Under the pieces are notes generated by a model. That model was not told the origin of the DNA. It worked only from the letters and a program-made list of their open reading frames with translations, and ran no database searches. From positions 1 through 64,000 of the forward strand of contig NZ_JACSQK010000003.1 in assembly GCF_014836675.1 (NCBI RefSeq): a DNA stretch of 64,000 nt, given 5' to 3'. A program made the position numbers and the translations under genes. Source of the stretch: Comamonas avium. Lineage in GTDB: Bacteria; Pseudomonadota; Gammaproteobacteria; Burkholderiales; Burkholderiaceae_C. Within the stretch, counting starts at the first letter, position 1, and every line of letters begins with the position of its first letter. Below are positions 1-64,000 of the stretch, one piece after another.

Positions 1-68
1 AGGACAGTGAAACGACTTTGCGCCGATGATAGTGCGGGTTCCCGTGTGAAAGTAGGTCATCGCTAGGC
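1..68 (+). rRNA. rrf: 5S rRNA, 3' part, first tandem copy (cut by window edge)
   Basis: These bases align without gaps to the 3' 68 bases of the complete 5S gene that follows (228-295), with 6 differences. They include the conserved GCGCCGATGATAGTG core. The 5' half, and presumably the 23S and 16S genes, lie left of the window. The gene is followed by its own terminator. Confidence 0.93.
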
Positions 69-83
69 TCTTACAGCTGCAAC

Positions 84-120
84 ACCCCCTGACCTTGAAA
101 GAGGCAGGGGGTTTTGTTTT
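84..120 (+). terminator. Rho-independent terminator after first 5S gene
   Basis: The arms CCCCCTG (85-91) and CAGGGGG (105-111) pair, with a short inner CCT/AGG extension, and are followed by a T-rich tract (112-120). The second 5S copy carries a closely similar hairpin, so gene and terminator may have been duplicated together. Confidence 0.85.
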
Positions 121-180
121 TAGTAAAAGCACAATTTTTAGCTGGGCAGCACCGAAGTGTTGCTGCTTGGCAGACAGTTA

Positions 181-295
181 TGCCTGATGACCATAGCAAG
201 TTGGTCCCACGCCTTCCCATCCCGAACAGGACCGTGAAACGACTTTGCGCCGATGATAGTGCGGACTCCCGTGTGAAAGCAGGTCATCGTCAGGC
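181..295 (+). rRNA. rrf: 5S rRNA, complete second tandem copy
   Basis: About 115 nt beginning TGCCTGATGACC and ending GTCAGGC. The ends pair (GCCTGA with TCAGGC) as helix I of 5S rRNA. The conserved GGTCCCAC, CCGAAC and GCGCCGATGATAGTG blocks are in place. The previous gene ends at base 68, so only a terminator and about 60 bp of spacer separate them. It differs from copy 1 at 6 of the 68 comparable bases, including part of helix IV. Confidence 0.94.
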
Positions 296-307
296 CCTTA
301 CCGTGAC

Positions 308-346
308 AAACCCCTGACCTTGGCAAGAGGCAGGGGTTTTTGTTTT
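308..346 (+). terminator. Rho-independent terminator of the rRNA operon
   Basis: The arms CCCCTG (311-316) and CAGGGG (331-336) are followed by TTTTTGTTTT. This is nearly the same hairpin as the one after the first 5S copy. Confidence 0.87.
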
Positions 347-393
347 AGCGGTGAGGGAAAGCGTACTTAGTGCTCAAAAGCAAAATCACAAAA

Positions 394-422
394 AATAAGA
401 GCGCACTGCGTGCGCTCTTATT
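394..422. terminator. 12-bp perfect hairpin between rRNA operon and convergent gene
   Basis: AATAAGAGCGCA (394-405) and TGCGCTCTTATT (411-422) form a perfect 12-bp stem with a 5-nt loop. A second hairpin with one G-U pair lies at about 459-475 and is followed by TTTTTTA on the plus strand. Together they probably insulate the rRNA operon from the gene at 482-1267 on the other strand. Confidence 0.55.
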
Positions 423-481
423 GAAGTTCAGATAGTTATCTATCTAAAACTAAATACAGGGGCGCGTAGAGCGCTCCTTTT

Positions 482-1267
482 TTATTTGTTCGCTTGATGC
501 TGCCCCAAGTACAAGCGGCCATCGACAAAGACATTGACGATGCCTTGCTCGAACGCCGTCCAGCATTCGTTCTTGGTTAAAGGTGCGGTGACAATCACGG
601 CGACTTTGTCCTCGGGCGTGGTTTCGCTGGAAAAATCCACACTCAAGTCTTCATCGGCCAGATGGGCTGCTGCAAAGGGGTGGCAGCGCTCGGTAAAGAA
701 TAGCTGGGTGGTAGCGTGCGCCCACAGTGCCTCGCCGTTGGAGAGTAGAAAATTGAAGGTGCCGTGTGGAGCGATGCGCCTAGCCAGCTCTTGCAAGGTG
801 ATCGTCAGCTCTTCAATGCTGGGCACTCCGGCGTGCGATTTCGACAGTTCTTGCATGATCCAGCAAAAGGCCAATTCACTGTCGGTGGAGCCAATGGGCT
901 GAAAGTGCGTGTGCAGCTTGGGGGCGAAGTGTTTCAGGTCACCGTTGTGGGCAAAAACCCAGTTGCGGCCCCATAGCTCACGCACAAACGGGTGGCAGTT
1001 TTGCAGACTGACCACACCCTGGGTGGCTTTGCGAATGTGGGCGATGACGTGTTTGCTTTTGATGGGGTATTGGCGAATCAGTTGAGCGACTGGGGAGTCC
1101 ACCGCACGTTCGTGGTCGACAAAGAGACGCAGTCCCTTGTCTTCAAAGAATGCGATGCCCCAGCCGTCAGTGTGATCCCCGGTATTGCCCGCGCGTTGTG
1201 CAAACCCACTGAAGCTGAAGCGTACATCAGTGGGGGTGTTGCAGTTCATTCCTAAAAGCTGGCACAT
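482..1267 (-). CDS. Class II glutamine amidotransferase (YafJ-like)
   Basis: Predicted 261-aa N-terminal-nucleophile amidotransferase. I placed the start at 1267 because it gives MCQLLGMN, putting the catalytic cysteine at position 2 as class II enzymes require after Met removal; a longer frame to 1291 would bury it. Further family blocks are DGWGIAFFED, IAHIRKAT (where the glutamine substrate binds), FAHNGDL and STDSE. No synthase domain follows, so this is a stand-alone glutaminase domain of the YafJ type, whose acceptor substrate is not known. It converges on the rRNA operon and stands alone on its strand apart from the exporter gene further upstream. Confidence 0.9.
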   Translation of the reverse strand: MCQLLGMNCNTPTDVRFSFSGFAQRAGNTGDHTDGWGIAFFEDKGLRLFVDHERAVDSPVAQLIRQYPIKSKHVIAHIRKATQGVVSLQNCHPFVRELWGRNWVFAHNGDLKHFAPKLHTHFQPIGSTDSELAFCWIMQELSKSHAGVPSIEELTITLQELARRIAPHGTFNFLLSNGEALWAHATTQLFFTERCHPFAAAHLADEDLSVDFSSETTPEDKVAVIVTAPLTKNECWTAFEQGIVNVFVDGRLYLGQHQANK

Positions 1268-1344
1268 GGGCGCGGATTCCGTCTCAAGCAATCAAAGGGA
1301 TATAGCCTAACGCGCCTTGTGTTGCTTGTGTGCAATGCTGCGGT

Positions 1345-2808
1345 TTAAGCAGCAGATTTACGGGGCGGTGAACGCAGCTGCGTGGCAGCGACGAAGGCCA
1401 CTAAACACAGCAAGGTGAGCATGACAAAGCTTTCATGGAATGCCGTGATGCGGCCTTGTGACTGCGTGATGGCAGGGTTGGCCGCTTGCACTGCCAAGCG
1501 CCACTCCAGCACGATGCCGCACAGGCCTACACCTACGGCTCCACCGAGCATCCGGATAAAGCTGATGGTGCTGGAGCCTTGGGCGATGAGTGATTTATTC
1601 AGTGGCCGCATGGCGCCCAGATTCAGGCTGGGCAAGATGAAACCCAGTCCGATTCGACCTACGATGATGAATGCCGCAAGTACCCACAGGGCCATGTCCT
1701 GGCCTGTCCACAGCATCAACGCAAACGAAGCGGCCAGCAGCAACATGCCAATGCTCACCAGCCAGTGCGTGGGCTGGGTGTCTGCCATGCGCCCCACCAA
1801 CGGAATGGTGATGGCCAGCACAATGCCCGCAGGCAGCAGCAAGTTGCCGGCGTAGCTGGCAGAAAGCCCCAGCCCCATTTGCATGAAGACGGGCAGTAAA
1901 TAGGTGGAGCCAAACATGGCCGTGCCGTAGATGAAGGCCACTATGCAACCCATGACAAAGGGGCGATAGCTAAAGAGGCGTAAATCCATCAGCGGTTTTC
2001 GGTTTGTACGCAACAAATGTTTTTGCCATGCCACGAAGCCTGTCAAAGACACGACGGCAACGGCCAGCAACACGCCAGCCTGACTGTGGCTGTGATGAAA
2101 AGCGACCAGTGCGTTGAGCAAACTGAGAGAGCCTGCACTGACCAGCGCCAGGCCCCACATATCAAGCTTGCCGCTGTCTTGGCCGCTGGTGTTGCCACCG
2201 GGGGCTGAGGAGGGCACATATTTCCATGCCAGCCACAGCGACAGCAAGCAAGGCGGAACCACCATGAAAAAGGTGCTGCGCCAGCCCATCCAGTCCACCA
2301 GCAAACCGCCTAGCGCTGGCGCAAGCGCGGGGGCCAGTACCACGCCCATGCCAAATACGCCACCAGCCCGCCCTTGTTCATGTGTCAAAAAGGCGTGCAG
2401 GATGATCACGGCCGGAATAGGCTGAATGAGGCCAGCGGCAATGCCCTCGGCCACACGCGAAAACAGCAGCACCTCAAACTGCTGGGCCACACCGCCAGCG
2501 ATACCGCCGACGATCAGCAAACTGATTGCGCCGGCATAGGTGGCGCGATAGCCGAACCGTGCAAGCAGCCAGGGCGTGACCAGCATGGCGACGGTGGAGG
2601 CCACCATGAAGGCCGAGGTGATCCATTGCGCACGCTCTTGCCCCAAACCAAAGTACGCACTCATGGCAGGAATTGCCACATTCACACTGGTGGAGGGAAT
2701 GATGGAGGCGATCGTACCCACCATCACAGCCATCAACAGCAGCCAGCGATAGCGTTCGCCGTAACGGTCTTTGAGGACGTTGGAAGGCGATGGTGCGAAC
2801 AAGGACAT
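1345..2808 (-). CDS. MFS multidrug transporter, DHA2 (EmrB/QacA) family
   Basis: 487-aa inner-membrane protein with about 14 hydrophobic segments, the length and topology of proton-driven DHA2 drug exporters. The loop after the second segment reads LLARFGYR (motif A position). The stretch around residues 155-175 (VLAPALAPALGGLLVDW) matches antiporter motif C. No membrane-fusion protein or outer-membrane channel gene lies beside it, so it probably works alone across the inner membrane. Substrate cannot be read from the sequence. A small cysteine-rich gene lies upstream on the same strand, 54 bp away. Confidence 0.88.
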   Translation of the reverse strand: MSLFAPSPSNVLKDRYGERYRWLLLMAVMVGTIASIIPSTSVNVAIPAMSAYFGLGQERAQWITSAFMVASTVAMLVTPWLLARFGYRATYAGAISLLIVGGIAGGVAQQFEVLLFSRVAEGIAAGLIQPIPAVIILHAFLTHEQGRAGGVFGMGVVLAPALAPALGGLLVDWMGWRSTFFMVVPPCLLSLWLAWKYVPSSAPGGNTSGQDSGKLDMWGLALVSAGSLSLLNALVAFHHSHSQAGVLLAVAVVSLTGFVAWQKHLLRTNRKPLMDLRLFSYRPFVMGCIVAFIYGTAMFGSTYLLPVFMQMGLGLSASYAGNLLLPAGIVLAITIPLVGRMADTQPTHWLVSIGMLLLAASFALMLWTGQDMALWVLAAFIIVGRIGLGFILPSLNLGAMRPLNKSLIAQGSSTISFIRMLGGAVGVGLCGIVLEWRLAVQAANPAITQSQGRITAFHESFVMLTLLCLVAFVAATQLRSPPRKSAA

Positions 2809-2862
2809 AGATAGTTCGGCGAATAAGTGAATACAAGAGGCCTGCAGCCTACGCGCCTGGAT

Positions 2863-3075
2863 TCAGCTTGGCGTGCCTGTGGGAGACAGGCCTTGGCCAC
2901 AGGCCGGGCATACGCACGACTGGCGGCGTTGTGCGGCTGGAATACGCTCCAGAACCTGTGGCGCGATGCGGGTTTGCATGCACCAGCAGTCTTGCGCGGG
3001 CAAGCCTGCGGCTACGGCGCATTGGTTAGCTTGACCGCACAGCGGGCAAACAGAAGTGTTGATCTCGGCAGACAT
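2863..3075 (-). CDS. Cysteine-rich CWC-type small protein
   Basis: 70-aa protein. The start at 3075 (MSAEINTSVCPLCGQ) is preferred over 3117 because the metal-site-like core begins directly after it. It has CPLCGQANQC near the N-terminus, a CWC tripeptide in the middle and CVCPACGQG near the C-terminus, so paired cysteines that could hold a zinc or iron centre. This matches the cysteine-rich CWC family of unknown function common in proteobacteria. It is cytoplasmic, with no signal or membrane segment. Its job is not known. Confidence 0.75.
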   Translation of the reverse strand: MSAEINTSVCPLCGQANQCAVAAGLPAQDCWCMQTRIAPQVLERIPAAQRRQSCVCPACGQGLSPTGTPS

Positions 3076-3177
3076 GGCACGCAGTGTAAGGGGCACTCCG
3101 CCAATGGAGTGCGCCACACAGCGAGCAAAAATTTAGATGAAAAGTGCTTTTAACGCTTTCCAGCTTAGCGTGACAGG

Positions 3178-4023
3178 CTATTTGTTTGGTGGTGACTGGC
3201 CCCATTGAGCACGCAAATCAGCGCAGTGGTCTTTGTCTGCCAGTGCGGGTGTGCGCACCACGTAATCACTCTCAGCGCGATCAGCTTGGGCCTTGCCACC
3301 CGCTTGGCCAATGGCGATCAGGCGTGAAATGTCTGCTGGCAGCCAGGTGGGAATGCCCATGCTGCGCAATACGTGCCCCCGCCCTGCAATCAAGAGCACG
3401 GTTTTCCCCGCCTGCACTTGCGGCGCAATGGTTTGGGCCATGCGTGCATCTTTGGCCAATTGAATGCGTGCCATGGGTGTGATTTGGTTCTCGGGTAACA
3501 AATCGCAATGACCGCTGCGAATGGCTTGGCGTTGTTGCTCCCAGGCTGCGGGGGGCAAGTGACTGTCCCAAGCGCTGTCCTGCATGACCTGGCGCATGTT
3601 TGCGCGTGGCAGGTTGCCGCCAAAGACGGGAATACCTGCGCGTACAGCGGTCATGATCGCCGGGCCATAGGCTTGCCAAGGCCAGCCTTTGTCGTTCCAT
3701 TGAAGTGCTGTCTGTACCTCTTGTTCTGTGGCTGTGCGTGGCAGCTTGTCGGTGTCTTGGCCTTGGTCTGCCATTTCCAGCACGACGGCGGCCAGTTGCT
3801 GGCGGGCAATCAGGTTTTGCGCGGTGGCGTGTTGCCACTGCTGGTGCTCGGGCGCATCGTGTTGCTCACCCAAAAGCAGGACTTGGGGTGGCGTCACGCG
3901 GTGCAGCACGCTGGGCCATTGGTCGGCACTGATCTCAGAGTTAGATGGCAGGTTGGTGCAGCCCAGCGTGAAGCTGGCTAGGCCTGTGACAAGCAGGCTA
4001 CGAAGGAGGAAAGAGATGCGCAT
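3178..4023 (-). CDS. ChaN family lipoprotein
   Basis: 281-aa predicted lipoprotein: the signal MRISFLLRSLLV ends in a lipobox LGC with Cys22. The mature part has the ChaN/haem-binding-uptake pattern: VLLGEQHDAPEHQQWQ near residue 50, LEMADQGQD, a central GNLPRANMR block and AGRGHVLRSMGIP near the C-terminus. In Campylobacter ChaN such proteins bind stacked haem at the outer membrane; whether this one binds haem is inference. No TonB receptor or haem ABC genes lie nearby. The gene stands alone, followed by the cysteine-rich CWC gene on the same strand. Confidence 0.85.
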   Translation of the reverse strand: MRISFLLRSLLVTGLASFTLGCTNLPSNSEISADQWPSVLHRVTPPQVLLLGEQHDAPEHQQWQHATAQNLIARQQLAAVVLEMADQGQDTDKLPRTATEQEVQTALQWNDKGWPWQAYGPAIMTAVRAGIPVFGGNLPRANMRQVMQDSAWDSHLPPAAWEQQRQAIRSGHCDLLPENQITPMARIQLAKDARMAQTIAPQVQAGKTVLLIAGRGHVLRSMGIPTWLPADISRLIAIGQAGGKAQADRAESDYVVRTPALADKDHCADLRAQWGQSPPNK

Positions 4024-4117
4024 GGGTCGCTATGCTAGATCAGGCGTGGAGAAAACCATCTGCTTTACATGGGATGAGACCGTCATAGCAGTGCGGGGGG
4101 CACCAGAACCACGCATG

Positions 4118-4138
4118 AAAAAGGCACCCGAAGGCGCC
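4118..4138 (-). terminator. Terminator of the CsgG-like operon
   Basis: On the minus strand GGCGCC-TTCG-GGTGCC forms a 6-bp stem with a stable TTCG tetraloop, followed by TTTTT. It lies 24 bp past the last gene of the three-lipoprotein operon. Confidence 0.85.
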
Positions 4139-4161
4139 TGATGGAAAAGCCCGAAGAGTGT

Positions 4162-4839
4162 TTAGTTCTTGAGGTATTTCGGAGAGCGTGGGCCGTAGAG
4201 CAAGCCATCGCGTCCGCCGACCGCCAGGAGCCGGTTGGTGGCAACGCCTGCCACAGGGTGCGAGACGTCAGAGACGGAGTTGACGATTTGCTTGATCAAG
4301 GCTGTGACCAGCATACCGACCAGGCCACCGCCAGAGTTGTTGCCACCTTCGTCGCTCGACGCGTAGGCTTGGCCGGTCCACAGCTTGGTTCCAGTACGCA
4401 GATCAACCAGCCGCGCCTCAACACTGACGACCGCGACACTGTTGATGACTTGGTAGCTGACGCCATATTTGTCGACCTTGATGTACAGCGCAGTGTCCGC
4501 ACCAAAGATTTCATGCAGTTTGGCAGGCGCCACCTCATGGATGTCGCTCGCAATTTCCAGGCCGTTTTGGCGGAAAGTTTCGGTCACCAGCGTCACTGGC
4601 ATTACGTAGTAGCCGGCTTCTGCCAGGGGCAGTGTGGTGTGCGATAGCACGCTGGCGGTGGCCTGCACGTCCGGGGAATCGTTTAACGGAGGCAGTACCA
4701 AGATGGACTGGGGTTTGGCAGCACGGAAGGCAGAATAGTCTTTGCCAGGTGCAGTGGTGGTGGCACAGCCTGTCAGCCAGGCCGCAGTGATGCCCAGCAA
4801 AAACCAGCGCAGCGCTAAGGGGAGGGAAAGGCGTGCCAT
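4162..4839 (-). CDS. DUF799 (GNA1162-like) lipoprotein
   Basis: 225-aa predicted outer-membrane lipoprotein with a hydrophobic signal and lipobox LTGC (Cys25). The body (ILVLPPLNDSPDVQATASVLSHTT, VYVMP-like strand, YIKVDKYGVSYQ) matches the DUF799 family typified by Neisseria GNA1162, whose fold resembles the periplasmic part of CsgG/TolB-type proteins. It is the last gene of a three-gene unit: its ATG overlaps the stop of the DUF4810 gene by one base (TGATG), implying translational coupling. The set CsgG-like/DUF4810/DUF799 is a known conserved trio of unknown function. A terminator follows. Confidence 0.87.
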   Translation of the reverse strand: MARLSLPLALRWFLLGITAAWLTGCATTTAPGKDYSAFRAAKPQSILVLPPLNDSPDVQATASVLSHTTLPLAEAGYYVMPVTLVTETFRQNGLEIASDIHEVAPAKLHEIFGADTALYIKVDKYGVSYQVINSVAVVSVEARLVDLRTGTKLWTGQAYASSDEGGNNSGGGLVGMLVTALIKQIVNSVSDVSHPVAGVATNRLLAVGGRDGLLYGPRSPKYLKN

Positions 4840-5201
4840 CAGCTTTTGTTCTTCTTCATGTTGTTGATGAGGTAGTCGATGTAGGGCGTGGACTCCGGAA
4901 AGTGGGCCTTTTCCTGCGACCAGGCGCTGAGTGCTTGGTCGGTCCGACCAGAGTTCAAGTACATCAGTCCCAAGTGCGCGTAATACCCAGGAGGCAGGGC
5001 ACGGCCTTTGGCGCTGGCTTCCTGGGCACCTTTTTCCAGGGCCAGTACCTGCTCTTCGGGCGATGCTTCGCTTTTCAGGTAGCTATAGACGTGATCGCTG
5101 TAGCCATTCCAGCTGTACAGCGTGGAAGGTGCGCTAGCACATGCAGCCAGCGCACTGACCAGACCCAGCGCTACGCAGGAGCGCATCAAAAGAGAAGACA
5201 T
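4839..5201 (-). CDS. DUF4810 small lipoprotein
   Basis: 120-aa predicted lipoprotein with lipobox LAAC (Cys21). The mature part is helical: YSYLKSEASPEEQVLALEKG, then PPGYYAHLGLMYLNSGRTDQALSAW, which reads like a single TPR unit, then PYIDYLINNMKKNKS. Middle gene of the CsgG-like/DUF4810/DUF799 operon, 11 bp after the CsgG-like gene and overlapping the next by one base. An alternative start at Met6 is possible. It is probably a periplasmic partner or chaperone of the two larger lipoproteins; that is inference from the operon. Confidence 0.85.
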   Translation of the reverse strand: MSSLLMRSCVALGLVSALAACASAPSTLYSWNGYSDHVYSYLKSEASPEEQVLALEKGAQEASAKGRALPPGYYAHLGLMYLNSGRTDQALSAWSQEKAHFPESTPYIDYLINNMKKNKS

Positions 5202-5212
5202 GGATGCGCTCT

Positions 5213-5884
5213 TTAACGATTGCCGAGTGCGCCAGCGTCTACGGCTTCGCCCAGTCGATCAACCGCTTCGCGGATGGCCAGATCCAAGACCTTGCCGTTG
5301 AGGGTGGAGTCGTAGCTGGCAGTGCCGCCAAAGCCCACAATTTCTCGGTTGGACAGCTGGTACTCACCAGCACCTTGCACCGAACGCACGACTTCCGAAG
5401 TACGAATGTTGACGATGTTCAGCGTCACCTTGGCATAGGCAGTTTGTGTCTTGCCACGGCCCAACACACCAAACAGTTGCCTGTCTCCGGTTTCTTTGCG
5501 GCCAAACTCTGTCACATCGCCGGTGACAACGTAGTCGGCACCTTTGAGTTGCTGTGCGGTGCCCTGGATGGTGGCTTCTTGCTTGATTTCAGCCATGTTG
5601 TCGCGGTCCAGAACGGTGAAGCGATTGGTTTGCTGCAGGTGGCCCATCAAAATGGTTTTGGCCTGGCTGCCCAGACGGTCGACACCATCAGAGAACGCAC
5701 CGCGCAAATAGCTGGAACGGTTGTCAAACTTTCCCACCGCGATGGGTGTACGGGGGCCTTGGTAGCTGCGTGTGGCCGCTTGTGTTTGCGCAACGCTCAG
5801 CGATTGGGAGCTTTCCGTGGCACAGCCAGACAGCAACAGGGGGGCGGAAATCGCCAGGGCGGAGGCAGAAACAAGCAGGCGCAT
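5213..5884 (-). CDS. CsgG/HfaB family lipoprotein
   Basis: 223-aa lipoprotein, lipobox LSGC (Cys20). The CsgG-type core is visible: PIAVGKFDNRSSY, SQAKTILMGHLQQTNRFTVLDRDN, GADYVVTGDVTEFGRKE, YAKVTLNIVNIRTSEVVRSVQGAGEY, and a C-terminal LAIREAVDRLGEAV helix. CsgG forms the curli export channel in E. coli, and HfaB acts in Caulobacter holdfast attachment. No curli subunit or nucleator gene is visible here, so an amyloid-export role cannot be claimed. First gene of the trio. The terminator of glcB lies about 85 bp upstream, so it needs its own promoter in 5885-5968. Confidence 0.9.
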   Translation of the reverse strand: MRLLVSASALAISAPLLLSGCATESSQSLSVAQTQAATRSYQGPRTPIAVGKFDNRSSYLRGAFSDGVDRLGSQAKTILMGHLQQTNRFTVLDRDNMAEIKQEATIQGTAQQLKGADYVVTGDVTEFGRKETGDRQLFGVLGRGKTQTAYAKVTLNIVNIRTSEVVRSVQGAGEYQLSNREIVGFGGTASYDSTLNGKVLDLAIREAVDRLGEAVDAGALGNR

Positions 5885-5968
5885 GGGAGGTCAGTGGCGT
5901 TGAGACAGAGCTTGAAACTGTAACCACAAATCCCTCGTGCAACTTGCAAATGAAAGTAGTTCTCAATA

Positions 5969-5995
5969 AAAAAAGACACCCGGAGGTGTCTTTTG
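5969..5995 (-). terminator. Terminator downstream of glcB
   Basis: GACACC-CGGA-GGTGTC stem (5975-5990), with an A-run before and a TTTT run after on the plus strand. On the minus strand the T-run follows the hairpin, so it fits termination of glcB, which ends at 6054. It may work in both directions. Confidence 0.85.
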
Positions 5996-6053
5996 TTGTA
6001 GGTCAGGCCTGCTGCTGGCACATGTACGGCTGGCGTCAGCAGCTTGGTTTGGG

Positions 6054-8246
6054 TTAAGCGCCGGCCTTTACTTTCAAGCGCCATGCGTGCAGCAGTGGCT
6101 CGGTGTAGCCGGAAGGCTGCTCTTTGCCTTTGAACACCAGATCCAGTGCGGCCTGCATGGCTGCACCGTTGGGGTTGGCGGCCAGACTCTTGTAGCTGGC
6201 ATCGCCGGCGTTCTGGCCGTCCACCACCTTGGCCATGCGGGCGAAAGTGTCGCGTACCTGCTGTTCGGTGACGATGCTGTGAAGCAGCCAGTTGGCAATG
6301 TGCTGGCTGGAGATACGCAGCGTGGCACGGTCTTCCATCAGGCCTACGTTGTGAATGTCCGGCACTTTGGAGCAGCCCACGCCAGCGTCCACCCAGCGCA
6401 CCACGTAGCCCAGAATGCCTTGCACGTTATTGTCCAGCTCTTGCTGTTTTTCGGCGTCGGTCCACTTGGGGTCTTTGGCAACGGGAATCTGCAGCAGATC
6501 CGCCAGGATGTTGGCGCGCTCGGTGTCTGCATTGGTTTTTTCCAACTCCTTTTGCACATCGGCCACATTGACTTGGTGGTAGTGCAGTGCGTGCAGCGTG
6601 GCGCCTGTAGGTGAGGGTACCCAGGCTGTATTGGCTCCGGCCTTGGGGTGGGTAATTTTTTGCTCCAGCATGGCCTTCATCAGGTCGGGCATGGCCCACA
6701 TGCCCTTGCCGATCTGGGCGCGGCCGCGCAGGCCCATGGTCAGGCCGACCAAGACGTTGCTCTTTTCGTAGGCTTGCAGCCAGGCGCTGGTCTTCATGTC
6801 GCCCTTTCGCACCATGGGGCCAGCTTGCATGGCGGTATGCATCTCGTCGCCGGTACGGTCCAGGAAACCGGTGTTGATGAACGCCACGCGCGCAGGGGCG
6901 GCGGCAATGGCGGCCTTCAGGTTGACGGAGGTGCGGCGCTCTTCGTCCATGATGCCTAGCTTGACGGTGTTTTCTTTCAGGCCCAGCACCTGTTCAACAC
7001 GGCCAAACAGTTCGTTGGCAAATGCGACCTCGACAGGGCCGTGCATCTTGGGCTTGACGATGTAGACGCTGCCAGTGCAGCTGTTCTTGATGCCGTTGGC
7101 ACCCAGACCTTTGAGGTCGTGGATAGCGATGGTGGTGGTGACCATGGCATCCAGAATGCCTTCGGGGATTTCTTTGCGTTGCTCGCCCCACAGAACAGCG
7201 GGGTTGGTCATCAGATGGCCCACATTGCGCAGGAACATCAGCGAGCGGCCATGCAGCTTGACGCTCTGGCCATCGGCGCCTGTGTAGCTGCGGTCACCGT
7301 TCAGGCCACGGGTCAGTGTTTTTCCGCCCTTTTCGAACGATTCGGTCAGCGTGCCCTTCAAAATGCCCAGCCAGTTGCTGTAGCCCAGCACCTTGTCTTC
7401 GGCATCCACCGCGGCAACAGAGTCTTCCAGATCCAGAATGGTGGACACGGCGGCTTCCACCACCACATCGGCTACGCCAGCGGCATCGGACTGGCCAATG
7501 GGGGTTGCGGGGTTGACGATGATGTCGATGTGCAAGCCGTGGTTCTTGAGCAGTACCGAGGTGGGAGCCGTGGCATCGCCCTGGTAACCGATGAACTTGT
7601 CAGCCTCTTTCAGCCCAGTTGCGCTGCCATCTTTCAGAGTGACTACCAGTTTGCCACCGTCGACCTTGTAGCCAGTGGAATCCTTGTGCGAGCCTGTAGC
7701 CAGTGGCGCAGCCTGATCCAGGAAGTTGCGCGCAAACTCAATCACTTTGGCGCCGCGCACGGGGTTGTAGCCCTTGCCCTTTTCAGCGCCGCCGTCTTCG
7801 CTGATGGCATCGGTGCCGTACAGCGCGTCATACAAAGAGCCCCAACGGGCGTTCGCTGCGTTCAATGCGTAGCGGGCATTCAAAATTGGCACTACCAGCT
7901 GAGGGCCGGCCATGGTGGCCAGCTCGGCGTCGACGTTTTCGGTGGTGGCCTTGGCGTCCTTGGGTTGCTCGACCAGGTAGCCAATTTGCGTCAGAAACTG
8001 CTGGTAACCCGCCATGTTGGTGATGGGGCCGGGGTTGGCTTTGTGCCAGGTGTCCAGTTCGGTCTGCAGGCGGTCACGCTCGGCCAGCAGGGCGGCATTC
8101 TTGGGGGCCAGATCGGCCACGAGTGCATCAAAGCCCTTCCAGAACGTGGCAGTGTCAACGCCCGTGCCGGGCAGAACCTGTTCGTTGATGAAGGTATGCA
8201 GCTCGTTGGCAACTTGCAGTCCATGGACTTGGGTGCGTGCGGTCAT
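6054..8246 (-). CDS. glcB: Malate synthase G
   Basis: 730 aa, the usual length of the monomeric G isoform. It condenses glyoxylate and acetyl-CoA to malate in the cytoplasm, closing the glyoxylate shunt or glycolate use. Recognisable blocks: [17 protein letters not shown] (active-site region), [13 protein letters not shown], the metal and glyoxylate region around [40 protein letters not shown] and [27 protein letters not shown]. The start at 8246 ([10 protein letters not shown]) is preceded by AAGGGGA at good spacing; the frame upstream is not homologous. Divergent from a LysR regulator 242 bp away, which may control it. Confidence 0.97.
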
Positions 8247-8363
8247 GGTGTGGTCCCCTTGGATCATTGAAAAATCGTGGCATCTCAAAGTGATGCAGCC
8301 TCGCACACCACTGTATTGCAAAGCTAAGGGTTAATAAATCGCGCAAAAAGCTCTAAACTGATG

Positions 8364-8379
8364 ACTTTTACGCAAAAGT
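8364..8379. promoter_or_regulatory. Palindrome in the glcB-LysR divergent region
   Basis: ACTTTT (8364-8369), ACGC, AAAAGT (8374-8379): perfect 6-bp arms in the 242-bp region between glcB and the divergent regulator. Position and symmetry suit an operator, but the T-N11-A core typical of LysR sites is not obvious here. A half copy of the dispersed repeat lies just after it (about 8417-8440). Confidence 0.35.
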
Positions 8380-8416
8380 GGGCAACACTGTCATCGATGC
8401 GCAACGATGCCGTGCT

Positions 8417-8442
8417 ACATAAAAAATAGCTGCTGACGCTTG
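8417..8442. repeat. Half copy of dispersed palindromic repeat
   Basis: AAAAAATAGCTGCTGACGCTTGTG matches the outer arm ATAGCT-N3-(A/G)CGCTTG of the palindromic repeat seen in full at 25363-25444, 45735-45830 and 63854-63950. The opposite arm is missing. It lies upstream of the LysR gene. Confidence 0.5.
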
Positions 8443-8488
8443 TGCAGTAAGTGCCAGCATTTAATTCGATGCATAAATCTTTGGGACT

Positions 8489-9421
8489 ATGGACAAACTC
8501 AAAGCTTTCGAATCCTTTGTCTCTGTTGCCACCCGCGGCAGTTTGACGGCCGCCGCCAAGGCAGAAGGTGTGGCCCCGGCGATCATGGGCCGCCGTCTGG
8601 ATGCGCTGGAAGCTCATCTGGGTGTCAAGCTCATGGTACGCACCACGCGGCGCATCAGCCTGACACACGAAGGCAGTGCCTTTCTGGAAGACTGCCAGCG
8701 CTTGCTGGCCGATGTATCGAATGCCGAAGCGAGTGTTTCGGCCGGTGGCATCAAGGCGACGGGGCATTTGCGTCTGACTGCTCCTGCTGGCTTTGGTCGC
8801 CGTCATGTGGCATCGCTAGTGCCGTTGTTTCATGATTTGCACCCGGATGTGACCATCTCGCTGAACCTGAGCGACCGTGTGGTGGACCTGGCGGGTGAAG
8901 GATATGACTGCGCGGTGCGCGTGGGAGATTTACCCGATTCATCGCTGATCAGCGTGCGCATGGCTGATAACCGGCGTCTGTGTGTGGCCACGCCCGCGTA
9001 TTTGCAAAGCCATGGCATGCCCAAACACCCGTCTGAGCTGGCACAGCACCGCTGCCTGACGCTGTCCAGCGATGCATCACAGACCCGGGGCTGGGCCTTT
9101 CGCCTACCCAGCCGCGATGGCGGCACAGAGGTGGTGCACTTCAAACCTGCGGGGCCACTTGATTGTTCAGATGGGCAGGTGCTGCATGATTGGTGCCTCG
9201 GTGGCTGGGGTATTGCATGGCGCAGCACGTGGGAAGTGGAGGCTGAAATTGCCGCAGGTCGTTTGGTGGAGGTTTTGGCTGACTTTGCTGCGCCACCCAA
9301 CGGTATTTACTTGGTGTTTCCACAGCGCAAGCACATGACATTGCGCCTGCGTTTGTGGATGGACTATCTCAAGGGGCAGTATGAACGCCCCGAGTTTTGG
9401 AGCAAAGGTGTCGCACGATGA
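8489..9421 (+). CDS. LysR family transcriptional regulator
   Basis: 310 aa. The N-terminal winged helix (residues 1-60) reads MDKLKAFESFVSVATRGSLTAAAKAEGVAPAIMGRRLDALE, a classic LysR DNA-binding domain. The rest is a periplasmic-binding-like effector domain of the type common in large beta-proteobacterial LysR families (HLRLTAPAGFGRRHV, LDLSDRVVDLAGEGYDCAVRVG). Transcribed away from glcB, so it may control malate synthase or itself; the effector is unknown. Its stop overlaps the start of the DUF2214 gene by 4 bp, so the two are translated together. Confidence 0.92.
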   Translation: MDKLKAFESFVSVATRGSLTAAAKAEGVAPAIMGRRLDALEAHLGVKLMVRTTRRISLTHEGSAFLEDCQRLLADVSNAEASVSAGGIKATGHLRLTAPAGFGRRHVASLVPLFHDLHPDVTISLNLSDRVVDLAGEGYDCAVRVGDLPDSSLISVRMADNRRLCVATPAYLQSHGMPKHPSELAQHRCLTLSSDASQTRGWAFRLPSRDGGTEVVHFKPAGPLDCSDGQVLHDWCLGGWGIAWRSTWEVEAEIAAGRLVEVLADFAAPPNGIYLVFPQRKHMTLRLRLWMDYLKGQYERPEFWSKGVAR

Positions 9422-9864
9422 CTCTCGAAGCATTTCTGGCCAGCCTGCACATAGTGGCTATTTTGACCCTGGTGGTTTTCCTGTCGAGCGAGGCCGCCTT
9501 GTGCCGCTCCGAGTGGATGAATGAGGCGGTGGTGCGCCGCCTGGCCAGGCTGGACATGATTTATGGCATCACGGCGCTGGTGCTGCTGCTCACTGGGATT
9601 GCGCGCATTGTCTGGGGTGCCAAGGGTTTGACGTGGTATGTCTCGCAGCCGCTGTTTCACGTCAAGATGACGCTGTTCTTTATCACTGCGCTGATATCGC
9701 TGCGGCCCACGTTCACGATTCGTCGTTGGCTCAAAACCCTCAATGCCACGGGTGCGCTGCCTGCTGAGGCCGCCATCAAGTCAGCACGTCAGTGGATCAT
9801 GGTGCAGGCGCACATCATTCCGGTCATTGCCGTGGTTGCTGTGTATTGGGCGCGGGGCATGTGA
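9418..9864 (+). CDS. DUF2214 family membrane protein
   Basis: 148-aa integral membrane protein with about four hydrophobic segments: near the N-terminus (FLASLHIVAILTLVVFLSSEA), residues 45-65 (ITALVLLLTGIARIVWG), residues 80-95 (KMTLFFITALISL) and the C-terminus (IPVIAVVAVYWARGM). The pattern, with SLHI near the start and RARGM-like end, matches the DUF2214 family, which is distantly CopD-like. ATGA overlap with the LysR gene fixes the start at 9418. Function is unknown; the coupling suggests a shared regulon with the regulator. Confidence 0.82.
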   Translation: MTLEAFLASLHIVAILTLVVFLSSEAALCRSEWMNEAVVRRLARLDMIYGITALVLLLTGIARIVWGAKGLTWYVSQPLFHVKMTLFFITALISLRPTFTIRRWLKTLNATGALPAEAAIKSARQWIMVQAHIIPVIAVVAVYWARGM

Positions 9865-10197
9865 GCGCCAAGTCGGCTCTTGTATCAGCTGTGCACAAGC
9901 CGGCAGAGGGGCTGGCCTTCACCAGGTTTAGATATGAATAAGCGCGGTCGCTATCCTTCCCCTGGCGTTGATGGGGATGCGATCGTGCAGCTGGTGTGTG
10001 GGCATAGACCAGAATTAGGGTAAATTGTTTTTTTAAAAACAATAGCGCGCTATCTAACAAAAATAAGCACCAGAAGTGTTTTCTATATAAATTTTTGACT
10101 GTGCAGGCACACTGACTGCAGCACTGGCGCGACAACGCCCATGGCATTGCTTGGCCGGTCTATCTGGACAAAGCGATGTGGCACGTAAAATCGCCCG
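9865..10197 (+). other. Gene-free spacer before argS
   Basis: 333 bp with no convincing coding frame. It holds an AT-rich near-palindrome ATTGTTTTTTTAAAAACAAT (10023-10042), which could act as a terminator for the LysR-DUF2214 pair, and presumably the argS promoter. Nothing else recognisable. Confidence 0.5.
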
Positions 10198-11907
10198 ATG
10201 CTTTCCGTCAAACAGGATTTGCTCGCGGCCCTGGCTGCTGAGCTCGAAAAATTGTCGCCCGGCGCTGGTGCGCGCGCTGCGTTTGAAAACCCCAAGGTGG
10301 CAGCCCATGGCGACCTCGCCTGTACGGCAGCCATGCAACTGGCCAAGCCCCTGAAGGCCAACCCCCGTGCTTTGGGTGAACAGCTCAAGGCCGCGCTGGA
10401 GGCCACCCCGGATTTTCAGAAATGGGTGGATGCGATCGAGATCGCGGGCCCCGGCTTTTTGAACATTCGTCTCAAACCTGCAGCCAAGCAGGAAGTTGTG
10501 CGTGAAGTGCTGGGGCAGGCGGACCAATTTGGTCACCAGACGGCCCGTGGTGAGAAGATCGTTGTGGAGTTCGTTTCTGCCAACCCCACCGGGCCGCTGC
10601 ACGTGGGCCATGGCCGTCAGGCGGCGATTGGCGATGCCATCAGCAACCTGTACACCACCCAAGGCTGGAAGGTGCACCGCGAGTACTACTACAACGACGC
10701 GGGCGTACAGATCGACACGCTGACCAAGAGCACGCAATTGCGTGCCAAGGGCTTCAAGCCAGGCGACGACTGCTGGCCCACCGACAGCGAAAATCCGCTG
10801 GCCAAGAATTTCTACAACGGCGACTACATCGCTGATATTGCCCAGGCGTTCCTGAACAAGGAAACCGTGAAGGCCGATGACCGCGCGTTCACCGCCAATG
10901 GTGATGTTGAGGATTACGACAACATCCGTAACTTTGCGGTTGCCTACCTGCGCAACGAGCAGGACAAGGACTTGCTGGCCTTCAACCTGAAGTTTGATGA
11001 GTATTATCTTGAGTCCAGTCTGTACGAAAACGGCCATGTGGACGAAACCGTCCAGCGCCTGATCGCCAGCGGGCACACCTATGAGCTGGATGGCGCGCTG
11101 TGGCTGCGCACCACCGATTTTGGGGATGACAAGGATCGCGTGATGCGCAAGTCCGATGGCACCTACACCTACTTCCTGCCTGATGTGGCCTATCACACGC
11201 AAAAGTTCCTGCGTGGCTACGGCAAGGCCGTAAACATTCAGGGGACCGACCACCATGGCACCATTGCCCGCGTACGCGCGGGGCTGCAGGCCGTCAATGT
11301 GGGAATTCCAAAGGGCTACCCTGACTATGTACTGCACACCATGGTGCGCGTGGTCAAAGGGGGCGAAGAGGTCAAAATCAGTAAACGTGCGGGTTCGTAT
11401 GTGACGCTGCGTGACCTGATTGAGTGGACGAGCAAGGATGCCGTGCGCTTTTTCCTGCTGAGCCGCAAGCCCGATACAGAGTACACCTTTGATGTGGACC
11501 TGGCCGTGGCGCAGAACAATGACAACCCGGTGTTCTATGTGCAGTACGCGCATGCCCGCATCCAGTCGGTACTGCGTAGCTGGCAGGAAAGCGGTGGCGC
11601 TGGTCTGGCCGCTTTGCAAGGCGTGGATTTGTCTGCGCTGCAGGGCTCACAGGCTCAGGCCTTGATGCTGCTGCTGGCCAAGTACCCCGAAATGCTGACG
11701 GCAGCTGCCAATGGCAACGCACCGCATGACGTCACTTTCTACCTGCGTGATTTGGCTTCCGCCTACCACAGCTACTACGACGCAGAGCGTATTCTGGTGG
11801 ACGACGAGTCAGTCAAACTGGCCCGTCTGGCACTGGTCGCTGCTACGGCGCAGGTGCTGCACAATGGCTTGGCTGTGCTGGGTGTGAGCGCACCTGAGCG
11901 CATGTGA
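10198..11907 (+). CDS. argS: Arginyl-tRNA synthetase
   Basis: 569 aa, normal length for bacterial ArgRS. It charges tRNA-Arg in the cytoplasm. The N-terminal Add-1 domain is followed by the class I HIGH motif as [13 protein letters not shown] (about residue 136), a KMSKS-type [15 protein letters not shown] (about residue 400), and a C-terminal anticodon-binding DALR domain with the [27 protein letters not shown] end. The start at 10198 fits the family N-terminus ([17 protein letters not shown]). The SPOR gene follows 32 bp downstream. Confidence 0.98.
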
Positions 11908-11939
11908 GAAATACTACAAGTAACGTGACAGGCGGTTTT

Positions 11940-12578
11940 ATGGTTAAGCAGCAGCGAGGTGGAACGATCCTCGGTCTCATCATCGGCCTGATTTTGGGGT
12001 TAGGCATTGCGCTGGGCGTGGCGGTGTACGTCACCAAGGTGCCTGTACCTTTCCTCAATAAGGGTGACCAGCGCAATACCGAGGCCAGCGAGAGCGAGCG
12101 TAACCGTAACTGGGACCCGAATTCGCCACTGTACGGTAGCACTCCTTCGCGCAACGCGCCGCCAGCACCGGCGACAGAGCCGGGCGCTACCACCGCAGCA
12201 CCGGTCATTGACCCCGTGGCACAGCCGCCTGCGGCATCAGCAGATCCGCTGGGAGATTTGGCGAAGGCGCAGGTCAAAGCGTCAGAAGCAAAGGTCGCCG
12301 CAGAAGCTAAAGCTGCCAGCGCAGCCCCTGCTGCTGCGGATGGCTTTAGTTACTTTGTGCAAGCAGGTGCATTTCGCACACAGGCCGATGCAGATGCCCA
12401 GCGTGCCAAATTGGCCATGCTTGGCTGGGAAGCGCGTATCAGCGAGCGTGAGCAAAACGGCCGCCCAGTGTTTCGCGTGCGCGTGGGGCCTTTCACCAAG
12501 CGCGGTGATGCTGAGCAGCTCAAGCAAAAGCTCGATGGTGCAGGCGTTGACTCCGCACTGGTGCGTGTGCAGCAGTGA
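11940..12578 (+). CDS. SPOR domain protein (FtsN-like)
   Basis: 212 aa. A short basic N-terminus (MVKQQRGG) precedes one membrane helix (residues 8-28, GLIIGLILGLGIALGVAVYV). A long Ala/Pro-rich linker follows, then a C-terminal SPOR domain from about residue 135 (YFVQAGAFRTQADADAQRAKLAMLG to FTKRGDAEQLKQKLDGAGVDSALV), which binds denuded septal peptidoglycan. This single-pass layout resembles FtsN-type division proteins that often lie next to argS in this order. The start at 11940 is chosen because upstream codons lack family features. dsbA follows at 55 bp. Confidence 0.9.
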   Translation: MVKQQRGGTILGLIIGLILGLGIALGVAVYVTKVPVPFLNKGDQRNTEASESERNRNWDPNSPLYGSTPSRNAPPAPATEPGATTAAPVIDPVAQPPAASADPLGDLAKAQVKASEAKVAAEAKAASAAPAAADGFSYFVQAGAFRTQADADAQRAKLAMLGWEARISEREQNGRPVFRVRVGPFTKRGDAEQLKQKLDGAGVDSALVRVQQ

Positions 12579-12633
12579 ACTTTTTGAGTTTTCTAAGCTC
12601 TGACTTCCCATATTTCCTTAAGGAGCCTTTTTG

Positions 12634-13281
12634 ATGCAACGCCGCCAGTTCTCTTTGGCTGCAGCTACTGCTGCTACTTCCATGGCTTTTGGAGCCAACT
12701 CCGCACTGGCGCAGCAAGCTGCGCCTCAAGAGGGTAAGGAATACCTGCGCTTGTCCAAGCCAGCGCCTGTCGATGCGCCTGCTGGCAAGATCGAAGTGGT
12801 GGAGTTTTTCTGGTACAGCTGCCCCCATTGCAATGTGTTTGAACCGACGTTTGCGGCCTGGAAGCAAAAAGCACCAGCGAACGTTGTGGTGCGTCGCGTG
12901 CCTGTGGCGTTCAATGCCAGTTTTGTGCCGCAGCAAAAGCTGTATTTCGCGCTGCAGTCCATGGATAACTTTGACGCCATGCACGTGAAGGTGTTCCACG
13001 CCATCCATGTGGAGCGCAATAAGCTGGCAAAAGATGAAGATATTTTCAACTGGGTGGGCAAGCAAGGCGTGGATGTGAACAAGTTCAAGGAGGTCTACAA
13101 CTCCTTTAACGTGTCCAGCCAGGTGCGCAAGGCCACGCAGCTGCAGCAGGCCTACGACGTGGAGGGCGTGCCTTCCATGGGTGTGGCTGGCCGCTACTAC
13201 ACCGACGGTCCTCGTGCGGGCAGCATGCCCAACGTGCTGCGTGTGGTGGAGTATCTGGTGGCACAAAGCGCCAAGGCGTAA
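12634..13281 (+). CDS. dsbA: Thiol:disulfide interchange protein DsbA
   Basis: 215 aa, periplasmic. The signal peptide MQRRQFSLAAATAATSMAF is followed by ALAQ, a likely cleavage site. The thioredoxin fold has the oxidising CPHC active site (FFWYSCPHCNVFEP) and a cis-proline loop EGVPSMGV near residue 190. It donates disulfides to exported proteins; DsbB would recycle it but is not in the window. The ATG at 12634 is favoured over an in-frame TTG at 12631 because AAGGAG at 12620-12625 is well placed. A terminator follows 40 bp downstream. Confidence 0.96.
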   Translation: MQRRQFSLAAATAATSMAFGANSALAQQAAPQEGKEYLRLSKPAPVDAPAGKIEVVEFFWYSCPHCNVFEPTFAAWKQKAPANVVVRRVPVAFNASFVPQQKLYFALQSMDNFDAMHVKVFHAIHVERNKLAKDEDIFNWVGKQGVDVNKFKEVYNSFNVSSQVRKATQLQQAYDVEGVPSMGVAGRYYTDGPRAGSMPNVLRVVEYLVAQSAKA

Positions 13282-13320
13282 TGGTCAGGGCCGGTTTTTC
13301 CGGCTCTTTGCTACATCGAC

Positions 13321-13343
13321 AGCCCGCCTTGTGCGGGCTTTTT
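13321..13343 (+). terminator. Terminator after dsbA
   Basis: AGCCCGC (13321-13327) and GCGGGCT (13333-13339) form a 7-bp stem with a 5-nt loop, followed by TTTT. It separates the argS-SPOR-dsbA group from lptA. Confidence 0.88.
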
Positions 13344-13397
13344 AATGGAAAACGAGGATGCGTGACTACAATGTGCTGCAAGAAACGTGCCCTGCCC

Positions 13398-14039
13398 ATG
13401 ACATCAAAATTCATCACCTGCCTCTTGTTGACGGCCCTTGCGGGGGCTGCAGGCGTAGCGCATGCTGAGCGTGCGGATCGCGACAAGCCCATGAACATTG
13501 AGTCGGACGCACTGCGCCACGATGAATTGACGCAGACCAGCGTATTCACCGGCAATGTGGTCATGACCAAGGGGACCATTGTGTTGCGCGGTGCGCAGCT
13601 GGATGTGCGCCAGGATGCGCAGGGCTATCAGCATGGGGTGGTGAAGGCTGAAGCGGGCAAGCGCGCTTACTTTCGTCAAAAGCGCGATACGGCGCCCGGT
13701 GCCCCCGATGAAGTGGTCGAGGGTGAAGGCGAAATCATTGAGTACAACGGCAAGACCGATGATGTGAAGCTGATTCGCCGTGGCCAGTTGCGCCGTTATA
13801 CGGGCGGTAAGCTCAGTGATGACATCATGGGCAGCGTCATTACCTATAACAATCTGACTGATGTGTTCACTGTGGATGGCGAAAAGCGCACCAACGAGCC
13901 GTCGTCAGCACCAGCCGGTTCTGGCGGCCGTGTGCGTGCCATCCTGGCACCCAAGGCAGCGCCCAGTGCGAGCCCTTCTGCCCCCGTGCCTGCACAGCCC
14001 TTGCAGCCTTCTGGTAATTTGAATCTACAAGGCAAGTAA
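13398..14039 (+). CDS. lptA: LPS transport periplasmic protein LptA
   Basis: 213 aa. The signal peptide [19 protein letters not shown] ends near AHA-ER. The LptA/OstA beta-jellyroll follows: [39 protein letters not shown], then [30 protein letters not shown]. It forms the periplasmic bridge that carries LPS from the LptB2FGC ABC transporter to LptDE. I chose the start at 13398 because it opens the signal peptide; an ATG at 13371 would add nine residues. Its stop overlaps the lptB start by one base (TAATG). Confidence 0.95.
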
Positions 14040-14809
14040 TGGCTGAGAACACCCCGGACACTGTGGCCTCCAGCAAGCTGGAAGCCCGCCACCTGGCCAA
14101 GTCGTATGGCAGCCGCAAGGTGGTGAAAGATGTGTCAATGACTGTGCAAAAAGGTGAAGTGGTGGGTTTGCTCGGCCCCAATGGTGCAGGCAAGACCACT
14201 TCGTTTTACATGATCGTGGGCCTGGTGCGCAGCGATGGTGGGGATGTATTCATCGATGGTCATTCCGTGGGCAGCATGCCAATTCACCAGCGCTCGCGCC
14301 TGGGCTTGTCGTACCTGCCGCAAGAAGCTTCCATCTTTCGCAAATTGAATGTGGAAGACAACGTGCGCGCGGTGCTGGAGCTGCAAAAAAATGATGCGGG
14401 CCAGTCTTTGTCCAGAGATGAGATTGAAAAACAGCTGACGTCCTTGCTGCAAGAGCTGCGCGTGGACCATCTGCGCAAATCGCCTTCGTTGGCGCTGTCT
14501 GGGGGGGAACGCCGCCGCGTGGAGATCGCCCGCGCTTTGGCCACTAACCCGCGCTTCATCTTGCTCGACGAGCCTTTTGCCGGCATCGATCCGATCGCCG
14601 TCATTGAAATTCAACGCATCATTGGTTTTTTGAAGGAACGCGGCATCGGTGTGCTGATTACCGATCACAACGTGCGTGAAACACTGGGTATCTGTGACCA
14701 CGCTTTCATCATCAGTGATGGCACAGTACTGGCGCAGGGAACGCCACAGGAAATCGTCGAGAACCCGGATGTCAGACGGGTCTACCTCGGCGAACACTTC
14801 AGGATGTAG
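14039..14809 (+). CDS. lptB: LPS export ABC transporter ATPase LptB
   Basis: 256 aa cytoplasmic ATPase. Walker A is [11 protein letters not shown] (about residues 44-54), the Q-loop is [12 protein letters not shown], the signature [15 protein letters not shown], Walker [17 protein letters not shown] and the switch histidine TDHNVRETL. The sequence is unmistakably LptB, which powers LPS extraction from the inner membrane with LptFG. Overlaps lptA by one base and is followed 55 bp later by rpoN, the order usual in proteobacteria. Confidence 0.98.
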
Positions 14810-14864
14810 CCCTCTACGGCAGTTTTCAGGAAAAACAACAAGGGTCGAAAGAGGGGGTACAGCG

Positions 14865-16442
14865 TTGAAGCCAGGTTTGTCACTGCGGGTCTCACAGCAT
14901 TTAGCGCTGACGCCACAACTGCAGCAGTCCATCCGCCTCTTGCAGCTATCTACGCTGGAGCTTTCCCAAGAAGTCGAGCAAATGCTCGACGAGAATCCCT
15001 TTCTTGAGGTGGCCAATGAGGAGGCCCCTTCTGAAGAATTTGGTGTACCCAGCGTTGATGCAGCACCTGAATACGATGCACATGCGGCAGATGAGGCGCA
15101 GTACTCCATATCGGATAGTGCAGGCGCAGCAGGCGCTGATGGACAAAAAGAGCAAGATGCCTCCGCCTCTGAAAATGATCTTCCTAACGATTGGGAAGGC
15201 GATGGCAGTGTGGACATGGCGTTCGATGACAGCGAGTGGGGTGGCGATGCCCTGCCTCGCGGCACCCGCGATGATGACGATGCGCCCACCGCGTTGGAGC
15301 TGGCAGGCACCCATGAGTCTTTGACAGACTTTCTGCTCCAGCAGTCGCTGTCCCTGCGGTTGTCCGAGCTGGATCGGTACGCGCTGCGTTTTCTGATTGA
15401 AAACCTTAACGACGATGGGTATCTTGAAGATTCACTGGAAGAGCTGGCCCTGGGTCTGGCAGGCCCCTCGGATCTGGAGCAGTTAGAAGAACTGGTGCAC
15501 CGCTTTACCGTTGCTCTGGGTTTGTTGCAATCCCTGGAACCAGTGGGCGTGGGCGCGCGTGGATTGTCAGAGTGCCTGCGCCTGCAGCTTCAGCACCTGC
15601 GCCACCAAGGTGGTGACACCGACCTGATCGATATAGCGCTGCAGCTGTGCGCGCAGCCCTTGGAGCTGCTGGCTCGGCGCGATGTTCGCAAACTCATGCA
15701 GGCCTGCGGTCTGCCTGAAGCCAAGGTGCGCGCTGCGCTGGGGGCAATTGCACGGCTAGAACCTAAGCCTGGGCGTCGCTTTGTGAATGTGGAGCGCAAT
15801 GTGGTGGTGCCTGATGTCATCGTCAAGAAAGCCGCGCGCCGCGGGGCTGATGGCATGGCTCAGTTCAGTGTTCAACTCAACCCCGATGTCATGCCCCGCC
15901 TGCGTGTGCATGACATCTATGCCGGTGCACTGCGCAGCCATAAGGGCAGCGAGGGGCATGCTGGGCTGCAGCAGCGTCTGCAGGAGGCGCGCTGGTTTAT
16001 CAAGAATGTGCAGCAGCGTTTTGACACCATCTTGCGGGTGTCCAAAGCGATTGTGGATAGGCAGAAGAACTTCTTTGTGCATGGCGAGCTGGCCATGCGC
16101 CCCTTGGTGCTGCGGGACATTGCCGATGAGCTGGGGCTGCATGAATCGACCATCAGCCGCGTGACCACGGCCAAATACATGTCCACCCCTCATGGCACGT
16201 ATGAGCTGAAGTATTTCTTTGGCTCGGGTCTGGGCACGGAAACGGGGGGCAACGCCTCCAGTACGGCGGTGCGGGCGTTGATCAAGCAGTTCGTGTCGGC
16301 GGAGAGCACCAAAAAACCGCTGTCTGACAGCCAGATTGCCGAGATGCTCAAGGAGCAGGGCATTGAGTGCGCACGCCGCACGGTGGCCAAATACCGCGAG
16401 GCGCTGAAGATTGCGCCAGCAAATTTGCGCAAAGCGCTGTAA
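14865..16442 (+). CDS. rpoN: RNA polymerase sigma-54 factor
   Basis: 525 aa. The N-terminal activator-interacting region (KPGLSLRVSQHLALTPQL, QQSIRLLQLSTLEL) starts directly at a TTG codon, with GAGGGGG about 7 nt upstream; no ATG fits, as the upstream frame overlaps lptB in a non-homologous reading. An acidic region II follows. The core-binding and -12-binding domains come next (LHESTISRVTTAKYMSTPHG). The C-terminus has the diagnostic RpoN box ARRTVAKYREALKI. It recognises -24/-12 promoters and needs bacterial enhancer-binding proteins. Confidence 0.97.
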   Translation: MKPGLSLRVSQHLALTPQLQQSIRLLQLSTLELSQEVEQMLDENPFLEVANEEAPSEEFGVPSVDAAPEYDAHAADEAQYSISDSAGAAGADGQKEQDASASENDLPNDWEGDGSVDMAFDDSEWGGDALPRGTRDDDDAPTALELAGTHESLTDFLLQQSLSLRLSELDRYALRFLIENLNDDGYLEDSLEELALGLAGPSDLEQLEELVHRFTVALGLLQSLEPVGVGARGLSECLRLQLQHLRHQGGDTDLIDIALQLCAQPLELLARRDVRKLMQACGLPEAKVRAALGAIARLEPKPGRRFVNVERNVVVPDVIVKKAARRGADGMAQFSVQLNPDVMPRLRVHDIYAGALRSHKGSEGHAGLQQRLQEARWFIKNVQQRFDTILRVSKAIVDRQKNFFVHGELAMRPLVLRDIADELGLHESTISRVTTAKYMSTPHGTYELKYFFGSGLGTETGGNASSTAVRALIKQFVSAESTKKPLSDSQIAEMLKEQGIECARRTVAKYREALKIAPANLRKAL

Positions 16443-16616
16443 GCCGGGAGAGCATCCCGTTGCGCCTGTGTTGGTTTGTGCTTACTGTTTAGCTAAGCTT
16501 GCTAGCGCTCGATAGAATCGCGCGAGTTGAATCAAAATGCGCTGCCTGTGGGCGGCGCTTTTGTTTTCCCAGCTTGTGTTAACCAGTTGAGCGCGCAGCG
16601 CGCTCGGAGAACCACC

Positions 16617-17561
16617 ATGCAGCAACGTCGTCACACCCTTTTGGCCATTGGGGCCGCCACTTTGGCCGCTTTGGGCGCTATTGCGCCTGTGGCCCATGCC
16701 GAAGAAAAGCCCAAGGTGGCGCTGGTCATGAAGTCGCTGGCCAATGAGTTTTTCCGCACCATGGAAGACGGTGCCAAGGCGCACAACAAAGAACATAAAA
16801 ATTATGTGCTGGTGAGCAACGGTATCAAGAACGAAACCGATACCGCCGCGCAGATCAAGATGGTTGAGCAAATGGTGGCGCAAAAGGCGCAGGCCATCGT
16901 GATTGCGCCTGCTGACTCCAAGGCGCTGGTGCCAGTGCTGAAAAATGCAGTGGACAAGGGCGTGATTGTTGTGAATATTGACAACCGCCTGGACCCTGAA
17001 GCCCTGAAGGAAAAGAACCTGAACATTCCTTTTGTGGGGCCTGACAACCGCCTGGGTGCCAAGCTGGTGGGCGAGCGTCTGGCCAAGGAGCTGAAGGCGG
17101 GTGACAAGGTCGGCATCATTGAAGGCGTCTCTACCACCACCAACGCACAGCAGCGCACTGCAGGCTTTAAAGATGCCATGGATGCTGCCAAGATGAGCAT
17201 CGTGGGCGTGCAGTCCGGTAATTGGGAAATTGCCAATGGCAACACTGTTGCGGCTGGCATGATGCGAGAGAACCCAGACCTGAAGGCCTTGCTGGCGGGT
17301 AATGACTCCATGGCCCTGGGCGCTGTGGCTGCGGTGCGTGCGGCAGGCAAGACGGGCAAGGTGCTGGTTGTCGGTTACGACAACATCCAGGCCATTAAAC
17401 CCATGCTCAAGGATGGCCGCGTGCTGGCCACGGCAGACCAGTTTGCAGCCAAACAGGCCGCGTTTGGGATTGATGTGGCGTTGAAGGCCATCAAAGATAA
17501 AACGCCGCAGGCACAGCTTCCCGTTGAGGTGAAAACCGACGTGGTGCTGGTCACCAAGTAA
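16617..17561 (+). CDS. rbsB: Ribose ABC transporter substrate-binding protein
   Basis: 314 aa periplasmic binding protein. The signal MQRRHTLL-type leader with AAATLAALGAIAPVAHA ends near residue 25. The mature sequence (KVALVMKSLANEFFRTMEDGAKAHN, AIVIAPADSKALVPVLKNAVDKGVIVVNIDNRLD, LLAGNDSMALGAVAAVRAAGKTGKVLVVGYDN) is typical of family 1 sugar-binding proteins. Assignment to ribose rests on the operon: rbsA, rbsC, rbsK and rbsD follow. First gene of the unit; the promoter must lie in the 174 bp after rpoN. No rbsR-type repressor gene is in the window. Confidence 0.9.
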   Translation: MQQRRHTLLAIGAATLAALGAIAPVAHAEEKPKVALVMKSLANEFFRTMEDGAKAHNKEHKNYVLVSNGIKNETDTAAQIKMVEQMVAQKAQAIVIAPADSKALVPVLKNAVDKGVIVVNIDNRLDPEALKEKNLNIPFVGPDNRLGAKLVGERLAKELKAGDKVGIIEGVSTTTNAQQRTAGFKDAMDAAKMSIVGVQSGNWEIANGNTVAAGMMRENPDLKALLAGNDSMALGAVAAVRAAGKTGKVLVVGYDNIQAIKPMLKDGRVLATADQFAAKQAAFGIDVALKAIKDKTPQAQLPVEVKTDVVLVTK

Positions 17562-17572
17562 GGGCGGCTTTC

Positions 17573-19144
17573 ATGGCATTCCCAACTCCTGCAGACCGTG
17601 GCAGCGTGGTCATGCGCCTGGAAGGCATTGGCAAAGACTACGGCAGCAGCACGGTGCTGGATGGTGTGAGTCTTGACCTGCGTGCGGGTGAAGTGCTGGC
17701 GCTGACCGGTGAAAACGGGGCAGGAAAAAGCACCTGCTCCAAGATCATGTGCGGCCTGGTCACTGCAACTCGTGGGCAGATGACCTTGATGGGCCAGCCT
17801 TTTGCTCCCGCCTCGCGCGCCGATGCGGAGCGGCAAGGTGTGCGCATGGTGCTGCAGGAGCTGGGGTTGGTGAATACGCTCAGTGTGGCTGAGAACTTGC
17901 TGCTGGATCGATTGCCGCACCGCTGGGGCGTGGTTGATCACCGTCGCTTGAACGAGCTGGCGCGCGAGCAACTGGCCAAAATGGGGCTCAATCACATTGA
18001 TCCGCGCACCCAGGTGTCCGAGCTGGGCATTGGCATGCAGCAGATGGTGGAAATCGCCCGCAATCTGCGCGATGGCAACCGTGTGCTGGTGCTGGATGAG
18101 CCCACAGCCATGCTGACGGCCAATGAAATTGAGCATCTGTTCAAGCAAATTGATCTGATGAAGGCACAGGGCGTGGCGCTGATTTACGTCTCGCACCGTC
18201 TGGAAGAGCTGCAGCGCGTGGCCGAGCGCGCTGCCGTGCTGCGCGATGGTCGTCTGGTGGATGTCCTTCCCATGCAAGGCCTGTCGGAAGCTACCTTGGT
18301 GCAGCGCATGGTGGGCCGCCATGTGGAAACGCTGGACGACAAACCCCGGCGCAAGGCCGGCCCTGTGCTGATGCGCGCAGAGAACATGTCACGCGGTGAT
18401 GTGGTCAAGGATGTGAGTCTGGAGCTGCACGCGGGCGAAGTGCTGGGTGTGGCTGGCTTGGTGGGCGCGGGCCGTACAGAGCTGATGCGGCTGCTGTACG
18501 GTGCTGACAAAGCCGATACCGGAAGTATTGAGCTGACTGGTCAGCACCCCGATCAACAGCCCCAAACAGTCACTCCCAACTGGCGCAGCCCCATGCAGGC
18601 GGTGCGCGCAGGTATTGGCCTGATTACCGAGGACCGCAAAGCACAGGGCTTGCTGTTGCCCCAGTCGATTCGCGTGAATACCTCGCTGAGCCATCTGGGC
18701 TCGGTTTCCGGTGGCGGCTGGCTCAATCGCTCACGCGAAGCACAACTGGCCAAGCAGATGGTGCAGCGCTTGCGTGTGCGCGCGGTCAATGCGGAACAGC
18801 CGGTGGGCACCTTGAGCGGCGGCAACCAGCAAAAGGTGATCTTTGCGCGCTGGCTGCACCGGGACTGCCCCGTGGTCTTGCTGGACGAGCCCACGCGTGG
18901 TGTCGATGTGGGTGCTCGCGCTGATCTGTACGCCGAGATCAACACCATGACCCACCAGGGCAAAGCAGTGATGGTGGTCTCCAGTGACCTGCGGGAGCTC
19001 ATGGAGCTGTGCGACCGCATTGCCGTCATGTACCAGGGCCGCATTGTGGCTACCTTTGAGCGCGGAGCGTGGAGCCAGCAAGCCTTGCTCGCCGCGGCGT
19101 TTGGTGACGTCACTGCACAAGTGCCCGTAACGGCTGCCGCCTAA
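17573..19144 (+). CDS. rbsA: Ribose ABC transporter ATPase (double domain)
   Basis: 523 aa with two fused ATPase domains, as in RbsA/XylG/AraG. Domain 1: Walker A GENGAGKSTCSKIM (about residue 45), signature ELGIGMQQMVEIARNL, Walker B LVLDEPTAML. Domain 2 starts near residue 265 with the degenerate P-loop GLVGAGRTELMRLL typical of this family, then LSGGNQQKVIFARWL and VVLLDEPTRGVDVG. It energises ribose uptake through RbsC. It lies 11 bp after rbsB. Confidence 0.94.
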   Translation: MAFPTPADRGSVVMRLEGIGKDYGSSTVLDGVSLDLRAGEVLALTGENGAGKSTCSKIMCGLVTATRGQMTLMGQPFAPASRADAERQGVRMVLQELGLVNTLSVAENLLLDRLPHRWGVVDHRRLNELAREQLAKMGLNHIDPRTQVSELGIGMQQMVEIARNLRDGNRVLVLDEPTAMLTANEIEHLFKQIDLMKAQGVALIYVSHRLEELQRVAERAAVLRDGRLVDVLPMQGLSEATLVQRMVGRHVETLDDKPRRKAGPVLMRAENMSRGDVVKDVSLELHAGEVLGVAGLVGAGRTELMRLLYGADKADTGSIELTGQHPDQQPQTVTPNWRSPMQAVRAGIGLITEDRKAQGLLLPQSIRVNTSLSHLGSVSGGGWLNRSREAQLAKQMVQRLRVRAVNAEQPVGTLSGGNQQKVIFARWLHRDCPVVLLDEPTRGVDVGARADLYAEINTMTHQGKAVMVVSSDLRELMELCDRIAVMYQGRIVATFERGAWSQQALLAAAFGDVTAQVPVTAAA

Positions 19145-19164
19145 AACAATACTTACCTCACCCA

Positions 19165-20154
19165 ATGTCTTCCTCTACTTCTATCTCCACCCCGGCTGCA
19201 GCGCGTAGCCCATGGCGCCAGGAAATTGGCACCTACCTCGGTTTGCTTGTGGTGCTGATCGCCATGGTGGCGCTGTTCAGCTCCATGTCGGACTACTTTC
19301 TCACCCAGGACACGCTGCTGTCCATTGCCAACGAAATCCCTGCGCTGGCTGTGATGGCCGTGGGCATGACTTTTATCTTGATCATTGCGGGCATTGATCT
19401 GTCGGTGGGCTCTGTGCTGGCGCTGAGCGCGGCGGCTGCGGCCGCAGCCATGCTGCAATGGGAGTGGGGAGTCTGGGGGGCTGCAGCGCTGGGCCTGATG
19501 GTGGGTGTGGTCTGTGGTGCGATCACCGGGGGTATCTCTGTGGCATGGCAACTGCCCAGCTTCATCGTCTCGTTGGGCATGCTGGAGGCGGTGCGCGGTG
19601 GTGCTTATCTGGTGACAGATTCACGCACCCAGTACGTGGGTGACGCCATGGGCGGCTTGGCCGCTCCGTGGCTGGGTGGGCTGTCGGCCTCATTTTTTAT
19701 CGCCATCTGCGTGGTGATCATTGGCCAGCTGGTGCTCAGCCGTACCGTGTTTGGCCGCTACGTCGTTGGCATTGGCACCAATGAAGAGGCCATGCGTTTG
19801 GCTGGTGTCGACCCCAGACCCGTGCGCATTGCCGTGTTTGCAGCCATGGGCTTTTTGGCCGCATTGGCAGGTCTGATGCAATCGGCGCGACTGGAAGCGG
19901 CCGACCCGAATGCGGGCTCTGGCATGGAGCTGCAAGTGATTGCAGCGGTCGTGATTGGCGGCACCAGTTTGATGGGCGGGCGTGGCTCCGTGATCACTAC
20001 CTTCTTTGGGGTGTTGATCATTGCGGTGCTGGAAGCTGGGCTGGCACAAATCGGTGCCAGCGAACCCAGCAAGCGCATCATTACAGGTGCCGTGATTGTG
20101 GTGGCGGTGGTGGTCGATACCATTCGCCAGCGCCGCAGTCAGCGCAAGCATTAA
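19165..20154 (+). CDS. rbsC: Ribose ABC transporter permease
   Basis: 329 aa inner-membrane permease with about 8-10 hydrophobic segments. The family block AVGMTFILIIAGIDLSVGSVLALS is present, as are GIGTNEEAMRLAGVDPRPVRIAVFAAMG (the loop that contacts the ATPase) and GGTSLMGGRGSVITTFFGVLIIAVLEAGL. It forms the translocation path for sugar handed over by RbsB. It starts 20 bp after rbsA; rbsK follows. Confidence 0.94.
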   Translation: MSSSTSISTPAAARSPWRQEIGTYLGLLVVLIAMVALFSSMSDYFLTQDTLLSIANEIPALAVMAVGMTFILIIAGIDLSVGSVLALSAAAAAAAMLQWEWGVWGAAALGLMVGVVCGAITGGISVAWQLPSFIVSLGMLEAVRGGAYLVTDSRTQYVGDAMGGLAAPWLGGLSASFFIAICVVIIGQLVLSRTVFGRYVVGIGTNEEAMRLAGVDPRPVRIAVFAAMGFLAALAGLMQSARLEAADPNAGSGMELQVIAAVVIGGTSLMGGRGSVITTFFGVLIIAVLEAGLAQIGASEPSKRIITGAVIVVAVVVDTIRQRRSQRKH

Positions 20155-20179
20155 TCCCGGGCAGACGAGAGATTTGGTG

Positions 20180-21094
20180 ATGACGCAATCTTCCAAGACC
20201 CGCATTGTGGTGCTGGGCAGCTTGAATATGGATGTGGTGCTGCGCCTTGCGCGCATGCCTGAGCGTGGTGAAACGGTGCATGCCCAGGGCCTGAGCTACA
20301 TCCCCGGCGGCAAGGGTGGCAACCAGGCGGTGGCTTGTGCGCGCCATGGTGCCCAAGTGGCGCTGGTGGGCTGTGTGGGCCGTGATGCGCATGGCGAGGT
20401 GCTGCGTGATGCGCTGACAGCCGATGGTGTTGACGTGTCCAATGTGGCCGTGCATGACGGTGCTGCCACAGGATCGGCCGTTGTGATGGTGGAGGCCGAT
20501 GGCAGCAACCGGATTGCCGTCATTGCCGGCGCCAATGCACTGGCCGACTTGCCTGCCAGCTTCAGCGAAGTGCTGGCGCAGGCCGACTATCTGGTGGTGC
20601 AGTTTGAAACTCCGCTGGAGGTGCTGGATCGTGCACTGGCCATGGCCCGGCACAGCCATTGCAAAGTGGTGCTCAACCCTTCGCCGGTCAAAGCTGTGCC
20701 CAGCCAGTGGTGGTCATGGATTGACACGCTGGTGGTCAATGAACACGAAGCCGCAGAGCTGTCTGCCATGGCGGTGACGGATGCAGCTACGGCTGTGCGC
20801 GCTGCCCAGTATTTCGTAGAGCAAGGTGTCCGGCAGGTGGTGGTCACCATGGGCAGCCAGGGTGCGGTGGCAGTCAATGCCGCAGGTCACAGCATTCACC
20901 CTGCGCCCAAGGTTGAGGTGGTGGACACGACTTCTGCGGGCGACACCTTTCTTGGCACCATGGTCACCCGTCTGGGGGAGGGCAGCACATTGGCTCAGGC
21001 GGTGCAATGGGGCATCCGCGCTGCCAGCCTGTGCATTGGCCGCGCAGGGGCGCAGCCCTCTATCCCTGAGCGTACGGAAGTTGAACAGCAATGA
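20180..21094 (+). CDS. rbsK: Ribokinase
   Basis: 304 aa PfkB-family sugar kinase that phosphorylates D-ribose at O5. Signature 1 is IPGGKGGNQAVACARHGAQVALVG (near residue 40), preceded by VVLGSLNMDVV. Signature 2 is VDTTSAGDTFLGTM with the catalytic Asp in AGD near residue 255. The start at 20180 (MTQSSKTRIVVLGS) sits 26 bp after rbsC; the longer frame upstream reads through rbsC and is not homologous. Its stop overlaps the rbsD start by 4 bp. Confidence 0.95.
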   Translation: MTQSSKTRIVVLGSLNMDVVLRLARMPERGETVHAQGLSYIPGGKGGNQAVACARHGAQVALVGCVGRDAHGEVLRDALTADGVDVSNVAVHDGAATGSAVVMVEADGSNRIAVIAGANALADLPASFSEVLAQADYLVVQFETPLEVLDRALAMARHSHCKVVLNPSPVKAVPSQWWSWIDTLVVNEHEAAELSAMAVTDAATAVRAAQYFVEQGVRQVVVTMGSQGAVAVNAAGHSIHPAPKVEVVDTTSAGDTFLGTMVTRLGEGSTLAQAVQWGIRAASLCIGRAGAQPSIPERTEVEQQ

Positions 21095-21489
21095 AAAAAA
21101 CCAAACTTTTAAATGCCGCACTCTCGCACCTGATTGCGCAATTGGGGCACAACGATGTGGTGGTGGTGGGTGATGCGGGCCTGCCAGTACCGGCGGGTGT
21201 ACCTTGCATTGATCTGGCGCTGATGCGCGGCTTGCCCAGCATGGCCCAGGTGCTGGAGGCTCTGGAGAGTGAAATGCAGGTGGAGCGCATGGTGCTGGCC
21301 AAAGAAACCTTCTTTGCCAACCAAGGCGAGCTGCCCGGCTGGCTGCCCCCGGAGTGGCGTGAGCTGCCGATTGAGCAGGTGGCGCACGAGGTGTTCAAAC
21401 AGCGCAATGCGCAAGCGCGTGCGGTCATCCGCACGGGCGAATGCACACCGTTTTCCAACGTGATGTTGGTGGCGGGCGTTGCTTTTTAA
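21091..21489 (+). CDS. rbsD: D-ribose pyranase
   Basis: 132 aa, the usual RbsD size. It converts ribopyranose to ribofuranose, the form RbsK uses. Motifs: LSHLIAQLGHNDVVVVGDAGLPVP with the catalytic His region, CIDLALMRGLPSMAQVL and the C-terminal TGECTPFSNVMLVAGVAF. ATGA overlap with rbsK implies coupled translation. It is the last gene of an rbsBACKD unit, an order different from E. coli rbsDACBK, and a terminator follows. Confidence 0.96.
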   Translation: MKKTKLLNAALSHLIAQLGHNDVVVVGDAGLPVPAGVPCIDLALMRGLPSMAQVLEALESEMQVERMVLAKETFFANQGELPGWLPPEWRELPIEQVAHEVFKQRNAQARAVIRTGECTPFSNVMLVAGVAF

Positions 21490-21512
21490 GCTATATTTTT
21501 TACAGCGAAACC

Positions 21513-21541
21513 AAAACGCAGCCCGCAAGGCTGCGTTTTTT
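21513..21541 (+). terminator. Terminator of the rbs operon
   Basis: CGCAGCC (21517-21523) and GGCTGCG (21529-21535) form a 7-bp stem with a CGCAA loop, flanked by AAAA and followed by TTTTTT. Confidence 0.92.
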
Positions 21542-21609
21542 GCTTTCAAAGCGTGTCAACCAACAGCCGTACAAGGGCAGGGTGACTCGCGTATGCTTGG
21601 TCCCCTGCT

Positions 21610-22890
21610 ATGAATCAACTGCATCTGTTTTTGCCCTGCGCCGCCGGCGTCGAGGGTTTCTTGGCCGACGAAGTCCGCGCCATCACTGGCGTGGGCAACG
21701 GCGATGTGCTCACCGGCCGCGGCGGTGTCAGCGTGCGCGGCATGTGGCGCGATGCCATGCTGCTCAACCTGCACAGCCGTCTGGCCCAGCGCGTGCTGGT
21801 GGAGCTGTCGTACACCGAGTACCGCAATGAGAACGACCTGTACCGCGCAGCCAGTGAGGTGGCGTGGGAAATCTGGTTTTCTCCTAAAGAGACTTTCAAG
21901 ATTGAAACCACGGCCCAGCACAGCCCGCTGACCAGCCTGAACTTTGCCGCGCTGCGCGTGAAAGACGCGATTGCCGACCGCTTTCGCGCCAAGCGCAACG
22001 GCGTGCGTCCCAGCGTGGAAACCAACCACCCCGATGTGCGCGTGCACATGCACCTGACCACGGACAGCTGCACGCTGTACATGGACACCACGGGTGAGGC
22101 GCTGTTCAAGCGTGGCTGGCGTGAAGACAAGGGCGATGCGCCTTTGAAGGAAACGCTGGCCGCCGCCATGATTGCCGCCACCGGCTGGAACCCGCACGGC
22201 GCCAACCCGCAGCCGCTGTATGATCCCTGCTGTGGCTCGGGCACGGTGCTGATTGAGGCTGCGCAGATTGCGCGCAAGATTCCTGCGGGCATCCTGCGCC
22301 GCTTTGCGTTTGAAAAGCTGGTGCCTTTTCAGCGCCATGTCTGGGAGCAAATTCTGGACGAGGCCGAAGCGCAGATTCTGGATGAAAGCCCTGTGCCTAT
22401 TTTTGGCTCGGACATTTCGCACCGCATGGTGGACTTTGCCCAGCGCAACGCCGAGCGTGCGGGTGTGGCAGACACCATCAGCCTGCGCGGTGGTGATGCA
22501 CTGCAGCGCATGCCCCCGTGCGAGCAGCCCGGCATGATGCTGCTTAACCCCCCCTATGGCGAGCGTATTGCTGCAGCGGGTTCTGCCGGGCGCAACGCCG
22601 CAGAGCGCATGGGCGTGATGGAGCGTGCAGGCCGCGAGACCGCGCAGACCGAAGATGGTGGCGAATTCTTCAGCCAGCTGGCCAGCCACTGGAAGAAGAA
22701 CTACAGCGGCTGGACGGGCTGGATGCTGACCCCCGACCTGAAGCTGCCCGGCAAGATGCGCCTGAAAGAATCGCGCCGCACACCCATGTGGAACGGCCCG
22801 ATCGAGTGCCGCCTGTTCTGCTTTGAAATGATCAAGGGTGCGGTCAAACCACGCAAGTCTGAAGGTGGTGCCGAGAGCGAGTCGGCATGA
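21610..22890 (+). CDS. THUMP-domain class I RNA methyltransferase
   Basis: 426 aa. It begins with MNQLHLFLPCAAGVEGFLADEV and a THUMP-type RNA-binding part up to about residue 165 (VRVHMHLTTDSCTLYMDTTG). A Rossmann methyltransferase follows, with PLYDPCCGSGTVLIEAAQIA (SAM-binding motif I), FGSDISHRMVDFAQRNAERAGV and the N6-type catalytic NPPYGERI. It resembles the YpsC/RlmL N-terminal half, suggesting methylation of guanine N2 in rRNA; the exact target is inference. Its stop overlaps the PIN gene by 4 bp. Confidence 0.9.
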   Translation: MNQLHLFLPCAAGVEGFLADEVRAITGVGNGDVLTGRGGVSVRGMWRDAMLLNLHSRLAQRVLVELSYTEYRNENDLYRAASEVAWEIWFSPKETFKIETTAQHSPLTSLNFAALRVKDAIADRFRAKRNGVRPSVETNHPDVRVHMHLTTDSCTLYMDTTGEALFKRGWREDKGDAPLKETLAAAMIAATGWNPHGANPQPLYDPCCGSGTVLIEAAQIARKIPAGILRRFAFEKLVPFQRHVWEQILDEAEAQILDESPVPIFGSDISHRMVDFAQRNAERAGVADTISLRGGDALQRMPPCEQPGMMLLNPPYGERIAAAGSAGRNAAERMGVMERAGRETAQTEDGGEFFSQLASHWKKNYSGWTGWMLTPDLKLPGKMRLKESRRTPMWNGPIECRLFCFEMIKGAVKPRKSEGGAESESA

Positions 22891-23381
22891 AAATCGTGTT
22901 GAAGTGGCCTGCATGCAATGCGGGCTATGAAGGCCCGTGGCCGCGCCCCATGGTGCTGGACACCAACGTGGTGCTGGACATGCTGATTTTTGACGACCCG
23001 CACATCCCACCTATTCGCCAGTTGCTTGCGCAGGGCCAGGTGCGCTGGATTGCTGACGAAGCCCAGCGCATTGAGCTGGGCCGTGTGCTGCACTACAGCC
23101 AGATTGCTCCGCGTGTGTCGTTCTACGGCAAAACGCCCGAAGGCGTGATGGCGGCGTTTGATGCGGCGGTGGAATATGTGGCGGCAGCGCCCAAAATTCG
23201 TTTTACCTGCACCGACCCCGACGACCAGCATTTTCTGGACCTGGCCAGCCAGCACCAGGCGCTGCTGGTCAGCAAAGACAGGGCTGTGCTCAAACAGCGC
23301 AAGCGTGTGGCACAAAACTACGGTGCCACCATTGGCAACCTAGTGCTGCTGGAGCCTGCAGAAAACGCACTGGCGGCGTGA
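22887..23381 (+). CDS. PIN-domain nuclease (putative toxin family)
   Basis: 164 aa. PIN fold acidic residues are visible: Asp25 in VLDTNVVLD, Glu63 region, Asp110/112/113 in CTDPDDQHFLDLA and Asp131 in LLVSKDRAVL; these would bind the metal for RNA cleavage. The family is often called a toxin component, but no antitoxin gene is adjacent. Instead it is translationally coupled (ATGA) to an RNA methyltransferase, which hints at a role in RNA processing or quality control. An N-terminal extension of about 20 residues precedes the usual PIN start. Confidence 0.83.
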   Translation: MKIVLKWPACNAGYEGPWPRPMVLDTNVVLDMLIFDDPHIPPIRQLLAQGQVRWIADEAQRIELGRVLHYSQIAPRVSFYGKTPEGVMAAFDAAVEYVAAAPKIRFTCTDPDDQHFLDLASQHQALLVSKDRAVLKQRKRVAQNYGATIGNLVLLEPAENALAA

Positions 23382-23404
23382 GGTGATGCAGGCTGCAGCG
23401 TTGA

Positions 23405-23441
23405 TACATCAAGCGCTGCAAGCTATGTTTTTATAGACGTC
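23405..23441. repeat. Half copy of dispersed palindromic repeat inside fosA 3' end
   Basis: On the minus strand this reads ATAAAAACATAGCTTGCAGC then GCTTGATG, the outer arm of the palindromic repeat family. The TAG within ACATAGC is the stop codon of the gene at 23423-23878, so the repeat supplies its last codons. Only one arm is present. Confidence 0.55.
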
Positions 23442-23878
23442 TCACCTGTGCTGCAGGCCGGCACATCCCCAAAGCGCATGCCTGCATAGGGCGCAGCTTT
23501 GCATTGGGCAATGCGCGAAGCCAGAGAACCCACGTGGACTTCTAGCTGGTGGCCATCAGGGTCGAGAAAGTAGAACGAATCGCCTTCGCTGCGGTTGTTC
23601 TTCCAGGCGATCACGCCATGCTTTTGCGCGTGCACAACGAAGTCTGCAAAGTGCTGCTGCTCAATTCCAAACGCGTAATGGGTGTAGTCACGCGCAGCGG
23701 AGGGGGCGCTGTTGCGCGCTGGGTCCAGCGACAGGCAGAGCCAGAAATCCCCGACGCTGAGGTACGCCCCCGTGTCCCATTGCGCGTGGCACGTGCAGGC
23801 CAGCACATCCCTGTAAAACTGCACGCTGCGCTGCAGGTCGCAAACGGCCAAGGTGAGGTGGTTGAGTCCTGTCAGCAT
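23423..23878 (-). CDS. fosA: FosA-type fosfomycin glutathione transferase
   Basis: 151 aa of the vicinal-oxygen-chelate fold. It opens fosfomycin by adding glutathione, with Mn2+ and K+ in known FosA enzymes. The start [12 protein letters not shown] (23878) aligns with FosA. Metal ligands are in place: His7, His67 and Glu113 (His7, His64, Glu110 in the standard numbering). Also kept are Thr9, the Lys93-NNRSEGDS loop and Arg122, which bind phosphonate and potassium. The tail TSIKT lies inside a dispersed repeat. It stands alone with no mobile element beside it, so it looks intrinsic, not acquired. Confidence 0.92.
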
Positions 23879-24253
23879 ACAAAGGCAGTGCAGTGAGTGG
23901 GTCGGGCGCACAGTATCGGTGACGCGGCGTCCTGTGCATCTTGTTGTGTGCAGAGAGGCCGCCATAAATCGCTGATGCAGCGAACTGGAATGTGCCGCTG
24001 ACGCTCAAGCCAGCAGAGCCGGTGATGCGTGATGGAGGATGCAGCAGATCTGTGTGCTGTCTTTGCACGGGGCTGACTGCCACCGGCAGCGGCCCAGGGG
24101 CAATTGCATGTGCATGGGAGAGCAAGCGCTAGGGGGCTTCAAGCCTAAGCCGTATCAGCGCCATCTGCTATGGTTTTTTAAGAATGCGCATGCCGGCCTA
24201 TCCCGCCAGACTTTGCCGTGGCGACTTTGGAGCGGCCGGGCGACAATAGAGGG
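23879..24253. other. Divergent spacer between fosA and DAHP synthase
   Basis: 375 bp without a supported gene. It should contain the promoters of both flanking genes. I see no convincing hairpin or operator. Confidence 0.5.
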
Positions 24254-25363
24254 ATGATTTCCCACACGCCCACCTTGAACAAATCCGTCGCACAGCCCAC
24301 TTTGGACACCACCCGCATTGATGACACGCGCATCAAAGCGGTGCGTCCGCTGATCACGCCTGCACTGCTGCAGGAATGGCTGCCCGCAACCGAACAGGCC
24401 CTGGCGCTGGTGGAAAGCAGCCGTCAGGCCATCTCGCGCGTGCTGCATGGGCAAGATGACCGTCTGATTGTGGTGGTGGGCCCTTGCTCGATCCACGACC
24501 ATGACCAGGCCATGGAATATGCGCACCAGCTCAAGGTGCAGGCCGATGCGCTGTCGCAAGACCTGCTGGTGGTGATGCGCGTGTACTTTGAAAAGCCACG
24601 CACCACGGTGGGCTGGAAGGGCTATATCAACGACCCGCATCGCGATGACAGTTTTGCCATCAACGACGGTCTGGAGTTGGCGCGCAAGCTGCTGCTGGAT
24701 GTGGTTGGCTTGGGCCTGCCCGTGGGCACAGAGTTTTTGGATCTGCTCTCGCCGCAGTACATCAGCGATCTGGTTACCTGGGGCGCGATTGGTGCGCGCA
24801 CCACGGAGAGCCAGAGCCATCGCCAGCTGACCAGCGGGCTGTCCTGCCCCGTGGGCTTCAAAAACGGTACTGATGGCGGCGTGAAAGTGGCATGCGATGC
24901 CATCCTGGCTGCGCAAGCACCCCATGCCTTCATGGGCATGACCAAGATGGGGCAGGCAGCGATTTTTGAGACACGCGGCAACGATGACTGCCACGTCATC
25001 TTGCGCGGTGGCAAGCAGCCCAATTACAGCGCCGCCGATGTGCAGGCCGTGAGCGAAGTGCTGGAAAAAACCGGCCTGCGCCCGCAGGTCATGATTGATT
25101 TCTCGCACGCCAACAGCAGCAAGCAGCACCGCCGTCAGATTGATGTGGGTGCCGACGTGGCCACACAAATTGCTGCGGGAGATGCGCGCATCACCGGCGT
25201 GATGATTGAAAGCCATCTGCATGAAGGCCGCCAGGACATTGTGGAAGGGCAAACGCTGCAACACGGCGTTTCGCTCACCGATGCGTGCATCAGCATGGAG
25301 CAGACCATTCCGGTACTGCAGCAACTGGCCGATGCGGTGCGCCAGCGTCGTTTAAAGAAATAA
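24254..25363 (+). CDS. aroG: 3-deoxy-7-phosphoheptulonate (DAHP) synthase, class I
   Basis: 369 aa. It joins phosphoenolpyruvate and erythrose 4-phosphate in the first step of aromatic amino-acid synthesis. Typical AroF/G/H blocks: VVVGPCSIHDHDQAMEYA, MRVYFEKPRTTVGWKGYINDPHRDDSF, GAIGARTTESQSHRQLTSGLSCPVGFKNGTDG, DFSHANSSKQHRRQ and IESHLHEGRQDI, with the metal-site Cys, His, Glu and Asp in place. The start at 24254 sits within GGGATG and gives the family N-terminus. Which feedback class (Phe, Tyr or Trp) it belongs to cannot be told here. Confidence 0.95.
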   Translation: MISHTPTLNKSVAQPTLDTTRIDDTRIKAVRPLITPALLQEWLPATEQALALVESSRQAISRVLHGQDDRLIVVVGPCSIHDHDQAMEYAHQLKVQADALSQDLLVVMRVYFEKPRTTVGWKGYINDPHRDDSFAINDGLELARKLLLDVVGLGLPVGTEFLDLLSPQYISDLVTWGAIGARTTESQSHRQLTSGLSCPVGFKNGTDGGVKVACDAILAAQAPHAFMGMTKMGQAAIFETRGNDDCHVILRGGKQPNYSAADVQAVSEVLEKTGLRPQVMIDFSHANSSKQHRRQIDVGADVATQIAAGDARITGVMIESHLHEGRQDIVEGQTLQHGVSLTDACISMEQTIPVLQQLADAVRQRRLKK

Positions 25364-25444
25364 TAGCTAGTAACGCAAGCTACAAGCCACTTTCAGATAT
25401 AAAACATACTGAAAGTGGCTTGGGTAAAGCGCTAATAGCTATCA
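25363..25444. repeat. Dispersed palindromic repeat, full copy
   Basis: The inner arms CAAGCCACTTTCAG (25383-25396) and CTGAAAGTGGCTTG (25409-25422) are a perfect 14-bp inverted repeat. The outer arms AATAGCTAGTAACGC (25362-25376) and GCGCTAATAGCTAT (25429-25442) also pair. Copies share the ATAGCT/CGCTTG outer arms and a central TTTCAGAT. It lies directly after the aroG stop, so it probably also terminates or stabilises transcripts of both convergent genes. Confidence 0.75.
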
Positions 25445-25448
25445 AAGA

Positions 25449-26117
25449 TTAGTCTTTGAGTTTGATCTTCTTGTCGATCTTGGTGGTGGCTTTTTCTTCT
25501 TGCTTGCGGCGGTTGAACACCTGCTTCATGTAGCGCAAGTCACTGGCCGACAGGTGCTTTTGCGCGGCCACAAACTGCTCTTGCTCCTCTTCACGGATGT
25601 GGTGCAGGTATTCATCGCGCAGGGCCGTAAAACGGCGCAGCCATGCGGGTGAAGCCATGTCGCGCGCAGCCAGATCGGCCAGCATTTCATCGATCTCTTT
25701 GTGCTCACTGACGGCGTGGCGGGCATCGTCGGTGGTCTTGGGGTTGCGCATCACGCTGGACCACAGCGCCTGCTCTTCGGCAGCGGCGTGGCTTTTAAGC
25801 TCCAGCGTCAATTCCTTGAACAGTTTCTGGCGCTCTGTGGATTTTCCAGACGTCTGGGCCACCATGGCCAGCAGCGCCCGGTGGCGGTCGTGGTCTTGCA
25901 CCAGGCGACCGAAAATGTCGGCATCGCCCCGGAATTTGGTGGCGGGCGTGCTGCCTATGCGTGCGGCCACATCGGGCGCCACCGCCTTGGCTTTGGCGAT
26001 GGCCGTGCGTTTGGCCTGCACTGGCTGGGTGGATGGCTTGCGTGCCGATGAGGTGGGCGTGCGCGCAGCGCTTTTGACGGTGCGCGCTCGTGAGGCTGTC
26101 GTGGGCATTGTGTTCAC
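25449..26117 (-). CDS. Hemerythrin HHE domain protein
   Basis: 222 aa. A basic, Ser/Ala/Lys-rich N-terminal tail (residues 1-60) precedes a hemerythrin-like four-helix bundle. Candidate di-iron ligands: His in LVQDHDRHRALL, His and Glu in LKSHAAAEEQALW, His in AVSEHKEIDEM, and His/Glu in YLHHIREEEQEQF. The C-terminus is highly charged (RRKQEEKATTKIDKKIKLKD). Such proteins bind iron and sense or buffer oxygen or nitric oxide. The long basic tails could bind nucleic acid, but that is speculation. It converges on aroG across the palindromic repeat. Confidence 0.87.
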   Translation of the reverse strand: MNTMPTTASRARTVKSAARTPTSSARKPSTQPVQAKRTAIAKAKAVAPDVAARIGSTPATKFRGDADIFGRLVQDHDRHRALLAMVAQTSGKSTERQKLFKELTLELKSHAAAEEQALWSSVMRNPKTTDDARHAVSEHKEIDEMLADLAARDMASPAWLRRFTALRDEYLHHIREEEQEQFVAAQKHLSASDLRYMKQVFNRRKQEEKATTKIDKKIKLKD

Positions 26118-26228
26118 TTCTCCAAAGTACGGCGTTGCTGTCGCCTGTACTTAGGTTGTAGCGAAAGATGCTGCCAGGACATGGTCAGAGCGGGGGGCTG
26201 TGACCTGTAGGAGTGGGCACCATAAAAC

Positions 26229-27233
26229 TCAGTACTTGTTAGAGAAGTTGGCGCTGATGCGCTGCTTCAAATACTCGGCGGCGGTCACGTCCGGGTACTT
26301 GCCGCTGGGGCTGGTGATGACTACGTCTTCATTGGCCTGGCAAAAGAACGCCAGGCTGTAGCGTGCGCCCTGGTATTCGCCCGGTGCTGGGTTTTTGACG
26401 CGGTGAAAATTGGAGGGCAGCTGGTCATCGCTCCAGCGCATCAACATATCGCCGATGTTGCAGGTGATGACGCCTTCTGCGGGCTCCACCGGTGTCCAGG
26501 CGCGGCCTTGCATCTCCTTGCCGGGTAGCACCTGCAAGCCGCCTTGGCCGGGGCGCTGAAACAGCAGGGTCAGGCAGTCGTAATCGGTGTGCGCGCCGGC
26601 ACGCCAGCTGCCGGCAGGGGTGTCTGCAGCCTGGGCAAAGTAGTGCAACATGCGCAGCGTGCTCTGGTAGTGAGGGCTGCTGGGGTCGTGGGCGCGGGTG
26701 AAGAAATCGCTGTTCAGTTGCAGCTTGTCGGCAAAGCAGGACAGCACCTGCATGCCTACAGCCCAGCACTGGGCCTCAAACGCCAGTGCTGCTGCCTGAA
26801 AGCCGGGCAGTTCGGCCTCTGATGGCCACAAGCCTTGCATGCGCGGGCGTGTGATCTGGTAGGACTCTTTTTGGTCTGCCGTGCGCGTGGACGGGCGGAT
26901 CTGCGTCATGCTTTCCCAGCCCGCGTTGCGAGACAGCGGCCACTGCGCCTTGCTGGTGCTGGGCAGTGCAAAAAAGGATTCAGACAGCGCAAACGCTTGG
27001 CGCACGGCTTGCTCGGTAATACCGTGGTTGTAGACCTGAAAGAAACCAATTTCTGTGGCCGCACTCCACAGCTGCTCGGTGATTTCGGCCTTGCGCTCGG
27101 CAAAGTTGGACAGGTCGATGCGGCGGATTTCGCGTTGCACCGTGGTGCCTTCGCTGCCCATCAATGATTCCTTGCGCAACTCTTCCAGCGCATAGTCAGA
27201 GGTGGTGGTGTTGGGGGGTGTCGTCATCAGCAT
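26229..27233 (-). CDS. 2OG-Fe(II) oxygenase, isopenicillin N synthase family
   Basis: 334 aa. N-terminal DIOX_N part (REIRRIDLSNFAERKAEITEQLWSAATEIGFFQVYNHGI) is followed by the double-stranded beta-helix. Iron ligands are His215 and Asp217 (GAHTDYDCLTLLFQ) and His277 (NFHRVKNP); Arg291/Ser293 in RYSLAFF would hold the 2-oxoglutarate carboxylate. The substrate is not known; the family includes ethylene-forming and many catabolic enzymes. The start is uncertain: ATG at 27233 or two codons later at 27227. No pathway genes lie next to it on this strand. Confidence 0.87.
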   Translation of the reverse strand: MLMTTPPNTTTSDYALEELRKESLMGSEGTTVQREIRRIDLSNFAERKAEITEQLWSAATEIGFFQVYNHGITEQAVRQAFALSESFFALPSTSKAQWPLSRNAGWESMTQIRPSTRTADQKESYQITRPRMQGLWPSEAELPGFQAAALAFEAQCWAVGMQVLSCFADKLQLNSDFFTRAHDPSSPHYQSTLRMLHYFAQAADTPAGSWRAGAHTDYDCLTLLFQRPGQGGLQVLPGKEMQGRAWTPVEPAEGVITCNIGDMLMRWSDDQLPSNFHRVKNPAPGEYQGARYSLAFFCQANEDVVITSPSGKYPDVTAAEYLKQRISANFSNKY

Positions 27234-27656
27234 GGCGGGACTTTCTGTGGCAGGAGGGGGTGATGCCCTGAAAGCCTGTGCTGGCACACAAGTGGTGCAT
27301 CAGCGCAGGTCTTCAGACCTGTGGCGCACCGTTGGAGGTGCGCCCGCTGAGCAATTTCCGGCGCTGAAACTCCTGGTGGGCTGCAGTGCTGAACGCTTCT
27401 ACTCGTGCAGGCTTGTACCAAGCCAGATTCGTGCCAGCTGCGTGGCTGCTGATGTTTGCGCTGGCGCAAAACACGCTGGCACAGGATGTGCTTGAACGCT
27501 GTTTGAGTAGAAGCGTTCAGCGCATGCATGGTTGCTGCCATGCCGCCCGGAAATTGCTCACCCCCCAAAGTTGCAAGACGGCTGGGACGGGGTGGCATAC
27601 GCTGCACATCCTCGTTTGCGCTGGCTTGCTGCCACCACCGATGAAGGAGTTTTGCC
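27234..27656 (+). promoter_or_regulatory. Hairpin-rich leader of the binding-protein/deaminase operon
   Basis: 423 bp without a supported gene. Hairpins on the plus strand: CAGGTC-TTCA-GACCTG (27306-27321), GGCGCACC/GGTGCGCC (27323-27344), GGCTTG-TAC-CAAGCC (27410-27424) and TTTGCG/CGCAAA (27455-27470). A 17-bp perfect inverted repeat spans 27388-27404 and 27505-27521. Its right arm can instead pair locally (27493-27500 with 27512-27519). The layout suggests alternative folds of a 5' leader. I recognise no known riboswitch consensus. Confidence 0.45.
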
Positions 27657-28691
27657 ATGCAACGCCGCCACTTTTTACGCACTGCGACCTGTCTGTCTTC
27701 TGCCGCCGCGCTGCTGCCTGCCAGCAGCTGGGCACAAACGGGCAAGAAAGCGCTGGTTCCTGTGAAGTTCACGCTGGACTTCAAAGTCACCAGTCAGACA
27801 TCGCCTTTCTTCCTGGCGGCCTCCAGGGGCTACTACGCCGAAGAAGGGCTGGATGTGCAGATTGATGTGGGCGCAGGCTCGGTTGCGTCGATCACGCGGG
27901 TGGCCTCAGGGGCATATGACATGGGGCTGGGCGACATCAGCTCATTGATCGAGGCGCACGCCAGCGGCACCATGCCCGTGCAGGCCGTCTACCAATACTA
28001 CAACCGCGCACCCTTCACCATCATTGGTCGCAAGGACAAGGGCATCACCAGCAGCCTTGACAGCCTCAAAGGCAAGAAAGTGGCGGCGGCTGCCGTCGAG
28101 GCGACACGCCGCTGCTGGCCCATGGTGGCCGATCAGCAAAAGCTGGCAGAGCCTTTCTTTGACTGGGTGACCACCGATTTCAGCGCGCGCGACAACGTAG
28201 TGGTGCGTGGCGATGTCGATGCCGCCACCTATTTTCACGACTCGGCCATCTCGCTGTTCATGCGCATGCCGCCAGAGCAACTGAGCGTGCTGTCCTATGC
28301 CGACGCCGGTGTGCACCTGTATGGCAATGCCGTGCTGGCCAGCAGCAAAATGCTGGCAGAAAAGCCCGAAGTGGTGCGTGCATTTTTGCGCGCCACCCAG
28401 CGTGCGCTGGTAGAGACGCTGGCCAACCCCGATGCCGCGCTGGCTGCCGTGCGCACCCGCGAGCCGCTGCTGCGCGCAGATCAGGAAAGCGCCCGCTGGG
28501 CCATCACGCGCACCTATCTGGCGAATGCGGAAACCGCCCGCGTCGGCCTGGGGCATATTGATGCGGCCGTGTTGACCCGGCAAATTGCGCAGGTTGGCAA
28601 AACCTTTGCGCTCAAGCAATTGCCGGCCACTGAGCAGATATGGAATACGGCCTTTTTGCCAGCAGCGGTCAAGCACGGTGGTGCGGCATGA
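27657..28691 (+). CDS. NMT1/THI5-like ABC substrate-binding protein
   Basis: 344 aa periplasmic binding protein. The signal MQRRHFLRTATCLSSAAALL has a twin-arginine-like RRHFLR and ends near SWAQ. The mature protein matches the NMT1/SsuA/TauA fold: VKFTLDFKVTSQTSPFFLAASRGYYAEEGLDVQIDVGAGSVASITRVASGAYDMGLGDISS, and SLDSLKGKKVAAAAVEATRR. Such proteins bind small aromatic or sulfonate ligands, among them hydroxymethylpyrimidine-type bases. No permease or ATPase gene adjoins it, so it must share a transporter. AAGGAG precedes the ATG. It overlaps a deaminase gene by 4 bp, which favours a nucleobase-like ligand. Confidence 0.87.
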   Translation: MQRRHFLRTATCLSSAAALLPASSWAQTGKKALVPVKFTLDFKVTSQTSPFFLAASRGYYAEEGLDVQIDVGAGSVASITRVASGAYDMGLGDISSLIEAHASGTMPVQAVYQYYNRAPFTIIGRKDKGITSSLDSLKGKKVAAAAVEATRRCWPMVADQQKLAEPFFDWVTTDFSARDNVVVRGDVDAATYFHDSAISLFMRMPPEQLSVLSYADAGVHLYGNAVLASSKMLAEKPEVVRAFLRATQRALVETLANPDAALAAVRTREPLLRADQESARWAITRTYLANAETARVGLGHIDAAVLTRQIAQVGKTFALKQLPATEQIWNTAFLPAAVKHGGAA

Positions 28692-29209
28692 GCGCCGCTG
28701 AAAAGCCCTTTGCAGGTTTCCTGCCCGAGCAGACTGTCAGCGAGCGTGATGGCGTCTATCTGCGTCAGGCCATTGGCCTGTCGCGCACGGCGCGCGAGCG
28801 GGGCAATCGGCCCTTTGGCTCGCTCATCGTGGCGCGCGACGGCACGGTGCTGGGGCAGGGCTGGAACAGCAACAGCGAGTTGCGCGACTGCACCGCGCAC
28901 GCGGAAGTGCAGGCCATTCGCGATGCCAGTCAGCGCCATGGCCGCGAAGCCCTGGAAACCGCCACCCTCTACGCATCGGGCGAGCCTTGTGTGATGTGTG
29001 CGGGTGCCATCTTCTGGGCCAATCTGCGCCGGGTGGTGTACGGTATTGATGACCAGCGGCTGCGCATCTTTCGGGGAGAGCGGCTGGACCAGCGTGATGT
29101 GGAGCTGTCGTGCCGCGATGTGTTTCGTGCAGCGCCGTTTGACATCGAATGCGTGGGCCCCGCATTGATCGATGAAGCCAGCCAGCCGCACGTGGGCGCG
29201 TGGAAGTGA
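28688..29209 (+). CDS. Zinc-dependent nucleoside/nucleobase deaminase
   Basis: 173 aa of the cytidine deaminase-like fold. Zinc site: His71-Ala-Glu73 (CTAHAEVQAI) and Cys101/Cys104 (GEPCVMCAGAIFW). The sequence is closest in style to guanine and tRNA-adenosine type deaminases; the C-terminal half (VELSCRDVFRAAPFDIECVGP) differs from TadA, so a free base or nucleoside substrate is likelier. ATGA overlap with the upstream binding-protein gene makes the pair one translational unit, suggesting uptake followed by deamination of the same compound. Confidence 0.87.
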   Translation: MSAAEKPFAGFLPEQTVSERDGVYLRQAIGLSRTARERGNRPFGSLIVARDGTVLGQGWNSNSELRDCTAHAEVQAIRDASQRHGREALETATLYASGEPCVMCAGAIFWANLRRVVYGIDDQRLRIFRGERLDQRDVELSCRDVFRAAPFDIECVGPALIDEASQPHVGAWK

Positions 29210-29334
29210 AAACTTCTTTGCACACTGTGGCGTAACAACCACCCAGGCGCGATAGCACCATTGCGGGGATGAGCACCTCCACTGGGGTGCTCTGCCTACA
29301 ATCGCAACATCTTCAGCAGTGCAACACTGCCTAG

Positions 29335-29378
29335 CCAGGGACGACCTTGGTGAGCTTTGACCATCACGGGACGACCCG
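29335..29378 (+). promoter_or_regulatory. Guanidine-II (mini-ykkC) riboswitch
   Basis: Two adjacent stem-loops with identical ACGA loops: CCAGGG-ACGA-CCTTGG (29335-29350) and CGGG-ACGA-CCCG (29367-29378), 16 nt apart. This is the defining architecture of the mini-ykkC motif, known to bind guanidinium cooperatively. It ends 28 nt before the start codon of a Gdx-type exporter, its classic partner gene, with AAGGAG at 29395-29400 between them. When guanidinium is bound, the folded hairpins are expected to free that ribosome site. Confidence 0.93.
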
Positions 29379-29406
29379 CACCTTCATGCAATGCAAGGAG
29401 CTTCGT

Positions 29407-29727
29407 ATGGCTTGGCTTTATCTCGTGGTGGCGGGTTTGTTGGAAGTTTTGTGGGCCTTCACCATGAAGCAGTCCCATGGTTTTTCCAGACTCACCCCCA
29501 GCATCATTACCCTCATCGCCATGATTGCCAGCTTTGGTCTGCTGTCCATGGCCATGCGCACCCTGCCCTTGGGTACGGCCTATACGATCTGGACAGGCAT
29601 TGGCGCGGTGGGTGCGTTTGTGGTGGGCATTACGGTGCTGGGCGAGCAAATTACACCCATGCGCATTGCAGCAGCGGCACTCATCGTGAGCGGGCTGGTG
29701 CTGATGAAGCTGTCGTCTGCTGATTAA
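29407..29727 (+). CDS. gdx: Guanidinium exporter, SMR family
   Basis: 106 aa, four membrane helices, dual-topology small multidrug-resistance fold. The start MAWLYLVVAGLLEVLWAFTMKQSHGF carries the essential Glu13 and the Trp16 of the Gdx/SugE subtype. GTAYTIWTGIGAVGAFVVGI is the Gdx signature in helix 3. It exchanges guanidinium for protons. The riboswitch just upstream confirms the subtype over general quaternary-ammonium exporters. The ATG at 29407 follows AAGGAG at 7 nt; an in-frame GTG at 29347 lies inside the riboswitch and is rejected. Confidence 0.95.
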   Translation: MAWLYLVVAGLLEVLWAFTMKQSHGFSRLTPSIITLIAMIASFGLLSMAMRTLPLGTAYTIWTGIGAVGAFVVGITVLGEQITPMRIAAAALIVSGLVLMKLSSAD

Positions 29728-29768
29728 TGCCGGCTTGATGGCGCGAGCGTTGCAGTGGTGCTGGCGGG

Positions 29769-30089
29769 TCAGTGAATGATCACGGCAGTGCCGCTGGCTG
29801 ACACCATCAGCATGCTGTTGGCAGCGCCCAAAATCTCATAAGTTAACGCCACGCCCACCACGGCGTTAGCCCCAATTTGAATAGCATGCGCCTGCAGCTC
29901 TGACAGTGCCACCTCGCGGGCCTTTTGCAGCTCACGTTCGTTGGAGCCCGCCCGGCCACCTGTCAGGTAGCGGATGCCGGCAAACATGTCCTTGAATACA
30001 TCGGTGCCCAAGATGACCTCGCCTGCCACCACGCCGCAGTACTTGCTGATGGTCTTGCCTTCTACGCTATGGGTGGTGGTGACAATCAT
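29769..30089 (-). CDS. YbjQ/UPF0145 family protein
   Basis: 106 aa. It matches the YbjQ family, small proteins with a putative heavy-metal-binding domain that form pentamers: [81 protein letters not shown]. The ATG at 30089 gives the family's normal N-terminus; a longer frame to 30494 is not homologous. It converges with gdx. Function is unproven. Confidence 0.9.
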
Positions 30090-30445
30090 GGAGCGCCTTT
30101 GTCTAACAGGGTGAATGCATGCTGCATGCTGTGTGCACGGCCGGTGCCCGGGCTGTAGGACTGCCGCGCTAACGCAGCCGCCGCCCTCCCACACCCCGAC
30201 GAACGCGCCTTGCGGATGTGCATTGCCGCGCCAGTCCGTAAAGCAGGGTGCCGTTGCAGTCCAGGGCGCTGCTGCGGCCCTGAAGTCACCCGTGCTGCCA
30301 GCGATCCCGTCGGACTCATGCAAAACCCCCGTGGCAACCGCCCGGTGCAAAGCGCAATGTGCGGGTCTGGGCACTGCGCCTGTCGCAGTTAGAGGGGCGT
30401 GCTGGGTGGGGCATCGTTGCGTCAAAGCCATAAAACCCGAGGGGC
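30090..30445. other. Gene-free spacer upstream of the small structured unit
   Basis: 356 bp between the ybjQ-type gene and the promoter-like site at 30446. It should contain the ybjQ promoter. It holds a small direct repeat, TGCATGC at 30117-30130. No supported gene. Confidence 0.45.
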
Positions 30446-30475
30446 TGTGCAAAAAATAAGCATGTGGTTTATACT
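30446..30475 (+). promoter_or_regulatory. Promoter-like site of the small structured unit
   Basis: TATACT (30470-30475) is a good -10 box. A weak -35 candidate TGTGCA (30446-30451) stands 18 bp upstream. Transcription would begin near 30482, exactly where the folded leader starts. Confidence 0.45.
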
Positions 30476-30480
30476 TACGG

Positions 30481-30579
30481 CTACGGGTTATCACTTAGTG
30501 GTTATTCCGTAGTTGTGGACAGTTGAGATGCTTGTCCACAGCCACTTAGAAAGGCATCTCGTACACAGAAAGAACTGTC
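30481..30579 (+). promoter_or_regulatory. Candidate pseudoknot leader (riboswitch-like)
   Basis: Hairpin A: CTACGG (30481-30486) with CCGTAG (30507-30512). Stem 1: TGTGGACA (30514-30521) with TGTCCACA (30533-30540), 8 bp perfect. Its loop contains GAGATGC (30525-30531), which pairs perfectly with GCATCTC (30554-30560), giving an H-type pseudoknot with a 13-nt crossing loop. GACAGTT (30518-30524) is also the exact complement of AACTGTC (30573-30579), the 7 nt just before the AUG at 30580, so pseudoknot and start-blocking helix exclude each other. Direct repeats CACTTAG occur at 30492 and 30543. No known class recognised. Confidence 0.5.
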
Positions 30580-30657
30580 ATGCGCCAAGCCATCAACTCC
30601 CTGATCGAATTCATCCAAGAAGCACGTGCTGCCCACCTGGAAATCGCTAGCCAGTAA
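30580..30657 (+). CDS. 25-residue small protein or leader peptide
   Basis: ATG at 30580 to TAA at 30655 gives 25 residues, beginning MRQAINSLIEFIQEARAA. Hydrophobic residues (Ile5, Leu8, Ile9, Ile12, Leu20, Ile22) recur every 3-4 positions, so an amphipathic helix is likely. Codons are those favoured in strongly expressed genes (ATC, CTG, GAA, AAC, TTC). The ribosome site is a weak purine stretch (AGAAAGAA). It lies in its own unit between the pseudoknot leader and a terminator. There are no runs of one amino acid, so classical attenuation is unlikely. I do not recognise the peptide. Confidence 0.5.
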   Translation: MRQAINSLIEFIQEARAAHLEIASQ

Positions 30658-30707
30658 TCAGGCGTCGATCACAGCCATGCGGGCTGTTAAAACTGCGCAA
30701 TAGGAAG

Positions 30708-30740
30708 TGCCCTCCAGCAATGGCTGAAGGGCATTTTTGT
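30708..30740 (+). terminator. Terminator of the small structured unit
   Basis: TGCCCT (30708-30713) pairs with AGGGCA (30728-30733); inside, CAGC/GCTG adds four pairs. TTTTTG follows. With the promoter-like site it bounds a transcript of about 260 nt and lies 70 bp before the response regulator. Another 6-bp hairpin, ACAGCC/GGCTGT, sits at 30671-30687. Confidence 0.85.
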
Positions 30741-30809
30741 TTGGAGCGTGTCATTGCCTTTGCGTTATCGGCAAAGCAGCCATGCCTGCGGCGTGGCAGA
30801 CTGCGCGAC

Positions 30810-31448
30810 ATGTCAGAACCCACCCTGCTGGTCGCCGATGACCACCCCCTTTTTCGTGCCGCCGTGCTGCACGTGCTGCGCGAGCGTTTTGCGCAGTACC
30901 AGACCCTGGAAGCCGCCAGTGCAAGCACGGTCAGCAGCTCTTTGCAGGAACACCCTGAGGTGGAGCTGGTACTGCTGGACCTGACCATGCCCGGTGCGCG
31001 GGGCTTTTCTACCTTGCTGCATGTGCGCGGGGAGTACCCCGAGATACCCGTGGTCATCATCTCCTCGAATGACCACCCGCGCGTCATCCGCCGTGCGCAG
31101 CAGTTTGGTGCAGCGGGTTTCATTCCCAAATCGAGCCCTGCAGAAGACATTGGCAACGCCATTGACGCGGTGCTTGAGGGCGGCAGCTGGTTTCCGCCGA
31201 TGGCGGCAGAGCGCTCTGAGGCCGATGCCGAACTGGCTGCGCGTCTGGCGCAGCTCACTCCCCAGCAGTTTCGCGTGCTGCTGTGTTTGGCGGATGGACT
31301 GCTCAACAAGCAAATCGCCCATGAGCTGGGTTTGGCCGAGAACACCGTGAAAGTGCATGTGACGGCAATTTTGAAAAAGCTTGAGTGCTACTCACGTACG
31401 CAGGCTGCCGTGCTGGTCAAGAGCCTTGAGAACGACGCAGATATTTGA
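30810..31448 (+). CDS. LuxR/NarL-type response regulator
   Basis: 212 aa. An N-terminal receiver domain has the acidic pair Asp10/Asp11 (LLVADDHPLFRAAV), phosphoacceptor Asp57 (LVLLDLTMPG) and Lys107 (AGFIPKSS). The C-terminal LuxR-type helix-turn-helix begins near residue 145 (LTPQQFRVLLCLADGLLNKQIAHELGLAENTVKVHVTAILKKL). The style resembles ErdR/CrbR regulators, which answer hybrid kinases in acetate and C4 metabolism. No kinase gene adjoins; the hybrid kinase at 35670-38321 is the nearest candidate partner. The start at 30810 gives the usual MSEPTLLVADDH. Confidence 0.9.
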   Translation: MSEPTLLVADDHPLFRAAVLHVLRERFAQYQTLEAASASTVSSSLQEHPEVELVLLDLTMPGARGFSTLLHVRGEYPEIPVVIISSNDHPRVIRRAQQFGAAGFIPKSSPAEDIGNAIDAVLEGGSWFPPMAAERSEADAELAARLAQLTPQQFRVLLCLADGLLNKQIAHELGLAENTVKVHVTAILKKLECYSRTQAAVLVKSLENDADI

Positions 31449-31588
31449 AGCGCCGTGTTTATCGACTCTGGTGTGATGGATAGGGCGCAGGCAGACCTTG
31501 TTTTGCATGCCGATGCAGCGCTGACGCATATCAGGCACTGCATTGCTGCTTGAGCGCCGCACAACGGTGGCTGGGGCGGGGAAAAACC

Positions 31589-31921
31589 ATGCCGTACAGT
31601 GCATGCATGCGAAAAATCACAGCCAAGGCATTTACCGGCACGCGAGCTTGGGAGGCGTTGCCGATTGAGACAATCACCGGCAATACCACCGTCCGTTTGC
31701 ACTGGACAGATCAGCCCTACCAGTGGCACATCAACGATGGCCCCGAAGTCTTTGTCGTCCTGGATGGCGTGGTGCACATGCATACGCGCAGTGATGGTCA
31801 AGAACGCGTGCACCGGCTGGAGGTGGGCGATATCTTTCATGCACAAAGCGGTGATGAACATGTGGCCCACCCTCAGGGGGTGGCCCGTATTTTGGTGGTG
31901 GAGCGCGAGGGCAGCGTTTAA
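31589..31921 (+). CDS. Cupin-domain protein
   Basis: 110 aa single-domain cupin. The beta-barrel motifs are WHINDGPEVFVVLDGVVHMHTRSDG (motif 1, with His and Glu positions) and HRLEVGDIFHAQSGDEHVAHP (motif 2, with a His). The protein would bind a metal and a small ligand or act as an isomerase; its role is unknown. The start could be 31589 or Met7 at 31607; the purine-rich GGGGCGGGGA favours 31589. It ends 7 bp before the convergent acyltransferase. Confidence 0.8.
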   Translation: MPYSACMRKITAKAFTGTRAWEALPIETITGNTTVRLHWTDQPYQWHINDGPEVFVVLDGVVHMHTRSDGQERVHRLEVGDIFHAQSGDEHVAHPQGVARILVVEREGSV

Positions 31922-31928
31922 ACGCTGC

Positions 31929-33035
31929 TCATACCAGCTGGAACAATGCCGCCAGCAGGCCGGTAGAAAGCGCGCCTACGTGCCAGTGGCGCAGGCGTTG
32001 CCATGTGGCGCTGGGGCGTTCGGTCCACTCGTACAGCACTGCACCGGCGGCAATCGATAAGGCCACCGCCATCAGCATGCCAAGGCTGTTTGCGGCCACG
32101 CTGTCGGGCCAGGAGGCGGAGACCTCAGCGCTGACCAGCAGACACATGGGAAAGTGAATCAAAAAGATGGAGTACGAGCGCTGGCCAATCCATGTCAGCG
32201 GTGCCCATTGCCACGTGCGCAGTGTTTCTGGCCAGCGCAGATTGCCGCTGATGGCCAGTACCAAGGCACTAGCCACAGCCAGCGCAATGCGGTCACGCCA
32301 CTGCACATTCAGGGCGGTCAGCCCCAGTGCAGCAATGGTCACCACCCACAAGGTGCGTTGCGCGCTATGTTCGCTGTGGGTGGCCCACCAGGCCATCATG
32401 CCCAGCCCGTAAGCGCCTAAAAAGTACAGCGCCCACATATCCAGTTCAGGGTTCAGGTTCCACACCCACAAAGAGGCGGCCGTGGCGGCTGTGATTGCGG
32501 CTTGGCCCCAGCTCTTCCATGCAGACTGCTTGCGGCTGAGCCACAGCCCCAGCAGGCACAGCACGTACAACTGAAAATCAATGGCGACATACCAGACCCC
32601 GGCCGAAATGGATTCCCAGCCACCAATGCTGTGCAGCAGCAGCAGGTGCGCCATCACGCTGGCCCAGGTGGGTGTCTGTGACACGGAGTCATGGTCAAAC
32701 CCCAACCCGTGCACCGTTTCATTCACCACCATCGCCACCACCAGTGCTGCGCTGTATGGCAGGCTCAAACGGATAAAACGCTTGCTGATCACTGGCCAGA
32801 GCTGGTCATGCCTGCCCACGCCCTGTGGCGCCAGCGCAGCGGCTGCAAAGTAGCCACCAATCACCAGGAAAATTTGCACGGCCATGCGGCCATATTCATC
32901 CAGCCATGCCATAACGCCGGGCAGCGCAGGACGCAGAACATCTGACATCGGGCCATAAAACGCCAGGTGGTGGCAAACAATCAGCAAGCAAGCGATGGCT
33001 TTGATTTGATCAAACCAGGAATTTCGGGTGTTCAC
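31929..33035 (-). CDS. Acyltransferase 3 family membrane protein
   Basis: 368 aa with about ten hydrophobic segments. The N-terminal FDQIKAIACLLIVCHHLAFYGP contains the catalytic-type His of acyltransferase-3 (OafA/NodX) proteins, which O-acetylate sugars or lipids at the inner membrane. Other blocks: FLVIGGYFAAAAL, KRFIRLSLPYSAALVVA and the C-terminal RSYSIFLIHFPM. I propose a GTG start at 33035 (VNTRNSWFDQIKA); the frame continues to 33194 but those residues are not family-like. The acceptor is unknown and no polysaccharide genes are nearby. Confidence 0.82.
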   Translation of the reverse strand: MNTRNSWFDQIKAIACLLIVCHHLAFYGPMSDVLRPALPGVMAWLDEYGRMAVQIFLVIGGYFAAAALAPQGVGRHDQLWPVISKRFIRLSLPYSAALVVAMVVNETVHGLGFDHDSVSQTPTWASVMAHLLLLHSIGGWESISAGVWYVAIDFQLYVLCLLGLWLSRKQSAWKSWGQAAITAATAASLWVWNLNPELDMWALYFLGAYGLGMMAWWATHSEHSAQRTLWVVTIAALGLTALNVQWRDRIALAVASALVLAISGNLRWPETLRTWQWAPLTWIGQRSYSIFLIHFPMCLLVSAEVSASWPDSVAANSLGMLMAVALSIAAGAVLYEWTERPSATWQRLRHWHVGALSTGLLAALFQLV

Positions 33036-33201
33036 GTGGCGCAGACTGGCTCGGTGGAAGTACAAGGCAGAAAAGCGGACACGCTTTCCCTTTGTCTGAC
33101 ATAACGTGCGAGCGTGCTCAATGGCTGACACCTGGAGAAATTGTGCTTTCCCGCAGAGCCGGGTGTACGTACATTGGGCATGAACTTCACCCAAGGAGAC
33201 G

Positions 33202-33639
33202 ATGATGCAAATTTGTGAAACTTACCGTGGCCGCTTGATTGACCACCTGCAAATTGTGGTGCCCGATTTGCCGCGTGCGCAGCGTTTTTACACAGCAGTG
33301 CTGGAGAGTCTGGGCATACCTGTCAGCGGCACGGGAGATGGATTTTTTTGGGCCGATGAACTGTTCGTTTCCACTGCAGACGGCACTGTTGCACAAGGCC
33401 ATGTGACAGGTCGGCACCATCTGGCATTTCAGGCACAAAACCGTGCCATGGTGGATGCGTTCTATCAAGCCGCCCTGGCGCATGGCGGGTCTGACAACGG
33501 GGCTCCGGGCGAGCGTTCCTACCATCCGGGCTATTACGCGGCTTTTGTACTGGACCCCGACGGCAACAACATCGAAGCCGTCTATCACGGTGAAGCGCGG
33601 CGCAGTGCGCCCGCCGTGCATATTGAATTTGAGGCTTGA
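33202..33639 (+). CDS. VOC family protein (glyoxalase-like)
   Basis: 145 aa. Two beta-alpha-beta-beta-beta modules: LIDHLQIVVPDLPRAQRFYTAVLESLGI with a His metal ligand, and HHLAFQAQNRAMVDAFYQAAL with the second module ending AAFVLDPDGNNIEAVYHG, where Glu is the usual ligand. A metal-dependent lyase, dioxygenase or thiol transferase is possible; substrate unknown. AAGGAG at 33193-33198 precedes two adjacent ATG codons (33202 and 33205), and either could start. Confidence 0.87.
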   Translation: MMQICETYRGRLIDHLQIVVPDLPRAQRFYTAVLESLGIPVSGTGDGFFWADELFVSTADGTVAQGHVTGRHHLAFQAQNRAMVDAFYQAALAHGGSDNGAPGERSYHPGYYAAFVLDPDGNNIEAVYHGEARRSAPAVHIEFEA

Positions 33640-33727
33640 GCAAGCATTTGCTGGATGCGCAGATGAGCATGAAGATGGCTCGCCTGGCATCTTCGCGTAC
33701 GTAAATGCTCAATGGTGGGTCATCGAG

Positions 33728-34951
33728 CTATCCATTCGTTGACTGTCCGTAGCGGCGGGTCATCCACCACCACAGCAGTGCAGCGCAACTAACCGCGGCA
33801 CCCAATGCGCATACGCCCAGCCAGCCATGGTGTGCGTACATGGCAGTGGCGCCCAGTGCGCCAGCACCGCTGCCCGCGGCATAAAACAGCATGTACAGGC
33901 CCACCAGCCGGCTGGGGGCGCTGCTCGATTGCTGAAAAATCAGGTGCTGGTTGACCACATGCAGGGCTTGACCACCCATGTCCAGCAAGACAATGCCCAG
34001 CATCAGCGCCATCACAGACTGGGGCATATACGCCAGCGGCCACCACGCCAGCAGCAGTACCAGCAAAGCTGCCAGCGTGGTGCGCTGGCTCCAGCCACGA
34101 TCGGCCCAGTGCCCGGCGCGTGTGGCTGCCAGGGCCCCCACCACACCGACCAGTCCAAACGCGCCGATGGCGGTGTGCGAATAAGACCACGGTGCTGCAG
34201 ACAAGGGCAGCACCAACGCACTCCAGAAAATATTGAATGCGGCAAACATGCACAGTGCCAGCATGCCGCGCACCTGCAGTACCCGGTTGCTGCGCAGCAA
34301 CTGCCACATCGACGCCAGCAGTTGCTGGTAGCTGAGGGTGGGCTGGGCATGTACGCTAGTGACCGGCAACTGCCGCCACAGCAGCACTGCCAGCACCAGC
34401 ATGCCGGCAGCAGACACCATGTAAACGCCGCGCCAGCCAGCCATGTCGCTCACAGCGCCCGAAAACACCCGGGCCAGCAGCAATCCAGCAAACACACCGC
34501 TTTGTACGACTCCCACCACCCGGCCACGCTCTGCAGGAGCTGCAATGGCTGCGGCATAGGCGATCAGTCCCTGGGTCATCGCGGTGCCCATCAGCCCGAT
34601 AGCCAGCATCCCGACCATCAGGCCTGTGGCTGACGACGCCAAGGCTACGCCCCCTAATGCCAGCACCAAGCCTGCCATTTGCGCCAGCATCAAGCGGCGT
34701 CGCTCAATCTGATCGCCCAGCGGTACCAGCAGCACCAAGGACAGCAAGCAGCCCAGCTGGGTGGCGGTCACCACCCCGCCGACTGCCCCATGGCTAATGT
34801 CAAATGCGGCGGCCAGGGCATCCAGCAAGGGCTGCGCAAAATACACGTTGGCCACACTGCAGCCTGCTGCCAGCGCCAGCAGCCAGATGGGGGCTAGCGC
34901 TGGCGTTTGTGTGGAAGGTGGCGCAGCGCCGCACAAATGAGAGGAAGGCAT
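33728..34951 (-). CDS. MFS transporter (12 segments)
   Basis: 407 aa inner-membrane protein with about 12 hydrophobic segments. Motif A in the loop between segments 2 and 3 reads GDQIERRRLM. The N-terminal LAAGCSVANVYFAQPLLDALAAAFDISHGAVGGVVTATQLGCLLSLVLLVPLGD is typical of the YdeA/AraJ-like sugar and drug efflux branch. Divergent from an HxlR regulator 83 bp away, which probably represses it; the inducer would be its substrate or a reactive compound. Confidence 0.88.
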   Translation of the reverse strand: MPSSHLCGAAPPSTQTPALAPIWLLALAAGCSVANVYFAQPLLDALAAAFDISHGAVGGVVTATQLGCLLSLVLLVPLGDQIERRRLMLAQMAGLVLALGGVALASSATGLMVGMLAIGLMGTAMTQGLIAYAAAIAAPAERGRVVGVVQSGVFAGLLLARVFSGAVSDMAGWRGVYMVSAAGMLVLAVLLWRQLPVTSVHAQPTLSYQQLLASMWQLLRSNRVLQVRGMLALCMFAAFNIFWSALVLPLSAAPWSYSHTAIGAFGLVGVVGALAATRAGHWADRGWSQRTTLAALLVLLLAWWPLAYMPQSVMALMLGIVLLDMGGQALHVVNQHLIFQQSSSAPSRLVGLYMLFYAAGSGAGALGATAMYAHHGWLGVCALGAAVSCAALLWWWMTRRYGQSTNG

Positions 34952-34972
34952 GAATGCAGTTTGGTTTCAAAT

Positions 34973-35006
34973 TAAAACTAGTCGCAGCATACGCGGATTG
35001 GTTTTA
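34973..35006. promoter_or_regulatory. Candidate HxlR operator in the divergent region
   Basis: TAAAACTAGTC (34973-34983) and GATTGGTTTTA (34996-35006) form an inverted repeat matching at 9 of 11 positions, in the middle of the 83 bp between the MFS and HxlR genes. HxlR dimers bind such symmetric sites. Confidence 0.45.
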
Positions 35007-35034
35007 GAATGCAACCAGATTGGAGTCTGAGCTG

Positions 35035-35469
35035 ATGACTGTTCCTGCTGTCGATGACACCTGCCCTGTGGGCCGCGCTGCCAACTTGATGGGAGACCGC
35101 TGGTCGTTGCTCATCGTGCGCGATGTGATGGATGGCCTGCACCGCTTTGGCGATTTGCAGCGCAATCTGGGCGTTGCGCGCAACATACTCACTGACCGCC
35201 TCAAGCGTCTTGTAGATGCCGGGGTGCTGGCCACCGAGCCTGTGGCGGGTGGTTCGGCCTACCAGCAATATGTGCTCACGCCAAAAGGGGCGCAGCTGTT
35301 TCCGCTCATCGTGGCTTTGCGCCAGTGGGGCGAGCAGCATTTGTTTGCTGCCGATGAGCCACATTCCGTATTGATTGACACCGCCACGGGTGACGTGATC
35401 GCGCCCATGCACGCCACCAATCGGCAAGGTCAAGTGCTGCAGGCATCGGGCACGGCAGTGCAGCGATAG
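35035..35469 (+). CDS. HxlR family transcriptional regulator
   Basis: 144 aa winged-helix regulator. The family signature is present: CPVGRAANLMGDRWSLLIVRDVMDGLHRFGDLQRNLGVARNILTDRLKRLVDAGVL, with the redox- or quinone-sensitive N-terminal Cys at position 10, then YVLTPKGAQLFPLIVALRQWGEQH. The C-terminal tail of about 45 residues is longer than the shortest members. The ATG at 35035 follows GGAG; an in-frame TTG at 35020 is less likely. It probably controls the divergent MFS gene and itself. Confidence 0.92.
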   Translation: MTVPAVDDTCPVGRAANLMGDRWSLLIVRDVMDGLHRFGDLQRNLGVARNILTDRLKRLVDAGVLATEPVAGGSAYQQYVLTPKGAQLFPLIVALRQWGEQHLFAADEPHSVLIDTATGDVIAPMHATNRQGQVLQASGTAVQR

Positions 35470-35669
35470 TGGTGGTGGCTGGGTGCCTGTGGCACATGTG
35501 TACCTGCCGGCAAGGCGGGTCTATGGACCCCATGCCTGAAAGGCTGCGTCAAGACCCCCCTATTTCTGCAATCCGGGCCACCGCAAGATGAGTGCTTACT
35601 GGCGATGAATTGCAATAAATCCAGGTATTGGCGATTTCTCAGTCAGCGGTAGATCCACTTTTTGAACCA

Positions 35670-38321
35670 TCAATCCTCGCGGATACGCAGCAGTGTCTGG
35701 CTCATCAGCGCGCGCAGCGCTGGCGGTCTGACGGGTTTGGCCAAGAAGCCCCAGCCTCGCTCGGCGGCCTGGCGGCGCAGTGATGCATCGCGCTCGGCAG
35801 TCACCAAAATCACCGGAGGCATCTGCCCCCACTGCTCACACAGCTGTGCATAAATGTCTGGCCCATACAGGTTTTTGCCCAGGTGCACGTCCAGCAGCAC
35901 CAGTTGCGGTACATCGTGGGCGTTGGCAATAACCAGTGCATCGTGCGGACCTCCGGCGTAGGGGACCTCGCAGCCCCAGCGCTCCAGCAGGGCGCGGGTG
36001 GCAGCACAGGTCTGCGGGTCATCGTCGATGTACCAGGCTACGCCACCTTGCAAGGGGGCATCGTTTTGGCTATGCGTGACAGTGCTGGGGCGCACGGCAG
36101 GCTGCAGGGTTTGGGCGTTGCCCAGCGGCACCTGGACCCAGAACACACTGCCTTTGCCGAGGGTAGAGCGCAGCCCAATCTCGTGGCCCAGCAGCTTGCC
36201 CAGACGCTCCACAATCGCCAGTCCCAGGCCTGTGCCGCGATCATCGGCGTGGCCTTCGTCAAGACGGCGAAACTCTTCAAAAATCTCGCGCTGCAGGCTC
36301 TCGGGAATGCCTGGTCCCTGGTCATGCACTTCAATGCGGACATGGTTGCCCGCACGGCGGCAACCGATCAGGATGCGGCCCTGTCTCGTGTAACGAATGG
36401 CGTTAGAGACAAAATTTTGCAAAATACGGCGCAGCAGCGCCTCGTCACTGCGCACGATGAGGTGGCTGGAGCGGGTGCGCAACTTCAGCCCCTCGCTTTC
36501 GGCCAGCATGCCAAAGTTGTTGTGCACCACATGCAGGAGAGAGTCGAGCGCAAAGTCCCGCACGTGCACCTCAAGCTGGCCGGACTCCATGCGGGCAATG
36601 TCCAGCAGGCTGTTCAAGATGGCGTCTTGCGAGGCCAGTGCGGCGTCAATGCTGTCAGCCACGTGGCGGCCCGCATCGTCATGCACGTGGCTGGGCAGCA
36701 GGCTGGTGAACATGCGTGCTGCGTTCAGGGGTTGCAGCAGATCGTGCACGGCAGCGTTCACAAAGCGGGTTTTGTAGCGGTTGGCCTCTTCGGCCTCGCG
36801 TTTGGCCTGGGTGAGGTCATGGGTTCGCTCCTCTACACGCCGCTCCAGTGCATCGGCCAGAGAGCGCAATTCTCGGGCTGCATTTTTGTAGCTGGTGATG
36901 TCTGCATAGCTGGTGACAAAACCACCATCGGGCAGTGGGTTGCCACGAATTTCCAGCACCGTTCCATCACCTTTTTCGCTCTCGTGCAAATGGGGCTTGC
37001 CACTGCGCAGATGACCCAGGCGGCGCTGGATGGCCTCTTCCATCGGTGCGGTGCCCAGCAGGCCACGCTTGGCGTTAAAGCGCAGAAGGTCTTCAATCGG
37101 CTGGCCTACGCGGACCATTTCAGGAGGGTAGCGAAAGAGGGCAAGGTAGCGGGAGTTCCATGCCACCAGGTTCAAGTTGGCATCGATGATGACAACCCCT
37201 TGGGGCAGGTGCTCCAGGCTGCGTGACAAGCCTGTGTCGGCCTGCTGTGCAGCTTGCACAATGCCGTCCTGGGCGGTGCGCAACTCTTGCGCGTGTTGCT
37301 GCAGCACGGTCTCCAGCTCCTGGCGGCTGCGCAGGCGCAGGCGTGTGATGCGCTGGCGCTGGCGCACAAACAGCACCAGCAATCCGCCTGCCAGCCACAG
37401 GCCTCCTGCTGCGCCGGCAGCCCACCAGCTGGTGGTGGCGCTGGTACTGGTGTCGTGCAGCAAATGCATCTGCCACTGTCCGTGCAGCAGCCCCACGCTT
37501 TGCAGCAGCATATGACGGGGCAGGTCAGGGTCTTGCACATCCACCAAGCGGCTGCCATTGTCCAGTTGCTTGCGCAGTCGCAAGTGCAGTGGCGTCAGCT
37601 GCTCGTCCTGGTACTGGCGGGTTGCCGCCAGCTGGATCTGGGCTGCGTGGGTCAATGGGCGCAACAAGCGGTAGCGCCACGGCTCACGGCTAGTCAGAAA
37701 GATGACGCCATAGTTGTCGGAGACGAACACGATGTCAGCGGCATTGGGCCATTGGCGTTCCAGCTCTTGCAGTGCAATCTTGATTGCAATAAGTCCAATG
37801 GCGTTGCCGGTGTCGTCGTAAATTGCTTGCGATAAAAAATAGCCGGGCACGGCAGTGGTGGTGCCAATGCCGTAAAAGCGTCCACTGCCATTGGCCAGCG
37901 CTTGCTGCACATAGGGACGGTAGCTGTAGTTTTCCCCCACATTGCTTTGCGGGGCATGCCAATTGCTGGCGGCTATCGCAATGCCTTGCTTGTTGATGAG
38001 TGTGAGTGTCGAGGAGCGAGTGGCGCCGTTGGCCCGCTCTAGCTTGCGGTTGAGGTAGTCCACATCCTTGGCGGTCAAGGGGCGCTGCAGGGCCTGGCGC
38101 AATTCGGTGTCAAGCGAAAGCACCTCGGGCAGGGTGCGAAAACGGTCCACCCGCTGGGTCAGCACCTGGGCGCGCACTTCCAGCTGGCGTTGAAAAATTT
38201 CACTCTCGTTGAGCAGTGCATGTCGCCATGTCAGCCAGCCCACAACCAGCATGCTCAGCAGCATGCCAGCAATCAGGGGAGCGAAAGGCCACAGCTGGCG
38301 GCGGCGAAGGCGTGAAAACAT
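35670..38321 (-). CDS. DctB-like hybrid sensor histidine kinase
   Basis: 883 aa. Membrane segment at about 12-32; a periplasmic double-CACHE region to about 295, with GRFYGIGTTTAVPGYFLSQAIYDDTGNAIGLIAIKI as in C4-dicarboxylate sensors; second segment at about 300-320; coiled coil; PAS at about 365-480; HisKA with phosphoacceptor His526 (VHDLLQPLNAAR); HATPase with the N-box Asn640, DQGPGI and GTGLGL; C-terminal receiver with Asp811 (VLLDVHLG). Divergent from dctA, so it probably senses C4-dicarboxylates. It lacks an adjacent sigma-54 DctD regulator; the LuxR-type regulator at 30810 is a possible partner. Confidence 0.92.
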   Translation of the reverse strand: MFSRLRRRQLWPFAPLIAGMLLSMLVVGWLTWRHALLNESEIFQRQLEVRAQVLTQRVDRFRTLPEVLSLDTELRQALQRPLTAKDVDYLNRKLERANGATRSSTLTLINKQGIAIAASNWHAPQSNVGENYSYRPYVQQALANGSGRFYGIGTTTAVPGYFLSQAIYDDTGNAIGLIAIKIALQELERQWPNAADIVFVSDNYGVIFLTSREPWRYRLLRPLTHAAQIQLAATRQYQDEQLTPLHLRLRKQLDNGSRLVDVQDPDLPRHMLLQSVGLLHGQWQMHLLHDTSTSATTSWWAAGAAGGLWLAGGLLVLFVRQRQRITRLRLRSRQELETVLQQHAQELRTAQDGIVQAAQQADTGLSRSLEHLPQGVVIIDANLNLVAWNSRYLALFRYPPEMVRVGQPIEDLLRFNAKRGLLGTAPMEEAIQRRLGHLRSGKPHLHESEKGDGTVLEIRGNPLPDGGFVTSYADITSYKNAARELRSLADALERRVEERTHDLTQAKREAEEANRYKTRFVNAAVHDLLQPLNAARMFTSLLPSHVHDDAGRHVADSIDAALASQDAILNSLLDIARMESGQLEVHVRDFALDSLLHVVHNNFGMLAESEGLKLRTRSSHLIVRSDEALLRRILQNFVSNAIRYTRQGRILIGCRRAGNHVRIEVHDQGPGIPESLQREIFEEFRRLDEGHADDRGTGLGLAIVERLGKLLGHEIGLRSTLGKGSVFWVQVPLGNAQTLQPAVRPSTVTHSQNDAPLQGGVAWYIDDDPQTCAATRALLERWGCEVPYAGGPHDALVIANAHDVPQLVLLDVHLGKNLYGPDIYAQLCEQWGQMPPVILVTAERDASLRRQAAERGWGFLAKPVRPPALRALMSQTLLRIRED

Positions 38322-38537
38322 GGCGCAAGTGTGCCTGTGCTGGCAGCGGTTTGGCCAGTTGCAGGCTGTTGATGCAGTCGAAATGGGTTCGTATTTCTAC
38401 GTATTTTTAGGCACTTTTGCCGCGAAAAACGGGCATCTAATACCAATAGGTTATCGGCGTAAACGCGGGCCAGCAGTACAAACCCCCTCAGTTGCACCGC
38501 CAAGGTGCATTTTGTTTGCACTTTCGGAACCCGTAGC

Positions 38538-39872
38538 ATGCACCCCATCCAATCTGAAGCCATAAGCACTATGCGTTTGCCGTTCTACCGCCAGCTGTAT
38601 GTGCAGGTGGTGGTTGCCATCGTTGTCGGTGTTTTGCTGGGCCATTTCTCACCGGAATACGGCGCAGCCATGAAGCCCTTTGGCGATGCGTTCATCAAGC
38701 TGATCAAGATGATCATTGCTCCGGTGATCTTCCTGACCATCGTGACCGGCATTGCGGGCATGACGCAGCTGAGCACCGTGGGCCGCGTTTTTGGCAAGGC
38801 CATGGCGTATTTCCTGACCTTCTCTACGCTGGCGCTGGTTGTCGGCATGGTGGTGGCAAACGTCTGGCAGCCCGGCGCTGGCATGCACATCAACGTGGCC
38901 GATCTGGATCAAAAAGCCGTACAGGGCTTTGTGGCCAAGACGCACGACATGACGCTGACCGGCTTTGTCATGGACATCATTCCCAAGACACTGATCAGCC
39001 CATTTGTGGGTGACAACATCTTGCAGGTGCTGCTGGTGGCGGTGCTGTTTGGGGTGGCGCTGGCCATGGTGGGTGATGCTGGCAAGCCTGTGCTGAACTT
39101 CTTTGAAGCGCTGGCCAAGCCCGTCTTCAAGCTGGTGGCGATTGTGATGAAGGCCGCTCCTATTGGCGCTTTCGGGGCCATGGCGTTCACCATTGGCAAG
39201 TTTGGTCTGTCCTCGCTGGTGAATCTGGCAGAGCTGGTCGCCGCTTTCTACCTGACGTCTTTCATCTTCGTGACCGTGGTGCTGGGTGTTGTCGCGCGCC
39301 TGTGCGGCTTCTCGGTATTCAAGCTGTGTCGCTACCTGAAGGAAGAGCTGCTTTTGGTGCTGGGTACTTCGTCGTCCGAATCGGCGTTGCCCAGCTTGAT
39401 GCAAAAGATGGAAAAAGCCGGCTGCAAGAAGTCGGTGGTCGGTCTGGTGGTTCCTACCGGTTACTCCTTCAATCTGGATGGCACCAACATTTACATGACA
39501 CTGGCTGCGCTGTTCATTGCCCAGGCCTGTGATGTGGAGCTGACGCTGGGTCACCAAATCATGCTGCTGCTGGTGGCCATGCTGTCGTCCAAGGGCGCGG
39601 CGGGTGTAACGGGCGCGGGCTTCATTACGCTGGCTGCAACGCTGGCGGTGGTGCCTGAAGTGCCAGTGGCCGGGATGGCGCTGATCTTGGGTGTGGACCG
39701 TTTCATGTCTGAGTGCCGCTCGATCACCAACTTCATCGGGAACGCGGTTGCGACCGTGGTGGTCTCTCGCTGGGAAAATGGCGTGGACATGAAGCGCCTG
39801 AACTCGGTGCTGGATGGCGAGCCTGTTGCTGAACTGGATCCCGTGCCCGTCGCTGTAGCGGCCAAGGCCTGA
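38538..39872 (+). CDS. dctA: C4-dicarboxylate:H+ symporter DctA
   Basis: 444 aa inner-membrane transporter of the DAACS family that takes up succinate, fumarate and malate. Recognisable: [45 protein letters not shown], the serine-rich hairpin [49 protein letters not shown] and [18 protein letters not shown]. Start is uncertain: 38538 ([10 protein letters not shown]) or Met12 at 38571 (MRLPFYRQ), which also fits the family. Divergent from a DctB-like hybrid kinase 216 bp away. Terminated at 39921. Confidence 0.95.
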
Positions 39873-39920
39873 GTACTTTTGCAGATGCCATCAGCGGGCC
39901 GTGAATGTGTTCGCTGACCA

Positions 39921-39943
39921 AGGGGTGCTGAGGCACCCCTTTT
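39921..39943 (+). terminator. Terminator after dctA
   Basis: AGGGGTGC (39921-39928) and GCACCCCT (39933-39940) form a perfect 8-bp stem with a TGAG loop, followed by TTT. Confidence 0.85.
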
Positions 39944-39968
39944 GCATGGGGCTTCAGTACAGGCGTAA

Positions 39969-40005
39969 AAAAAATCCCTGACCAAACATGATCAGGGATT
40001 TTTTT
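39969..40005. terminator. Bidirectional terminator at the tRNA 3' end
   Basis: AAATCCCTGA (39972-39981) and TCAGGGATTT (39992-40001) form a 10-bp stem with an A-run before and T-run after. It can stop transcripts from dctA on one strand and from the tRNA on the other. Confidence 0.88.
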
Positions 40006-40007
40006 AT

Positions 40008-40084
<77 letters not shown>

Positions 40085-40418
40085 GTAATTTGTGCATGAC
40101 CACTGTCTTTGGAGACAAGGTATCAAGTGCGAAGCCCGAATAATACCACCAGTAATAAACCCTTGGTTTTTTATTCTTTAAATAAATAAAGATATCGGCA
40201 TTCCGCAGAGCATCAGGGGGCCAAGTGCGTCAAGACGGTCACGCGCCATCGGCTCAGCTGGTTGCAAGGATGCACAGTAGGTGGGCGTCGTGGCGTTGCA
40301 GCCCTGCGGGAAAGCTCGGTCATGAATGGCTCCAGACAAAGCCCCTATCCGCGGCGTCAGCCAGTTCGGAGGGTGTTATGGAATGCGCAAGAAGGCTGCA
40401 CAACGGTGATGGAGCGCA
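40085..40418. other. Gene-free spacer between tRNA-fMet and diguanylate cyclase
   Basis: 334 bp with no supported gene. It must hold the tRNA promoter; a clear -35/-10 pair is not obvious. There is an A/T-rich stretch at 40158-40190. Nothing else stands out. Confidence 0.45.
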
Positions 40419-41459
40419 TCACCGCTGCCGCCAGCTCTGCGCAGCAGTAGTGAGGGCGGGGCAGGCAGGTGTGGCATCGCCTGCAAAAAAGGCTGGGCGG
40501 CTGAGCTCGATACTTTGGGAGACAACGCGGTTGCGCCCCTGTTTTTTGGCCAGATAAAGCTGCTGGTCCACCGCTTCAATGAAGTCAATGCTCTGCGTGC
40601 CTGACTGCGGCACGATGGTGCCCACGCCAATGCTCGCAGTCACACGTTGCCCATGGGGTGAGCCGGGATGCGGGATCGGGTGCTCCTTGAGCTGGCGCAT
40701 GAAGCGCTCTGCCACCTGGTGCGCAATGTGCGCAGGAACCTCCGGAAGCAGCACCACAAATTCTTCGCCACCAAAGCGTGCAACCAAGTCAGATGGGCCA
40801 TCCAGTGTCTGTGCCAGCATTTGCGCAATGTCGACCAGGCACTGGTCACCACGGACGTGGCCGTAGTAGTCGTTGTATTGCTTGAAAAAGTCGATGTCCA
40901 GCACCATCAAGGACAGCGGATGCTGCGTTTGCATCGCACGCTCCCAGTACTGCGCCATCGCATCGTCAAAGCGACGGCGGTTGGCAATATTGGTCAGCCC
41001 GTCCTTGTATGACATGACTTCCAGCTCTCTTTGCAGGCTCAGCAGCTTCTCTTCGGTGATCTTGCGTTCGCTGATGTCAAACATAAAGCCGATCAAGGCC
41101 TCGGTCTCACCCTGTGCATTGCGCAGGACGTGCACGGTGTCGCGCATCCAGACGTAGCGCTGATCGGCCGTGAGCGCCCGGTAGTCGGCTTCGTGGTCAA
41201 CGCCCGCGATGGACAGCTCCACGCAGTGCTTGACCACTTGCTCCCGGTCTTCGGGATGAATGCGGTCTGCCCAATCTTGCACGGTGACCCAAGTGCCCAC
41301 ACTCCAGCCAAGCAGTGCTTCGATTTGCGGCCCCACATAGACATAGCGTTTGGTGGCCCAGTCGATCTTCCAGGGAATGGCCTTGGTCGATTCCAGCAAC
41401 GTGCGGTACACGCCATCGTTGTCGTGGGGGAGATGGAGCAATTGTGTCTCTGTGAACAT
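40419..41459 (-). CDS. PAS-GGDEF diguanylate cyclase
   Basis: 346 aa. A PAS fold with PAC tail (about residues 20-133, from YRTLLESTKAIPWKIDW to GFMFDISERK) is joined by a helical linker to a GGDEF domain (from about 150, YKDGLTNIANRRRFDDAM). The active-site signature is intact as GGEEF at 230-234, so cyclic di-GMP synthesis is likely. The inhibitory RxxD site is not kept: the four residues there are GPSD. No membrane segment, so it should be a cytoplasmic sensor of a small ligand or redox state. Stand-alone gene. Confidence 0.93.
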   Translation of the reverse strand: MFTETQLLHLPHDNDGVYRTLLESTKAIPWKIDWATKRYVYVGPQIEALLGWSVGTWVTVQDWADRIHPEDREQVVKHCVELSIAGVDHEADYRALTADQRYVWMRDTVHVLRNAQGETEALIGFMFDISERKITEEKLLSLQRELEVMSYKDGLTNIANRRRFDDAMAQYWERAMQTQHPLSLMVLDIDFFKQYNDYYGHVRGDQCLVDIAQMLAQTLDGPSDLVARFGGEEFVVLLPEVPAHIAHQVAERFMRQLKEHPIPHPGSPHGQRVTASIGVGTIVPQSGTQSIDFIEAVDQQLYLAKKQGRNRVVSQSIELSRPAFFAGDATPACPALTTAAQSWRQR

Positions 41460-42092
41460 ATGTGTCGTCCTCTGGCAGCGCGTTGTCCCAGCATGTGGGG
41501 GGCGGCTGTGCTGTGTAGGCAGGGTGTTTTCATAGACGGGAAACTGGCCTTGTCTTCACGCAGCAAAGCTGGCATCTGCATGCAGTCTTGATGCACATCA
41601 CTCCGGAGTACCAGCTGGGCGCGGAGGTTGTGGTGCAGGTCAATGCATGGTGTTTTATTTGTGCTAGGCGGAGGTGGAATGTACAGGGCCAAGTCTGGTT
41701 ACATTCATTAACCCGATGAGCGGGAAACGCCTGTCCGCTACCAGTAGCGTGTCACTGATGCGATCAACGGTTTTTTCTCGTTGAAACCAATGAAAAATAT
41801 ATAAAAATCAATGGCTTGCACTTTGCTGCAAACCTTTGTTAACTGGCTATTTGGTGTGTACTTTAAAGGTGACAGATGCACTAAAAGGACGCCGTACCGC
41901 TCATGCGTCGTTGCGATGCTGGGCACAGGTGGCATGGAGCGGCAAACCAGCATGGTGGTTGCCGTCGTCGCTGGCATGCATGGCTATGCACTGAGTGTGG
42001 ATAGCCGCAGGCTTTAAACAGCGGCAGCGCATGGCGCTGGTTGTGCATGCAATAGAGCAGCCCAAAGAGGGGGCTGGCCACGACGGGCGGCT
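41460..42092. other. 633-bp gene-free region
   Basis: Short frames here have no family-like content. The part at 41785-41860 is unusually A/T-rich for this genome (ATGAAAAATATATAAAAATC). It lies upstream of the diguanylate cyclase and downstream of the kinase-like gene, so it may hold the cyclase promoter and a long leader. No RNA gene or repeat recognised. Confidence 0.4.
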
Positions 42093-42914
42093 TTAAACGT
42101 CTGCGCGCAGCAGCTCAAACGCCATGCGGATGCGCTGGCCGTCACGGCCCAATTTGCGGTCGGTGGGCAAACGGCCGGCCCATGCCATGCGTGCAATCGA
42201 TTGCTGCAGGACCTCACGGGCTTCGGGCTGCAATGTCTGCACCCAGGCTTGCCAGTGCTTGCGCGCTTCAGGCATGGCGTGGGCTTGCTCCAGAATCCAT
42301 GCGGTGGAGTGGACGTAGCACAGGGCATCACGCACTTGGCACACGGGAAGGGGCAGGTGTGCGGTGGGGTCGTCTTCAAAGTCGATATAGCCAATGACGC
42401 CGTCGGGGCAGCGCACCAGATTGCGTGCAAAAGCCTGGCTGAGTGTGGTGCCCGCCTTGTGCACTTTGGCAATGGCTTGCAGGCCTTGCTTCCACAGCGC
42501 CAGTACGGCATTTGCTCCACGGGGGATGGCTTCTTGCAGCTCATTGCCCAGACTGGGGGTAGCTTGACCCGCAGCGCCCAGATGGCGCATGACAAAACCA
42601 TCTTCATTGGTAGCCAGCACTTGCGGGGCGCGCAGCCCCCGCGCAGAAAAATCGCGCAGGCGGCGCACTTCGGTGGCCACTGCCACACGGCCACCAGGAT
42701 TGGGTACGGGGCTGAGCACCGGCATTTTGAAAACTCTGGCCAGTGCTGCCAGCACGCGATAGCGCCAGCGCGGGTTGAGCGCACCAGCTCGCTTGACCCA
42801 CAGGGTCTCACCTTCTTGGTCATAGCGCATGACGCTGTGCGGCTGGCTCAGTACATGGGCGCGAAGGAATGCGTCGTAATCAATCGGGGTGTTAGAAGCA
42901 GGCACAGGCAGCAC
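42093..42914 (-). CDS. Kinase-like protein (BUD32/InaA-type fold), divergent
   Basis: 273 aa soluble protein. It resembles small kinase-fold proteins annotated as BUD32- or lipopolysaccharide-kinase-like: an N-lobe with LWVKRAGALNPRWRY and ATEVRRLRDFSARGLRAPQVLATNEDGFVMRHLG, then a C-lobe with AIAKVHKAGTTLSQAFARNLV in the catalytic-loop position and GVIGYIDFEDDP in the DFG position. The catalytic Asp of HxD is absent (His-Lys-Ala), while Asn is kept. It may use IDFED for catalysis or be inactive. It lies 42 bp downstream of the FMN protein gene, on the same strand. Confidence 0.6.
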   Translation of the reverse strand: MLPVPASNTPIDYDAFLRAHVLSQPHSVMRYDQEGETLWVKRAGALNPRWRYRVLAALARVFKMPVLSPVPNPGGRVAVATEVRRLRDFSARGLRAPQVLATNEDGFVMRHLGAAGQATPSLGNELQEAIPRGANAVLALWKQGLQAIAKVHKAGTTLSQAFARNLVRCPDGVIGYIDFEDDPTAHLPLPVCQVRDALCYVHSTAWILEQAHAMPEARKHWQAWVQTLQPEAREVLQQSIARMAWAGRLPTDRKLGRDGQRIRMAFELLRADV

Positions 42915-42956
42915 GTCGGGTCAAAGCAAGCGGGCCCCAGGGACGCGGCCCTGTGG

Positions 42957-44672
42957 TCAATTCAGGGATTGTGCCTTGTTCATTGGCTGCGTTGCAGAGG
43001 GCTTGAGTGGCGGAGCAGAGATTTGGAAAGTCTGGGCTGTAGCACGGCCCCAGTACATTTTGAAGACGTTGTGCTGCTCGTCCAGTGGCCCCAGCAATGC
43101 CCCAGGCTCGACCCGCAAGATGGTGTTGGCCAGCTGGTGTACCTGTGAGTCATTGGTGCGGCGCACGATGTGGTGGGCGGTGATGTCGCCCGGGTGGCGC
43201 AGGCCCGCCGCTTGCACCAGCTCTTTCAGTGCGTGCATGGTGCTGCGGTGAAAGTTGGCCACGCGTGTGCCCTTGTCAGGCACGACCAGGGCTTTTTGGC
43301 GCAGCGCATCTTGCGTGGTAACGCCGGTGGGGCAGTGGCCGGTATGGCAGGTCTGTGCCTGGATGCATCCCAAGGCCATCATGAACCCACGCCCTGCGTT
43401 GCACCAGTTGGCACCCAGCGCCATCATGCGGGCAATGTCAAACGCTGTAATCACTTTGGCGGCCGCACCAATTTGCACGCGGTGGCGCAGGTTAACGCCC
43501 ACCAGGGTGTTGTGCACCAGCAGCAATCCTTCTTGCAGCGGCACCCCGACGTGGTCGGTGAACTCAACGGGTGCAGCCCCCGTGCCCCCTTCGGCACCGT
43601 CCACCACGATGAAGTCGGGGGTGATGTCGGTTTCCATCATGGCTTTGACCATGGCAAACCACTCCCAGGGATGGCCCACGCACAGCTTGATGCCTACGGG
43701 CTTGCCTCCCGATAGCTGGCGCAGCTTGGTGATGAACTGGAGCATTTCGATGGGGGTGTGAAAAGCGCTGTGGCTGGAGGGGCTGATGCAGTCAACGCCA
43801 ACCGGAATGCCGCGTGCAGCTGCGATTTCCGGGGTCACCTTGGCCCCCAGCAGCATGCCGCCATGTCCGGGCTTTGCGCCTTGGCTGAGCTTGAGCTCAA
43901 TCATCTTGACCTGTGGGTCGGCTGCGTTGGCGGCAAAACGCTCTTCGCTGAACGTGCCATCTGGGTTGCGGCAGCCAAAGTAGCCTGAGGCCACTTGCCA
44001 GATCAAATCACCGCCGTGGACGCGGTGGTGCTGGCTGATGGACCCTTCCCCCGTATCGTGTGCAAAGCCGCCAGTACGTGCCCCCAGGTTCAGTGCCAGC
44101 ACGGCATTGGCAGACAAAGCACCAAAGCTCATGGCTGAAATATTGAATACGCTGGCGTGGTAGGGACGGGTGCAGACGCCTTTGCCGCTGAGCGGCTGCT
44201 CAGGCGTTCCTCCAATCCATACGCGAAAGTCCTGGCTGTCCAGTTTGCTGGGGGCCATGGAATGGTTGATCCATTCGTAGCCTGGAATGGAGACATCCAG
44301 CAGCGTGCCAAAAGGGCGGCTGTCAGGCTCGCCCTTGCTGCGCTGGTACACCAGGGAGCGCTGTGCACGCGAAAAGGGCAAGGCCTCGTGATCGCCTTCG
44401 ATGAAGTACTGGCGCATTTCGGGGCGGATAAATTCCAGCAAGAAACGCATGTGCCCGATGACCGGGTAATTGCGCAAGATGGCATGCCGCTTCTGGCGCA
44501 GATCCGCAAAGCCAATCACGGTCAGCGCCGTTGCAATCACCGGCACCAGCCACCACCAGTGGCCCCAGGCCAGCGCGGCGATCAAGCCCAGCACACTGCT
44601 GGCCATGCACAGCGCCAGTACGGTGTAACGAACGGGAAACAGACCCCGTGAACGATAAGGTCCATGCAGCAT
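42957..44672 (-). CDS. FMN-binding glutamate synthase-like protein
   Basis: 571 aa. It begins with two membrane segments (about residues 15-55, VRYTVLALCMASSVLGLIAALAWG and WWLVPVIATALTVIGF). The TIM barrel of the glutamate synthase FMN domain follows: HDTGEGSISQHHRVHGGDLIWQVASGYFGCR, GAKPGHGGMLLGAKVTPEIAAARGI, VDGAEGGTGAAPVEF. Cysteines in a CX5CX4C pattern (CIQAQTCHTGHC) match the 3Fe-4S ligands of GltS. It has no glutaminase domain, so it is not a full glutamate synthase; the reaction is unknown. The kinase-like gene follows it. Confidence 0.88.
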   Translation of the reverse strand: MLHGPYRSRGLFPVRYTVLALCMASSVLGLIAALAWGHWWWLVPVIATALTVIGFADLRQKRHAILRNYPVIGHMRFLLEFIRPEMRQYFIEGDHEALPFSRAQRSLVYQRSKGEPDSRPFGTLLDVSIPGYEWINHSMAPSKLDSQDFRVWIGGTPEQPLSGKGVCTRPYHASVFNISAMSFGALSANAVLALNLGARTGGFAHDTGEGSISQHHRVHGGDLIWQVASGYFGCRNPDGTFSEERFAANAADPQVKMIELKLSQGAKPGHGGMLLGAKVTPEIAAARGIPVGVDCISPSSHSAFHTPIEMLQFITKLRQLSGGKPVGIKLCVGHPWEWFAMVKAMMETDITPDFIVVDGAEGGTGAAPVEFTDHVGVPLQEGLLLVHNTLVGVNLRHRVQIGAAAKVITAFDIARMMALGANWCNAGRGFMMALGCIQAQTCHTGHCPTGVTTQDALRQKALVVPDKGTRVANFHRSTMHALKELVQAAGLRHPGDITAHHIVRRTNDSQVHQLANTILRVEPGALLGPLDEQHNVFKMYWGRATAQTFQISAPPLKPSATQPMNKAQSLN

Positions 44673-44866
44673 GCAGACAACTCCTGTGTAACAGGCACGG
44701 GCTTGGCCTGCGGGCTACACTGCCCGCTATCGGCCACACATGCGTTGCGCATGCAGTCCCGCCCCCTTTGCATTGATTGTGCGAATGACAGCGCCATCAC
44801 CATGCAGGAGACCGCCGAATTCGCACATGGGCTTGTGCCCGCCAACCACCTGAATATAGATACACC

Positions 44867-45691
44867 ATGGAAAACAACCAAACTGACGCCCCAGAAGTCG
44901 AAGCTGCGCTGAGCACGGAAATGCTCGAAGAGCTGGACAACATGCTGGAAGAAATGCGCGAACGCGCAGAAGAAATCCCGCAGTGGGAGTTCTGCGACGG
45001 CTTTCTGACGGCCGTCATCTGCACACGCCGCGACATTGCGGCCGCCGAATGGCTGCCCATGCTGCTGGGCGACGGCGAAACGCTGGAAGTGGCGCAAGGC
45101 CAGCCATTGCCCAAGATTGAAGCGTTCAAAGATGCGGCCCAGCAAGCGCGTTTTCTGGAGCTGGCGCAGCTGCGCATGGACGAAGTACGCGGCCAGCTGG
45201 ATACTGAAATCAAGTCGCTGGAAGACCAGGCCGCTTTCCAGCCTGAAGTGATGGACACCCGTGGCGCACTGCTGATGCTGCCCGAGGCCGAACGCGCCGA
45301 GCTGGAAGACGAAGAGATTCCTTCGCTGGGCCAGGTCTGGGCGCTGGGCTTCATGTTTGTGGTGGAAAACTGGGCCGAGGAGTGGGCTGCACCGCGCGAC
45401 AAGGAAGCTGCACAGTGGCTGGATGCGGCCATGGAGTTTCTGGTCAACCTGACAGAAGACGACGACGGCGAAGCCACTTTGAACCTGTACGACGAAACCG
45501 GCCCCGCATCGACCAGTCAAGAGCGTCTGGACGCGTTTGGTGAAACCGTATGGGCCGTGTATGACCTGCGCCAGCTGTGGCGCAGCATGGGCCCCCGCGT
45601 GGAGTCCATCGTCAAGGGTGAGCAGCCCGGCCGCAACGATGCCTGCACCTGTGGCAGCGGCAAGAAATTCAAGAAGTGCTGCGGCGCTTGA
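44867..45691 (+). CDS. YecA/UPF0149 protein with SEC-C motif
   Basis: 274 aa acidic protein. The N-terminal UPF0149 (YecA-like) domain covers about residues 35-215 (EIPQWEFCDGFLTAVICTRRD, LPMLLGDGE, LGQVWALGFMFVVENW). The C-terminus is a SEC-C zinc motif, NDACTCGSGKKFKKCCGA, the same metal-binding tail found in SecA, which can contact SecB or the ribosome. A role near protein export or translation is plausible but unproven. A dispersed palindrome follows the stop. Confidence 0.9.
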   Translation: MENNQTDAPEVEAALSTEMLEELDNMLEEMRERAEEIPQWEFCDGFLTAVICTRRDIAAAEWLPMLLGDGETLEVAQGQPLPKIEAFKDAAQQARFLELAQLRMDEVRGQLDTEIKSLEDQAAFQPEVMDTRGALLMLPEAERAELEDEEIPSLGQVWALGFMFVVENWAEEWAAPRDKEAAQWLDAAMEFLVNLTEDDDGEATLNLYDETGPASTSQERLDAFGETVWAVYDLRQLWRSMGPRVESIVKGEQPGRNDACTCGSGKKFKKCCGA

Positions 45692-45734
45692 TGCATTGAC
45701 CGAATGCCCGTATTTTTGAGGGCGTGAGGCCTTC

Positions 45735-45830
45735 TTAAAAATAGGAGCTTCTATCGCTTGCACTGTATAGTTTTCAGATATCTTTCTATCTGAAAACAAG
45801 GTGTAGTAAGCGATAGAAGCTCCTTTTTTA
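45735..45830. repeat. Dispersed palindromic repeat, full copy
   Basis: The outer arms GGAGCTTCTATCGCTT (45744-45759) and AAGCGATAGAAGCTCC (45808-45823) are a perfect 16-bp inverted repeat. The inner arms GTTTTCAGATA (45770-45780) and TATCTGAAAAC (45787-45797) add 11 bp. An A-run before and T-run after make it a likely bidirectional terminator too. It lies between the YecA-like gene and the SulP transporter. Confidence 0.8.
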
Positions 45831-45892
45831 TTTCTGTGCGGTGCGCCAGCCAGGCCCTACCATCACGCTCCAGTACGTTTTCTCTGCGTTGT

Positions 45893-47371
45893 ATGTCCTT
45901 GCCTTTGATAGCCCGCCTGCGCGCGGAATGGGCGCCCAGCATTCCGCGTGAATTGCTGGCCGGTGCCGTTGCCACGTTTGCATTGATTCCTGAGGTGATT
46001 GCCTTCTCGTTTGTAGCGGGGGTGGATCCGTCGGTGGGCCTGTTCGCCTCGTTTGTCATCAGCATCGTGATTGCCTTTTTTGGTGGACGCCCGGCCATGG
46101 TGTCAGCGGCGGCGGGCTCGGTTGCGCTGGTGGCGGCGCCCTTGGTGGCTTCACACGGCATTCAGTACCTGTTTGCTGCGGGCTTGCTGGCGGGGGCCAT
46201 GCAGATCGTGTTTGGGCTGTGCAAGATGGGCGTGCTGATGCGCTTTGTCTCCAGCTCCGTGCGCACGGGGTTTGTGAACGCGCTGGCCATCTTGATCTTT
46301 GCCGCGCAATTGCCGCACCTGCACAACGCCAACGTGCCCACCTGGGCCATGCTGGCGCTGGGCTTGCTCATCATTTATGGCTTGCCCTGGCTGGGGCAGC
46401 TTTTGCAAGTGAAGGCGCTCACAGCCATTCCCTCCCCGCTGATCTGTGTAGTGGTGCTCACGCTGCTGGCCTCTGCGCTGGGCTTGCCTGTGGCGACGGT
46501 GGCCGATCTGGGCAAGCTCCCCGATGCCCTGCCGCTGTTTGGCCTGCCGCAGGTGCCCGCCAGCTGGGACACGCTGCGCATCATCGTGCTGCCTGCCCTG
46601 GCGATTGCCATGGTGGGTTTGCTGGAGTCGGTGCTGACTGCTGCCGTGGTGGATGAAATGACCAACACCCCCAGCGACAAGAACCGCGAGTGCACGGGCC
46701 TGGGCATGGCCAATATGGCCTCCAGCGTGTTCGGTGGCATTGCAGGCTGCGGCATGATTGGGCAGGCTGTGGGCAATGTGAAATACGGCGGTCGCGGTCG
46801 CTTGTCTACGCTGTTTGCAGGGGTGTTTCTGCTGATCTTGATGGTGGTGCTCAAGCCCTGGGTGTCGCAGGTGCCGGTGATGGCGCTGGTGGCCATCATG
46901 GTGATGGTGTCGGCCTCTACCTTTGACTGGAAATCGCTACGCAACATGGTGCGCTACCCGCGCCTGTCCAGCGGGGTGATGCTGGTCACCGTCGTCATCA
47001 CGATTGCCACGCATAACCTGGCCGCAGGCGTGATTGCGGGGGTGCTGCTGTCGGGCGTGTTCTTTGCCGTCAAGGTGTCCAACATGCTGCAGGTCACCTA
47101 TGAAGAGGACGCAGCAACGGGTTTGCGCACATGGCGCATCAGCGGGCAGGTATTTTTTGCTTCTGCCGACGCTCTGGTCGAGCGCTTTGATGTGCGGGCG
47201 GTGGCCGGCCAGCCCGTGCGCATTGATGTCAGCGGGGCGCACTTTTGGGACATTACGGCCATTGGCGCGCTGGACAAAGTGGTCGAACGTCTGGAGCAGC
47301 ACGGCTGCACCGTGGAGCTGACTGGCATGGACGCTCAGAGCCAGCGTCTGGTGCAGCGCATGAAGACGTGA
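45893..47371 (+). CDS. SulP family anion transporter with STAS domain
   Basis: 492 aa. About 10-12 membrane segments start at IPRELLAGAVATFALIPEVIAFSFVAGVDPSVGLFASF, the SulP signature, with FFGGRPAMVSAAAGSVALV next. A cytoplasmic STAS domain covers about residues 400-492 (GQVFFASADALVERFDV, PVRIDVSGAHFWDITAIGALDKVVERL). SulP members carry sulfate, bicarbonate or dicarboxylates; the substrate cannot be assigned. The start at 45893 (MSLPLIARLRAEW) is preferred to an upstream GTG. A strong terminator follows at 47438. Confidence 0.9.
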   Translation: MSLPLIARLRAEWAPSIPRELLAGAVATFALIPEVIAFSFVAGVDPSVGLFASFVISIVIAFFGGRPAMVSAAAGSVALVAAPLVASHGIQYLFAAGLLAGAMQIVFGLCKMGVLMRFVSSSVRTGFVNALAILIFAAQLPHLHNANVPTWAMLALGLLIIYGLPWLGQLLQVKALTAIPSPLICVVVLTLLASALGLPVATVADLGKLPDALPLFGLPQVPASWDTLRIIVLPALAIAMVGLLESVLTAAVVDEMTNTPSDKNRECTGLGMANMASSVFGGIAGCGMIGQAVGNVKYGGRGRLSTLFAGVFLLILMVVLKPWVSQVPVMALVAIMVMVSASTFDWKSLRNMVRYPRLSSGVMLVTVVITIATHNLAAGVIAGVLLSGVFFAVKVSNMLQVTYEEDAATGLRTWRISGQVFFASADALVERFDVRAVAGQPVRIDVSGAHFWDITAIGALDKVVERLEQHGCTVELTGMDAQSQRLVQRMKT

Positions 47372-47437
47372 TGGCCACGGCTGTAACTGCATAGCTCTAC
47401 AACTCCACAGCCGCAGGCTTGTAGCCCCACCACTCCA

Positions 47438-47469
47438 TAAAAAAAGCCCGTTGATGCGGGCTTTTTTTA
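47438..47469. terminator. Bidirectional terminator after the SulP gene
   Basis: AGCCCG (47445-47450) and CGGGCT (47457-47462) form a stem extended by an A-run and T-run of seven bases. It lies between convergent genes and can serve both. Confidence 0.9.
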
Positions 47470-47487
47470 TGGGGAACGTGTGACCAG

Positions 47488-48762
47488 TCAGCTCAGCACA
47501 TCTTCCGAAAATATCTGCCAGCGGCCTGCGTTCTTGCGCCAGTACTGGCGTACGGTGGGGCTGCTGTTGCCCTTGGCGATATGCAGGTTGACGATGCGAA
47601 TCTCACCGGCATCTTCTTGCCAGTTGTAGACCGACATTTCATCCACAGCCAGCTTGGACAGCGGGCCAACGGCAGACAGGCGGCTGCGGCGTTTTTCCAG
47701 AAGATCGGCGCCGCCCGCCATTTCAGCGCTGTAAAGGCTGTTAAGGCGCTGGGTATCGCCTTGGCGCCAGGCTGTTTGCCAGTGCTCAATTTCCAGCATG
47801 AAGCTGTCTTTCTTGCGCTGCTGTATGGTCCATTGCGGCGTGACCCAGTTGAGCTTGTCGGCAATCAAGACCGGAGTGCGGCGGTCAATCGATGCCATCA
47901 AAAACGCAATGTCCGGGTTGGAGAGCACCACACAGCCATCGCTGGCTTGGGGCACACGGGCAAACTGGTCAGACGGTACGCCATGCAGCCAGATGCCGCT
48001 GCCAGTGCGGCCCTGAACGCGATCCCAGTCATTGGGGTAGTTCACGGTCAGTGCGCCTTTGCCGTACAGCTCAGGCAGACGTTCTCCAGGAATCTGGCGG
48101 CCCACAAAATAGACCCCCAAGGGCGTGCGCTGATCGCCTTCGGCGCGCTTGTCCACGCCGTTGCGTCCTACCGTTACGTAGAAGTTGCCCAGCAGCGTCA
48201 TCCCCTGCGGGCCGTTGGCAAACACGTACAGGCGCGAGCGGCTGGCATCCACGGCAATGGCATGGCGCACGTTCGGGCCGAGATGCAGAAAATTGCTCGG
48301 AATCATGCCCGGAGGGGGCAGGTCCATCGAGGCTTGACGGCGGCGTTGCAGCTCGTTCTTGAGGCCTTGGTAAAACTCAGATGGTGCAATGCTTTGGTCG
48401 GCCACGCCCATGTTGCGCTTGCTGGGGCTGGCTTGAGATTGCGCAAGCTGCTCACCCATGGGGGCGGCACCTGTGCGCAAACGCAGCAAATCGGCATACA
48501 GCAGTTGTGCGGCCCGAAAGTTGGGTACTTCCTCGGTCAGCTCTGTCACGGCACGAAACGCCTCGTTGATCTCACGGCGCTCAATCTGCGCCAGGATTTC
48601 AACCAGACGTTTTTCTGCACGCGCCAGTTCCTGGCTGGAATGGGTATTGGCCGATGCCACCCCGCCCCAGCTCAGGCAACTGGTCACAACAGCAAGACCC
48701 AAGAGTGTGTGCAGCCGGTGGCTGCGCAGCCACGCTGAAAAATGGTTCAGATTGCAGGGCAT
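47488..48762 (-). CDS. L,D-transpeptidase (YkuD) with C-terminal NTF2-like domain
   Basis: 424 aa, exported: a signal-like segment at about 19-38 (HTLLGLAVVTSCLSWGGVA). A helical region (40-150) leads to the YkuD domain (about 165-300) with His260 (IWLHGVPSDQF) and catalytic Cys277 in SDGCVVL. It makes 3-3 peptidoglycan crosslinks or links proteins to peptidoglycan. The last 110 residues (IEHWQTAWRQGDTQRLNSLYSAEM to RQYWRKNAGRWQIFSEDVLS) look NTF2-like and resemble the tail of the upstream TPR protein. Start at 48762 overlaps that gene's stop by one base (TAATG). Confidence 0.88.
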   Translation of the reverse strand: MPCNLNHFSAWLRSHRLHTLLGLAVVTSCLSWGGVASANTHSSQELARAEKRLVEILAQIERREINEAFRAVTELTEEVPNFRAAQLLYADLLRLRTGAAPMGEQLAQSQASPSKRNMGVADQSIAPSEFYQGLKNELQRRRQASMDLPPPGMIPSNFLHLGPNVRHAIAVDASRSRLYVFANGPQGMTLLGNFYVTVGRNGVDKRAEGDQRTPLGVYFVGRQIPGERLPELYGKGALTVNYPNDWDRVQGRTGSGIWLHGVPSDQFARVPQASDGCVVLSNPDIAFLMASIDRRTPVLIADKLNWVTPQWTIQQRKKDSFMLEIEHWQTAWRQGDTQRLNSLYSAEMAGGADLLEKRRSRLSAVGPLSKLAVDEMSVYNWQEDAGEIRIVNLHIAKGNSSPTVRQYWRKNAGRWQIFSEDVLS

Positions 48763-49952
48763 TAGCGGCCAGTTTCTTCTCGGGTGATGCGCCACTTGTC
48801 GCCTTCGCGCTGCAGACGGAGGGTTTTACGTGTGGTTGCTTTGTAGCCGCCGGATGCGTAGTACTGGCGGAAGCTGGCCGTGGCCCGCTCACCTTGCACC
48901 GAAGTCTTGAGGTCATTGACCGTCACAGTGATGGCGGGCTTGCCAACAATGCGCTCTTTGCGTTCGATCTTCCAGGCCGCCAAAGTAGAACCCTGGGGCT
49001 CAAAGCGACTGCTGTAGGCGTTGTAGTACGCCTGCATGTTTTGCTGTTCCCAGGCGTTGGCCCATGCCAAGACAGACTTTTCAACGGCCGCAATCGCCTG
49101 GCTGTCTGCTGCGTCTTTGGTGGCCGCTGGACGGGCCGCGACGGCCGCAGTTGCCTTGGTGGTTTGAACTTCAGGTGCAGCTGGAGCCGCAGCCGATGCA
49201 GAAGCTGCCGGAGCTGGAGTCGATACAGGCGCTGGAGCCGATGCAGGCGTTGGAGCCGATGCAGGCGTTGGAGCCGATGCAGGAGCTGGAACGGGTGCTG
49301 GCGCTGGCACCGACGCAGCAGCTGGGGCTGTAGCCGGTGCCGATGCAGGCGCTGCCGTGGCAGCCGCTATCACGACGGGCGCGCCCTGTCCGGGGAAAAT
49401 TTGCTTGATCAGTGCCAGCTTGGGCTGAATGGCCTTGCGATTGTTGTCCAGCTGCAAGGCTTTGGCGTAGGCGTCACTGGCCATGCGCGCGTACAAGTCA
49501 CCCAGGTTTTCATGGGCCGTCGCGTAGCTGGGATTGGTGCGAATCGCCTGCTCCAGCACTTGGGTGGCTTTGCGTTCTTCGCCTTTGGCTGCGTACAGCA
49601 CCGCAAGGTTGTTGTAGGGCTCTGGCAGTCCCGGGTACTCCTGCGTAAGCGCCGTGAAAATTTGAATGGCCTGGTCAAACTTTTGCTGCTCAGCCGCGAT
49701 CACGCCCTGCAAAAAGCGCATTTGCACGTCGTTGCTGTTTTTCTTGAGGTGGCTTTGAACGCGTTGCGCAGCTTCGTTGACCTTGCCACGCTCGAGCAAC
49801 TGGTTGACCTCGGCCACAGCCGTTTGTGACGCCTGCACCAAGCCACTGCCAAATGCTGTAGCACAGATCAGCCCTGCAGTTGTTACAGGTCGTAGCCAAC
49901 GACTGAACGCGTGAGGCTTGCTGAGCAAGGAAAGCACTGAGGCCAGGAACAT
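48762..49952 (-). CDS. TPR protein with Ala/Pro linker and NTF2-like tail
   Basis: 396 aa, probably periplasmic: hydrophobic signal at about 22-40. TPR-like helices cover 43-170 (AVAEVNQLLERGKVNEAAQRVQ, LPEPYNNLAVLYAAKGEERKA, ATAHENLGDLYARMA). A low-complexity Ala/Pro linker (190-255) is partly built of an 18-bp tandem repeat. The C-terminal domain (290-396, VEKSVLAWANAWEQQNMQAYYNAYSSRF to LQREGDKWRITREETGR) is NTF2-like and similar to that of the coupled L,D-transpeptidase. Likely a partner that brings the enzyme to its site. Adjacent to, but divergent from, the Tad pilus locus. Confidence 0.82.
   Translation of the reverse strand: MFLASVLSLLSKPHAFSRWLRPVTTAGLICATAFGSGLVQASQTAVAEVNQLLERGKVNEAAQRVQSHLKKNSNDVQMRFLQGVIAAEQQKFDQAIQIFTALTQEYPGLPEPYNNLAVLYAAKGEERKATQVLEQAIRTNPSYATAHENLGDLYARMASDAYAKALQLDNNRKAIQPKLALIKQIFPGQGAPVVIAAATAAPASAPATAPAAASVPAPAPVPAPASAPTPASAPTPASAPAPVSTPAPAASASAAAPAAPEVQTTKATAAVAARPAATKDAADSQAIAAVEKSVLAWANAWEQQNMQAYYNAYSSRFEPQGSTLAAWKIERKERIVGKPAITVTVNDLKTSVQGERATASFRQYYASGGYKATTRKTLRLQREGDKWRITREETGR
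49222..49300. repeat. 18-bp tandem repeats in the Ala/Pro linker
   Basis: The unit GGCGTTGGAGCCGATGCA recurs about three times in a row between 49238 and 49280, with degenerate copies on both sides (GGCGCTGGAGCC, GGAGCTGGAACG). It encodes PASAPT/PASAPA-type repeats. In-frame units allow length change without frameshift. Confidence 0.7.
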
Positions 49953-50515
49953 AGATGCACTTTCAACGACTAGGAAATTTGATTCTTCGCTTTTTCATCT
50001 GTAAGCCAGTTGCTTACAAAGTGCGAATTTTATGGGCAATTGTGAATGTTGCCGTTGGAGGGGCGATGCGGTCCACATGAGTTGGCGCAGTGAGTGTGTC
50101 CAAATGTGTGACTTTGTGCACATGCTGGGGACGTTGCTCAGGCCTTGAAAGTGGCGCTTGGAAACAGGCTGGATAGGGCTGAGCAGCCTGAATTTACCGC
50201 TGGTTTTTCAGGTCACTGTTGCACAAAGGCCTTTGTCGTAGGTGATTGCTTCAAACGCTGAAAGTGTTTTTCCGGCAAGGGGTGTCAGAAAATTTCTTTA
50301 AATCATTAGGCAATATCAATCAAAAATGGCTTGTTGATTTGTGACTGTCGCTGAAACTGTTGTAACCAATTGATTTTATTGTGCTTCATGTTTGTTGGCC
50401 CGTAACTTTCTATTGGCTGCGTTGCTTTAATAGCTTTGAACAACTTCCGCAGCGAAAAGTGTTTTCTTAGTATTTAGTCACCAAGTGTTTCATTAATTTT
50501 TTTCAGGAGACTGCA
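49953..50515. other. 563-bp divergent spacer upstream of the Tad pilus locus
   Basis: No supported gene. The right half (50285-50515) is clearly more A/T-rich than the surroundings, as usual for a pilin promoter region. It includes AATCAA/TTGATT arms around 50321-50340 and ends with the pilin ribosome site CAGGAG (50504-50509). The promoters of the TPR gene and of the pilus operon must both be here; I could not place them with confidence. Confidence 0.5.
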
Positions 50516-50719
50516 ATGAGACTGAATTTTTCAAATTTTTTGCGCGATGAAGAAGGTGCAACAGCCATTGAATATGGGTTGATTGCAGCCCTGATTGCCG
50601 TGGTTGCCATGGTTGCCATGGGCAATGTGGGCACCAGTCTGGAAAAAATATTTAGTTCAATCGCTACCAAGCTTGGGTTTACTGCTCCTAGCGGTGGTGG
50701 TGGGACCGGTGGTTCTTGA
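50516..50719 (+). CDS. flp: Flp-type IVb pilin
   Basis: 67 aa prepilin. A short leader ends in Gly14; the processed end is ATAIEYGLIAALIAVVAM, with the Glu-Tyr pair at mature positions 5-6 that defines Flp pilins and the hydrophobic assembly helix. The C-terminus is Gly/Ser-rich (PSGGGGTGGS). It is the major subunit of the Tad pilus, cleaved by the peptidase encoded next. CAGGAG lies 7 nt before the ATG. First gene of a twelve-gene cluster. Confidence 0.96.
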   Translation: MRLNFSNFLRDEEGATAIEYGLIAALIAVVAMVAMGNVGTSLEKIFSSIATKLGFTAPSGGGGTGGS

Positions 50720-51189
50720 TGGTGGGTGTCGTATTGCTTCTCCTTCTTTGCCATATTGCATTTCTGGATGTGGCAAAGAGGAGAATTCTTAATTTCTCTG
50801 TAGCTAGTGTTTTTGTTCTGGGTGGTTTGAATCTGATATTCAAAGACGTGAGCTGGATGGTGGCGGACTGGCGAGTAGCGGCTTTCTCTTGCTTGGTTGT
50901 TTTTGGTTTCTTTTTCTTGTTCTACGCCTTCGGAATCATGGGCGGCGGAGACGTCAAGCTGGCTGCAGCACTGGCCTTTTGTCTGGGGCTGGAACAGTTC
51001 TTTTGGATATGGGTGGTGAGCGTTGTCTTTGCCGTTGCGTACGGGCTTGTGTGGAAATTGCTCATAACAATTGAATTGACGTATGGGCGGGTTCCATTCA
51101 GTTTTTCGAAGCACGGCGTGCATCGATTTGTTCCTTACGGTGCCTTGCTGTGTGTTTCAGTTTTTATTGTGATTTATAGCGGTGCTTGA
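50719..51189 (+). CDS. cpaA: Prepilin peptidase (CpaA/TadV)
   Basis: 156 aa membrane protease with about five to six hydrophobic segments. The two catalytic aspartates are Asp17 (AFLDVAKRRILN) and Asp78 (MGGGDVKLAAA), as in the type IV prepilin peptidase family. It lacks the N-terminal methylase region of PilD, as expected for TadV. It cuts the Flp leader. Its ATG overlaps the pilin stop by one base. Confidence 0.93.
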   Translation: MVGVVLLLLLCHIAFLDVAKRRILNFSVASVFVLGGLNLIFKDVSWMVADWRVAAFSCLVVFGFFFLFYAFGIMGGGDVKLAAALAFCLGLEQFFWIWVVSVVFAVAYGLVWKLLITIELTYGRVPFSFSKHGVHRFVPYGALLCVSVFIVIYSGA

Positions 51190-51190
51190 T

Positions 51191-51679
51191 ATGAGGAAAA
51201 ATCACAAGAAAAAATACGGACGTCATTCGAGCAGTGGAGTTTCTGCTGTCGAATTCGCTTTGATTTTTCCTGTGCTTTTTTTAATGCTGTATGGCCTTTT
51301 GACCTATTCAATTATTTTTGCCATTCAACATTCTTTATCTTTGGCTGCAGCAGAAGGCGGGCGTGCTGCAGTGCGTTTTTCACAAACTCAGGATGTGCTG
51401 GCCACAAGAATCAATGCGGCTTGTGAAGCTGCAAAAAATTCATTGCTATGGCTGGAACAAATAGGGGTGGCCAACAACTGCACTTCAGGTTCAGGCAATA
51501 GCGTTCGTATTGATGTTCTTGAAAAAAATTGCCCCGCAGGGGCAGTCAATGCCAATCGGCATTGCCTTGAGATTTCCGTGTCATACGCCTATCGCACGCA
51601 CCCGGTCATTCCCGTCTTGTTGCCGGTTCCCGCCAATCTGACGGGCCAGTCCTTTACACAGATTGCACTGGCGTATTGA
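51191..51679 (+). CDS. tadE: TadE-like minor pseudopilin
   Basis: 162 aa. A basic leader (MRKNHKKKYGRHSSSG) precedes VSAVEFALIFPVLFLMLYGLLTYSIIF, the TadE hydrophobic helix with a Glu near its start. A Cys-containing C-terminal domain follows (AACEAAKNSLLW, NNCTSGSG, NCPAGAVNANRHCLE). TadE/F pseudopilins are cut by the same peptidase and help pilus assembly. The ATG at 51191 directly follows the cpaA stop; a GTG at 51182 would overlap it. Confidence 0.9.
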   Translation: MRKNHKKKYGRHSSSGVSAVEFALIFPVLFLMLYGLLTYSIIFAIQHSLSLAAAEGGRAAVRFSQTQDVLATRINAACEAAKNSLLWLEQIGVANNCTSGSGNSVRIDVLEKNCPAGAVNANRHCLEISVSYAYRTHPVIPVLLPVPANLTGQSFTQIALAY

Positions 51680-51700
51680 CATAAAAAACCAGGAGTGGCC

Positions 51701-52672
51701 ATGAGTAGGTTGACTAAATTTGCAGCGATTGCCTTGTTGCTCGCAGGTGCCTTGCTCGCCGTTATGGCTTTGCTCAATACGCAGCAAAGCAGCCAGTCAG
51801 AGGCGTTGCCCGCGCCTCAGGCTGCATTGCCCCAGGTTGCGGTCGTCGTGACAGCCCGAGATGTGCCCGCGGGGCAGGTTTTAACGGCGGCTGATGTCTC
51901 GGTGCAGAACATGGCGCAAATGCCTGCGAACGGTTTTGGCAATGCGTCCATGGTGGTGGGGCGCAGCACTTCTGTAGAGCTTGCTCAGGGCACTCCGGTG
52001 GCAGCACACAGTTTGCTGGATGGTCTGGCCGGAATGCTGATGGTGGGCGAGCGGGCAGTGTCCATCAAAGTGGATGAGGCATCTGCCGTTGGGCACAAGC
52101 TGCAGCCCGGAGACTGGGTCGACGTTTTTGCGGTGTTCCGCCGCGATAGCCAGGAGGTAGACACAACCCAGGCCCGCATGTTGCTGCCGCGTAAAAAGGT
52201 ACTGGCTTACGGTGCGCAGTTGCAAACACTCCCCCTGGGCGATGGAAAGAAGAAAGAAGAGGCGAAGTCTGCAGACCGGCAGAACCCGCCGGTGGCGCGC
52301 ACCGCTGTGATTGCGGTCCCCGTGGAGGAAGTCAACCGCCTGTTGCTGGCAGAGCAGCAGGGGCAGGTGTTGCTGGCGTTGCGCAGTCCGCTCGATCAAC
52401 ACGAGCCTTCGTCTGACAAATTGAAACACATTGCCGGACTTGGCGTGGTGGCGCCATTGCATCAGGATGTAAGCAAGGAGTCGGCAGCGCTGGATGCCAG
52501 CCTGACTGCTTTGACGATGGCGGATTTGGCCAAGGACACCGCGGCCAAAGCCACGCTCTCGGTCAAGCAAGCTCAGCCAGCCAGCGTGAGGCGAACCCAT
52601 GTACGAGCTGCGCCGGGTGGTGCCAATGTGGAAGTGATTAAAGGTGTACGCAAAGAGACTTTGAAGTATTGA
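51701..52672 (+). CDS. cpaB: Flp pilus assembly protein CpaB/RcpC
   Basis: 323 aa periplasmic protein anchored by an N-terminal segment (LTKFAAIALLLAGALLAVMALL). A SAF domain covers about residues 46-110 (VAVVVTARDVPAGQVLTAADVSVQNM to LAQGTPVAAHSLLDG). The RcpC part follows (GERAVSIKVDEASAVGHKLQPGDWVDVFAVF), then a longer variable C-terminus. It works with the secretin at the outer membrane. AGGAG at 51691-51695 supports the ATG at 51701. Confidence 0.92.
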   Translation: MSRLTKFAAIALLLAGALLAVMALLNTQQSSQSEALPAPQAALPQVAVVVTARDVPAGQVLTAADVSVQNMAQMPANGFGNASMVVGRSTSVELAQGTPVAAHSLLDGLAGMLMVGERAVSIKVDEASAVGHKLQPGDWVDVFAVFRRDSQEVDTTQARMLLPRKKVLAYGAQLQTLPLGDGKKKEEAKSADRQNPPVARTAVIAVPVEEVNRLLLAEQQGQVLLALRSPLDQHEPSSDKLKHIAGLGVVAPLHQDVSKESAALDASLTALTMADLAKDTAAKATLSVKQAQPASVRRTHVRAAPGGANVEVIKGVRKETLKY

Positions 52673-52707
52673 GAACCGCTGATCCGTGTGCGCCAAAAGG
52701 AATGCTG

Positions 52708-54015
52708 ATGAATCAAAAGAACTGGGAGACGTACCTGCTGATGCCGATGCTGCTGTGGTCTTTGAGCAGCAGCACCCATGCACAGGTGATGCAGGAGCGC
52801 GAGGTGGTGATGGGCGTGCAGCAGCACCTGGACTTTCCACAGGGCATTCAGCGCATTGCCATTGCTGACGATGCGGTGGTGAATGTGGCGGTAGAGCGCG
52901 CGCAGGGGGCCGGGAACCCCGCCAGGCTGTTGCTCACACCGCTGAAGCCGGGTACGACTTCATTGATGGTGTGGGGGATCAAAGAAGACAAGCCACGCTC
53001 ATGGCTGCTCAACGTCAGCCCCTCTGTGCAAATGCGTCGCAGCAAGTATGAAGAGCTGACGGAGATGGCGCTTCGGGAGGCGGCGCTCAAACCGGCTGCG
53101 GGTGCCGCCGGTGCCGCAATCAATGCCAGCGAAGTGGTGCACAAGAGCAATGTGGTGCAGGTGGACGTGAAGGTGGTGGAGCTCAATAAAAACCGCCTGC
53201 AGCAAGCGGGGCTTAATATTTTCAGCACCGCAGCGAACAGCCAGGGTTTTAGTTTCGGGCTGCTTTCGCCAGGCGTTGCGGGCAATCCTAATTTTGCCGG
53301 TGGTGCTTTGCAGGGCATCACAGCCTCACCTTTTTCGCAGGCTTTTGGGCTGTTGATGAATTTTGGCAAGGCCAATATCGGCGTGAATCTGGGGATGCTG
53401 GAGGGCAGCGGCATGGCGCGCGTACTGGCTGAACCATCTCTGCTGGCGATCTCCGGTCAAAGTGCCAACTTTTTGGCGGGCGGAGAAGTGCCAATTCCTG
53501 TGGCACAGGGCAATGGTGCCATCAATATTGAATACAAATCGTATGGCGTGGGGTTAACGGTTTCTCCCACCGTGCTGGATAACCAGCGGATTGTCTTGAA
53601 GGTGGCCCCTGAGTCGAGCGAGCTCGATTATGCAAATGCTGTCACGTTGCAAAGCGTCTCGGTTCCAGCGCTGACGGTGCGCAAAGCTGACACAACAGTC
53701 GAGCTGGGCGATGGTGAGAGCTTTGTGATTGGCGGACTGGTCAGCCAAAGCACGAACAGCAGCATCAATCGAGTGCCTTTCCTCAGCGAAATTCCGATCT
53801 TGGGGATGATGTTCAAACGCCAGGAGTTTTCGCGCAAAGAGCGAGAACTGGTGATCGTGGTGACACCGCGTTTGGTAAGGCCCATCGCTGCCAACACGTC
53901 TTTGGCTGCACACATGCCAGGTGCGGCACAGGCTCAGCAAGCCACTTCCAACTTTTGGTCAAAGTATCTGGGCCCCACAGGCGGCAGTGACCAAGTTCCT
54001 GGTTTTTCACAGTAG
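52708..54015 (+). CDS. cpaC: Tad secretin CpaC/RcpA
   Basis: 435 aa outer-membrane secretin. The signal ends near STHAQ (residue 26). The N-terminal pilus/BON-type domain (QHLDFPQGIQRIAIADDAVVNVAVE to LMVWGIKEDKPRSWLLNVSP) precedes the secretin barrel domain (about 225-405), with ARVLAEPSLLAISGQSANFLAGGEVPIP, VGLTVSPTVLDNQRIVLKVAPE and the closing LSEIPILGMMFKRQEFSRKERELVIVVTPRLV. It forms the channel through which the pilus exits. Start at 52708 fits AAAGG spacing; an ATG at 52702 is possible. Confidence 0.95.
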   Translation: MNQKNWETYLLMPMLLWSLSSSTHAQVMQEREVVMGVQQHLDFPQGIQRIAIADDAVVNVAVERAQGAGNPARLLLTPLKPGTTSLMVWGIKEDKPRSWLLNVSPSVQMRRSKYEELTEMALREAALKPAAGAAGAAINASEVVHKSNVVQVDVKVVELNKNRLQQAGLNIFSTAANSQGFSFGLLSPGVAGNPNFAGGALQGITASPFSQAFGLLMNFGKANIGVNLGMLEGSGMARVLAEPSLLAISGQSANFLAGGEVPIPVAQGNGAINIEYKSYGVGLTVSPTVLDNQRIVLKVAPESSELDYANAVTLQSVSVPALTVRKADTTVELGDGESFVIGGLVSQSTNSSINRVPFLSEIPILGMMFKRQEFSRKERELVIVVTPRLVRPIAANTSLAAHMPGAAQAQQATSNFWSKYLGPTGGSDQVPGFSQ

Positions 54016-54020
54016 GCGCA

Positions 54021-55340
54021 ATGGCTATGGGCGCATCTCTTCCATCTAGCAGCGTGCTCACCAGTGGCACGCCCCCTCCGGTTGCGCGCCGTGTCTTGGT
54101 CGCGTCGCAGGACCCTTCGGATGCGCAGTGGCTGCAGATGCGGCTGGGGCAGGCACTGCAGATTGAGCACTGCCTGGTCAGTGTTGAAGCCGTTGTGGAG
54201 GTGATGGCGCAATCCGTGTCTGCGGTGGTCGTGATGTTTGATGCGCGCTCAGATTTAACGCAGCCTTCGCAAGTGGTGCAGTGGCTGCGCAAATACAAAA
54301 CAGAGGTCTCGGTGCTGGGTATGGGCTATGCCAACAGTGCGGCTGTACCCCTGGCCGCCTTGCGCGCGGGAGTGAAAGACTTTCTGGACATCAGTGCCAC
54401 CGACGTGGAAGACATCCGCAAGCCTGTGTGGGAGGCTTGCATGCGCGGCAACGTGGAGCGTGCAGACGTCTCTCGTGGCAAGGTGCTGGCCTTGGTTGGC
54501 GCACGCGCGGGCATGGGTGTGACCACTTTGGCCGTCCATCTGTCTGCAGCGTTGGCAGCTTTGCACGATGCAGCCCCAGCCACTCCAGGCTATGAGGCCG
54601 CTTCTGAAGACCTGGGGATTGGGCTGCTTGATCTGGGCTTTCCACTGCGTGATGGGCAGATGCTGCTAGGCCTCAATGGCCGCTTTCACATGGTGGATGC
54701 CGTGCAAGGGGTCAATCGCCTGGACAAGGCCATGCTCGAGGCCACCTTGCCGCGCCACATCAGTGGCACTACGGTGCTTTCCTGGCCAGCGCAATCGCAC
54801 GTTCTGCGCGAGGTCTCGCCGTTATCTACGTCTTCGATCATCCAGCGGATGCGGGGCTTCTTTGCCTGGCAAGTGGTGGATGTGGGTGGCTTTCCGTCGC
54901 CAGACATTGTGCAAGAAGTGGTGCAGGCGGCAGACCATGTGTGGGTGGTTTGCGATCAGTCTGTCGGCGGCATTGTGTCGCTGTCAGAGCTGCTCAAGAA
55001 CCTGCGCTCCAACGCCGCAGTCAAGAGCATTGATGGACTGGTGGTGAACCGCGTCTACAAGACCCAGGGGCTGCCTCCCGCAGATATAGCCAAACGCTTG
55101 GCGTTGCCCTTGCTGCATGTTTTGCCGCATCGTGAAGAAGCCCTGCTCAAATCCAGCAGTTCAGGCCTGCTGCTGTCCGAGAGCGTTCCCTCGGACCCCT
55201 ATGTGCAAGACATCAAAAAGATGGCGGTGAGCCTGGTTGAAGCGAATGCCTCATCGCACCGGGCTGACGGGAACTCTGCGCAGATGAAGTCAGGCAAGGG
55301 TTGGCTGAGCTGGGTGTCAGGCAAAGGGGGCACCGCATGA
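54021..55340 (+). CDS. cpaE: TadZ/CpaE pilus localisation ATPase-like protein
   Basis: 439 aa. An N-terminal receiver-like domain (about 20-140, PVARRVLVASQDPSDAQWLQMRLG, VVVMFDARSD) is joined to a MinD/ParA-type domain. The P-loop is atypical: GARAGMGVTTLAVHLSAAL, with no Lys where the deviant Walker motif has GK(S/T). Such changes are known in TadZ proteins. Later blocks (GIGLLDLGFPLRDGQMLLGL, VWVVCDQSVGGIVSLSELLKNLR) keep the fold. It places the pilus machine in the cell. The stop overlaps cpaF by 4 bp. Confidence 0.92.
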   Translation: MAMGASLPSSSVLTSGTPPPVARRVLVASQDPSDAQWLQMRLGQALQIEHCLVSVEAVVEVMAQSVSAVVVMFDARSDLTQPSQVVQWLRKYKTEVSVLGMGYANSAAVPLAALRAGVKDFLDISATDVEDIRKPVWEACMRGNVERADVSRGKVLALVGARAGMGVTTLAVHLSAALAALHDAAPATPGYEAASEDLGIGLLDLGFPLRDGQMLLGLNGRFHMVDAVQGVNRLDKAMLEATLPRHISGTTVLSWPAQSHVLREVSPLSTSSIIQRMRGFFAWQVVDVGGFPSPDIVQEVVQAADHVWVVCDQSVGGIVSLSELLKNLRSNAAVKSIDGLVVNRVYKTQGLPPADIAKRLALPLLHVLPHREEALLKSSSSGLLLSESVPSDPYVQDIKKMAVSLVEANASSHRADGNSAQMKSGKGWLSWVSGKGGTA

Positions 55341-56662
55341 TTCACTTGACGTTCCAGGAGTGTTCACCCGGGTTTGAAGGCTCACGTGAGTACCTCTCCA
55401 TCAAAGCCAAAGCGCATGAATATTTACTGTCCCGTGTTGAAGATGTGGGGATGGAGTTTTCGCAATGGGGAGAGCAGCGGGTCAAAAATTTTGTAGACAG
55501 TGAAGTTGATCGATTTGTGCAGCAGCAGCGCGTGCCCATCAACTCGCACGAGGCGCAGCACATTGCACAAGAGCTGTTCAAAGAGATCAATGGACTGGGG
55601 CCACTGGATGACTTGATGGGCGATCAATCGGTGGAAGACATCTTGATCAACGGGCACAGGCAGGTTTTTGTGTCTCGCAACGGAGTGATGCAGTCGCAAG
55701 TGCTGCATTTTGCCGATGATGCGCATTTGCTGCGCATCATTCAGCGCGTCATCGCCCCATTGGGGCGGCGTCTGGATGAGTCCACGCCCATGGTGGATGC
55801 TCGCTTGCCCGGTGGCGGGCGATTGAATGCGGTCATTGCGCCATTGGCTCTGGATGGCCCTCTGGTATCTATCCGCAAGTTCCGCAAAGATCCTTATGGC
55901 ATGGCCGATCTGGTACGCCTGGGTTCGCTGAGCGAGGACATGGCGCAACTGCTCGAGCATGCGGTGCGCAACCGCTGCAATGTACTGATCAGCGGTGGCA
56001 CCAGCTCAGGCAAGACATCGATGCTCAATGCATTGGCAAGCTACGTACCGGCCACGGAGCGCGTTGTCACCATCGAGGACACGGCGGAGCTGAGCCTGAA
56101 ACACCCCCACGTTGCACGCATGGAAAGTCGTCCTTCTGGGCTGGATGGACACGGTGAAATCAATACCAGAGACCTGATGCGCAACAGCTTGCGCATGCGC
56201 CCCGACCGCATCATTGTCGGTGAGGTGCGCGGGGCTGAAGTGATGGAAATGCTGCAGGCCATGAACACCGGGCACGATGGCTCCATGGCGACAGTCCATG
56301 CCAGCTCCCCCAGGGAGTGCCTGTACAGATTGGAAATGCTGGCTGGTTTTGCCGGCTTTGCCGGCAGTGAGCTGAGCCTGCGCAGACAGATCGCTTCTGC
56401 GTTGAATTTCATTGTGCAAATTGGCCGTCTCCCGAATGGCAAGCGCCGTGTGGTTTCCATTACGGAGGTGTCGGGGGTCAATGACAACGTGATTGCTTTG
56501 CAGGAGCTTTTCAAACACGACTACACCGAGCAAGCTGATGGTGAGTTGGTGGAGCACTGGACGGGCGCAGGCCTGCTTCCGCAAACGCCTAAGCTGGCTA
56601 AATTGCGGCAAGAGATGGCGAATAAAAATTCGAGCCAGTCGCATGGCGGGTGGCTGCTATGA
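55337..56662 (+). CDS. cpaF: Tad secretion ATPase CpaF/TadA
   Basis: 441 aa hexameric cytoplasmic ATPase that powers Flp extrusion. N-terminal region (INGLGPLDDLMGDQSVEDILINGHRQVFV) is followed by the RecA-like core: Walker A ISGGTSSGKTSMLNAL (near residue 220), the Asp box RVVTIEDTAELSL, Walker B-type RMRPDRIIVGEVRGAEVMEMLQAMNTGHDGSMATVHA, and a His box. The start at 55337 (MIHLTFQEC) overlaps the cpaE stop (ATGA). Confidence 0.97.
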   Translation: MIHLTFQECSPGFEGSREYLSIKAKAHEYLLSRVEDVGMEFSQWGEQRVKNFVDSEVDRFVQQQRVPINSHEAQHIAQELFKEINGLGPLDDLMGDQSVEDILINGHRQVFVSRNGVMQSQVLHFADDAHLLRIIQRVIAPLGRRLDESTPMVDARLPGGGRLNAVIAPLALDGPLVSIRKFRKDPYGMADLVRLGSLSEDMAQLLEHAVRNRCNVLISGGTSSGKTSMLNALASYVPATERVVTIEDTAELSLKHPHVARMESRPSGLDGHGEINTRDLMRNSLRMRPDRIIVGEVRGAEVMEMLQAMNTGHDGSMATVHASSPRECLYRLEMLAGFAGFAGSELSLRRQIASALNFIVQIGRLPNGKRRVVSITEVSGVNDNVIALQELFKHDYTEQADGELVEHWTGAGLLPQTPKLAKLRQEMANKNSSQSHGGWLL

Positions 56663-57576
56663 GTAACCTTGCCTGGATCAGCATGGCGTGTTTGCTGCTG
56701 GCGGCAGGCATCGGCCTGTTCGGCTATGCACAGCACAAGCAAAACGTGCAGCTGATTTCTCAGCGCGTGCAGCGTGTTCTGGATGCAGAGCCTACGCTGG
56801 TGCTGCCTGCGGCGCTGGACAAAGAGCAGCAGCAAAAGCGGCATGAATGGCTGCAGTTTGTGCCGCCCTGGGTGCAGCAGGCATTTTCTCCACGGCAGTG
56901 GGTGCTGATTGCCCTGACAACATTGTGTGCGACAGGTTTGGTGGCATGGATGGCCAGCCTCGGCATCGCTGCAATTGTGCCGCTGCTGGTACTGGGCATT
57001 GCCTTGTTTGCTGCCTGGCTGCGCTGGCAGCGTTTGCGTGCACGCGTGGTGCAGCAATTGCCGTCTTTCATTGATGGCATGGTGCGCATGGTGGTGCTGG
57101 GGCATGCCACACAGTCGGCCTTTGTCATGGCCACTGCAGCTGCCAAGGAGCCGCTGGCCTGCATCGTGGTCAAGGCCGCAGCTTTTACCAAGGCTGGCAT
57201 GCCGATTGACCAGGCCCTGCAGGCGGCCACCCGAGAGCTGAAATTGAATGAATTCAATCTTTTGGCAGCCATCTTGCAAGTGGGTGGACGGTTTGGCGGG
57301 CGAGTAGATCATCTGCTCGAGCGTGTTGCACACCTGATGCGTGACCGGGAGCAGGCTGACCGTGAGCTGAAAGCGCTGTCAGCAGAGGTGCGCGTTTCTG
57401 CCTGGGTATTGAGCCTGCTGCCAGTAGTGGTGGGCGGCGTGATCATTGTGCTCAACGCCAGCTATTTTATGAAGATGTGGGATGACCCCTCAGGCAAGTG
57501 GCTGGCCTTGGTCAGTCTGGGCCTGCAAGTGCTGGGGTCGGTGGTTTTATATCGTTTAGCCAACCTGGACGACTGA
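56659..57576 (+). CDS. tadB: Tad inner-membrane platform protein TadB
   Basis: 305 aa. Membrane segments at about 5-22 and paired at about 85-125 (WVLIALTTLCATGLVAWMASLGIAAIVPLLVLGIALFAAW). The T2SSF domain covers about 140-260 (LPSFIDGMVRMVVLGHATQSAFVMATAAAKEPL, RFGGRVDHLLERVAHLMRDREQADRELKALSAEVRVSAW). A segment near 260-280 and one at the C-terminus follow. It forms the platform with TadC. ATGA overlap with cpaF. Confidence 0.95.
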   Translation: MSNLAWISMACLLLAAGIGLFGYAQHKQNVQLISQRVQRVLDAEPTLVLPAALDKEQQQKRHEWLQFVPPWVQQAFSPRQWVLIALTTLCATGLVAWMASLGIAAIVPLLVLGIALFAAWLRWQRLRARVVQQLPSFIDGMVRMVVLGHATQSAFVMATAAAKEPLACIVVKAAAFTKAGMPIDQALQAATRELKLNEFNLLAAILQVGGRFGGRVDHLLERVAHLMRDREQADRELKALSAEVRVSAWVLSLLPVVVGGVIIVLNASYFMKMWDDPSGKWLALVSLGLQVLGSVVLYRLANLDD

Positions 57577-57592
57577 TCAAGGAGCCACACGC

Positions 57593-58531
57593 ATGACGAT
57601 GAACGCGCAATGGATGGGTGTCCTGGGGCTCGTATTGGTTGCAGCAGGGGCGCTGTTGCTGCTGTCTCATTATGGAAAACGCGGCGGGCAGCGCAGGCAT
57701 ATGGACGCCTTGCTGGATAGCCAGAAAGCGTTGGCTGAAAGTGGCTTGCAGCCTGAGCGGTCTGGTCACTGGCTGGAGCGTCTGGTGCAAGAGCCTGCCG
57801 CCTGGCTGGATACGCGCTGGGGCAGGCAGTGGGTGGCACAGGAAGACCGGGCCTTGCTGGTGCAGTGTGGCTATCAGAGCAGCCTCAGCCGCGCTTACTT
57901 TTTGCTGGCACGTATTGCCTGCTCTCTGGTTTTTCCCATGGTGGCCATGCTATTTGTGCCCGTCTTTGAAGATCAGGGCCACAGGCTTTTGGCATTGTTT
58001 GCTGCCGCTGTTCTTGGCTTTCTGGTCCCGAAGTGGTTTTTGAGAAGCCGAGCCGCCAGGCGCTGCAGGCAGGCAACCAAAGAGTTGCCCGTATTGGTGG
58101 ATTTGCTGGGCTTGCTGCAGGGCGCGGGGCTGGGGATAGACCAAAGCCTGCACTTGATTGCCAAAGATTTTCGCTCCGTCATGCCCGTGTTGACGGGTGA
58201 GCTGGACATGGCCAATCGTTTGCATGCCAGCGGTCGATCGCGTGAGCAAGCTCTGATCCGTATGTCTGAGATGTTTCAAAGCGATGCGTTGACGGATCTT
58301 GCTGCGCTGATTGTCCAGATTGACAAGCACGGGGGTGCGGTGCAAGAGCCTTTGCGTCAGTTTGGAGAGCGTTTGCGTGAGCAGCGGCGCATGCGCATGA
58401 AGGAAGACATAGGAAAAATCACGGTCAAGATGACCGTCGTGATGGTGCTGACGCTTTTGCCTTCGCTGCTGATCATTACAGCTGGCCCGGGTTTCCTTTC
58501 GGTAGTTCGCGCATTGGGGGGTGTGAAATGA
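57593..58531 (+). CDS. tadC: Tad inner-membrane platform protein TadC
   Basis: 312 aa. An N-terminal segment (WMGVLGLVLVAAGALLLLSHYG) is followed by paired segments near 100-145 and a T2SSF domain at about 160-280 (RRCRQATKELPVLVDLLGLLQGAGLGIDQSLHLIAKDF, ELDMANRLHASGRSREQALIRMSEMFQSDALTDLAALIVQIDKHGGAVQEPLRQFGERLREQRRMRMKEDI). The final helix is VKMTVVMVLTLLPSLLIITAGPGFL. It is TadB's partner. The stop overlaps tadD by 4 bp. Confidence 0.95.
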   Translation: MTMNAQWMGVLGLVLVAAGALLLLSHYGKRGGQRRHMDALLDSQKALAESGLQPERSGHWLERLVQEPAAWLDTRWGRQWVAQEDRALLVQCGYQSSLSRAYFLLARIACSLVFPMVAMLFVPVFEDQGHRLLALFAAAVLGFLVPKWFLRSRAARRCRQATKELPVLVDLLGLLQGAGLGIDQSLHLIAKDFRSVMPVLTGELDMANRLHASGRSREQALIRMSEMFQSDALTDLAALIVQIDKHGGAVQEPLRQFGERLREQRRMRMKEDIGKITVKMTVVMVLTLLPSLLIITAGPGFLSVVRALGGVK

Positions 58532-59424
58532 CAAACCTGTTATCCAAGTTGTTGGCTGCGCTGGGCTTGATGGGCACTGTGCTGTCCATGTCTGCGTGCT
58601 CTACCACTGCTGTAGGGGCGAGTGCCATCGGGGCAGTGGCCGAGGCGGTCGCTGGCAACTCCTACTCCAAAGAGTCGCGGCGGCGCGCTGAGATGCAGTC
58701 TGACTTGCAGTCCTACGAAGAGGCGCAAACACCGCAGCATGTTGAAAATGAAGCCGCGTATCTGAACGTGGTTGAGCAGATGCAAAAACAGGGGCTGTGG
58801 TTTGCATCTCTGGCGCACATCGATGCACTGGAGACACGCTGGGCTGTCTCAGAAAGAAGCCGTTTGCTGCGGGCAGATGCATTGCGCCAGACGGGGCAAA
58901 AAGAGCCCAGTTCGGTGCTTTATCGCCAGCTTTTGCGCAGCCCCAGTGCTGCACGGGCTTTGCATGGGCTGGGGCTGATTGCGGCAGCAGACGGGCAGTT
59001 TGAGGCTGCGGTATCGCAAATGCAGGCTGCGCAAAAAATCGCACCTACCGATGCGCTCTTGCTCAACGATCTGGGCTACGCACTGCTGCATACCGGGCGG
59101 GGTGTTGATGCGGGCATGCCGCTCAAGCAAGCTGCGCAGCTGCTGCCACAAAACACCCGCATACAAAGTAATTTGGCAGTGTATCTGGCACTGTTTGGCA
59201 GCACCTCTGAAGCACTGGCGTGGATGAATCAATCGGGCATGGGGGCAGAGCAGCGCATGCGTGTTCTGGAACAGGCACGCACGTTGAGTGCGCCCGCTGA
59301 GGGGGCGGCCAGCAGCCGGCCCATTCAAGTGCTGGGCGCTGCACCGCAGGCGGCGGTGGTAGAGGTGGGGCGCAGCCCCCTGATTTTTGAAAAACAGCTG
59401 GCGTCAACGGCTGCAGCCTTGTAA
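58528..59424 (+). CDS. tadD: TPR lipoprotein TadD
   Basis: 298 aa. Signal with lipobox SMSAC (Cys24). TPR-type helices from about 85 to 235: LWFASLAHIDALETRW, EPSSVLYRQLLRSPSAARALHGLGLIAAADGQFEAAVSQMQAAQKIAPTDALLLNDLGYALLHTGRGVDAGMPLKQAAQLLPQNTRIQSNLAVYLALFG. TadD-type lipoproteins act as pilotins or assembly factors for the secretin. ATGA overlap with tadC. Confidence 0.92.
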   Translation: MTNLLSKLLAALGLMGTVLSMSACSTTAVGASAIGAVAEAVAGNSYSKESRRRAEMQSDLQSYEEAQTPQHVENEAAYLNVVEQMQKQGLWFASLAHIDALETRWAVSERSRLLRADALRQTGQKEPSSVLYRQLLRSPSAARALHGLGLIAAADGQFEAAVSQMQAAQKIAPTDALLLNDLGYALLHTGRGVDAGMPLKQAAQLLPQNTRIQSNLAVYLALFGSTSEALAWMNQSGMGAEQRMRVLEQARTLSAPAEGAASSRPIQVLGAAPQAAVVEVGRSPLIFEKQLASTAAAL

Positions 59425-59486
59425 TGGCACCGCATGGCATGCGGCCAAGATTCACACCAGTTTGATTGCTAGAGCCAGGAGTTGTG

Positions 59487-59828
59487 ATGTCACCAAATAA
59501 TCGACTGAAACAGCGTGAGCCAATGCCTGCATTGCGCCAATGCTTGATGGCCTGCTTCTGTGCATGGATGGCAACGGGCACTTATGCGCAAGATGCCAAA
59601 AACCAGGAAGCGCCCAAAGTGCAGCCGCAGGCGGTGTGGTTGCCGCAGCCCAAAGTGGGGGAGGCCACGCAGAAGCTGCTGGAGTTGCAAGGACGCGGGA
59701 CCCTTGCCTCTGACAGGCAATACCCCATGCCCGTCGCTGTGGCAGAAAGGGTATACAAGCGCTATGTAGATAGCTTCGCGCATCCAATTCCAGAGAGATT
59801 GGACTCGACGCTGGAAGCGCAGAAATAA
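59487..59828 (+). CDS. DUF3613 small exported protein
   Basis: 113 aa. An N-terminal hydrophobic stretch (LRQCLMACFCAWMATGTYAQ) serves as signal. The mature C-terminal half VGEATQKLLELQGRGTLASD then QYPMPVAVAERVYKRYVDSF matches the DUF3613 family, which lies in Tad loci of beta- and gammaproteobacteria. No function is established. AGGAG at 59477-59481 supports the ATG at 59487. Its place between tadD and the TadG-like gene suggests an assembly role. Confidence 0.85.
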   Translation: MSPNNRLKQREPMPALRQCLMACFCAWMATGTYAQDAKNQEAPKVQPQAVWLPQPKVGEATQKLLELQGRGTLASDRQYPMPVAVAERVYKRYVDSFAHPIPERLDSTLEAQK

Positions 59829-59837
59829 GGCCTGTGC

Positions 59838-61697
59838 ATGCCGGCGTACCACCACCACCACCGCAAGCAGCAGCAGGGTGTCACCCTGGTCATGGTGGCG
59901 CTGTGGATGGGCATTGCTCTGGCGGCACTGATGGTGCTTGATATTGGTAATTTGTTCTGGCAAAAGCGTGAGCTTCAAAAAATTGCAGACCTCAGTGCGT
60001 TGGCCGGCTCGACCCAGCCGTTGAACGCAGCCTGCACCTCCACGGCGCCCTCCAACGCCAAGCAAATTGCTGATGCCAATGGCCTGCGAGCAGGCGATGT
60101 GTTTGAGGCGAAATATGGCCGCTGGGCACCCGGTGCAGGCGTTTCTCTTGAGCAATTTTTTGCTGCAGCCGATGTCTCGAAAAGCAATGCCTGCCATGTG
60201 GAAGTTCAGCGCAATGTTTCTTATTTTTTTATTTTCTCTGCCAGCGGAAACAACAGCCGCTGGATTGGTGCCAAAGCGACGGCGCTGGTATCTGGCGAAC
60301 CGGTGGCAACCGTGCTGGTTCGAAGCACGCTCGCTTCGCTGAACGCAGGCATGCTCAATACGCTTTTGAGCGCTGTGCTGGGCACTCAGGTCAATCTGAC
60401 GGCTGCCAGCTGGCAAGGCATTGCCAAACTGAATGTGAATTTGCTGAAGGTCTTTGATACTCTGCTGGACGTGAATGCCAACGTCGGTGACTACGAAGCA
60501 CTGCTTGATACCCAGGTGAAGCTGGCTGATCTTCTCAAAGCCATGATTTCAGCCGTCGAGCCGGGCAAGTTCGTGGCTGCTGACGTGGCTGCCTTGCAGC
60601 AGCTTTCCCTCTTGAACCTGGGCAACGTGCAAGTGCGTCTGGGTGATTTGATCAAACTGGAGAATGCCAACCCCGCTGCGGCGCTGAATCTGGGTGTGAA
60701 TGCCCTGGAGCTGATTCAGGGCGCATTGCAGGTGGCGACCAAAGATAACGCATTGAATTTGAATCTGGGCATTCCTGGACTGGTGACCGTCAAGCTCAAG
60801 GTGATAGAGCCTGCGCAGCTGGCCATCATTGGCAACCCGCTGGACGACAGCATCACCATTGAGGCACGCACCGCACAAGTGCGTTTGTGGGTGGCACTCA
60901 GCACCTCTGCCAACCTTTTGTCTTCCGTTCTTGATATGGTTTTCGGCTTGATTGAGGATCTGCTAAAGCTTGTTCTTGGGTTGTTGAGCAGCACGAGGAT
61001 TGAACCTGAGTTTCTAAACTTGAATCCTTTGAGGCTGGATGTCTTGCTAGATGCGGCCAGAGGTTATGTGCGGATTGAGAATGTCGATTGCACCAGCGCT
61101 GTGCACAGTATGGATTTGACGGTGGAAAAAGCGACAGTCGATGTGTATGTGGGCCAGCTCACGGGTACAACGCCTGTTCTGCGTGAGCAACAAGCTTTTG
61201 GCGCAGGCATTCCCCAGGTTCAGCCAGTGTCTATCATTGATATTGGTAGCAGCAAGTGCAATTTGCTGGGGTTACTTTGCGGCTCACGCGTTGCAGGAAC
61301 TCACGGGAATATCCTGTTGGGCGGGCATTTGAAAGTGCTTTCTGAGCAGCAGAACGTGCGCTTTAGCGGCGACGAAATCAACAAGTTTGAAGTGGTCGAT
61401 GACGCGGCAGGTCAACGCATCTATCACACGGTCTTGCCCAAAAATATCAGCAGCATTTCAGGGCTGCTCAAGGGTGCCAATCTGATTGAAGTGAACATCG
61501 GCGCCAGTGTGACGGGTGCACAAAAACTCTCTCTGGTGAATGCGTTGCTCCAGAACGTGTTGACACCTGTTTTGTCGATTCTGGACCCTCTTGCACCACT
61601 GCTGGACGGGCTGTTGCGTGCGCTGGGCATTCAGGTCAATGAGATGGAAGTGGCGCCCTATCTGCAGTGCGGCGGCAGCAGCGAGCTGGTTTACTGA
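59838..61697 (+). CDS. tadG: TadG-like pilus-associated protein
   Basis: 619 aa. The short His/Gln-rich leader (MPAYHHHHRKQQQG) precedes VTLVMVALWMGIALAALMVLDIGNLFWQKRELQKIADLSALAGS, the N-terminal segment of the TadG family (DUF2134 type). The large exported part is rich in repeated Leu/Asn stretches (LNVNLLKVFDTLLDVNANVG, LLKLVLGLLSSTRIEPEFL, LLQNVLTPVLSILDPLAPLLDGLL). I see no von Willebrand metal-site DxSxS, which some TadG proteins carry. Likely surface- or periplasm-facing and last in the pilus operon. Confidence 0.85.
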   Translation: MPAYHHHHRKQQQGVTLVMVALWMGIALAALMVLDIGNLFWQKRELQKIADLSALAGSTQPLNAACTSTAPSNAKQIADANGLRAGDVFEAKYGRWAPGAGVSLEQFFAAADVSKSNACHVEVQRNVSYFFIFSASGNNSRWIGAKATALVSGEPVATVLVRSTLASLNAGMLNTLLSAVLGTQVNLTAASWQGIAKLNVNLLKVFDTLLDVNANVGDYEALLDTQVKLADLLKAMISAVEPGKFVAADVAALQQLSLLNLGNVQVRLGDLIKLENANPAAALNLGVNALELIQGALQVATKDNALNLNLGIPGLVTVKLKVIEPAQLAIIGNPLDDSITIEARTAQVRLWVALSTSANLLSSVLDMVFGLIEDLLKLVLGLLSSTRIEPEFLNLNPLRLDVLLDAARGYVRIENVDCTSAVHSMDLTVEKATVDVYVGQLTGTTPVLREQQAFGAGIPQVQPVSIIDIGSSKCNLLGLLCGSRVAGTHGNILLGGHLKVLSEQQNVRFSGDEINKFEVVDDAAGQRIYHTVLPKNISSISGLLKGANLIEVNIGASVTGAQKLSLVNALLQNVLTPVLSILDPLAPLLDGLLRALGIQVNEMEVAPYLQCGGSSELVY

Positions 61698-61751
61698 CGC
61701 GCAGAGCTTGGTGCTTTGATGGTGTGCTGCTGATCTGTCAAAGACTGTGCG

Positions 61752-62252
61752 TCATGCGCTGGCGGCGTTGATCCAGTCGAGCAGCTGGCTTTGTGCAAAA
61801 GCCACAGTTTGCGTACGCACTGCGGCACGGTCACCGGCAAATTGTCTGCATTGTGCGTGGGTGGTAGCGCCAATGGTCCATGCCATCCAGACCGTGCCAA
61901 CGGGCTTGTCAGCAGAGCCGCCACCGGGGCCTGCAACGCCACTGACCGCAACGGCGACACAGGCGTTGGAGCGTTGCACGGCGGCCTCTGCCATGGCGCG
62001 AACCACGGCTTCGCTGACCGCGCCGTGCGTCTCGATCAGCGCGGATGGCACACCGAGCATCTCGGTTTTAGCAGCGTTGGAGTACGTCACAAACCCACGG
62101 TCAAACCAGTCGCTGGAGCCGGGCAGGTCGGTGCAGGCCGCGGCGATCAGGCCGCCAGTGCAGCTTTCTGCAGTGGCCATCATCCAGCCGCGTTGCTTCA
62201 AGGCTGTGGCCAGCTGCACAAGGGTGTGGTGCAAGGGAGGCAACTCAGTCAT
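61752..62252 (-). CDS. pncC: Nicotinamide-nucleotide amidase (CinA C-terminal type)
   Basis: 166 aa stand-alone CinA C-terminal domain. It hydrolyses nicotinamide mononucleotide to nicotinate mononucleotide, recycling NAD breakdown products. The family pattern is clear: [97 protein letters not shown]. The catalytic Ser/Lys region is in ESCTGG and its neighbours. It follows pgpA by 7 bp in a thiL-pgpA-pncC run. Confidence 0.95.
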
Positions 62253-62259
62253 GCGGTGG

Positions 62260-62850
62260 TTAAACGGTTACGTAACGCCACAGCGCAATGACCAGCAGTG
62301 TGCAAAATGCGGCAACCAGATCATCAAACATGATGCCCCAGCCGCCACGCGGGCCAAAGCCTTTGAACAGCCGGTCGGCCCATTTGACCGGGTTGGGCTT
62401 GGCTGCATCAAAAAACCTAAAGAGGGCAAAGGCTACGAACTGCCCCCAAAAGCCCATGGGCATGGTGAGCCACAGCACGATCCACATGCCGACCACTTCG
62501 TCCCAGACGATATGCCCGGGGTCTGCCACGCGCATGTGGCGAGCCGTCACGGTACACGCCCACCAGCCCACCGGAATGCTCGCGGCAATCAGCCAGCCCA
62601 TTTGTGCCGGGGTCAGCCACAGTTGCAGCACCAAAAAAGCCAGCCAGGCCCAGAGTGTGCCGATGGTGCCCGGTGCGATGCGGCCCAGCCCCGAGCCAAA
62701 ACCCAGCGCAATCAGGTGGGCCGGGTGCGCCAGCATGAAGCGCACGGTGGGGCGAATGGGTGTGGTAGGACGCGCCTGCGTGGACGATGCACGCGCTGTG
62801 CCCTCGGATTCCGTGAAGCGTTTGGGCTGCACGTCGGTTATTGGTTCCAT
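62260..62850 (-). CDS. pgpA: Phosphatidylglycerophosphatase A
   Basis: 196 aa. An N-terminal extension of about 38 residues (Thr/Pro/Arg-rich) precedes the PgpA core: [28 protein letters not shown], then [22 protein letters not shown] and a C-terminal [43 protein letters not shown] with the conserved acidic residues. It dephosphorylates phosphatidylglycerophosphate in the inner membrane. The extension could mean a later start, for example at Met39. Between thiL and pncC. Confidence 0.95.
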
Positions 62851-62883
62851 GGTGTGATTGTAGAAGTCGCTCAGGGACGTGGC

Positions 62884-63852
62884 TCAGGCGAAATGGTCAA
62901 ACGAGGCAAAGCGCAACGGCAGCTGCTGGCCGCCCGGGGCCAGTACGCGGATGCCACGCTCGGCTTCGATACGGCCAATGCAGGTGACGGCAACGCCAGT
63001 CTGGGCAGCGGCTTCGCGCACAGCAGTCTGTAGGCTGGATGGGGCGGTAAAGCACAGCTCGTAATCGTCTCCGCCGGCCAGGGTACAGGCGTCGATGCGG
63101 CTCATGGCCAGTGCGGCCATCATGGGGTGGCGGCGTGCCTGAAGCAGGCTGCGGGTGATATTGGCATCAATGCAAGCGCCGACCTGGCTGGCCTCCAGGA
63201 TGTGATTCAAATCGCCCAGCAGGCCATCGCTGAGGTCCAGACAGCTGCTGGCAATGCCGCGCAGCGCAATGCCCAATGCAACGCGGGGTGTGGGTTGTTC
63301 CAGCCGCTGGCGGGCCTGTGCCAAAACAGCCGGCGGCAAGGCGTGCTGGCGCAGCAGGGCATCCAGAGCGATGCGCGCATCGCCCAGCGTGCCGCTGACC
63401 CAGATGTCGTCACCGGCCTGGGCACCGCTGCGCAGCAAAGCCTGGCCGGCGGGTACTTCACCAAATACCGTGATACAGATGTTGAGCGGGCCCTGGGTGG
63501 TGTCGCCGCCGACCAGTTCACAGTCATGCTGATTGGCCAGGGCAAACAGGCCATCGGAAAAGGCCTGGCACCAGTTGGCATCTGCACGAGGCAGAGACAG
63601 CGCCAAAGTGAAGGCCAGTGGCCTGGCACCGCAGGCAGCCAGATCGCTGAGGTTAACGGCCAGTGCCTTGTGGCCCAGCAGTTGGGGGTTGACGTCCGCA
63701 AAGAAGTGGCGGCCTTCGACCAGCATGTCGCTGGAGACAGCCAGTTGCATGCCTGCAGCAGGCGCCAGTAGCGCGCAGTCGTCACCCACGCCCAGGGGGG
63801 AGCGGCGCACTGGGCGCTGGAAGAATTTGCGGATGAGTTCGAATTCGCCCAT
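62884..63852 (-). CDS. thiL: Thiamine-monophosphate kinase
   Basis: 322 aa. It phosphorylates thiamine phosphate to the active diphosphate. N-terminal GEFELIRKFF and GVGDDCALLAP hold the metal-binding Asp residues. Then come SSDMLVEGRHF, GHKALAVNLSDLAACGARPLAFTLALSLP, NQHDCELVGGDTTQGPLNICITVFG, and a C-terminal CLDLSDGLLGDLNHILEASQVG and GGDDYELCFTAP. The start at 63852 is the only one that fits. A full dispersed palindrome lies directly upstream of the start. Confidence 0.97.
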   Translation of the reverse strand: MGEFELIRKFFQRPVRRSPLGVGDDCALLAPAAGMQLAVSSDMLVEGRHFFADVNPQLLGHKALAVNLSDLAACGARPLAFTLALSLPRADANWCQAFSDGLFALANQHDCELVGGDTTQGPLNICITVFGEVPAGQALLRSGAQAGDDIWVSGTLGDARIALDALLRQHALPPAVLAQARQRLEQPTPRVALGIALRGIASSCLDLSDGLLGDLNHILEASQVGACIDANITRSLLQARRHPMMAALAMSRIDACTLAGGDDYELCFTAPSSLQTAVREAAAQTGVAVTCIGRIEAERGIRVLAPGGQQLPLRFASFDHFA

Positions 63853-63853
63853 G

Positions 63854-63950
63854 ATAGAAAAGTAGCTGTTAGCGCTTGTGTTTAAAGCATTTCAGATGCA
63901 AATGATGCTGAAGTGGCTGTTTTGCAAGCGCTTGCAGCTATGCTTTTTAA
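63854..63950. repeat. Dispersed palindromic repeat, full copy
   Basis: Outer arm GTAGCTGTTAGCGCTTG (63862-63878) faces CAAGCGCTTGCAGCTATGC (63925-63943). The inner arms are CATTTCAGAT (63888-63897) and ATGCTGAAGTGG (63905-63916), less perfect than in the other copies. It lies immediately before the thiL start, where it would sit in the 5' leader. After it only 50 bp remain; an ATG at 63959 opens a frame cut by the window edge that I cannot identify. Confidence 0.7.
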
Positions 63951-64000
63951 ATATCTAAATGGCTTCTCCGCGAAAACGGCGTGAGGCTTGCCGGGTGACT

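Follow-up and report, generated by a model that had tools for sequence, protein, structure and literature searches.

The region 30446-30740 of the window, by which we mean the whole stretch of 64,000 nucleotides analysed here, contains a transcription unit that is probably the mRNA of a small protein, with a pseudoknotted leader acting in cis on translation initiation while the Shine-Dalgarno (SD) sequence stays unmasked, and with a factor reading one pseudoknot helix, S2, by its sequence. Its RNA family and its peptide family are absent from the libraries searched and fall within the known pseudoknotted leaders of small-protein mRNAs. Comparison of sequences from 53 loci establishes the two pseudoknot helices (S1 and S2), the peptide and the linkage of RNA and peptide, and, less firmly, a 5' hairpin (hairpin A).

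Layout of the unit

The preliminary description of this DNA had reported a TATACT box, a pseudoknot, a 25-codon frame and a terminator, and a check of the sequence confirmed the position of all four. The unit comprises the following features:

30447..30475, + strand: putative sigma-70-like promoter (GTGCAA, 17 nt, TATACT), by inspection
30447-30452, + strand: -35-like GTGCAA, 17-nt spacer before TATACT, from the sequence
30470-30475, + strand: -10 TATACT box within the block GTGGTTTATACTTA (30464-30477), from the sequence
30482..30511, + strand: 5' hairpin A, from a constrained fold; near the probable 5' end, abuts S1
30512..30542, + strand: S1 stem, 11 bp including G-U pairs (30512-30522/30532-30542), apical loop TT plus GAGATGC
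30525..30531, + strand: S2 5' strand GAGATGC in the S1 loop, partner 30554-30560
30543..30553, + strand: loop L3 of the H-type pseudoknot, variable in the locus comparison
30554..30560, + strand: S2 3' strand GCATCTC, partner 30525-30531
30567..30572, + strand: Shine-Dalgarno-like AGAAAG between S2 and start codon, by anti-SD match
30580..30657, + strand: 25-codon ORF MRQAINSLIEFIQEARAAHLEIASQ, stop TAA, by translation
30703..30738, + strand: terminator hairpin with T-run, by folding

The -35-like GTGCAA is weak; the block GTGGTTTATACTTA is mostly kept across 28 loci, with departures in L024 and the two Lampropedia loci, and has one match at ≤1 mismatch in its own genome. A simple consensus scan returned no promoter at the unit, and the consensus terminator scan did not list the plus-strand site, the sole terminator-like site being the minus strand of the same hairpin; the promoter and terminator calls therefore rest on inspection and folding. 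The terminator stretch 30655-30745 folds with -36.3 kcal/mol (z -3.44; 0 of 200 shuffles equally stable). Transcription probably starts near 30481-30482, close to hairpin A, and the unit is best read as monocistronic and free-standing, with a predicted mRNA of ~260 nt and a leader of ~100 nt. The idea of a self-contained unit, made up of structured leader, conserved peptide and terminator, was supported, and the unit had no match in the catalogues searched.

Relatives and distribution

Counting the window, 53 distinct loci of Comamonas and further Comamonadaceae were compared, and all 53 match the model of the leader RNA. A DNA search was positive in 8 of 200 family genomes, among them the window's own, and a profile made from eight peptides in 17 of 399; the same profile found 18 named loci in the species collection. 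The loci stem from Comamonas, Diaphorobacter, Acidovorax sp. MR-S7, Lampropedia and two metagenome bins, and within the window's genus the unit is present in 38 of 53 genomes. At the cut-off used for the distribution searches (E 0.001; strict filters in the many-genome RNA searches), the RNA model matched 3 of 300 genomes in a sample of the order and the peptide profile 2 of 369 in a sample of the class, all of them from the window's own genus and none from outside it. The RNA was found in 14 of 299 family genomes, all 14 belonging to the 17 of 399 that were peptide-positive, and in these the peptide follows the RNA directly. No locus examined had one without the other, and there was a single copy per genome; the next RNA matches in the window's own genome had E-values of only 3.2 and 6.8. 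Significant matches (E ≤0.001, strict filters) were found upstream of this peptide only and upstream of no other gene. A mobile element was considered and dismissed, there being no match in the viral contigs, plasmids or phages searched.

The RNA model (R1) and its alignment (A3) comprise 26 of 28 loci; a near-copy (L032) and a locus with an insertion in hairpin A (L013) were left out, and both match R1. Subtraction of nine copies (L069-L073, L075, L077, L080, L096) from 34 further loci of the genus left 25 unused for R1, all of which match it with E-values of 2.8e-18 to 5e-7, many of them being close kin of training loci; among these 25, the peptides of L087-L091 gave E-values no better than 7.8e-6 to 3.0e-5. 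L019, L029, L031, L037, L039, L040, L041, L001-L008 and L044-L057 are repeats of loci under other ids, L103 is not in the counts, and a spurious reverse-strand row of alignment A6 (L083, E 0.008) was not counted either. Sequence conservation among six close relatives is 0.37-0.67 upstream and reaches 0.69-0.96 between about -125 and +150; this island stands out less clearly in 13 loci of the C. testosteroni group, whose upstream sequence shows fair conservation as well (0.62-0.97).

Comparative evidence for the pseudoknot

The core of S1 consists of 8 bp, TGTGGACA (30514-30521) with TGTCCACA (30533-30540), and grows to 11 bp once G-U pairs are included, and GAGATGC (30525-30531) pairs 7/7 with GCATCTC (30554-30560) in the window; the 8-bp stem and the 7-bp loop pairing from which an H-type pseudoknot had been proposed are hence both present in the sequence. 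Folding of the window alone was unremarkable (181-nt leader plus ORF: MFE z -0.81, 38 of 200 shuffles equally stable) and, therefore, relatives were needed to decide on the structure. A sequence-only MAFFT alignment of 26 loci, not fitted to the RNA model, was scored over 8 S1 and 7 S2 pairs against 500 shuffles. The covariation score of S1 and S2 amounted to 0.342 versus 0.165 in shuffled alignments, standard pairs made up 90.2% versus 80.4%, and 9 of the 15 pairs were changed on both sides versus 5.7; each value was reached by 0 of 500 shuffles. With the 3' partner slid by 1-3 columns as a control, pairing fell to 24-53% and covariation to 0.044-0.106. The compensatory changes whose absence from homologues would, by the preliminary description, have spoken against a conserved switch were indeed found, and by these comparisons the pseudoknot is more than chance, the evidence against chance coming from the relatives.

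All 8 scored S1 pairs are double-changed among relatives in the 26-, 28- and 53-locus alignments. In the last of these (53 rows, 52 distinct) S1 is 84.9% paired, with 0 of 500 shuffles as good, and over 28 loci, too, 0 of 500 shuffles came up to the observed values; the pairing percentages over 28 and 53 loci, here and below, come from alignments fitted to the RNA model. In about eight loci (L087, L089-L091, L093, L094, L098, L099) S1 is poor in the fixed register and forms, by eye, in a shifted one, with one U-U mismatch in L098 and L099. S2 pairs 7/7 in 53 of 53 loci and occurs in four sequence combinations: GAGATGC/GCATCTC, identical in 45 loci, the same 5' strand with a GCGTCTC partner (G-U) in 6, CAGATGC/GCATCTG (a compensated swap) in 1 and GGGATGC/GCATCTC (G-U) in 1, so that one swap is compensated and the G-U changes, of two kinds, concern 7 loci. 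The pseudoknot loops L1 and L3 vary among loci. This near-invariant S2 beside a freely varying S1 suggests that something reads S2 by sequence, because mere pairing would let S2 drift like S1.

Hairpin A

S1 covaries strongly, hairpin A less so: 5 of its 8 pairs are double-changed, 79.0% of cells are paired over 28 loci and 78.4% over 53 (model-fitted alignments), and its five distal pairs are each missing from 12-20 of 52 rows. When 28 loci were folded with the S2 strands and everything downstream constrained to be open, a 5' hairpin lay 0-2 nt from the S1 hairpin in 28 of 28 folds, L013 having an additional hairpin; relative to shuffled flanks, the mean z was -4.09 and 26 of 28 loci lay below -2. 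The 5' arm and loop (30484-30498, GGGTTAAC.CTTA in DNA, GGGUUAAC.CUUA in RNA) are kept in sequence beyond the needs of pairing, and the loop, C.UUA, is unpaired and 85-100% conserved per position.

The 5' arm of hairpin A also resembles the promoter block GGTTTATACTTA, and several loci of the Diaphorobacter group have an inverted AACCCTAT just upstream of the promoter. A DNA-binding site at the hairpin A arm or promoter block is possible but unsupported by these sequences: AGGGTTAACNCTTAG, tried as a DNA operator, had 11 matches in its own genome at ≤2 mismatches, the unit included, versus 7 for the reversed control, and the spacing of the repeats varies among loci. In L010 (1572-1655, minus strand) an internal deletion shortens hairpin A to UAGGG-CAAC-CCCUA; pairing is retained, which fits an RNA hairpin rather than an operator of fixed spacing.

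The encoded peptide

Of the 53 loci, 51 encode a peptide of 25 residues and the other two, both from Lampropedia, one of 22. Over 26 loci the mean pN was 0.18 versus a pS of 0.48 (pN/pS 0.37), and by this measure the peptide is under purifying selection. F11, A15, R16, L20 and A23 are invariant in 18 sequences; a diverged Comamonas branch (MRQAINTLITFIADYREAHIGLANQ and kin: L087, L088, L090, L091) has the same leader, with A15 and L20 relaxed. GRAVY values of six peptides range from -0.27 to 0.57, the best 19-residue window scores 0.93, and the net charge is -3 to +1, at which a lambda N-like RNA binder is unlikely. The case for an amphipathic helix was weak, since the helical moments of the six peptides were reached by 9.8%, 2.8%, 32%, 3.5%, 18% and 21% of shuffles and thus by fewer than 5% in just two of them. 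Pfam, NCBIfam, PHROGs and PADLOC returned no family (two profile searches with three peptides at E ≤10 and two with the window peptide at E ≤1); a profile search of the PDB gave six matches of 8-13 residues, best E 0.0073, which were taken as chance. A conserved upstream ORF from the AUG in GAGAUGC was rejected, as this AUG is found in each of the three frames relative to the start across 28 loci.

The translation start

AACTGTC (30573-30579), directly before the start codon, is exactly complementary to GACAGTT (30518-30524) in the window, as had been noted when a helix blocking the start, and mutually exclusive with the pseudoknot, was first proposed. In that register the helix is complete (7/7) in 3 of 53 loci only, namely the window, L027 (Comamonas sp. 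NoAH 5) and L086; L014, L028 and L089 reach 6/7 and the other 47 loci 1-5/7, which speaks against such a switch as a general feature. In the window's clade (window, L026, L027, L028, L086, L089) the helix reaches 5-7/7, the 47 non-clade loci having 1-6/7, and a local feature of this clade is possible from the sequences. A further 7-bp match, in a shifted register, is present in L026. Before its start codon the clade retains CTGTC, which pairs with an S1 arm that changes, and the pairing is better than in other clades. Shuffled spacers reach the 7 bp of the window in 8.4% of trials.

SD sequences were searched for as the best match to what we take to be the anti-SD tail, ending 4-12 nt before the start, with overlap with S2 allowed. 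The best match comprises 3-6 nt (6 nt in 26 of 53 loci), and the SD-like site lies 2-17 nt 3' of S2 in 53 of 53 loci and overlaps S2 in none. The region from -15 to +3, which spans SD and AUG, has a mean unpaired probability of 0.52 when folded freely and of 0.56 with the pseudoknot strands held open (53 loci). Since there is no overlap of S2 and SD and exposure is nearly equal in both states, masking of the SD by the pseudoknot was rejected. Control by a ligand, also part of the preliminary description, fared unevenly: L1 and L3 vary, which makes a small-molecule ligand for the leader unlikely, whereas a ligand pocket at the conserved, unpaired loop of hairpin A is possible.

Proposed mechanism and alternatives

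In the mechanism that we favour, hairpin A would stand beside the H-type pseudoknot, followed by the SD-like site and then by a 25-residue peptide without membrane character. The pseudoknot would act in cis on loading of the mRNA onto the 30S subunit, by landing or unfolding and not by masking the SD, perhaps mediated by ribosomal protein S1, and a factor, either protein or RNA, would read S2 by sequence and thereby set the level of the peptide. Because nested folding shows almost unchanged exposure of SD and AUG, it is from position that we infer an effect of the pseudoknot on translation: the pseudoknot ends just upstream of the SD, which points to an effect in cis on 30S loading. Several points count against this explanation: a spacing of 13-28 nt from the 3' end of S2 to the start codon (53 loci) is loose for a precise steric gate, the invariance of S2 could instead serve an RNA role in trans, the distal pairs of hairpin A often fail, and the conserved island is less sharply set off in the C. 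testosteroni group. A more tentative reading, possible but on balance rather doubtful, makes the leader the receptor of a regulator that recognises the fixed sequence of S2 (GAGAUGC/GCAUCUC) and by this means governs a new family of 25-residue peptides; if true, the RNA family, the small-protein family and the RNA-binding regulator of these Comamonadaceae would all three be new.

The main rival is a dual-function RNA of the SR1 kind, which we consider unlikely. Its structured 5' part would act in trans, and the peptide would be a second product, as in RNAIII; the segments that might act in trans, with the same low probability, are the seed GAGAUGC in the S1 loop and GGGUUAAC.CUUA of hairpin A. 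The two conserved segments, one of them in an apical loop, the free-standing unit with its own terminator, present in a single copy per genome, and the conservation of the encoded peptide (pN/pS) would all suit such an RNA. However, in all 53 loci the invariant loop finds its partner in cis, and this partner is just as invariant; the two S2 7-mers show no clear enrichment nearby, since in 151,920 bases they match 27 times outside the unit, some of the matches being strain-repeated, versus ~19 times in random sequence, and TGAGATGC occurs 3 times in the window versus 3.18 expected. Rather less probable still is a leader that serves stability only, in which the 5' hairpin and the pseudoknot protect a well-translated small mRNA without regulation, comparable to the ompA-like case of a 5' structure protecting an mRNA. 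A hairpin near the probable 5' end, 0-2 nt from S1 in the 28 constrained folds, and the similar exposure of SD and AUG in both states agree with it, but it has no need of a fixed S2 sequence, and S2 is identical in 45 of 53 loci while S1 drifts.

The switch of the preliminary description, driven by ligand or temperature through a start-blocking helix exclusive with S1, is improbable: its 7-bp complementarity is real in the window, complete in L027 and L086 and 5-7/7 in the clade, for which reason we keep it as a rival, and the conserved, unpaired loop of hairpin A would suit it, but the helix is complete in 3 of 53 loci and 1-6/7 in the 47 non-clade loci, shuffled spacers match as well in 8.4% of trials and the pseudoknot loops vary. 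A type I toxin mRNA with an RNA antitoxin and a pseudoknot as in tisB or timP is the least probable of the explanations weighed. A tiny peptide, an own terminator and a pseudoknotted leader recall these systems (PMC7708055, PMC11295053), but the peptide is no hydrophobic membrane peptide (GRAVY -0.27 to 0.57, 19-residue windows ≤0.93 in six peptides) and has no plasmid or phage relative in the collections searched. Identity between -300 and -125 is just 0.37-0.67 in six close relatives, so that in these there is no sign of a divergent antitoxin.

Relation to known systems

The preliminary description had recognised neither RNA nor peptide, and neither matches a family in Rfam, Pfam, NCBIfam, PHROGs or PADLOC. 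No Rfam family scored above its gathering threshold at 30446-30740; the four matches of a permissive search scored 13.7-14.5 bits, at E 0.84 to 4.9, far from gathering scores of 37-70.7. Riboswitches of the SAM-II and preQ1 classes also have an H-type pseudoknot leader close to the SD; the unit differs from them in that its pseudoknot loops are not conserved and no such Rfam match was obtained at E ≤5. The peptide strings were absent from the open-access literature searched, no open-access paper on a Comamonas small RNA with a pseudoknot was found, and this RNA and peptide were absent among the matches listed (titles and abstract openings).

By comparison and folding, the unit has the trait that would place it beside tisB and timP, namely a small-protein mRNA whose 5' UTR carries a pseudoknot; the likeness would be one of mechanism and not of membership. 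According to PMC7708055, the tisB mRNA of E. coli has an H-type pseudoknot near its 5' end without which 30S and ribosomal protein S1 do not bind; it resembles the unit as the mRNA of a very small protein, but it needs to be processed, its standby site lies ~100 nt from a sequestered RBS and its product is a toxin, whereas in the unit the pseudoknot adjoins the SD and the peptide is not membrane-like. The timP mRNA of Salmonella, likewise a small-protein mRNA, is unprocessed, and the pseudoknot in its 5' UTR activates translation in a way that is not simply a release of the SD; it encodes a 38-aa inner-membrane toxin and has a divergent antitoxin RNA (PMC11295053), whereas no membrane character was found in six peptides of the unit and the upstream sequence of six close relatives gives no sign of a divergent RNA. 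In the rpsO (S15) leader, as summarised in both papers (PMC7708055, PMC11295053), protein S1 unwinds a pseudoknot and docks the mRNA on the 30S platform; this leader differs from the unit by a ribosomal protein product under autogenous control, the product here being a 25-aa peptide with a net charge of -3 to +1 (six peptides). SR1 of B. subtilis is, like the unit, a stand-alone short RNA encoding a small protein, the 39-aa SR1P, and base-pairs with ahrC mRNA (PMC7430163); the searches run gave no link between SR1P and the unit's peptide.

Pseudoknots without which translation initiation is not activated are described as rare examples, partly because such interactions are hard to predict (PMC11295053). 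The pseudoknot of the unit is backed by covariation across 53 natural loci, and the free-standing unit of ~260 nt can be moved whole into a laboratory strain. With one freely varying and one nearly invariant stem, the question of a factor that may read S2 can be put to the test by a few sequence swaps. In addition, a conserved family of 25-residue proteins is added that is absent from the profile libraries searched.

Genomic neighbourhood

Two xanthine riboswitch aptamers (NMT1 RNA, RF03054) lie at 27344-27409 (minus strand) and 27500-27564 (plus strand), facing away from each other, the plus-strand copy preceding an NMT1-like binding protein (27657-28691) and a deaminase-fold protein (28640-29209). 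They are followed by a Guanidine-II riboswitch (29333-29379) upstream of a small multidrug resistance protein (29407-29727; PF00893, E 5.3e-29). Among 21 loci compared, 8 had ORFs of this Guanidine-II cluster in their flanks, most often upstream of the unit and in L030 downstream on the other strand; the neighbour clustering behind this count includes many antisense ORFs and gives a hint of a neighbourhood shared with the Guanidine-II cluster. The unit itself is flanked by a YbjQ-type protein (29772-30089, minus strand) and a LuxR-type response regulator (30810-31448, plus strand), the latter coming right after the unit in the window as well as in L026-L028, and ~1.7 kb downstream in L034.
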